From Candidatus Cloacimonadota bacterium (GTDB taxonomy: Bacteria > Cloacimonadota > Cloacimonadia > Cloacimonadales > Cloacimonadaceae), in the NCBI GenBank assembly GCA_029567705.1, contig JAKPXC010000030.1:1-35107 (forward strand): a stretch of DNA of 35,107 nt, given 5' to 3'. The translations under genes were made by a program, and so were the position numbers. Positions within the stretch are counted from its first letter, which is position 1. Every line of letters starts with the position of its first letter. Below, piece after piece: positions 1 to 35,107 of the stretch. Below the pieces are notes generated by a model. That model was given only the letters and a program-made list of their open reading frames with translations, ran no database searches and had not been told where the DNA came from.

Positions 1-45
1 GCTACCAGGATATACAGATTTCTACTCTGATACCAGGCTAATTCT

Positions 46-729
46 TTAGTGTCCCTGCAGCGTAAAGGCCACCGGGATGATCACAATACAATCGACTGGT
101 CTGCCGGAGGCTTTACCGGGTTGGAAACGGACTCTGCGTACTGCTGCGATAGCCGCCTCATCCAAGCCACCTACTCCGGCTTGTACGGAGCGCTTGACTC
201 TGACTTCTCTGATATTACCGTCCTTTAAAATTTCCACTTCCAGAATCACAGTGCCTTGGATTCCACCCCTGCGGGCTGCGGCGGGGTATTCTGGTCTGAT
301 GGTACCTATCAAGACCGGAGGATCGTCGTATGAAACAAAACTAACTTCGCTGCTTTCTTCAGATAATTGCACGTCGAAATGTTCCAACAAGAGGGCTCTG
401 GCTTGTTCATGCCCCAACTCGGCGGCTTTTTCGAGCCAAAGCTTGGCCTCGGGAAGGTTTTGAAGCACGCCTTTACCTTCCAAATAGCAACACCCGAGGT
501 TGTATTGACCATCTGCATAAAGCTGTTCTGCAGAACTGCTGAACCAGATGACGGCTTCATGTTCGTTTTGCATAGTACCGTACCCATGCAAATAACACAA
601 GCCCAAGTCGTTTTGTGCTGCCGGATTGCCACTTTGGGCTGCCTGCAGGAGTGCATCAGTATAGCTGGGCTCTGCCCAGAGTGACATCAGCGCCAAGGTG
701 AACACGATACAGATAAGTACTGTCTTCAT
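46..729 (-). CDS. Secreted Sel1-like repeat protein with C-terminal TonB-family domain
   Basis: Signal peptide-like N-terminus MKTVLICIVFTLALMSLWA. Sel1-like repeats (GNPAAQNDLGLCYLHGYGT, ADGQYNLGCCYLEGKGV). TonB C-terminal-like segment (RPEYPAAARRGGIQGTVILEVEILKDGNIREVRV...AAIAAVRRVRFQPG). Start moved to the ATG at 729, preceded by GGAGG. Confidence 0.85.
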   Translation of the reverse strand: MKTVLICIVFTLALMSLWAEPSYTDALLQAAQSGNPAAQNDLGLCYLHGYGTMQNEHEAVIWFSSSAEQLYADGQYNLGCCYLEGKGVLQNLPEAKLWLEKAAELGHEQARALLLEHFDVQLSEESSEVSFVSYDDPPVLIGTIRPEYPAAARRGGIQGTVILEVEILKDGNIREVRVKRSVQAGVGGLDEAAIAAVRRVRFQPGKASGRPVDCIVIIPVAFTLQGH

Positions 730-888
730 CAGTTCCTCCATATAGTATAAAATTACGTGTCAGGTCTAATCTGTTTGATACGTTTGTTTAACTACCTGTT
801 TGGCTGCAAGATGTCAAGCACAATCTTCACATCAAATCATGGATAAGCTTTCGTCCGGGTTTGAAGGGCAAAACCCCCAACATAAGGA

Positions 889-914
889 ACAGCCTCCCCC
901 GAAGGAGAGGCTGC
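889..914 (-). terminator. Putative intrinsic hairpin downstream of the MscS gene
   Basis: On the minus strand CAGCCTCTCC-TTCG-GGGGAGGCTG, a 10-bp stem with one G.T pair and a TTCG loop. The U-tract is weak. Confidence 0.5.
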
Positions 915-940
915 GTTTTCTTGTATCTTATCCGAAAATA

Positions 941-1720
941 TTATAGAGCGCGGTTGATCTTTTCCAACAGGAGGGATTGCACCGCATCCATATCCTTGGG
1001 TTGAACAAAAGCACGTACCACCAGCTTGATCTTATCGCCCCAATCTGCCACGATCATATCATAAGCAGGGCTTTTCAACACCTTTTCTTCCGCATCCAGG
1101 ATGCCACTGATGGTCTGCCTGACCTGATTCAAGTCCTTGCCGGGATCGATCATAAAAGGTATTTCCAGCCGACGTGAGCCCAGCACCGTGTAGTTTGTGA
1201 TGATATCTCCGGTGATCTTGCCATTGGGGATGATCACTTTCTTGTTTTCTGCCGTTTGAATGATGGTAGAGAAAATCTGCATATCCAAAACGGTTCCGCT
1301 CACGGCTCCGATCTGCACACCATCTCCCACACCAAAAGGACGGAAGATGATCAAGAGCACTCCGGAGGCCAGATTGCCCAAGGTCCCCTGCAGAGCCAGG
1401 CCGATAGCTAAACCGGCTGCACCAAAGACCGCCAGGAAGCTGGTGGTTTCTATGCCGAGTTTGTTGATCACGGCAATGACCACAAAAACCATTATCGCAG
1501 CATTCACCGCTCCGGAGAGGAATTTGGCCAAAGTTTCACCCTTGCCCGCCTTGCTGATACCTTTGTAAACACCTTTGGCTACCAGTTTGGCCAGGTAAGA
1601 TCCTATAATCAGGATCAGGATAGCGCCGACTACTTTCAGTCCGTACAATGACAAAAAGTCGATGATCTTATCCACTACCGGGGGTCTTTCGACAGCAATA
1701 AGTAAGCTGGTTTGGAACAT
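941..1720 (-). CDS. Small-conductance mechanosensitive channel, MscS family
   Basis: MscS core: FLAVFGAAGLAIGLALQGTLGNLASGVLLIIFRPFGVGDGVQIGAVSGTVLDMQIFSTIIQTAENKKVIIPNGKI. Confidence 0.95.
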   Translation of the reverse strand: MFQTSLLIAVERPPVVDKIIDFLSLYGLKVVGAILILIIGSYLAKLVAKGVYKGISKAGKGETLAKFLSGAVNAAIMVFVVIAVINKLGIETTSFLAVFGAAGLAIGLALQGTLGNLASGVLLIIFRPFGVGDGVQIGAVSGTVLDMQIFSTIIQTAENKKVIIPNGKITGDIITNYTVLGSRRLEIPFMIDPGKDLNQVRQTISGILDAEEKVLKSPAYDMIVADWGDKIKLVVRAFVQPKDMDAVQSLLLEKINRAL

Positions 1721-1860
1721 AGTAAACTCCTTTAAATGTTTCCATTTGTAACATAATAACGTGTTTCGGGTTTATTCCAAATAGATAAACCGGGTTGATA
1801 GCTTCCGGGAAGTAGCTAAAGAATTTTTGAACAAGGAGTAAAGGAGAAAAGAGATTCAAT

Positions 1861-1902
1861 GTACGATGTACGATGTACGATGTAAGATGTAAGATGTTCG
1901 AT
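1861..1902. repeat. 7-bp tandem array (GTACGAT / GTAAGAT / GTTCGAT), 6 units
   Basis: Read directly: GTACGAT x3, GTAAGAT x2, GTTCGAT x1. Confidence 0.9.
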
Positions 1903-1933
1903 GAAGGCTGTAATTGAGAGTCGGGGTACCCGT

Positions 1934-2176
1934 AACCCATTTCAATGGGTTTTCAGATGAAAGCGGTGGTTTTAACCACCGTACAAGTGTAACTCACAAT
2001 TTATCAACCTAGTACATACCACGTGAGGAGTAGATTTCGCTCCTGGGCCAGGAGCGAAATCTACTCCTCACGTGGTATGTACAATTATTATCGTGATTTT
2101 GGTATCGTATTATCCAACTATCAGATACGGTGGTTAAAACCACCGCCTTTCATCTGAAAACCCGATAAATCGGGTT
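1934..2176. repeat. Compound inverted-repeat element 1 (A-B-palindrome-B'-A')
   Basis: A: AACCCATT-TC-AATGGGTT 1934-1951. B: CGGTGGTT-TT-AACCACCG 1964-1981. Central perfect 35-bp inverted repeat with 1-nt centre 2012-2082. B': CGGTGGTT-AA-AACCACCG 2128-2145. A': AACCCGAT-AA-ATCGGGTT 2159-2176. Confidence 0.9.
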
Positions 2177-2197
2177 GTAGCTTCACCTCAACTTCAC

Positions 2198-2311
2198 CAC
2201 TTTCTGTTCACTGTTTTCTGTTCACTGACCAGCGGCAGCAGCGCAGCTCTAATCACTATATTACTATTCACTAATCACTTTCTGTTCACTGTTCACTGTT
2301 TTCTGTTCACT
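2198..2311. repeat. Degenerate direct repeats of (C)TTTCTGTTCACTGTT
   Basis: Recurrent CTTTCTGTTCACTGTTTTCTGTTCACT strings visible twice in this interval. Confidence 0.7.
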
Positions 2312-2318
2312 AGAAAAG

Positions 2319-2346
2319 TCCCCCGGTCTATGGGGAAACCGGGGGA
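2319..2346 (-). terminator. GC-rich terminator-like hairpin downstream of the PEGA gene
   Basis: TCCCCCGGT ... ACCGGGGGA 9-bp stem at 2319-2327/2338-2346. On the minus strand it is followed by CTTTTCT. Confidence 0.6.
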
Positions 2347-2367
2347 GAATTGTCATTGGGTTAGGAA

Positions 2368-3033
2368 CTATGGTCTTCTGCGGCGTCTGAGCTCCAGGCG
2401 AATGGTATCCTGGCCGGGTCTCAGAATGGTTTCAGCGGAACGATAGCCGCGTCTCTCGGCCCGGATTGTGATCCTTTGGTTGGGACGGACCGTCCTTTTG
2501 ATATCTATGCTAAGCGGTGAGGTGCCTACGTATTGATCATTCACGTAGATTTCTGCACCGCGGGGTTCTGTGATGATCCGGACTCTTCGGTCGTTCTGCT
2601 GCGAGTGATGGCCGGGATTGTGTCCATGACCGCCACCGGGATGGCCACCTCCGGGATGGTTGCCGTAACCGGGATTATCCATCGGAATACGGTCCAGACG
2701 ATAGCTGAAAACCGTGGGATTCCGCAGTGCATCCGCCTGATGCACTCTGGTATAGGGCACAAAGACCGTCTGTTGCAGGGGACGGAACCCATCTTTGCGA
2801 ATCACCAGGTTAAAGACTCTCCCGGCGACCCCATGATGATAGGTCATATACTGATCCATCGTTATTGGGATGGCTTGAGTGGGGGTTCTGCCGATAAACT
2901 GGTTGGATGCGGTGATGATTACATCGGCACCCTGCGGGTAAGTCTCTATTCTAAACGCTCCAAACATGTTCTGAGCATTCAATACTCCGGCCCAGAGGGC
3001 CACGAAAGCAAGGGCAAGATATCGAACTTTCAT
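2368..3033 (-). CDS. PEGA domain protein
   Basis: Signal peptide and two PEGA-like segments (FRIETYPQGADVIITASNQFIGRTP; VRIITEPRGAEIYVNDQYVGTSPLSIDI). Start at ATG 3033 after GGAGG. Confidence 0.85.
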   Translation of the reverse strand: MKVRYLALAFVALWAGVLNAQNMFGAFRIETYPQGADVIITASNQFIGRTPTQAIPITMDQYMTYHHGVAGRVFNLVIRKDGFRPLQQTVFVPYTRVHQADALRNPTVFSYRLDRIPMDNPGYGNHPGGGHPGGGHGHNPGHHSQQNDRRVRIITEPRGAEIYVNDQYVGTSPLSIDIKRTVRPNQRITIRAERRGYRSAETILRPGQDTIRLELRRRRRP

Positions 3034-3195
3034 TTTAGCCTCCATGACTATCTTGATATGACCTTATTACTCCCCCGGTTGCTTTTACCTTCACCACAAT
3101 TTTTCACCACAGAGGACACAGAGAACAGCAGAGGGATTACTAAAACAGAGGAAAAGAGTTAAAGAGGATCTCTCCCAGAGAAGAGCGGTGAACTA

Positions 3196-3258
3196 GTCCA
3201 TTTCGTCCATTCCGTCCATATCGTCCTTATTGTCCATTCCGTCCATTCCGTCCATCCC
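3196..3258. repeat. 9-bp tandem array, consensus GTCCATTCC, 7 units
   Basis: GTCCATTTC GTCCATTCC GTCCATATC GTCCTTATT GTCCATTCC GTCCATTCC GTCCATCCC. Confidence 0.9.
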
Positions 3259-3281
3259 CACCCCCTCATCCCCAATAAGCT

Positions 3282-3364
3282 GCCGACTCTTCACCGAGTG
3301 TTCGCCGACTCTTCCCGAGCAAAGTGGTCGGGAAGAGTCCTGCAAGACTCGGTGAAGAGTCGGC
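3282..3364. repeat. Nested inverted repeat containing an internal direct repeat
   Basis: GCCGACTCTTCACCGAGT (3282-3299) is inverted at 3347-3364. GACTCTTCCCGA (3307-3318) is inverted at 3328-3339. Confidence 0.85.
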
Positions 3365-3527
3365 GAGAAACAAGGGAAGCAGCAGCGTGAATGATAGCTG
3401 AGGGTTGAAGCTCCACTCCACCACTCCATCACTCCAACACTTTGCAGATTTTGAGCTTGACAGGAAATCTAACATTTTACATTTTTGAGTTTGTGGTTAA
3501 GAAACCGTTCACGGCAGGAGGAGACTT

Positions 3528-5591
3528 ATGAGAAGACTTATGTTGTTCTTGGCAGTTATAGCTGTGGCAAGCTGTCTTTCAGCTCAGGCACCGGGCTATA
3601 ACTTTTTCATTGCACCCACTTTTGTGCGGGAATCCTGGTTTGACTATATGATGGGTTCCTACAACAATCTTCCCATGCAGGAAGTGCCCACGGAGTTCGG
3701 CGGTGGCAGGTTTTTCACCTATCAAGCCAAGTTAACCAATCTCGGAACCCGCAAGGTATGGTTTGGTTACATCAGTGATAACGGAATACTTGCCACAATG
3801 GAGGATCCCTGGATAGATACACCCAATAGAATGGGTTACCCGGCCGTGGCAGTGGACCGCAGCCTCGGAAAACCCTTCTATGCCTGGCATATGAGTGCCG
3901 ATACGGACACCCAGTATGAAATAGCTTTCATGTATGATAAGTACATCCAACAGAATCCGGGTATTTATTCCAACATTCAGTATCCCTTTGATCCGCCCAA
4001 CACCCCTCCCGGACATGAGAACGACGAGTTTATCTGGGCAAGCCTGCAGACCGGGCCTTCGCCAAATCCCGGGATGCGAAGAGTTTATGTGCTCACTCGG
4101 AACAATGCGGATAATGGAAATCCTTGCGAAAACGTGCTGATCGCTTATGCTGATTTTAATGAAGCCATGCTGATGACGGATCAGAGCTTTACCTGGAACT
4201 ACACCAGCATACCGCTTCTGGATACCTGGCAGCAGGAGCAGGACACAATCTGGAGAAGACCATTCGGCTCCCTAGCCGTTGGAGACGATGGAAAGATCTA
4301 TTATGCCGGTTTTCACTTTGCTTTTGATCAGGTGAACGAGGTGTCGATTGATGAACCGGATATCGATGTCTTTGTATGTGACAATTACGGTGCCGGCACC
4401 TGGCAATACTACAGCATGTCCAGCAAGATCCCGTCCTACAACCCCTGGGATGATATCCAGATGCGTCATGCCTTCTATGACGATAACAACGAAGCCATCC
4501 CGGATGAGCAGATTTATTACCAAGCCTATACCGGGATACACTTCAATATCAGCCTGGATTCCGAAGGTAAGCTGCATATTCCCAATGTCTGGTCACTGTT
4601 TATGGGAGAACCTGCTCACGTTTACAGACTTTATTCTACCATCAAGGAAGCGGTGTTCGACACTGCCACCCACAGCTTTGAGATCAGAGAAATATATCCC
4701 CGGGCAGGAAGCAGCACAGATGGTCTGTGGTGGATGCCCTGGGATGCCGAAGGAGATCACCAGGTGGACAACTGGCCGGAGGATCAACAGATGCCCATCT
4801 GCGACAACCACTTCCCCTTCTGCCACTGGGATGAAACCTTGCACGAAGACACAATGATCTTCCACTATGGATATCTGCACATCAGTGAGGATGATGGCAG
4901 CGGCGCTATGGCCTGTCTCTGGCAGGATAGTTTCAAAGCACGCTGTTACAACCTGTATCCGGAGGAGTATCCTCTATACCAGCCGTGGGCACAGGCACCC
5001 GAACTGCTGATCAGCGTGAGCTCGGATCATGGAATGAATTGGAGCGATCCGATTACTCTTTCGTCGGTGGATACGCCTCAGTTCAATGGAATGATCCCCA
5101 TGTGGGTCTATCCCTCCAACCGCATGCAGTCTGTAAACTCGGGAGGAGAACCGGCAAAAAGGCTGTGGCTCTATTTCATGGACGATTATGAATGGAGAAC
5201 CACTGTTATCACACCTACTTCCCTACCTCCCCAGCGAGGTGACATCATGTATGCAGCCCTCGATATCTGGATGCCAGCTTCTGCAATCACTGATGAACCG
5301 GTACCGGGGGTGCAAGCCTTGAAGCTGAGCGCTTATCCCAATCCCTTCCAGCTCTCCTCCTCCATCACATACGAGCTTCCCAAAGCAGCCAATACCAAGC
5401 TTGATATCTACAATCTCAGAGGCCAGAGGATTCGAAGCCTGGCACAGGAGCAGCAAAGCAGCGGAACGCACACCCTCCATTGGGATGGCTGCGATGATAC
5501 CGGCCATCAGGTTTCCTCCGGTATCTATTTACTCAGGCTTACCAGCGAAGGCAGGACAGCCTTACACAAGGTGGTGAAATACTCTGAGTGA
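3528..5591 (+). CDS. Large secreted protein with C-terminal FlgD-like / type IX-style sorting domain
   Basis: Signal peptide. C-terminus YPNPFQLSSSITYELPKAANTKLDIYNLRGQRIRSL...SGIYLLRLTSEGRTALHKVVKY. RBS GGAGGAG upstream. Confidence 0.9.
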   Translation: MRRLMLFLAVIAVASCLSAQAPGYNFFIAPTFVRESWFDYMMGSYNNLPMQEVPTEFGGGRFFTYQAKLTNLGTRKVWFGYISDNGILATMEDPWIDTPNRMGYPAVAVDRSLGKPFYAWHMSADTDTQYEIAFMYDKYIQQNPGIYSNIQYPFDPPNTPPGHENDEFIWASLQTGPSPNPGMRRVYVLTRNNADNGNPCENVLIAYADFNEAMLMTDQSFTWNYTSIPLLDTWQQEQDTIWRRPFGSLAVGDDGKIYYAGFHFAFDQVNEVSIDEPDIDVFVCDNYGAGTWQYYSMSSKIPSYNPWDDIQMRHAFYDDNNEAIPDEQIYYQAYTGIHFNISLDSEGKLHIPNVWSLFMGEPAHVYRLYSTIKEAVFDTATHSFEIREIYPRAGSSTDGLWWMPWDAEGDHQVDNWPEDQQMPICDNHFPFCHWDETLHEDTMIFHYGYLHISEDDGSGAMACLWQDSFKARCYNLYPEEYPLYQPWAQAPELLISVSSDHGMNWSDPITLSSVDTPQFNGMIPMWVYPSNRMQSVNSGGEPAKRLWLYFMDDYEWRTTVITPTSLPPQRGDIMYAALDIWMPASAITDEPVPGVQALKLSAYPNPFQLSSSITYELPKAANTKLDIYNLRGQRIRSLAQEQQSSGTHTLHWDGCDDTGHQVSSGIYLLRLTSEGRTALHKVVKYSE

Positions 5592-5688
5592 AAGCTGCCC
5601 AAGCGATTTTCCACTTGACATTTCCTGCCTGATGAAGAACTTATCAGAAAGAGCAAATCTAAGATTAAAGAAGAGGAGAATAAACACT

Positions 5689-6183
5689 ATGGCAAGCTAT
5701 TCATTGAACGAAATTATCGAATTGGCCGTACAGATCGAAAGAAACGGCTATGCCTTTTACCACGAAGCCACCAAGAGGAAGGATCTGGATGCCAAAGCCA
5801 TCGACTTCCTGGCCCTCCTGAGAGATCAGGAATTGAATCATGAAAAGACTTTCCTGTGTCTCAGAGACGATATGGACGAGATCATTCTGGAGCTTAGCCA
5901 GGATTGGGATATGGTGTCCAGTTACCTGAAGACCATCGTTGATTCCAGAATCTTTGAGAGCGAAAACTCCGCCATCAAGATGGCAACCGAGGCCAAAGAC
6001 CTCATGAGTATCGTGAATTTCGCCATCACTTTCGAGAAGGACACCCTGCTGTTCTTCCATGCTATCAACGATTCCGTCTCAAACCCCAAAACCCGCCAGG
6101 CTCTTGCCCGGATTATTAACGAAGAAGTCTCTCACGTCCTGAGACTGAACGACTTCAAGAAGACCTTGGTATTAAGCAAGTAA
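5689..6183 (+). CDS. Rubrerythrin/ferritin-like protein
   Basis: Ferritin-like helical pattern with E..H motifs (IERNGYAFYHEA, DQELNHEKTF, FEKDTLLFFHAI, NEEVSHVLRL). Start set at ATG 5689 behind AGGAG, not the upstream track start. Confidence 0.8.
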   Translation: MASYSLNEIIELAVQIERNGYAFYHEATKRKDLDAKAIDFLALLRDQELNHEKTFLCLRDDMDEIILELSQDWDMVSSYLKTIVDSRIFESENSAIKMATEAKDLMSIVNFAITFEKDTLLFFHAINDSVSNPKTRQALARIINEEVSHVLRLNDFKKTLVLSK

Positions 6184-6191
6184 ACCTTACA

Positions 6192-6227
6192 AACCGGAAG
6201 CCGATCAAACAGGCTTCCGGTTTTTTT
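6192..6227 (+). terminator. Intrinsic terminator after the rubrerythrin-like gene
   Basis: AACCGGAAGCC ... GGCTTCCGGTT 11-bp stem followed by a T-tract. Confidence 0.95.
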
Positions 6228-6237
6228 GAAGCATAGA

Positions 6238-6750
6238 ATGAAGAAATCCAAACGAACCACAAAAGGTTTGATCTACCCCATTTCAGCTTTACTGCTGCTG
6301 GTGATTCTGATCTACAACCCCGTCTCGGTGCGGATTATGACCGTGGGCGTGGCAATCTATTACAAGCTCAATCCGGTGGTCTTTTACCGTCTGATCAAGA
6401 CGGAAAGCGCTTTCCGCAGCCTGGCCGTATCCCCGCGTCATGCCATAGGTTTGGGACAGGTGAAGCAGAGCACAGCGCATTACCTGGTGGACGGCCACGA
6501 TCCCAAGCTGCTCTATACACCGCTCTACAACCTGAAAACCTCCGCCAAGTATCTCCTCTACCTAAAGAGCAGATTCAAAGGCAATTGGTCTCTGATGCTG
6601 GCTGCTTATAACTGGGGAGAAACAGCAGTTTCGAGACGCATGAGAAATGTGGCCATTAGCCCCAAAGAAGACTATCGGGACAGATTCAAAGACGTCCCCG
6701 AGACATACAATTACATAGCCAAAGTGCTGGGTCCCCCAAAAAAGGCTTGA
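6238..6750 (+). CDS. Lytic transglycosylase (SLT domain)
   Basis: N-terminal TM helix. SLT pattern FYRLIKTESAFRSLAVSPRHAIGLGQVKQSTA...LMLAAYNWGE. ATG at 6238; the track start at 6226 lies inside the terminator. Confidence 0.9.
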   Translation: MKKSKRTTKGLIYPISALLLLVILIYNPVSVRIMTVGVAIYYKLNPVVFYRLIKTESAFRSLAVSPRHAIGLGQVKQSTAHYLVDGHDPKLLYTPLYNLKTSAKYLLYLKSRFKGNWSLMLAAYNWGETAVSRRMRNVAISPKEDYRDRFKDVPETYNYIAKVLGPPKKA

Positions 6751-6805
6751 CGAGAATTGGCTCTTCAGAAAAGCATATTAGTAGTAATACATTCAGGAGT
6801 TTATT

Positions 6806-7459
6806 ATGTTGCGTAAGCAGAACGGAATCTCGGTTTATACTGTTCTTAGCGTGATATTGTTCGTTGCCTTGATCTTTGTCTTGGCAATCCCGCATTTCTT
6901 TAATCTCGATAAAGAAAAGAACGTGGATGATTGCATCAACAATATGAAAGAAATCTGGGTGGCAGCGACAGACTATATCCGTGAAAACAAAACAGATTTT
7001 GGCGGAGACCTCCAGCTCCTTAACAATACAAAGAAGAAATCCGATCCCAGCAGAAAGTATCTGGAAAACCTCAGATATTGCCCGGAAACCGCCCGTACCA
7101 AAACCCCCTACATTGTCTTTGGCAAGTATGTTCAGGATATGGTTGGCACAGAAACCCGGGATAACATCGGCGTCATCGTGATGTGCCCCAACCTAAAGAC
7201 CTATTACAACCACTTTCTGCCCAAAGCTTTCTATGAGAATATGGAGCCCACGCAATTGCAGAACATGATGACTGAGGACTTGGATTTTATCGACGAACAG
7301 ACCGGCACAAACGGCGAACGTAAAGTGGAAGCCGTGGAGCAGTACATCAATATCTGGAAGACCAATCCTCAAGCCTATACACTTAGAAAGAACGATTCCA
7401 CTGCCCTCAAAGCGATGATCTTCCCAGATCAGTTCCGCACGGTGGAACCCACTCTCTAG
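6806..7459 (+). CDS. Pseudopilin-like protein
   Basis: N-terminal hydrophobic helix (ISVYTVLSVILFVALIFVLAIPHFFNL) followed by a prepilin-like helix. Family call is tentative. Confidence 0.55.
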   Translation: MLRKQNGISVYTVLSVILFVALIFVLAIPHFFNLDKEKNVDDCINNMKEIWVAATDYIRENKTDFGGDLQLLNNTKKKSDPSRKYLENLRYCPETARTKTPYIVFGKYVQDMVGTETRDNIGVIVMCPNLKTYYNHFLPKAFYENMEPTQLQNMMTEDLDFIDEQTGTNGERKVEAVEQYINIWKTNPQAYTLRKNDSTALKAMIFPDQFRTVEPTL

Positions 7460-7496
7460 AGAGGCCGGAAGCCATTAACAAGCAGTTTATAATAAA

Positions 7497-7519
7497 GTCG
7501 TCTTCGGACGGCTTTTTTT
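7497..7519 (+). terminator. Intrinsic terminator with TTCG tetraloop
   Basis: GTCGTC-TTCG-GACGGC-TTTTTTT. Confidence 0.95.
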
Positions 7520-7546
7520 GTGGAAAGATACAGAAGAGGAGAAGAC

Positions 7547-8827
7547 GTGCAGTACAATGAGTTTTTAGCCCACATCTATCAGAAGTATTCCGGAAACGTG
7601 AAGCTCGGACTGGAAAGGATGCAAGAGCTCTGGAAAGCCCTGGGTCAACCTCAGATGGAGCTCAGAGGCTTCCACATCGCAGGAACCAATGGCAAAGGCA
7701 GCGTATGCGCCAGCCTGGAGGCTCTCTGCCTTGCCTTGGGAGCAGGAGTTGGGCTGAACACCTCCCCTCATCTTATAAACTACACGGAGCGCTTCCGTAT
7801 CGACGGCCAAGAGCTGGATTTTCAGGAAGTTCTGGCTTGCTTCACAGAGCATGAACGGCTTTTTGAAGAGTGCGAAGCCTCTTTCTTTGAAATCACCACT
7901 GCTCTGGCGATCCTGCTTTTTCGTAAACACGATGTAAAGCACACCATCCTGGAGGTGGGCCTGGGTGGCAGATTGGACGCCACCAATCTCTGGATACCGG
8001 ATATTACGGCCATCACCAGCATTGGCCTGGACCACATCAAGACTTTGGGAAACAGCCTGGAGCTCATCGCCCGGGAAAAAGCCGGAATCATCAAAGAGGG
8101 AGTTCCGCTGGTGCTGGGTAAACTGGATGAAAGCCCCAGAGCGGAAATCCTGGCAGTGGCAGAAGCCAAGGCTGCCCCGGTGCATCTATATGGCCGGGAT
8201 ATAATTGTCTCAGATATCAAGCTCAGTCCTCTGGGCACAGAGTGGAACTATGAGTTTCGGGATTACCGTTTCCCGGCTCTCAGAGCCAATCTGATAGGCG
8301 CGCATCAGGCTCATAACGTTAGCCTGGCTCTCACCGCTTTCCTGCTGTATCTGGAGAAGATTGGCCTCAAGGCCGATGAAGATGTGATACGCAACGCCTT
8401 AAGCAGGATAAATTGGCAGGGCAGAATGCAGGTGATTCACCACGAACCCGCTTTCATTCTGGATGGAGCCCACAACGTTCAGGGGATAACCGCACTGATG
8501 GAATCCCTAGAACAGATTTATCCCAAGCGAAAGGTCAAATTTGTGCTCTCGATTCTGGCAGATAAAGACTACAGAGAGATGATTCACCTGATCTGCAGCA
8601 AGGCCAATCTGATCTATGTGGCGCAAAATGAATCCGACCGCGCAGCCACCGTTGAGGCTCAGATGCAGGCTATCAGCAAGTTCCCCGTGCAAGCCATTCC
8701 CTGTGCCAGTGTGAAGGAGGCCTATCTGCGTGCCATGCAGGAAGCCGGTCCCGACGAAGTGATCATTGGAGGCGGATCGCTTTATACTGTGGGAGAGATT
8801 CTCAAAGCCAGCGAAGGGAAAGAATAG
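7547..8827 (+). CDS. folC: Folylpolyglutamate synthase / dihydrofolate synthase
   Basis: FolC signatures: HIAGTNGKGSVCASLEALCLA, LEVGLGGRLDATN, ITSIGLDHIKTLGNSLELIAREKAGIIKEG, LDGAHNVQGI. GTG at 7547 behind AGGAG. Confidence 0.95.
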   Translation: MQYNEFLAHIYQKYSGNVKLGLERMQELWKALGQPQMELRGFHIAGTNGKGSVCASLEALCLALGAGVGLNTSPHLINYTERFRIDGQELDFQEVLACFTEHERLFEECEASFFEITTALAILLFRKHDVKHTILEVGLGGRLDATNLWIPDITAITSIGLDHIKTLGNSLELIAREKAGIIKEGVPLVLGKLDESPRAEILAVAEAKAAPVHLYGRDIIVSDIKLSPLGTEWNYEFRDYRFPALRANLIGAHQAHNVSLALTAFLLYLEKIGLKADEDVIRNALSRINWQGRMQVIHHEPAFILDGAHNVQGITALMESLEQIYPKRKVKFVLSILADKDYREMIHLICSKANLIYVAQNESDRAATVEAQMQAISKFPVQAIPCASVKEAYLRAMQEAGPDEVIIGGGSLYTVGEILKASEGKE

Positions 8828-8935
8828 ATCGCAGATAATCGGATCGACCGGATTTTCAGGATATAACAGATCGCAGAAGTAGTAGTTTATACCACCTGGC
8901 TGGGTTGCCAGAGAGGATACCGTTCCGCCCACTCC

Positions 8936-9052
8936 GTCATTCCTGTGAAGGCAGTAATCCAGAACAGTACTGTACGTACCGTCATTCCAGCGAAGGCAGT
9001 AATCCAGAACAGGACTATATGCATCGTCATTCCAGCGAAGGCTGGAATCCAG
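8936..9052. repeat. Three GTCATTCCAGCGAAGGCnGnAATCCAG palindromic repeats at exact 45-bp period
   Basis: 27-nt units start at 8936, 8981 and 9026, separated by two 18-nt spacers. Resembles the ATTCC(N8)GGAAT class of extragenic palindromes. Confidence 0.85.
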
Positions 9053-9091
9053 TCATTATACAATTCTCCCGGAGTTAAAGAACGCTGATAA

Positions 9092-9301
9092 ACCCCGGAG
9101 GGGTGACAATCTGATAGCCCAGGGCGTAAGCCCTGGGAATATATGATGTTAACGTATATCTTTTCAACATCCGCTCCCCATAGCTGGAAAATCTCCGATT
9201 TTCCAGCTATGGGGAGCGGATTAGCACGTAATATCCATTATATCATGCTGTTATCCCGGGGCTTCGCCCCGGGCTAGCAGATGGCACCCCCTTCAGGGTG
9301 C
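9092..9301. repeat. Compound inverted-repeat element 2 (A-B-palindrome-B'-A')
   Basis: A: ACCCC-GGA-GGGGT 9092-9104. B: CCCAGGGC-GTAA-GCCCTGGG 9118-9137. Central 25-bp perfect inverted repeat with 3-nt centre 9169-9221. B': CCCGGGGC-TTC-GCCCCGGG 9255-9273. A': GCACCC...GGGTGC 9284-9301. Confidence 0.9.
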
Positions 9302-9514
9302 TTACCGGTGAACCCGTAATAAACGGCGGTAGTGACTTTATCAACAGCCTGCGACCCGATGGGGCTATTGTCGCCATGGTAAGATTCTGCTATTCAATGG
9401 ATTACAGAAATCTATGTCTGCCAGTACCGTTATCGAGTCACTTATACTTCCCAATTTCTTCCGGAGCCTTCGCTTTATAAAGAAAACGTTTCATGGCCCC
9501 AAAAAGAGGAGTGA

Positions 9515-9532
9515 AAAAAAAGAACTTGACTC
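9515..9532. repeat. 18-bp direct repeat, left copy (AAAAAAAGAACTTGACTC)
   Basis: Identical to 15545-15562; flanks the two-gene island. Confidence 0.85.
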
Positions 9533-9695
9533 TGCGTTTAGGGTAGTTTGCTATGGACTCAAGCGTAGATTTTTAGAATCGTTGATATTAGGAACAAGGA
9601 TGATCTAGTGAAACTTGGTTGTATTATAGATAATTAAATGCTAGTCTGTTATGCTTAAACTACATCAATAGGCAAATGAGTTTATAGGAGGAGCT

Positions 9696-12206
9696 ATGAA
9701 ACACGAACTAGATATTTTACTGTCCCATAAAGACGTCATAATTACGTATGATCACCTAAGAATGATGGTCAACTATTCCAGGAATGATTTACATGAATCC
9801 TGTGTAGTAAGATTAGACAAACCACTTGATTATATCCAATATTACCACGATACTGGTAATCTGATTATTAGGGATGTTGACGGAGGGCATAGACTCTTTC
9901 TGCTGAGGCATAAGTCTGTTCTGGAAACAGTGATTGAATCACATGAGAGAGTATCACTAATACACGAGGATTATGTTGTAGCAGAAGGTGATGATGAGAC
10001 ACGTGTATGGCGGATAAGAGACAATAAAATGATGCCGCTTGTATTCGAAAAGGCTTTTATTTGCCAGGAATACCTGGCTAATGATCGATACGTTATCCAG
10101 AAAAGTCCTAATGGAGGTAAGCTTCTGGTTACAGCAGGACATAAAATAGATTTTAGTAATCCTTTGTACACTTTGTTAGCCAGGAATAAACCTACACTCA
10201 CGAACACGATAGAAGATGAAGTGTTTCCAGATTTATCGTTGTCGGTCAGCAACAAAACAAGTTCATATATGATCAGATATAGCACGGCAGAATCATACTT
10301 TGCACTTTACTCTGTGCAGAATGCCAATCCTAAACTGATTAACAAAGTTGATAAACATGCCTGTCGTATACTGCGTATCAGGTTTGCTAATGAGAATTCT
10401 TTTATTTCACTTGATGATGGCGGAAAACTAAAGATCTGGTTGGTTAACGATGGGGATTTGAGTGTCTGTCAGACTATCACTTCTGAAGAGTTTTATAAGG
10501 GCAGTTTTTACTCCGATTTCGATATAGATACTTCAAGGCAGCAGCTAACTCTCAAAACACTGAACCGAATTGATTGCTACAAGTTAGATATCTCAAAATA
10601 CAGAAAACAACAGAAGAATAACCTGATATCATTCATCTATTCTGAAGTCTTCAGTCCGAATCAAGCAGTGCCTGAGGGTGATCTGTATAGAAAACGGACC
10701 GGTAGTGAACGCAGTGGCATTGCGAAACCTAAAGCCTCAAGGGGTGAGTACTATGGTTCCATCTTTCTGAAAAATGGTCCAGAGCAAAGCTATTCGTCTG
10801 AGACCAGACCTATGTCAACTGGAGTTGTTATGGAGCAAAGTGGAATTGACTCATTCATAATTCCAGAGACTGACCTATATGAAACAAAGAATGGGTTGCC
10901 GGACGAACCTAGTTTCATTGGACAAGTCAGTAAAAAATCCCCTGAGATTCATGTCAACAAACCAGGTTCCCGATTTCGAAGGCAACATGCTACCATCTAT
11001 GTGGGTATAGATTTTGGAACCAGTAGGACCAAGGTGTCATTTAACAATGAATCTGAAGGAAGATATGAGCCTCTGTTGTTTACGCACTTACAGCCAAAGA
11101 ATTATGTAAGTCGAGACTTGATTGATGATTATGCGATCCCAAGTATTGTACGCATTCATCAAGACCAGATGTTCTACGGATATGATGCAATAGGTGGACA
11201 AGGTAAAATACTTTCCTTCTTCAAACAGGAGCTCTTGCTTGATAGAGATCCCGATAGTCGGATGATGAGTGTCTGTGCCGGATTTCTTGCTTATGTTATG
11301 ACATTTGTTAAAGATCAGATTTGCTCTCTGACTAACGCCGGGCCTGATGATATGTTCGTCTTCTCGGTTTGTCTACCGGTCGATAGAATGAATAACAACG
11401 CTATTGTAAAAAGATTTGATAAAGTATTGATGTATGCCAAGGAAGTGATGGAGCTTGGTTGCTTAAACAATCTGGAGGAAATCAAGAAGATAATTTGTAG
11501 TTCAAATACTATTGGCGAAACTGAATCGAGAACCAGAACTGCAATTATACCCGAATCAATCGCGGAAGTTTTGGACTACTGTAACAGAAAGGCTAGGAAC
11601 CAACTGTATGCGTTGTATGATTTCGGCGCAGGCACAACTGATCTAACTATTTTCCTCTATAACAGTTTGAAAGGCCAAGCGCAGATAGCTGAGGCACAAG
11701 TAGTAAATAAAGGTTATTCTTACATAGATAGATTAAAGAATAATGGAGTGGTTAATGCTTCCGATGTCAGGAGATACTACTCAGAGATATGGCATGAGTT
11801 TAGAATTCAGGATACCTGGGCTAGAGCAAAAAGGAAGATTGCAGGAATTGAGTCGATGAGATTCTTTTATGACATAACACTTTTCGGAAGTGGCGGAGGC
11901 TTTAATGATGAGATAGTTAGAGATGTATTCAAGAAAGTACCTCTATATCACGAAAGGACCAATGATTTTATCGTTGCCAAATCTGGAATATCAAAACTGG
12001 AAGAGCCAATAGATTGGGATACCACTAAGCCACCATACTTCCGCTATGCAGTTTCGTTTGGACTAACCAAAAAGCCTGAAGAGACGCTAAAGAGTTATCT
12101 CTTGCCCCGTGATTTTCCCATACCTGATAGATCAATAAGAATCCGAACTAGTAAGGAACCGGATGTTCTATATCCTAATAACAGTTGGTTAGGGAGAAGA
12201 AAGTGA
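9696..12206 (+). CDS. Beta-propeller-like / Hsp70-actin superfamily ATPase fusion
   Basis: C-terminal half carries phosphate-1 (YVGIDFGTSRTKVSF), phosphate-2 (LYDFGAGTTDLTIF) and adenosine-like (ITLFGSGGGFNDEIV) motifs. N-terminal about 300 aa are beta-rich and WD40-like (e.g. DDGGKLKIWLVNDGDLSVCQTI). RBS AGGAGGAGCT-ATG. Confidence 0.8.
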   Translation: MKHELDILLSHKDVIITYDHLRMMVNYSRNDLHESCVVRLDKPLDYIQYYHDTGNLIIRDVDGGHRLFLLRHKSVLETVIESHERVSLIHEDYVVAEGDDETRVWRIRDNKMMPLVFEKAFICQEYLANDRYVIQKSPNGGKLLVTAGHKIDFSNPLYTLLARNKPTLTNTIEDEVFPDLSLSVSNKTSSYMIRYSTAESYFALYSVQNANPKLINKVDKHACRILRIRFANENSFISLDDGGKLKIWLVNDGDLSVCQTITSEEFYKGSFYSDFDIDTSRQQLTLKTLNRIDCYKLDISKYRKQQKNNLISFIYSEVFSPNQAVPEGDLYRKRTGSERSGIAKPKASRGEYYGSIFLKNGPEQSYSSETRPMSTGVVMEQSGIDSFIIPETDLYETKNGLPDEPSFIGQVSKKSPEIHVNKPGSRFRRQHATIYVGIDFGTSRTKVSFNNESEGRYEPLLFTHLQPKNYVSRDLIDDYAIPSIVRIHQDQMFYGYDAIGGQGKILSFFKQELLLDRDPDSRMMSVCAGFLAYVMTFVKDQICSLTNAGPDDMFVFSVCLPVDRMNNNAIVKRFDKVLMYAKEVMELGCLNNLEEIKKIICSSNTIGETESRTRTAIIPESIAEVLDYCNRKARNQLYALYDFGAGTTDLTIFLYNSLKGQAQIAEAQVVNKGYSYIDRLKNNGVVNASDVRRYYSEIWHEFRIQDTWARAKRKIAGIESMRFFYDITLFGSGGGFNDEIVRDVFKKVPLYHERTNDFIVAKSGISKLEEPIDWDTTKPPYFRYAVSFGLTKKPEETLKSYLLPRDFPIPDRSIRIRTSKEPDVLYPNNSWLGRRK

Positions 12207-15200
12207 TAGAAATCGGAACCAAAGTTAGAGAGACGAATAATCCAGAAAGTATTGGAGTTGTAGTAAAAATTGGTTATGTAGATGGCATTATTGTCTATAC
12301 AGTTCGTTTCCCGGGAAGGACTAGAAACCTATCAGAATCCAGCATAGCTGTCTATTCGGAAAAGGTGGAAGTCATTGATAACCTGATAAATGGCAAGTTC
12401 GGTGAGTTTAACGACTTCCAGAAAATGCTAACTCACTATAAACTCTTAAGCTCTGACAAGATTCAAAACAACATCTATTCGATCAACTCATCTCGCACTG
12501 TTTTCTATGAGTACCAGTTTAAGCCACTTATGAAGTTTTTGAGTTCTCCAAAACGCAGAATAATGATATGCGACGAAGTCGGACTGGGAAAGACAATCGA
12601 AGCAGGATTGATAATAAAGGAACTAGATGCCAGACGTGAACTCAATAGGATACTTGTAGTTGTTCCGGCAAACCTTATGAGAAAGTGGTCCGATGAGATG
12701 TTCTTTAGATTCAATGATACCTTTACAGTAATAAATGCTCGTGAGTTCACAGATATTATAGAGGAAAAATCAAACACTAGAAACAAGTATGCTAAGAACA
12801 GGTTTATCATTTCAATTGAATCAATAAGATCCAAGAAGATGATGGATACCCTGGATGATACAGATTATCAATGGGATCTGTTGATCGTTGATGAAGCACA
12901 CAGCCTCAGAAACAGCTCTCAACAACATGCTGCCATAAAAAAAATCAGCACAGCCTGCGACTCAATTGTCTTTCTAACGGCTACTCCTATTCATACTGAG
13001 AGAAGGAACCTTTTTAACATCATGAATATCCTGGACGAGCAGCAGTTTCCATACTATGATTCTTTTGAAAACCAACTGCTAATCAACGAACCCGTGATTG
13101 AGGCCCTCAGCCTTATTAGCCAGATACCACCACAGATCGAAAGAGCGATTGAGGCTTTAGCTTCCTTGGAATCTGTGTATCTAAACAATGCTATATTCCA
13201 AGATGTCATGGCGAGTTTACGTGATTACCGAAACATAAAAGCGATCTCAGAACATGATGAATTAGAGAAGATTGTCGATATACAAATGTCTTTGAGCGAT
13301 CTGCACTTTCTAGGTAATACTTATACAAGAACCAGGAAAAGGGATGTTACGATTTGTCGTGCAGAACGTAAACCTCAAACTCGGAAAATAGCATTTTCCC
13401 CAGAAGAACAAGCATATTATGGTGCGATAATGCATAACATTCGAGAACACTCAAGCCATTCTTTCCCCACATCCGTTTTTGTAACCTTCAACGTACAGCG
13501 AATGCTTTCTTCCTCGTTGCATGCTCACAGCTCAAGGTTGATTAGTAAATATATCCAAGATAGCGAATGTCAAGACTTTATCGATCTCGAAGAAAGTATA
13601 TTTGATTGTCAACTGGCTGATGGATACCCTCAATTCCCTGATAGTAAATTTGAGGAACTAACAAAGCTTCTCATTGAAATTCAAAAGCATACTTCAAAAG
13701 TCATTCTCTTTGCTTTCTATATACCCACCTTGAAGTATCTTGAGAAGAGGTTAACGGAAAGGAACTTCAAGACATATATCATGCATGGACAAGCAAAAAT
13801 GGATAGGACAAAAGTTATAAATGATTTTAGACATCAAAGAGGATTCTCCATCATGTTATCATCTCGAGTAGGTAGTGAGGGTATTGATCTTCAGTTCTGT
13901 GATACTCTAGTAAACTACGACCTGCCCTGGAACCCGATGGAGATTGAGCAACGTATAGGGAGAATCGATCGCATAGGGCAAAAGTCACCTTTTTTGAATA
14001 TATACAACTTTAGCATGAAGGACACCATAGATGACGAGATCGTTACCAGATTGTACGATAGGATTTCTCTATTTGAAAAGTCAATCGGCTTACTGGAGCC
14101 TATAATGGGGGAAATCTTAGATCGAATAACGAAAAACGTATTCTTTAACAACCTTAGTGATGAAGACAGGCTCAATCAGTTCAAGCAAGAAGAGATGACT
14201 CTGGCGAAAAAGATAAAGGATCTTCAGTTGCTTGAAGACAAATCCTCTGAGATTCTTAGTCTTGATTACTTCTACGAGCATGAGATCAAAAATATCAAAG
14301 GTAAGAACAGATACATATCTCCAGAACAGTTGTACAAGTACCTAATTGGTTTCTTTGGAGTCAACTATCCTGACAGCATGATAAAGTATGATTTGCATAG
14401 TAACATTGGAGAAATGGTTCTATGTGAAAGCTTCATAAGAGATATCCACTTGAATAACGTAGAAATAGAATTACCCTATAAACTTGATAATCGTACTTCC
14501 AAACCAATCAAGTTCACCATGGATTCTGATTCAGCGTTTGAAAATTCAGACCTGACATTCATTAATGTCTTACATCCTCTGATCAAGTACATTACGAAAA
14601 AATACGACGAGAATGAAAGCAATATGTTGAATACCCATTTCTTCTGTATCTCTGGTGAAGATTTGGAGAAGAAAGGTGTTAAGCTTCCCATAGGATATTA
14701 TTTCTTCTTTCTAAACACGGGATCGATTTACGGACTGCGAGAACAAAGCTATATTATGCCTGTAATCATGAATGAAGACTTAGAGAGCATCGGTACCAGA
14801 GTGTTCACAGAGCATGTCATGTCAATTCTGATAGAGAATGGTAAGCCATCAATACACAAATCCATGTGTGATGATGAAGAATATCTGAAGAAGGCGTACG
14901 AAAGGGAGAAGGAGATATTTCTAAGCTGGTTTATAAAACTCTATCAGAAGCAGGAGGTAAAACAAGAGTTGATCCTTTCCCGTAAGGAGGAAAGCATCCG
15001 CTACAATTATGAGAGGAAAATTCAGCACCAGTATAATGAACGACAAGAGATACTCTCTAGGAGTGGAGAACCTGACAAGAGTCAGAGATTTCGAATAGAA
15101 ATGATTGATGGCAAGATCAATAAACTGAACCAAAACCTTGAAAAGCAATTGGTGAGAATTGAAGCTGAGCGGAATTTAAGTTGGAGCTTTGAAGAGCCTG

Positions 15201-15229
15201 TGATGGGAGGTGTTTTCGAGGTTCTATGA
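12203..15229 (+). CDS. SNF2/RapA-type DEAD/DEAH helicase
   Basis: Motif I CDEVGLGKTIEAGLI; II LLIVDEAHSLRN; III FLTATPIHTERRNLFN; V/VI LSSRVGSEGIDLQFCDTLVNYDLPWNPMEIEQRIGRIDRIGQ. N-terminal SH3/Tudor-like GTKVRETNNPESIGVVVKIGYVDGIIVYTVRFPGRTRNL. Start GTG 12203 overlaps the upstream TGA (GTGA). Confidence 0.9.
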   Translation: MIEIGTKVRETNNPESIGVVVKIGYVDGIIVYTVRFPGRTRNLSESSIAVYSEKVEVIDNLINGKFGEFNDFQKMLTHYKLLSSDKIQNNIYSINSSRTVFYEYQFKPLMKFLSSPKRRIMICDEVGLGKTIEAGLIIKELDARRELNRILVVVPANLMRKWSDEMFFRFNDTFTVINAREFTDIIEEKSNTRNKYAKNRFIISIESIRSKKMMDTLDDTDYQWDLLIVDEAHSLRNSSQQHAAIKKISTACDSIVFLTATPIHTERRNLFNIMNILDEQQFPYYDSFENQLLINEPVIEALSLISQIPPQIERAIEALASLESVYLNNAIFQDVMASLRDYRNIKAISEHDELEKIVDIQMSLSDLHFLGNTYTRTRKRDVTICRAERKPQTRKIAFSPEEQAYYGAIMHNIREHSSHSFPTSVFVTFNVQRMLSSSLHAHSSRLISKYIQDSECQDFIDLEESIFDCQLADGYPQFPDSKFEELTKLLIEIQKHTSKVILFAFYIPTLKYLEKRLTERNFKTYIMHGQAKMDRTKVINDFRHQRGFSIMLSSRVGSEGIDLQFCDTLVNYDLPWNPMEIEQRIGRIDRIGQKSPFLNIYNFSMKDTIDDEIVTRLYDRISLFEKSIGLLEPIMGEILDRITKNVFFNNLSDEDRLNQFKQEEMTLAKKIKDLQLLEDKSSEILSLDYFYEHEIKNIKGKNRYISPEQLYKYLIGFFGVNYPDSMIKYDLHSNIGEMVLCESFIRDIHLNNVEIELPYKLDNRTSKPIKFTMDSDSAFENSDLTFINVLHPLIKYITKKYDENESNMLNTHFFCISGEDLEKKGVKLPIGYYFFFLNTGSIYGLREQSYIMPVIMNEDLESIGTRVFTEHVMSILIENGKPSIHKSMCDDEEYLKKAYEREKEIFLSWFIKLYQKQEVKQELILSRKEESIRYNYERKIQHQYNERQEILSRSGEPDKSQRFRIEMIDGKINKLNQNLEKQLVRIEAERNLSWSFEEPVMGGVFEVL

Positions 15230-15342
15230 GTTGTATAAAAGCTGAGGAGAGTAGATTTCAATCGCAGACTGTCCAAAGAAAAAATGACTATCGCAATGTC
15301 CTGCCATGAAGCTGCTTACACGTTTGAGGAAAAGATTCTACA

Positions 15343-15375
15343 GGAAAGTGTCCACAAAATGAGGAAACCGTCCAC
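15343..15375. repeat. Imperfect direct repeat GGAAAGTGTCCAC / GGAAACCGTCCAC
   Basis: 13-mers at 15343-15355 and 15363-15375 with two differences. May be a mobile-element end remnant. Confidence 0.45.
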
Positions 15376-15457
15376 GTATAAATAGTAGAGGGAGGGTTTC
15401 CCTATGGTTCTTTTAAACAGTATATAGTGTGATACATACCGAAATAGACGGTTGAAC

Positions 15458-15537
15458 TGGTTACGGCTCAGGGTTGTCCGGGAACCATGCGAGCCCGGTG
15501 AATGACTCTGCTGCCACCGCTAATCCGGAGTAAACCA
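15458..15537 (+). ncRNA. Candidate structured RNA: three-way junction with possible pseudoknot
   Basis: P1 TGGTTAC/GTA(A)AACCA 15458-15464/15530-15537. P2 GGCTC/GAGCC 15465-15469/15491-15495 with inner GGTT/AACC 15472-15475/15483-15486. P3 CGGTG/CACCG 15496-15500/15515-15519. Loop TCCGG 15477-15481 can pair with CCGGA 15525-15529. Strand inferred from neighbours. Confidence 0.5.
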
Positions 15538-15544
15538 ACTGAAG

Positions 15545-15562
15545 AAAAAAAGAACTTGACTC
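15545..15562. repeat. 18-bp direct repeat, right copy (AAAAAAAGAACTTGACTC)
   Basis: Identical to 9515-9532. Contains a TTGACT -35-like hexamer upstream of ovoA. Confidence 0.85.
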
Positions 15563-15658
15563 GATGATAAGTTATCCTTTTCTTATAAAAGCTGTGGACG
15601 CCGGGCGTCAGTGCTCCGCCCTAGGCATTGTAATAAATTGTAAGATAAGGATATAGAT

Positions 15659-17758
15659 ATGAAAGGCGTGAAGACCGTTTTACTCAATGAGGACTCTCCC
15701 GAAGATCTGCGGAGAGAAGTCCTGCTGTATTTCCACGATACCTTCAGCATCGATGAGAAGCTTTATGAGCAACTGGCCAGGGATGAGGTGTTCTACAAAC
15801 GCGCCGATCCGCTGCGTCACCCACTCATCTTCTATTTGGGCCATACTGCCGTCTTTTACATCAATAAACTCAATATCGGCCGCATCATCAACCAACGGAT
15901 CAACACCCGCTTTGAATCCATCTTTGCCGTGGGCGTGGATGAAATGAGCTGGGATGATCTGAATGAAGCTCACTACAACTGGCCGACGGTTTCGGAAGTG
16001 CGTGCCTATCGGGATCAGGTTCGTCAATTGATGGACAAGCTGATCAAGGAACTGCCCCTGAAGGGACCCATCACCTGGGATAGCCCTTGGTGGGCGGTCA
16101 TGATGGGCATCGAGCATCAGCGTATCCACCTGGAGACTTCCTCCGTGCTGATCCGGCAGCTTCCGCTGGAAGACCTTACCCCCATGGATTACTGGGACGT
16201 CTGCCCCGAAAGCGGAGAAGCTCCCGAGAATAGTATGATACCTGTTCCTGGTGGATTGGTAAGCTTGGGTAGAGGCGAGGACGACACCTGTTACGGCTGG
16301 GACAACGAGTATGGCAAAGCCGAGTATGAGGTGCAGAACTTTAGCGCTTCCCGCTATATCTGCAGCAACCGGGAATTTCTGACTTTTATTGAGGCCGGAG
16401 GCTATGAAACAGAGGAATTCTGGACAGAAGAAGGCTGGGCTTGGAACAGTTTTCAGAAAGCCGGGATGCCGCGCTTTTGGCATAAAGGGCCGGAAGGCTA
16501 CCGGCTCCGCACCATGAGCCGGTTGATTCCTATGCCCTGGAACTGGCCGGTGGAACTGAACTATCTGGAAGCCAAGGCTTTTTGCAACTGGAAAAGCAAG
16601 ACCAGTGGCAAGACCATCCGCTTGCCTATGGAAGAAGAGTATGCCCGCCTGAGGGAACTGACTGTCCATACTGATCAACCCAGATGGACGAAAGCTCCCG
16701 GCAATATCAACCTGGAGTATTGGGCTTCTTCCTGCCCGGTAGATAGGTTTGCCCAGGGGGATTTCTATGATGTGATCGGCAACGTCTGGCAATGGACTGA
16801 GACGCCGATCTACGGCTTCCCTGGCTTTAAGATTCATCCCTATTACGATGATTTCAGCACTCCCACTTTCGATGGCAGGCACAACCTGATCATGGGCGGA
16901 AGCTGGATATCCACCGGGAATGAAGCTCTGAAGACCGCCCGTTATGCTTTCCGGCGCCATTTCTACCAGCATGCCGGGTTCCGCTATATCGAAAGCTCTG
17001 CTCCGGTGGTGAGTCACGATGTCTTCTACGAGACAGACCAGGAAGTCTGCCTGGCTGCGGATGCGGATTGGAATACAGACCGCAAGCTGGAAAACCAGTA
17101 TCCCGGCAGTTTGATTCTGGCTATTGCAGAAATCATCCAAGAGGGACAGAAAGGAAAAGTGCTTCACATCGGCTGCAGAACCGGACGCCTGAGCTTCGAG
17201 CTCTCCAGATTCTATGAACACGTAACCGGGCTGGACTTCAGTGCAAGGCTGATCCGTGCTGCCACTGCCCTCAAAGAAGAAGGCTACTTCCGCTATCTTC
17301 GCAAGGAAGAAGGCGAGATCGAAAGCTACCGCGATGCCAGGCTGGAGGATTTTGATTTAGAGGAACTGGCCGACCGGCTGGAATTCTGGCAGGGAGATAT
17401 TGCCAATCTGCAGCCTAAGTTCAGCGGTTATGATTTGATTGTGGTGGATGGATCCCTTTCCCACAGTACCAATCCTCTGCGTTTTCTGCAACATGTGCAC
17501 GAGAGGCTGGTCCCCGGTGGCTATCTTGTGGTATCCGACGATTGGAACTGGCAGGAAGAGCTCACGCTCAAAGAGAATTGGCTGGGTGGCTTCCGCAAAG
17601 ACGGCGAACCTTTTGTCAGCCAGGAAGCTCTGAAGGAGGTACTGGCAGAACACTTTGAGCTGCACACTGCTCCCCGGGATATCTGGCAGGTGCAGCCCCT
17701 CTCCGAGAGGTTCTATGAACAGCGACTCTATCAACTAAGTATCTGGAAGCTTAAGTAA
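15659..17758 (+). CDS. ovoA: OvoA: 5-histidylcysteine sulfoxide synthase / 4-mercaptohistidine N-methyltransferase
   Basis: DinB-like N-domain with WWAVMMGIEHQRIHLETSSVLIRQLP, FGE-type central domain (YDVIGNVWQWTETPIYGFPGF...GGSWISTGNEALKTARYAFRRHFYQHAGFRYI), C-terminal SAM methyltransferase (VLHIGCRTGRLSFELSRFYEHVTGLDFSARLI). Length and domain order match OvoA. Confidence 0.92.
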   Translation: MKGVKTVLLNEDSPEDLRREVLLYFHDTFSIDEKLYEQLARDEVFYKRADPLRHPLIFYLGHTAVFYINKLNIGRIINQRINTRFESIFAVGVDEMSWDDLNEAHYNWPTVSEVRAYRDQVRQLMDKLIKELPLKGPITWDSPWWAVMMGIEHQRIHLETSSVLIRQLPLEDLTPMDYWDVCPESGEAPENSMIPVPGGLVSLGRGEDDTCYGWDNEYGKAEYEVQNFSASRYICSNREFLTFIEAGGYETEEFWTEEGWAWNSFQKAGMPRFWHKGPEGYRLRTMSRLIPMPWNWPVELNYLEAKAFCNWKSKTSGKTIRLPMEEEYARLRELTVHTDQPRWTKAPGNINLEYWASSCPVDRFAQGDFYDVIGNVWQWTETPIYGFPGFKIHPYYDDFSTPTFDGRHNLIMGGSWISTGNEALKTARYAFRRHFYQHAGFRYIESSAPVVSHDVFYETDQEVCLAADADWNTDRKLENQYPGSLILAIAEIIQEGQKGKVLHIGCRTGRLSFELSRFYEHVTGLDFSARLIRAATALKEEGYFRYLRKEEGEIESYRDARLEDFDLEELADRLEFWQGDIANLQPKFSGYDLIVVDGSLSHSTNPLRFLQHVHERLVPGGYLVVSDDWNWQEELTLKENWLGGFRKDGEPFVSQEALKEVLAEHFELHTAPRDIWQVQPLSERFYEQRLYQLSIWKLK

Positions 17759-17761
17759 AAA

Positions 17762-19735
17762 TTGATGTCCAAAGTTCTGCTCTTTTTGCTCTTGGCTTGT
17801 GTGCTGCCTCTTAGCGCTGTTCTGGTGCAAGTGGGTAGTGACGAGGTGGAGGATCAGGGCTTGCCGTGGACTGTAACCTCACGCTACAGCTATGTGCAGC
17901 AGCTTTATCCGGGAGCAGAAATTGGAGTATCCGGGCAAATTCAGAGCCTGGCATTTCAGTACATGGTGGGCAGCAACGTCTTCTTCGAAGCAAACCGCTC
18001 TCTCAGCATCCGCCTGGGACAGAGTACTTTGAATGAGCTAACTGACTGGATACCCGCGGCTGAGCTGAGCCTGGTTTATCAGGGAGACTTGAACCTGGCA
18101 GATTTCTCTGGAGACCTGCCCGGCAACGGCTGGCTCACGATTGAGCTACCCACGCCCTTTAACTACGACTGCACCCAGAATCTGGTGATCGCCATAGATG
18201 AGAACTCCGGCGGTTACGGAGCTACCAACGACGATTTCTTCAGCAGTCCGCAAAGCCTCAATCGAGCTCTGCGCTTCCGTTCCATGAGCATCAATCCTGA
18301 TCCTCAGAACCCGCCTGCCAGCTCCGTTACAGCCCTTCCCTATCTTGCCAACCTACGTCTGGAGATAGAGACAGAGCCCTTCACACCGCGTAGTCCCCAG
18401 CCCCAGCATCAGGCGGTGGAAGTGGAAGCAGAAACAGGATTGGCTTGGCAAAGCCAGGCAGCATCCTTTGATCTGTATCTTGGCACTGATCCGGCACAAC
18501 TGGATCAAGTGGCTACAGACCTCAGTACCTGCTCCTGGCAGCCTCAACCGGCCTTGCAGGAAGCCTCCGTCTATTACTGGAAAGTTATTGCCCATGAGGC
18601 AGGTGAGGATTACCCCGGCCCCGTTTGGCAATTTAGTACCAGCGGAGCACCCATCTCCGCTCCACGGGAACTGAGCGCGGAGTTTACAGGCAATGCTGTA
18701 CAACTTAGCTGGCTGCCCCCTCTCAGCGGCTTGGCAGTGAGTTACCAGATACAAAGAAATGGAGAGCCTTTGGGTCTCTCTTCAGGCTGCAGTTACCGCG
18801 ATACGCAGATTAGCTCCGGCGCTCATTACAGCTATCAGGTGCGAGCCCGGGACGCTGATGACCAGTATTCTCCCTGGTCGGATGCGTGTGAGCTGCAGAT
18901 CCCGCAGATAGATCCTGATCTGCTTCTGCAGGAAGGCTTTGAATTCTATCCTGCCTTCAGCACGGAACTGAGCCCCTGGGTAAACTTGGACATGGATGCT
19001 TCTGCCACCTGGGCTTGGGATAGCTGTGACTTCCCCGGAGAAGGAGAAGCGCTTCCCTGGCTGGTTTTCCGCCCCGGCCAGGCGGTTCCTCCTCTCAGCT
19101 TTACGGCACATACGGGCAGTGCCATGCTCTGCTCTATCAGCAGCCTGAATCCGCCTTCCAACGACTGGCTGATCTCTCCGGTTTTCCATCTGGGCAGCAG
19201 TCCCGAGCTGAAGTTTTATGCCCGCAGCCACACCTCAGCCTACGGTCTGGAACGCCTGAGGGTTCTGATCTCAAGTGGTTCGGATAGTCCTGCCGATTTT
19301 ACCCCAATTTCACCTGAGCCCTATCTGCAGGTGCCTGAAGAGTGGACGTTTTTCCAGTATGATCTCTCGGCCTGGCAGCAGCAAAACATCCGTCTGGCCT
19401 GGCAAGCGCTTTCCTGGGATAGCTTTGCGCTCTATCTGGACGATCTGGAGCTGAGAAGCCAGGGAGGCAGTTCAAACCAGGATAGCCACGCTCCCCAGGC
19501 AGCCTTCAGGCTCTATCCCAATCCCGGAAGGAACTACTTTATCCTTGAGACTACACAGAGAGAAGCCTATCTTCTGGAAGTCTTTGACCTGCGTGGCAGA
19601 CTGATCCACTCCAGCCGGCAAGAAGGCAATCTGGATAGCCGGGAACTTGATCTGAAGCTAAGGAGCGGACTCTACTTCCTCAAGCTCACTGGCACCGGTC
19701 CCAGCCAAATCCTCAAGTTCCTGAAGCTGCCATGA
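17762..19735 (+). CDS. Secreted FN3-domain protein with type IX-style C-terminal domain
   Basis: Signal peptide. FN3-like segments (APRELSAEFTGNAVQLSWLPPLSGLAVSYQIQRNG). C-terminus FRLYPNPGRNYFILETTQREAYLLEVFDLRGRLIHS...SGLYFLKLTG. Confidence 0.85.
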   Translation: MMSKVLLFLLLACVLPLSAVLVQVGSDEVEDQGLPWTVTSRYSYVQQLYPGAEIGVSGQIQSLAFQYMVGSNVFFEANRSLSIRLGQSTLNELTDWIPAAELSLVYQGDLNLADFSGDLPGNGWLTIELPTPFNYDCTQNLVIAIDENSGGYGATNDDFFSSPQSLNRALRFRSMSINPDPQNPPASSVTALPYLANLRLEIETEPFTPRSPQPQHQAVEVEAETGLAWQSQAASFDLYLGTDPAQLDQVATDLSTCSWQPQPALQEASVYYWKVIAHEAGEDYPGPVWQFSTSGAPISAPRELSAEFTGNAVQLSWLPPLSGLAVSYQIQRNGEPLGLSSGCSYRDTQISSGAHYSYQVRARDADDQYSPWSDACELQIPQIDPDLLLQEGFEFYPAFSTELSPWVNLDMDASATWAWDSCDFPGEGEALPWLVFRPGQAVPPLSFTAHTGSAMLCSISSLNPPSNDWLISPVFHLGSSPELKFYARSHTSAYGLERLRVLISSGSDSPADFTPISPEPYLQVPEEWTFFQYDLSAWQQQNIRLAWQALSWDSFALYLDDLELRSQGGSSNQDSHAPQAAFRLYPNPGRNYFILETTQREAYLLEVFDLRGRLIHSSRQEGNLDSRELDLKLRSGLYFLKLTGTGPSQILKFLKLP

Positions 19736-22260
19736 GCGCCTTCCGAAGCTTAAGCAATCTGGACGAATTCATTGATAATATCCTTAGCGAACCTCGCTTT
19801 CGGGATAGCATTGTCGCCACCAAATCTGAAGAAGAAAGGGAGCCTGAGTGGGCAGCTTTGCCGACTTGGCTGCCGGAACAGCTCTTAAAACTGCTTCAAG
19901 CGGGCAGAATTGACCGGCTTTATACTCATCAGGCAGAAGCCCTCGAGGCTGTGCAGCAGGGAGCCAACCTGGTGCTCAGCACCGGAGTTGCCAGCGGCAA
20001 GAGCCTCTGTTACCAGATACCGGTGCTTACCGAACTGCTCAATATCCCCCAGAGCCGCTGCATTATGCTCTTCCCCACCAAAGCCCTGGCTCAGGATCAG
20101 GCCGGTAAGCTCAGTGCCATGATGGAGAGCCTCAATCTTGCGCTTCCCAAAGCCGGGAAGCTGCATTGCGGAATCTATGATGGTGATACGCCCACCGACC
20201 GACGCCAGAAGATCCGCCGTGAGGCTCAGGTGCTCTTCACCAATCCCGACATGCTGCACATGGGAATCCTGCCCAATCACAGTCTTTGGGCTCCATTTTT
20301 TGCCAATCTGCATTATGTCGTGATCGACGAAGTCCACATCTATCGCGGGGTCTTTGGCTCTCACTTTGCCAATCTGATTCGCCGGCTCAAACGGATTGCC
20401 GCCTTCTATGGCAGAAAGCTACAGTTTGTTTGCACCTCAGCCACGCTGGCCAATGCCCGGGAATTGGCAGAAAAGCTGCTCGAAGAACCAGTTACCATGA
20501 TCGATCGGGATGCTTCCCCGCATGGCAGGAGAGTCTTCCTGATCCTGAATCCTCCCATGGTCAACCACGAGCTGGGCATCCGTCGCAGCGCCCTGATGGA
20601 GACCACGGCAATCTCCCGCAGATTTCTGGATAGCCCGGGCCAGGCCATCCTCTTCACCGGACCCCGCCGCAGCGTGGAGATTCTCTATCTCTACCTGCTC
20701 AACCGGGGCTTGGAGAACAAGATACGCGCTTACCGCAGTGGATATCTGGCAGAAAACCGGCGCCAGATCGAGAAAGAGCTGCGCGAAGGCGAGGTGCAAC
20801 TGGTGGTCTCCACCAACGCTCTGGAACTGGGCATCGATATCGGTGGTCTCGATGCGGTGTTCCTCAACGGCTATCCCGGTACTATCAGCGCCACCAAACA
20901 GCAATCCGGGCGCGCTGGAAGACAAGGCCAGACCGCCCTCACCATCATGGTTGCCGCCGCCAATCCGCTGGATCAGTATATCTGCCAGCACCCGGAGTTC
21001 ATCTTTGAACGCAGTCCGGAACAAGCCCTGATCGATCCGGATAACTCTGAAATCCTCCAGAAACACATCCTCTGCGCTATAGCAGATATGGCGCTTCTGG
21101 TGGATGAGTCCTTCGGCTCTGTATCTTCCGTGCTTCTGGAACCTCATCTGCAAATCCTGGAAGAGGATGGCAAGATTCGCAAAGTCGGAGGACGTTACCA
21201 GAAGAAGCCAGAGAGCTATCCAGCTCAGGACGTCTCCATCCGCAATGCCTCCAGCCAGATGCAACTGGTCTGTGGTGGAGAGCTGATCGGTTATGTGGAT
21301 AAAGCCAGTGCTTATTGGATGGTGCATCCCAACGCCATTTATCTGGATCAGGGCGATACCTGGAAGGTAAAGCGTCTGGATCTGGAAGAAGACCGGGTGG
21401 AACTCGAGCCCATCGTGGTGAATTACTTCACCATGCCTCAACGCAAAACGGAGATTGAACTGCTGCAGCTCTTTATGCAGTCCCGCTTACCCGGAGGAGC
21501 TAGATATATGGGCAGAGTGAAGGTCACTACGACTATCACGGGATTCAAGAAGCTCCGCTTTCAAACTCAGGAGATTCTGGGCTATGAAGAGCTTGACCTG
21601 CCTCCTTCCGAACTGGATACCATCGCCTGGTGGATCAGCCTGAACCAGAATACTATCGGCAAGCTGCGGGATCAGGGACTCTGGCGCAATGATCCTAATA
21701 ACTACGGCCGGGGCTGGGATAAAATCTGCATGGAGATCAGAACCAGAGACAGCTTCCGCTGCCAAAACTGCGGTGCTCAGGAAGCTGACAAAGCCTTTGA
21801 AGTTCACCACAAGATCCCATTCCGCAAGTATGATAAGGCAGAAGAAGCCAACGCTCCGGAGAACCTGGTGACCCTCTGTCCCCGCTGTCACCGTCTGGCA
21901 GAAGCCAATGTGCTGATCCAGAGCGGACTATCCGGCCTGGGCTACTTACTGGTCAATATCTCTCCCTTCTTTGTGAGTTGCGACCGCAAGGACTTGGATC
22001 TCTTCTATGAGAGCAAGTGCGATCTGGCTTCAGGAGACGCCGTGGTGGCGATCTTCGATACCATCCCGGGTGGAGTGGGGCTTTCCCGCAGGTTGTATCA
22101 GCTCTGCGATAAGGTACTTAATGACGCTCTGGCTTTGGTGAAGTCCTGTCCCTGCACCGATGGTTGCCCGGGATGCACCGGCCCTTCCGCAGAGAGCGGA
22201 GAAGGAGCCAAAACCCTCGCTATAGCCATGCTCAAAGAACTACTAGCTCTTTCCCAATAG
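19732..22260 (+). CDS. MrfA/Hrq1-like DEAD/DEAH helicase with embedded HNH domain and C-terminal DUF1998-type Cys4 domain
   Basis: Helicase motifs STGVASGKSLCYQIP, VIDEVHIYRG, CTSATLANARE, STNALELGIDIGGLDAV, QQSGRAGRQGQ. HNH RCQNCGAQ...FEVHHKIPFRK...NLVTLCPRCHRLAEA. C-terminal SCPCTDGCPGCTGP. Confidence 0.92.
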   Translation: MSAFRSLSNLDEFIDNILSEPRFRDSIVATKSEEEREPEWAALPTWLPEQLLKLLQAGRIDRLYTHQAEALEAVQQGANLVLSTGVASGKSLCYQIPVLTELLNIPQSRCIMLFPTKALAQDQAGKLSAMMESLNLALPKAGKLHCGIYDGDTPTDRRQKIRREAQVLFTNPDMLHMGILPNHSLWAPFFANLHYVVIDEVHIYRGVFGSHFANLIRRLKRIAAFYGRKLQFVCTSATLANARELAEKLLEEPVTMIDRDASPHGRRVFLILNPPMVNHELGIRRSALMETTAISRRFLDSPGQAILFTGPRRSVEILYLYLLNRGLENKIRAYRSGYLAENRRQIEKELREGEVQLVVSTNALELGIDIGGLDAVFLNGYPGTISATKQQSGRAGRQGQTALTIMVAAANPLDQYICQHPEFIFERSPEQALIDPDNSEILQKHILCAIADMALLVDESFGSVSSVLLEPHLQILEEDGKIRKVGGRYQKKPESYPAQDVSIRNASSQMQLVCGGELIGYVDKASAYWMVHPNAIYLDQGDTWKVKRLDLEEDRVELEPIVVNYFTMPQRKTEIELLQLFMQSRLPGGARYMGRVKVTTTITGFKKLRFQTQEILGYEELDLPPSELDTIAWWISLNQNTIGKLRDQGLWRNDPNNYGRGWDKICMEIRTRDSFRCQNCGAQEADKAFEVHHKIPFRKYDKAEEANAPENLVTLCPRCHRLAEANVLIQSGLSGLGYLLVNISPFFVSCDRKDLDLFYESKCDLASGDAVVAIFDTIPGGVGLSRRLYQLCDKVLNDALALVKSCPCTDGCPGCTGPSAESGEGAKTLAIAMLKELLALSQ

Positions 22261-23091
22261 CTTGTTCAAAAGATAGGTTACCAAGAGGAAGACCAGGTTC
22301 AGGAGCATCACATAGATCATAATCCCATAGAAAGCTGCCAGTCCGGTTTCCAGATTATCCAAAAACCCTAAGGAAAAATCCCCCAACCAGGCCGTGAGCA
22401 GGTTGAAAGCCAGCATCAGCGCCAGAATCACCGGCACTGCCGGTTTGAGGTTCCTGATATCCATCTCGCTCAGGCAGATATTGCTGCCCAGAGCGAAGCT
22501 AAGATAGAGAAAGAGCAGAGTCTTCCAGGTGATGTGCCCGAAGATAGTGCCCAGAATCATAACCGTGTTTGAGATTCCGCTCAGGATAAAGCCAGGAATG
22601 CCGAGGATCTGCGTTACCAAACCTGCCTCAATATCCAGAATCTCTCCGCTGGAAAAGTTCAGATCCAGCAGCAACCGAGACAGAAGCCAAACCACCAGAC
22701 TGCCTATAATGATGGGTCCCAGGCTGATAAAGAGATTGCCCACTCTTTGATACAGGTTTCCCCCTTGCCATTTGTGCTGCATATAACCACCCTGCCCACC
22801 CCGGGACTTGCTTTCAAAGAGTACCAAACGTGTAATCTTGTGTCCGAAGATGAGAGCAAAGAAGGCGTGACCCAGCTCATGCACCGGAATGCTGATCCAA
22901 CCAAAGAGCCAACCGTAAAGCTTGGAACCAAAGAGTGTATTGGTTTGCCTTAAGAAACGGCTGTTGACCAGTTGCATTAGCCAGGAAAGGATCAGAAGCA
23001 GAGCAAAGAGAAAGAGAAACTGACGCAAGGATAGCAGCAAGACCAGCTTCAGATATGTCCAGAGAGCACTCATTATGGCTGTAAAATCCAT
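22243..23091 (-). CDS. M50-like membrane metalloprotease
   Basis: Polytopic membrane protein with SIPVHELGHAFFALIFGHKI (HExxH in a TM context). Confidence 0.75.
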   Translation of the reverse strand: MDFTAIMSALWTYLKLVLLLSLRQFLFLFALLLILSWLMQLVNSRFLRQTNTLFGSKLYGWLFGWISIPVHELGHAFFALIFGHKITRLVLFESKSRGGQGGYMQHKWQGGNLYQRVGNLFISLGPIIIGSLVVWLLSRLLLDLNFSSGEILDIEAGLVTQILGIPGFILSGISNTVMILGTIFGHITWKTLLFLYLSFALGSNICLSEMDIRNLKPAVPVILALMLAFNLLTAWLGDFSLGFLDNLETGLAAFYGIMIYVMLLNLVFLLVTYLLNKLLGKS

Positions 23092-23352
23092 TCATTCTCC
23101 TTGTTTCAGCCTGGAGCAGAGCGCTCTACAGACTCGTGCAGAGAAAGAATCCATAGCGGACTTTATGTCAAGCCGGAAAATGCCCGTGGATACTGAGAAA
23201 ACAAAAAGAGACTCATAGTGAACAGCTCTACCAAATCCGTATCATCTGTCTAATCCGCATCATCCGGAATGAATAAGTCCTATTGATCCCTTTCATCCTT
23301 GGGGAGAGGATTAACCTCTGATAACAGGTCTTCCAGAAAAGCTGTGCTGGAG

Positions 23353-25356
23353 CTAGTGAGAGCGTACCAAGCGGAAACCCACATAGGGATATGCTTGGTT
23401 GGGACTGCCTTTTTCACGGTAGAGAATATTGAGGTTGCGGCCTTCTCCATTGAGGATATTGCCTCCCCGGATCGTGCGTTGACTGCCGGAGCCGGGACCT
23501 CTGGGATTCACAAAGCTATCGAGATTGCGCACCGGATTATCGGAATACCAATCCCAGACCCATTCGGCCACATTCCCCGTCATATCATAAAGCCCAAAGT
23601 CATTGGGGCTTTTAGTGCCGACCTGATGTACCCGGTTAGCGGCATTGCCTCGGAACCAAGCATATCGATCGGGCTCGTCTGAACCACTGTAGTTATAAAG
23701 ATATCCTGCTTTGGCAGCATATTCCCACTCTGCTTCAGTAGGCAGGCGGTAGCCATTGGCGCTGAAGTCGCAGCGGATCACTTCATTAGCTCCAGAACCG
23801 GTGATTGTATATGCACGCTTGAGGTTCTCAGCATCACTGCGGCCATTACAATAAGTAATGATCTGCCGCCAGGTAATGTTCTCAACAGGGAAGCGATCTC
23901 CAATGCTGCTAACACTGGCAGGGCGCATGAAGGCGTTCCATTCCTGTTGCGTGAGCTCGTATTTACTGATATAAAAGCCGGAAAGAGAGACATTGTGGTT
24001 ATTCTCTGTAAGACGGCCAAAACCAAAAGTGCCGGCATCCACATAGACGAAACTGGAGGGCATGGGTGCCCGGCGGGGAGTAACTGGCTGCACGGGTGTG
24101 GAAGTCTGCCGCTGAGGCAGAGGTTGCTGCTCTCTGCGGCGGTTCAGATTCTGCCTGGCCTCGGCATATCCGGTGCTGGTGATTGTGTCCCCTTCCCGGA
24201 ATCTATCACCGTTCACCACATGGGTGGTATCGGCTTCTTCACTGGGAGTGTATTCTGCTGCTTCACCTTTGGCATTTCCAATAGTAATGCTGAGCCAGAT
24301 AGTGAGCAGCACCACAGCAACAATGGAGAGTACAATCAGCGCCCAGAATCTCCAATCCTGACCGGTCTTGGGTTTTGGAGCTTCAATACTATCTTCAGAA
24401 GAAGTCTGTTTAAGTTTATCCCTGGATTCCCAGATGGTGTCCTCTTCCAGAGGAGGCAGGTTCTTCCAGGCTTTGGCCAGAGAATCCAGATCCGTGACCC
24501 TCTGCAGGATATTCCGATGGAGACACTCGGCCAGAAGTTTATTGAGTGAGAGACTAACTCCCTCTATGTAGGTGAATTTGCTCAAGCGAAGCTGGTCGGT
24601 GGCATAGATCAAGCGATGCAGTCCACCGGGCGCCAGGAATTGGGCAACCAAAGTTCCCAGCACAAAGATGTCTTCCCGTTCATCCGCTTCCTCAAACTTC
24701 ACGGTTGAGCTCAGAACCACCAGTTTTCCAGCTTCTGAAACCATGACACCCGTCATGGCCATGGAAGCTATGGAAAGCCCATGCTTCCGGACGTCCTGGG
24801 CTACGCTTATGAGATTGCCTATCTGAGCACTGATGAAGGCTTCCCGTTTCTCTTCGGGGATCTCCTCCCTTAGTTCAGCCAAGGATTTGCCTTTCACATA
24901 ATCCGCCACCATATAGCAGGGATCATCCGACAGGTTCACTTCCACGATCTTGGCAAAGTATTCGCTCTTTATCCCGGCTATCCGGCTGAGCCGCATCTGT
25001 TGCAGATAGAGATTGTCCACACTGGCAAAGCCTACCTGGAAGAGCAGCTTGAGCAGGTACTGCCGGCCGTTCTTCTCGGCTATATACTTCAGACCTTCTG
25101 AATCCTTGTTCAGTAGAGAAAGAATCTTGTAGCCGTTGAAAATGGTTCCCGGCTCCATAATTGTGTAACCGGTATCCACTTTGGCTTTCTGGACAGGTGC
25201 AGATTCCACCGGCTTGGGCTCTTCCTGAAGGGGAGCCTTCTTAGCTTGGGGATCGATATCCTGCAGCTTGGAAAGGTCGTTCAGAGCTCCGCAGAAGGGG
25301 CAGAACCGCGCCCGGGATGGAATCTCTTTTCCGCACTCAATGCAATAATGAGGGAT
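23353..25356 (-). CDS. Zinc-ribbon / pseudokinase / TM / FGE-sulfatase-type domain protein
   Basis: The same frame continues upstream of the track GTG start to IPHYCIECGKEIPSRARFCPFCGALNDLSKLQ, headed by AGGAGG-CTCAG-ATC. Kinase-like fold NGYKILSLLNKDSEGLKYIAEKNGRQYLLKLL without HRD/DFG. TM WRFWALIVLSIVAVVLLTIWLSI. FGE YRLPTEAEWEYAAKAG...DMTGNVAEWVWDWY...VGFRLVRS. Confidence 0.8.
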   Translation of the reverse strand: MPHYCIECGKEIPSRARFCPFCGALNDLSKLQDIDPQAKKAPLQEEPKPVESAPVQKAKVDTGYTIMEPGTIFNGYKILSLLNKDSEGLKYIAEKNGRQYLLKLLFQVGFASVDNLYLQQMRLSRIAGIKSEYFAKIVEVNLSDDPCYMVADYVKGKSLAELREEIPEEKREAFISAQIGNLISVAQDVRKHGLSIASMAMTGVMVSEAGKLVVLSSTVKFEEADEREDIFVLGTLVAQFLAPGGLHRLIYATDQLRLSKFTYIEGVSLSLNKLLAECLHRNILQRVTDLDSLAKAWKNLPPLEEDTIWESRDKLKQTSSEDSIEAPKPKTGQDWRFWALIVLSIVAVVLLTIWLSITIGNAKGEAAEYTPSEEADTTHVVNGDRFREGDTITSTGYAEARQNLNRRREQQPLPQRQTSTPVQPVTPRRAPMPSSFVYVDAGTFGFGRLTENNHNVSLSGFYISKYELTQQEWNAFMRPASVSSIGDRFPVENITWRQIITYCNGRSDAENLKRAYTITGSGANEVIRCDFSANGYRLPTEAEWEYAAKAGYLYNYSGSDEPDRYAWFRGNAANRVHQVGTKSPNDFGLYDMTGNVAEWVWDWYSDNPVRNLDSFVNPRGPGSGSQRTIRGGNILNGEGRNLNILYREKGSPNQAYPYVGFRLVRSH

Positions 25357-25365
25357 CTGAGCCTC

Positions 25366-28300
25366 CTAGCTATCCATACGGACTATCTTGAGCAAGACAG
25401 GCTTGCTGTTTATATCGTAACTGCTCAGGCCCTCGCCATCCGGCTGAACTTCAGTGAGCATCGTGCATAGCGTTTCGGACATGATATAGTCTCCCCAATC
25501 TTTCATGGTGCGGGCAATATCGGCATCGGCAGCCCAGAAGACGGTGATCCTGTCCATGATCTCAAAGTTCTGTTCCTTGCGGCTAAACTGGATCTTATTA
25601 ATCAGTTCGCGGGCATAACCTTCGCTGATCAATTCGGGACTGAGCTGGGTATCCAAAGCCACAAAGAGTGAAGCCTTGGATTGGAACACATAGCCTTCCC
25701 GAGGCTTGATGGTGATAGCTATATCCTCAGGAAGCAGCTCGATCTGCTCTGTGCCGAGATTCAGGCCATATACACCCTTATCTCCAAAGGCTTTGAGGAT
25801 GGTCTGTGCCTTTACGGTAGCCAGAGCTTTGGAGACAAGCTGCATCTTAGAGCCATACTTGGGTCCCATCACCTTGAACTGAGGTTTGAGCTCGTAGTTC
25901 ACAAAGTCGTCGTCATCGGCGATAAAGACCAGCCGGTGCACATTCACTTCTTCCTTGATCAGCTCAAACATCCGGGTGGCAGTAGCTTCCGCCCAGGCAG
26001 GCAGATACATGGTGGAGAGTGGCTGGCGGATCTTGATCTGACAGTCATTCCTGGCAGCTCTTCCCAGAGAAACTATATCTATAATGAGCTGCATTTCTGC
26101 TTCCAGCTTGGCATCTACCAAGCTCAGATCGGCCTTGGGATAATCCACCAGATGCACAGATTCTTCACCTGTGAGGTTGCAGTAGATCTCTTCGGAGAGA
26201 TAAGGCATGATGGGAGCGATCAGCTTACAGATTTCCACCATCACGGCAGAGAGAGTGCGGTAGGCATCTATCTTATCCTGATTCAGCTCCATAGCCCAGA
26301 ATCTTCTGCGGCTGCGGCGGACATACCAATTTGAGACTTCATCGATCACGAAATCCTGAATAGCGCGAACTGCCTTGGTAAATTCATAGACTTCCATCAG
26401 CTCGTTCACCTGGGCGATCAGGCTCTGAAGGCGGGAGATGATCCAGCGGTCTATCTCGGTTTCACGGTTCAGTTCTCCGGGATAATCCCGGGCATCGAAA
26501 CCATCTATATTGGCATAAGTTACATAAAAGGAATAGACATTCTTCAGAGTGCCAAAGAACTTTCCAAGGATCTCCTTGACTCCATCCAGATCGAACTTGG
26601 TGGGTACCCAAGGAGGACTGACCTCCAGGAGATACCAGCGGATGGCATCCGCTCCGTAATCCTTCATCAGTTGGATGGGATCCACGGAGTTGCCCTTGGA
26701 TTTACTCATCTTCTGGCCGCTCTTATCCAAGATAAGATCGTTCACAAGACAGCTTTTGTAGCTGGATTGACCCTTCAGCAGAGTAGCAATGGCCAGAAGA
26801 GAATTAAACCAGCCCCGGGTTTGATCGATTCCTTCCGAGATGAAATCGGCCGGGAAAAGCTCTATATCAAAGATGTCTTCATTCTCAAAGGGATAGTGCC
26901 ACTGAGCAAAAGGCATAGCGCCGCTATCGAACCAGCAGTCTATCACTTCAATGGTGCGGTGCATCTTGCCGCCACAATCTGGGCAGCTCAGCTCCACTTC
27001 ATCGATATAGGGTCTGTGCAGCTCGATATCTTCCGGCACATCACCACCGCCGGCCAGTTTTCCCCTTTCACGAAGCTCTTTTATGGAGCCGATGGAGGTC
27101 TTGGCCTCACAATCATCACAAACCCAGATGGGCAGAGGTGTGCCCCAGAATCTATCGCGGGACAGAGCCCAATCCACGTTGTTCGCCAGCCAGTCACCAA
27201 AGCGCTTCTCTCCCACAAAAGGCGGATACCAGGCTATCTGCCTGTTGTTCTCCACCAGTTGGTCACGGAAATCCGTGGTGCGGATATACCAGCTTTCACG
27301 GGCGTAATAGATCAGGGGGCTGGTGCAGCGCCAGCAATGGGGATAGCTGTGCTTCACCTGTTCCCGGCGATAGAGCGCTCCGCTTTCTTTGAGATGACGG
27401 ATGATATCTTTATCGGCAGCTTTGACAAACTGTCCCGCCCAGGGTATCACCAGATCGTTGAACTTTCCGGCTGCATCCACAGGCTGCACAAAAGGTAGAT
27501 CGTAGAGCTTGCCCAAACGATAGTCGTCTTCACCAAAGGCCGGTGCTGTGTGCACAATACCCGTGCCATCGTTCATGGAAACGTAATCCGCCAGACCAAT
27601 GAACCAGGCGGCTTTATCCACCGGCACAAAGCTGAAGAGCGGTTTGTAAGCCTTTCTTTCCAAGCTCTTGCCACTGAATTCCTCGATGATCTGATAGTCT
27701 TCACCCAGCACTTCCAGACGGGCTTGGGCCAGGATCAAGTACTCGTCCTTGTGAAGCACTTTCACGTAAGGCTCATCCGGATTAACCGCAAGCGCTACAT
27801 TTGAGATCAGCGTCCAGGGCGTGGTGGTCCAGGCCAGGTAATAAGTGTTTTCAGCATCTTTGGCCTTAAACTTTACAAATACGGAGGGGTCTTCCACGTC
27901 CTTGTAACCTTGGGCTACTTCGTGAGAAGAGAGAGGTGTACCGCATGAAGGGCAGTAAGGAACGATCTTATGAGCTTTATAGATCAGACCGCGTTTAAAG
28001 AAATTGTTCAGAATCCACCAGACGGTCTCGATATAGTCGTTATGCATGGTCACATAGGGATTATCCAGATCGATCCAATAGCCCATCAGCAGGGTCATTT
28101 CCTGCCAAAGGCTGAGGTAACTCCAGACGGATTCCTTGCAGGCCTTGCAGAACTTCTCGATGCCATATTCTTCGATGGCTTTCTTATCTTCCAGGCCCAG
28201 AAGCTTTTCGACTTCGATTTCCACGGGCAGGCCATGAGTGTCCCAGCCGGCTTTGCGCTTCACCTGATAGCCGGTCATGGTTTTGTAACGGCAGACTGTA

Positions 28301-28497
28301 TCTTTGAGAGTACGCGCCATCACGTGATGGATACCCGGTTTGCCATTGGCTGTAGGCGGGCCTTCGTAGAAGACGAATTGGGGCTTTCCTTCCCGGATAG
28401 AGATACTTTTCCGGTCGAGAGCGTGCTTTTCCCAATAAGCACGGATCCGGGTTTCCAGATGGCCGGGGCTTTCTTTGAGGTCTATAAGCTTATACAT
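25366..28497 (-). CDS. ileS: Isoleucyl-tRNA synthetase
   Basis: HxGH-type signature [40 protein letters not shown]; editing-domain [23 protein letters not shown]. Confidence 0.97.
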   Translation of the reverse strand: [1043 protein letters not shown]

Positions 28498-28520
28498 TCC
28501 TAGTTATGTTTATCTCCAGA

Positions 28521-28880
28521 TCAGATTTTCTTGGCCCTGCCGGTACGCTTCATACCGGGTGCGTAGGTTTGTTTGGCGGTGGGCTTGGGCTTTTTCAGCT
28601 CGTGAAGGCTGTGCTTTTCGGGTTCGTGGCTTTCTTCCACTTCCTTTTCTTCAAAGAGCTCGGCAAAGTGTTCCTTGAGGTCTTCGTGTTGAGATACATA
28701 GGCCTTCCAATCGTCCATGGCCTTTTCCATATCAACGCACCGGGTACAGAGGACGAGGAGATTTTGCTCTGTGAGGCCGATCCAGCCACGGTCATAGCAT
28801 TCGTCACAGCTTTTCTTTTTACGGTTCTGCTGCGCAATTTGTTGCGCTGCTTCGAGATGATTATCAGCGAGTTTAAACAT
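28521..28880 (-). CDS. Small zinc-ribbon protein with basic C-terminus
   Basis: KSCDECYDRGWIGLTEQNLLVLCTRCVDM (two CxxC). RBS GGAG before ATG 28880. Confidence 0.7.
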   Translation of the reverse strand: MFKLADNHLEAAQQIAQQNRKKKSCDECYDRGWIGLTEQNLLVLCTRCVDMEKAMDDWKAYVSQHEDLKEHFAELFEEKEVEESHEPEKHSLHELKKPKPTAKQTYAPGMKRTGRAKKI

Positions 28881-28995
28881 GATATCTCCTTTTTGGCGGG
28901 TTATGCACCAGATGGTCAAGACAGCAAAAAGAGCGGTCTTTCACCGTTTATCTGAGCCATTGTTTTTACGGTGCTGTTTTTGTAAAACTCTTTTT

Positions 28996-29295
28996 TTAGC
29001 TCTTGCTCTTCCGTCCTCTGCCCGGTTTGGGAGCAGGCTCCGGGATTAGCTCTTCCGGGGCAGGCGGAGTCTCTGCTTCACCCGGGAAGGTGATTTCGTG
29101 ATTTACGACTGTTTTCTTAAGCTCAATTTTTACCACGGGTTCAAGACGATGTGTGACGATGTAGAGGCTCTTGGCCCTGGATAGGGCAAGCTTTTCCTCT
29201 GCCGTCATGGCTTCAATTTCGGAGAGATTGATGATGCGTTCGATCTTACCGGTGAGATTGTCCACGATCTGAACGAAGTTTTGTTTCTCTGCCAT
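28996..29295 (-). CDS. Hypothetical protein with basic C-terminal tail (RGRKSKS)
   Basis: Start ATG 29295 (MAEKQNFVQIVDN) preceded by GGAGG. The frame is open upstream to 29493. Confidence 0.65.
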   Translation of the reverse strand: MAEKQNFVQIVDNLTGKIERIINLSEIEAMTAEEKLALSRAKSLYIVTHRLEPVVKIELKKTVVNHEITFPGEAETPPAPEELIPEPAPKPGRGRKSKS

Positions 29296-29684
29296 GAAGA
29301 TAACCTCCATTATGTATTTTTCTGGGAATTTAGTAGTGATTTGCCGGACGAAATCCAGATACTCAGCACGATGCAGCCGGTGCCAGATCGGAAAGACCCG
29401 GCAACGCCTCAAACGTGGACACACAGCGCAAAGGGCAGGTTCTGGCTGCCGATGCTTGTATATCTCACAGCTAAGTAATCTCTTTTTCTTCATCTACAGC
29501 CAGTTTAGGCAAACCTGATAGCTGTCAAGCTCTTTGTGAACGACTTTAAGCCTGTATACAGCAAGCTCTTCAGGATTATTCAATCGTATATAAATCAAAA
29601 TAAAAATACTAAGCACTTGACAACATCGGAAGCCTGATAATAGTAGGGAACATAGCACACAATCAAGAAAAGAAGGAGAGAAAA

Positions 29685-30254
29685 ATGCAGAAAAGCATGA
29701 AGAGCTTAGTCTTTATCGCGCTGGCCGCCAGTCTGTTGCTTGCAGCCTGCGTACCGAACATTGTTCTACGTCCCAACACTCCGGATATCGTTGTGAACGT
29801 TCCGCAGGGAGCTGTTCCCGCAGTTACCGGTCCCACGCTCGGTGCCGATAACCACTTTATCCAGGCGGATGATTTCTTTGTGATGGAAGAGCCTCTTGGC
29901 TCAAACGTCTGGGTTTATGCCGCTGTCTCCAAAATGAGCACCGCTCCCAGCCAGGAAACCGATAATCAAGGTCAATTCCTCAGAGTTTTGGATGGTCAAT
30001 CTCTCTGGAGCAGACACTGGGCTTACACCCGCAAAGCCACTGCCGAAGATATTGCTCTGGGCAAACAAGTGATCTTCCTCGATGTAACCGGTGAAGGTGA
30101 TGTCTATCGCAGCCCCGAAAGCAATCAGGAAGCCCGTACCTCCTGGTGGCTCACCAGCCGTATCGTTGACCTCACAAATCTCTTCCGCGGTCAGGTGATG
30201 GTAGGCGGAGGCCTGAACGTGAAAACCGATGCTCTGCGCGTAATCGTAGAGTAG
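29685..30254 (+). CDS. Lipoprotein of unknown function
   Basis: Lipobox SLLLAACVPN. RBS AGGAGAG. TTGACA -35-like element at 29617. Confidence 0.8.
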   Translation: MQKSMKSLVFIALAASLLLAACVPNIVLRPNTPDIVVNVPQGAVPAVTGPTLGADNHFIQADDFFVMEEPLGSNVWVYAAVSKMSTAPSQETDNQGQFLRVLDGQSLWSRHWAYTRKATAEDIALGKQVIFLDVTGEGDVYRSPESNQEARTSWWLTSRIVDLTNLFRGQVMVGGGLNVKTDALRVIVE

Positions 30255-30274
30255 TTTTTTAGTTTAGTCAAAGA

Positions 30275-30303
30275 AGAGACGCTGTTATGGCGTCTCTTTT
30301 TTT
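30275..30303 (+). terminator. Intrinsic terminator
   Basis: AGAGACGC-TGTTATG-GCGTCTCT followed by TTTTTT. Confidence 0.95.
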
Positions 30304-30382
30304 GTGACGAATCAGGGAGTGACCAGAATCCGGAAAGTGGTAACAGATTCGAATAGCTCCGAATTCCGGCTGGAGGTTCTTC

Positions 30383-31408
30383 TTATACGCCGATATAGGC
30401 TTCCAGTAGCTTGAGGGTGTTATCCACTCCATCCCGGTGGGTGCGTTCATAGCCATGAGAGGCAAAGACGCCCGGGCCGATCAGGCCGTGACGAATGTCA
30501 TAACCTGCCCGCAGAGCGCCTTCCACGTCCGATCCGTAGTAAGGATAGATATCCACGGCGTAGTTCAATTTCTTCTCCTTGGCCAGGCGGATCAGCTCGG
30601 AAGTGAGTTCATATTCATATGGACCGCCGGAATCCTTGGCGCAAATGGAAACCTTGTATTCATCGGTCTCAAGGTCATCACCTACGGCACCCATATCCAC
30701 CGAAATCATCTCCACGGTATCTTCCGGGAAACCGGAGGCAGCACCATGCCCCACCTCTTCATAAGTGGTGAAAAGAATGGTGACCTTGCGGTTCAGCTTG
30801 AGGGCTCCGTCCCGCACCATGGCAGCTAGTCCCAGAAGCACACCGGCACTGGCTTTATCGTCCAGGTGACGGCTCTTGATGAAGCCGCTGGGGCTGTAGA
30901 CAGTGCGGGCATCCAAAGAGATAAAATTACCCACTTCTATACCCAGCTTGCGGGTGTCTTCAGCGGTCTTAACCACTTCATCGAGGATCACTTCCATGGA
31001 ACTGTCATCCCGTTTGCTGGAGCCTGAATCGCTGTAAACATGAGCAGCAGGATGGTTTATATAGACCGTTCCGGAATACTCCCGGCCGTCCCGGGTATGA
31101 ACAATCACATTCTCGTTTTCGATATTATTCTCGGGATATCCCCCAATCTTGGTGAAACGGAGGCGTCCGTTGGACTTGATGGCTCTCACCATAAGGCCGA
31201 GCGTATCCACATGGGCAGCCAGTACCAAGGGCTTGCCTTCTCCGCCCAGACAGGCACTCACAGAGCCTTTGTTTGATACTATTGGATCAAAACCCAGGCT
31301 GGTGATTTCCTTGCAGAGGTAGTCCCTGGCCTTGGCAGTGAAACCGGAAGGACTGGGGATACGGCAGAGATTAAGAATCTGTGAAATACTGTATTCTGTG
31401 TAGTTCAT
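30383..31408 (-). CDS. M42 family aminopeptidase
   Basis: LAAHVDTLGLMVRAIKSNGRLRF, SRHLDDKASAGVLLGL, LFTTYEEVGHGAASG, DIRHGLIGPGVFASHGYERTH. Confidence 0.93.
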   Translation of the reverse strand: MNYTEYSISQILNLCRIPSPSGFTAKARDYLCKEITSLGFDPIVSNKGSVSACLGGEGKPLVLAAHVDTLGLMVRAIKSNGRLRFTKIGGYPENNIENENVIVHTRDGREYSGTVYINHPAAHVYSDSGSSKRDDSSMEVILDEVVKTAEDTRKLGIEVGNFISLDARTVYSPSGFIKSRHLDDKASAGVLLGLAAMVRDGALKLNRKVTILFTTYEEVGHGAASGFPEDTVEMISVDMGAVGDDLETDEYKVSICAKDSGGPYEYELTSELIRLAKEKKLNYAVDIYPYYGSDVEGALRAGYDIRHGLIGPGVFASHGYERTHRDGVDNTLKLLEAYIGV

Positions 31409-31696
31409 GATAACTCCTTGAAAAATAGCTGTTATTCTTGTGAGTGAAGCTTTTGTGAGTCGCGGCTTTTGTCAACCTCCGATTCATCGGAAGGGGTGGA
31501 ATATCCCAAGGAATGCATTTGGATGATTTGTTCAATCCGTATTGTATTCTTGATTCAGCTGTTCCGGACTATCCAGTCATCTGCTCTCTAAAACTTCCCA
31601 TGCGCACAATCCGCTTGACAAATACCTGCCTCTTTACATAGATTGAAAAGACATGAAGATGGCTTAATGCGCATCTATCCTCTCCTTGGAGTAACG

Positions 31697-32629
31697 ATGA
31701 AGAAATATGGCCTAACAGCTCTTCTGCTTTTTATCTGTCTGCTGATGGCAGGGCAGACGGTAGAATCCGTGCGTGCCACAGATTCCGGAAAGCGCTCATC
31801 CCGGATAGTGATACAAGTCTCCGAAAGCGTTCAACCGGTGGTAAGCAGTTCCGGGACTAATCTCTATCTCCGCTTTCCGGGAGCCAGGCTGGGCACCCAA
31901 ACACCTCAATACAGACGCATGAGCCACATCATCGATACGATCAGCCTCTACGAGGATCAATCCGGCTCTGGAGTCACCATCCGCACAATGGGCAGCTACC
32001 AGGTGAGTCATCATCAGGAAGGCTCCAGGTTTATAGTAGAGATTGTCAATCCGGAAATCCCCGAAACGGCACAGAACACATCCTCCGAAGACGATGTAAA
32101 CAGGCCGGTGAGAAGGCGTTCTCCCCGCACCGGAGCGGAACTTCCCGGTTCCATCCAGCCGGACAGCACCGCATCTGCAGACAGTCTGAAAGCCACCTGC
32201 CTCTCAACGGAGCAACCCCAGCCAGCAAAGCCTGCCTGGACAGAAAGCCTGCGGGAAGCTATCGTGGCCAATTGCCTCCTGCTCCGTGTCCTGCTGGGTC
32301 TGGCACTGCTGATTCTGATTTTCGCATGGTACCGCCATTTTGCCTCCCGGCGTCCTCCACGCCAGAAGACTCCCAAGCTCCCCAAGGAAAAGCCTCTCAA
32401 AGAGCCCAGGATCAAGCCCGTAAAACCCCAGAAAGCTATCAAAGAAAAGAAAAAGCTGGATCTGGGACTGGATGGTGCTACTTTGATAATGGATTCAGAA
32501 ACTAAAATCCGCATGGTGACCAAGCTCCTGGAAGAAGGCTGGAACAGCCGTCAAATCGCCAGGGAAATGAAGATCTCCCTCAAAGAGATCGATGAGATTG
32601 TGAAGCGTGCCCAGTTAACGGATAATTGA
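31697..32629 (+). CDS. Membrane protein: AMIN-like periplasmic domain, TM, cytoplasmic HTH-like C-terminus
   Basis: Signal peptide MKKYGLTALLLFICLLMAGQ. AMIN-like beta domain SSRIVIQVSESVQPVVSSSGTNLYLRFPG. TM LLRVLLGLALLILIFAW. HTH-like KLLEEGWNSRQIAREMKISLKEIDEIVKRAQL. ATG 31697 behind GGAG. Confidence 0.75.
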   Translation: MKKYGLTALLLFICLLMAGQTVESVRATDSGKRSSRIVIQVSESVQPVVSSSGTNLYLRFPGARLGTQTPQYRRMSHIIDTISLYEDQSGSGVTIRTMGSYQVSHHQEGSRFIVEIVNPEIPETAQNTSSEDDVNRPVRRRSPRTGAELPGSIQPDSTASADSLKATCLSTEQPQPAKPAWTESLREAIVANCLLLRVLLGLALLILIFAWYRHFASRRPPRQKTPKLPKEKPLKEPRIKPVKPQKAIKEKKKLDLGLDGATLIMDSETKIRMVTKLLEEGWNSRQIAREMKISLKEIDEIVKRAQLTDN

Positions 32630-32630
32630 T

Positions 32631-34154
32631 TTGAGATACATAGACTTAAAACTCCTTGCTTTCCTCACTCTACTGACGGCTCTCAGCACCCTGAGCGCAG
32701 TGGCTTTATTGCCGGATTCCAGCTTCAATCCCAAGGTTCAAAGCCATGTCCCGCTCAACCTTCTGGAAGAAGAGCCTGAACCGTTTGACGCTATTCCTGA
32801 AGCAGATTCCACCCGTCTCACACCTCCCTTCCACAATTGGAACAGCTTCAAGGACTTGCTGGTGGAGGTCTTCCGTCTTCAACCAGCCAGAAAAAGCTTC
32901 CTGCGTTACAGCTACATCACCCCCAAGCTGCGTTACCACGGAGATTTTGGCCTCAGAGCCGGTTTGGATTACAATTCCAACCAAGACGACAACTTTCTCT
33001 TTATGTACAAAGGCTGGGACTACGCCGGCAAGTTGAACGACCGTTTATTCCTTGATTCCGCCTGGTGGAGCGGAGAGTTTTTCGGAGAGCAGGCCTTGGC
33101 AGCAGAAGACGAATTGGTCGATAGCTGGCATTCCATTCACGACGGCAGAATCTCGCTGGATAACGTTACCGGTGCGATCAGCTACCGGGATGAAGCGCTG
33201 AATCTCTCCGTGGGACGCTCCCGCTTTACGATTGGCAACAATATCTCCGGCAGCATTATACTCAGTGATGAAGTCAATGACTATGGCTATTTCCTGGCTG
33301 AAGGCAAGCTGGGAAGCTTCCGTTTCTCCCTGCTCAATGCCCGGTTGATGGCAGATTCTACTTACAGCGTCTATGCCGATCCGAGCCTGAACAGCAAAAA
33401 CTACCCGGATAAGTACCTTGCTCTGCATCAAGTCTCCTGGCAGATAGTACCCTCGCTGGAGTTCTATGCGGGAGAATCAATTGTCTACGGTAACCGGAAC
33501 TGGGATATCAACTACCTGCTGCCTCTGCATTTCTGGCGCGCCATCGAACACAATCTAAGCGATAGGGATAACGTCCTGATCTACGCCGGGGCCAACCTGC
33601 AGATCAATCCGGACTGGCTGTTGTATGGCCAACTGGCACTCGATGAATTCAGTTACGGCAAGATTCTCACCAATTGGTGGGGAAACAAGTATGCCATCAA
33701 ACTGGGTGGCAGCGGCAAGCTTCTGGAACTCCCCGGTGGCGATTCCCGCCTGGGACTGGAGCTCACTCTGGTGCGTCCCTGGACTTATACCCATTACTGG
33801 AATCACAATATGTATTCCACCGGGAGACGTCCCTTGGGCTATGCCAAAGGCTCGAATCTCATGGACGTCACGGCAGAGCTCTGTCTGCCGATACTACCTC
33901 ATCTGGAGCTGAACACTGCCCTATCCTACACTAAACAGGGCAGTTTTGGCAGTTCGTGGAACCAAAACTATATGGATGAATTTGCCGGCAATACGGAAGA
34001 CGCCACAGCAGAGTGGTTCCAGGGTGATATCGAAGAAGAGTGGAGCCTGGCATCCTCTCTGAAAGTAGATCTCCTTGCACATCACAGTTTACTGGCCGGG
34101 ATTCAGGTAGCGGATGATACCCGGTTCAACCTTTCCTGGCAGATAAGGTATTAG
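32631..34154 (+). CDS. Putative outer-membrane beta-barrel protein
   Basis: Signal peptide, alternating amphipathic strands with aromatic residues, terminal FNLSWQIRY ending in an aromatic residue. The track start is TTG. Confidence 0.6.
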   Translation: MRYIDLKLLAFLTLLTALSTLSAVALLPDSSFNPKVQSHVPLNLLEEEPEPFDAIPEADSTRLTPPFHNWNSFKDLLVEVFRLQPARKSFLRYSYITPKLRYHGDFGLRAGLDYNSNQDDNFLFMYKGWDYAGKLNDRLFLDSAWWSGEFFGEQALAAEDELVDSWHSIHDGRISLDNVTGAISYRDEALNLSVGRSRFTIGNNISGSIILSDEVNDYGYFLAEGKLGSFRFSLLNARLMADSTYSVYADPSLNSKNYPDKYLALHQVSWQIVPSLEFYAGESIVYGNRNWDINYLLPLHFWRAIEHNLSDRDNVLIYAGANLQINPDWLLYGQLALDEFSYGKILTNWWGNKYAIKLGGSGKLLELPGGDSRLGLELTLVRPWTYTHYWNHNMYSTGRRPLGYAKGSNLMDVTAELCLPILPHLELNTALSYTKQGSFGSSWNQNYMDEFAGNTEDATAEWFQGDIEEEWSLASSLKVDLLAHHSLLAGIQVADDTRFNLSWQIRY

Positions 34155-34157
34155 ATT

Positions 34158-34565
34158 ATGATAGACAGAATGGAATTCCCCAGACGCTATAAACTTAAAG
34201 ACAGCATGATAATCTTGGTGATGCTGGCGCTGCTCTTCGGAGTTTGGCTGAACAACAACACTCAAAAGAGAATTCTGCGCAAAGTGTTAATCTCCGAGAT
34301 AACTATCGTGGATTACAGCTCTCAACATGTTGAGATCAGTTACAAGGTGGAGAACAAGCTGCAGAAGGATCTGGAGCTGCGACTGCTGGCAAAAGTTTTT
34401 GACGCCAAAGGGGCAGAACTGGCCAGCGCTATGTATACGATGGAGATCGGAGCTTCACAGACCTTGCACTACAGCAAGATCTTCGACACTCTGAACCGGG
34501 CTCTGGCCGAGGGTGAAGCTCCCGCCAAGGCAGTGGTAAGTATTTACCCAAGGAAAGCAATATAG
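34158..34565 (+). CDS. Membrane-anchored hypothetical protein
   Basis: Single N-terminal TM (SMIILVMLALLFGVWL) followed by a beta-rich domain. Confidence 0.65.
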   Translation: MIDRMEFPRRYKLKDSMIILVMLALLFGVWLNNNTQKRILRKVLISEITIVDYSSQHVEISYKVENKLQKDLELRLLAKVFDAKGAELASAMYTMEIGASQTLHYSKIFDTLNRALAEGEAPAKAVVSIYPRKAI

Positions 34566-34577
34566 AGAGGTAGTATC

Positions 34578-35099
34578 ATGCGTCTTTGCGCTATACTTGT
34601 TCTGATAATACTGGGTGCATGCTCGGCCACACCCAGCAATCTGAGAACCGTTGATTCGGTCGATCTGAACAGATACCTGGGCAAATGGTATCAATTTGCC
34701 TACATTCCCAGCAGTTTCCAACCCCTGGAAGGAGCCCTCAGCACTGCAGAATACAGTTTACTGCCAAACGGAAAGATCTCTGTGGTCAATACCACTTATG
34801 AAGATTGGACGGGCACCCAGGTCCGCAAGGTTGCCAAAGCCAAAGCTTGGGTGGTCGATCCCAGCAACTCCAAGCTCAAAGTGCGTTTCTTCTGGCCTTT
34901 CACCGGTAACTATTGGATCATAGACCTCGATCACGAGAACTACAGCTATGCCGTGGTGGGTGAACCCGGCCTGAAATATGTCTGGATCCTGAGCCGCAGC
35001 CCTCTGATCTCACCTGAACTCTTTGAACAGCTAAAAACAAGGCTGGTCTCACAGGGTTATGACCTATCCAAGCTGGTGGAAACCCATCCGCCCAGGTAG
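34578..35099 (+). CDS. blc: Outer-membrane lipoprotein, lipocalin (Blc-type)
   Basis: Lipobox ILGACSA. Lipocalin signature LNRYLGKWYQFAYIPSSFQ; VRFFWPFTGNYWIIDLDHENYSYAVVGEPGLKYVWILSR. Confidence 0.92.
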   Translation: MRLCAILVLIILGACSATPSNLRTVDSVDLNRYLGKWYQFAYIPSSFQPLEGALSTAEYSLLPNGKISVVNTTYEDWTGTQVRKVAKAKAWVVDPSNSKLKVRFFWPFTGNYWIIDLDHENYSYAVVGEPGLKYVWILSRSPLISPELFEQLKTRLVSQGYDLSKLVETHPPR

Positions 35100-35107
35100 C
35101 AACTGCG

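Follow-up and report, generated by a model that had tools for sequence, protein, structure and literature searches.

Earlier work on REP dimers has described both structured spacers and compensatory changes (PMC3116915, PMC3733652). The substrates of TnpA_REP and of the IS200 enzymes are single-stranded hairpins accompanied by a guide tag (PMC8266576, PMC3116915). TIRYTs have been reported in Acidobacteria, the phylum in which Acido-Lenti-1 was first described (PMC3733652). Acido-Lenti-1 RNA (RF01687) is filed in Rfam as 'Gene; sRNA' of unknown function (Weinberg, 2010, PMC2864571), and a 2026 study of Tannerella raised the possibility that nearby protease genes are regulated by these motifs (PMC13298647).

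Here, two compound elements were analyzed in a 35,107-nt stretch of DNA from a Candidatus Cloacimonadota bacterium (hereafter, the window). Judging from the sequence comparisons, such an element is in all likelihood a non-coding, non-autonomous, MITE-like (REPIN-like) derivative of an IS200-type transposon, and the enzyme that would move it is almost certainly an IS200-type transposase. Both elements have the order A-B-palindrome-B'-A', and the order and coordinates given in the preliminary description were confirmed to the base. Their features are listed below, with the strand where one was assigned.

Element 1, family F1 (window 1934-2176):
1934-1951, hairpin A
1964-1981, hairpin B, CGGTGGTT TT AACCACCG
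2012-2082, central palindrome with perfect arms of 35 bp
2128-2145, hairpin B'
2159-2176, hairpin A'

Element 2, family F2 (window 9092-9301):
9055-9091, left outer flank, common to other F2 copies by eye, ATTATACAATTCTCCCGGAGTTAAAGAACGCTGATAA
9092-9104, outer hairpin A, ACCCC GGA GGGGT, followed by GACA; inside an RF01687 match
9114-9117, plus strand, ATAG tag (NTAG; compare GTAG of known REPs) abutting the B stem externally, read from the sequence
9118-9137, hairpin B, CCCAGGGC GTAA GCCCTGGG, the putative transposase recognition hairpin
9138-9168, left linker of 31 nt without complementarity to the right linker
9169-9221, central palindrome with perfect arms of 25 bp and a TCC loop of 3 nt
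9222-9254, right linker of 33 nt
9255-9273, hairpin B', CCCGGGGC TTC GCCCCGGG
9274-9277, minus strand, CTAG tag external to B' (the minus strand reads CTAG), read from the sequence
9284-9301, outer hairpin A'; the RF01687 match at 9255-9300 is below GA
9302-9347, right outer flank, common to other F2 copies by eye, terminating in GACTTTATCAACAG

The A-B, B-palindrome, palindrome-B' and B'-A' gaps measure 12, 30, 45 and 13 nt in element 1, and 13, 31, 33 and 10 nt in element 2, exactly as first described. The window contains only two perfect palindromes with arms longer than 9 bp, at 2012-2082 and 9169-9221, and the longest arms in mononucleotide-shuffled windows were 8-10 bp. DNA folding gave z-scores of -11.5 and -20.0 for the two elements. 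The copied unit of F2 extends past A, with an outer boundary read by eye and not computed; also by eye, GACTTTATCAACAG at the end of the right flank of element 2 mirrors GTTGACAAA at the left of other F2 copies.

As to the surroundings, repeats of the form CGTCATTCCAGCGAAGGCTGGAATCC occupy window positions 8930-9055 immediately left of element 2 and by eye resemble CGTC-tagged REPs (PMC3733652). To its right (9696-15229) lie an 836-aa protein, which has no Pfam match, and after it a 1014-aa SNF2/helicase-C protein; the two could be a defence-type pair. Element 1 adjoins MscS, around which synteny was not found in six relatives.

The two elements had been described as variants of one family with a swapped palindrome, a reading that was rejected, as each belongs to its own parallel family with separate copies. 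The assembly that holds the window (G000; 2.48 Mb, 210 contigs, 91% complete, the window being contig C55) contains at least three families of one architecture, F1, F2 and F3, at about 8, 8 and 18+ loci. Four copies of F1 are full length (C55, C182, C106 and C4); others, on C31, C86, C65, C60 and elsewhere in the assembly, are partial or rearranged. F2 is present at 7-8 loci, with relatives of element 2 on C10, C86 (two), C94, C3, C4 and C26, the C10 copy being 94% identical to element 2. The F2 palindrome ATCCGCTCCCCATAGCTGGAAAATC is identical in most copies; in the C3 copy it has double changes that compensate each other (CTCATAGCATG against CATGCTATGAG). For F3, whose B stem reads CCCATRGT/ACYATGGG, 28 exact B hairpins were counted at about 18 loci, and the reversed control gave 0 matches.

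The stems and palindromes of elements 1 and 2 are indeed unrelated (palindrome arms, P = 0.23), because the two are members of different families; inside the families they are mostly related. The linkers, which had been called alignable between the elements, gave P = 0.26 in a local alignment, and their homology was rejected. Between B and B' of element 2 there is indeed an A-T to G-C difference, though not a fresh event: it is common to those F2 copies in which both stems are kept and is thus a left/right difference (heterodimer).

Inverted pairs of REP hairpins with a short spacer, as in REPINs and BIMEs, are present in many copies. The tag external to B is NTAG (ATAG, TTAG or CTAG) in F2 and its relatives and AG in F3; a count over the B contexts in F2, in F3 and in relatives, under a loose orientation filter, gave ATAG 29 times and TTAG 25 times. 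F1 has no NTAG tag beside B, so the outer tag of REPINs (HH) is found in element 2 and not in element 1. In F2 and F3, a hairpin B with an outer NTAG would fit the role of a TnpA substrate.

Two further repeats were observed near these elements. One, with terminal CTGGAGTTTGGACATT, breaks up REP arms in both F1 and F2 and often has a contig end inside it (L005 end, L008, L067, L070 and L077, on contigs C86, C26, C15, C65 and C54 of G000); it is probably an insertion sequence targeting REP hairpins. The other is a separate, abundant palindromic repeat with the core CCGTGTCTTGCAGGACTCTTCCCGAG ... CTCGGGAAGAGTCCTGCAAGACACGG, which often adjoins the elements (L015, L017, L063-L067, L147 and others in G000).

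The tie to IS200/IS605-type transposases that the preliminary description had suggested for a REP/MITE-type family was supported by the genes beside the hairpins. RF01687 matches above GA abut Y1 genes, and about 12 matches, read off the match coordinates, have a Y1 gene no more than 400 bp away; the estimated chance expectation is 0.43. In relatives, these Y1 genes (about 140-157 aa) are flanked by A-B units with B typically 80-90 bp from the tnpA start, giving the full order A-B-linker-inner repeat-tnpA-inner repeat'-linker-B'-A'. The arrangement looked for in an IS200/IS605 derivative, a Y1 HUH transposase between element-type hairpin ends, was found at the following loci:

F1 type: L083, L250
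F3 type: L033
RF01687 type, as F2: L099, L101, L227, L237, L238, L239

On a maximum-likelihood tree, the hairpin type tracks the TnpA clade, with 7 label changes against 15.8 for shuffled labels (0/200). The HUH motif and the Tyr are conserved in the linked transposases, which match Pfam Y1_Tnp and NCBIfam IS200 and have ISHp608 and other Y1 transposases as PDB relatives. No TnpB was noticed at the loci read. An intact cognate TnpA was found in G000, a 91% complete assembly, for F3 only (L033, C182), and the C119 copy is disrupted; for F1 and F2, cognate TnpAs turned up in other genera only. The C171 TnpA (L032) was rejected as the F2 cognate, since the tree places it in another TnpA clade despite an F2-like element about 500 bp away. 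The same order occurs on a plasmid of Persicobacter (Bacteroidota), the one informative outside case in a plasmid collection, with an RF01687 match of 35.7 bits, just under the threshold, and the architecture is therefore not confined to the lineage of the window.

Were the element a classical REPIN, with a canonical RAYT (TnpA_REP) as its mover in place of an IS200-type enzyme, the dimer logic would be the same, namely inverted REPs, an outer tag and a hairpin-capable spacer with compensatory changes (PMC3116915, PMC3733652), and longer Y1 proteins (about 200-260 aa) do occur in G000. However, these longer proteins lie among different short hairpins, both there and in relatives, whereas the hairpin-flanked genes encode the 140-157 aa IS200 type and score 20-24 bits against the cut-off of 80 with the RAYT model NF047646, or nothing. 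We therefore regard a RAYT as an unlikely mover; of the RAYT/IS605-type correlation first proposed, the association with Y1 genes is seen, and these genes fit the IS200 model better than the RAYT model. As a separate observation, L034, L104 and L108 hold Y1/RAYT-like genes of about 200 aa and longer amid other short hairpins (AAGCGACA.., CGTAAACG..), and L034 has in-frame hairpin copies within a methylase-like ORF.

The left half of element 2 (9091-9137) matches RF01687 with 43.4 bits (GA 37), and the right half (9255-9300) scores 25.6 bits, below GA; the Rfam scan gave no RF01687 match for element 1. Across the phylum, matches at E <= 1e-5 were found in 34 of 125 genomes, often as inverted pairs, and many of those in relatives score above GA. 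The miRNA matches in the Rfam scans were taken as chance matches on long hairpins and discarded. The Rfam sRNA entry, the strong predicted folding and the covariation could speak for a structured non-coding RNA, whether a transcript, an mRNA stabiliser or a terminator. Yet the halves occur in inverted pairs and also on both sides of Y1 transposase genes, the copies are dispersed, and those of another genome, G008, are near-identical with different flanks. In addition, since every stem is an inverted repeat, the two strands fold in the same way. An RNA function thus appears quite improbable, and neither it nor the recombination cassette, the other option named at the outset, is favoured, given that no recombinase was found beside the elements and that single halves flank a Y1 transposase gene in relatives.

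The central palindrome changes in sequence while its pairing is kept. In the F3 central helix, both sides were changed in 15 of 23 pairs (0/500 shuffles, with slid controls far lower), compared with 0/8 and 2/8 pairs in the B stems, and in the F1 centre the count was 19 of 34 (0/500 shuffles). These paired changes support the earlier claim that structure is kept beyond sequence. Mean pairwise divergence in F3 was 0.14 for B, 0.11 for B', 0.32-0.34 for the palindrome arms, and 0.60 and 0.48 for the linkers; in both F1 and F3, the A/B hairpins are conserved and the linkers nearly random. The arms mismatch by 1-4% inside one copy and differ by 13-29% between copies, which means that the sequence drifts and the pairing stays. 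The within-copy mismatches were counted in a palindrome-aware manner, as MAFFT had misaligned four F3 palindromes and inflated them. This fast-evolving yet structure-conserved central core is a new point.

The spacing is also kept. Each linker of F2 and F3 is 26-34 nt long, mostly 30-33, and left and right linkers are not complementary in these two families (mean z about 0). A likeness between left and right linkers was considered and rejected, as their gapped identity of 0.58-0.72 was no better than that of shuffled linkers. An element of G012 has linkers of 32 and 33 nt around a palindrome of 26 bp. In G000, the total B-B' distance of F1 is 182-184 bp though the position of the palindrome shifts, and in G023, from another genus, a B-B' distance of 182-184 bp is found in 7 of 9 elements, whose centre consists of two different hairpins. 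The expectation that flanks are conserved while the centre varies thus holds in F1, in F3 and between genera.

A serious alternative for the perfection of the palindrome is that mutation, not selection, maintains it, with template switching across the hairpin copying arm onto arm and no function being needed. Long perfect arms within otherwise degenerate contexts agree with this, as do the partial tandem copy of one arm on C60 (L140) and the palindrome loss on C142 (L150), both typical of replication across hairpins. Against it, mismatched copies persist (10 of 299 arm positions in F3), the short REP stems likewise show paired changes, and linkers of about 31 nt are kept on both sides of the palindrome in F2, F3 and one G012 copy. 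Arm correction would explain the pairing but not the spacing, and we give template switching a real but minority chance. Less probable still is a reading in which single-strand transposition uses the central hairpin as a third functional component: a fixed-length spacer whose palindrome is rewritten arm from arm, by fold-back copying, when elements replicate. If that were true, the palindrome would remain perfect and yet diverge more quickly than the hairpins that are recognized.

The centre had also been described as swapped or variable. An exchangeable cassette, with the palindrome actively swapped between copies through recombination, could account for C56 (L139), which combines one arm with an arm resembling C93, and for centres that differ in kind between genera while B-B' stays at about 182 bp. 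Nevertheless, most F1 and F3 centres are homologous and related by point changes, having diverged through paired substitutions, the F2 copies share nearly identical centres, and no recombinase linked to the elements was found, which makes active swapping very unlikely.

Individual loci deserve mention in their own right. At L139 (C56), one arm is like C190 and the other resembles C93 at several sites, possibly a recombinant or half-corrected hairpin. L150 (C142) is an F3 element without a central palindrome, with B, B' and linker remnants intact, and so is a natural loss mutant. Several relatives carry perfect palindromes with 29-43-bp arms of iterated 10-mers (TCAATACGG.., TTAATCAAG..), unlike the central palindromes of the elements (L084:2035-2117, L086:1139-1199, L087:1288-1366 and L097:548-636).

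The origin of the centre was traced for part of F1. The centres of C60, C86 and C65 match the inner repeats that flank the F1-type tnpA genes of G049 with best scores of 19, 14 and 13 (0/300 shuffles), against about 5-9 for other centre-flank pairings; for C60 the match is TAGACTTTGGGAGGGCTTCAGCCCGA against TAGACTTTGCGAGGAATTCATTCCGA. No match of these three centres was found to F2- or F3-type tnpA flanks. The centre of element 1 (C55) connects to this group via C86 and C65. The F2 and F3 centres have no significant match to inner tnpA flanks, and for them the same origin is an inference. In G008, short elements have two inner hairpins close together where tnpA would be, and so do those of G005, G007 and G025; the G008 copies are about 325 bp long, 94-97% identical, and end sharply in different flanks. 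The architecture offers a natural series: it runs from an autonomous element to a MITE whose centre is a fused palindrome, and one genome contains several families. With this series it can be asked if selection or template switching produces the paired changes seen in long DNA palindromes.

A scheme for the derivation from an IS200-type transposon can be proposed. The short elements would have lost tnpA, and their inner repeats would have merged to form the centre, leaving there either two inner hairpins close together (e.g., G008) or one near-perfect palindrome (G000). On single-stranded DNA, such as the lagging-strand template, B and B' would fold locally, and a Y1 (HUH) TnpA supplied in trans would bind them, cut near the tags and move the intervening strand by excision and insertion. 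The central hairpin would compact the core and fix the end-to-end distance; as a distance-holder, it would keep its pairing while its sequence drifts by paired changes. In predicted DNA folds, a long A/B-B'/A' hairpin is more stable than the local ones, with an advantage of about 18-26 kcal/mol in F1 and of 0.5-9 kcal/mol in F2/F3, so that the local folding of B and B' stays putative. The preference is small in F2/F3, where the left and right REPs differ and the linkers are unpaired, and the central hairpin forms either way.

Compared with REPINs and BIMEs (Bertels & Rainey, 2011, PMC3116915; Di Nocera, 2013, PMC3733652), the elements share inverted REP hairpins, an outer (G)TAG-like tag, dispersed copies, linkage to Y1 genes, and a spacer that forms a hairpin with compensatory changes. 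They differ in that each half is a double hairpin (A plus B), that the spacer has a separate 20-35-bp near-perfect palindrome between non-complementary linkers of near-constant length, and that the linked transposase is of the IS200 type. The likeness to TIRtrons/TIRYTs (PMC3733652), in which a Y1 gene lies between long self-complementary inverted repeats, rests on layout, motif and phylum. The TIRYT motif GGGGWSAS fits GGGGTGAC of element 2, and several TIRs read GGGGCGAC, off at the W position.

With the IS200/IS605 family and its MITE-like derivatives, the elements share subterminal hairpins and a TnpA with HUH and one catalytic Tyr. In IS608, the hairpins lie on the same strand and are not inverted. 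By contrast, the flanking hairpin units at several of the loci described here are inverted (A-B ... B'-A'), and in the elements a central palindrome replaces tnpA. Finally, whereas Acido-Lenti-1 is filed as a candidate sRNA, here it acts like the terminal double hairpin of a transposon. It looks to be better read as the end of an IS200-type transposon, which is a second new point: the current annotation may mislead, and an orphan Rfam 'sRNA' gains a testable function as a transposon end.
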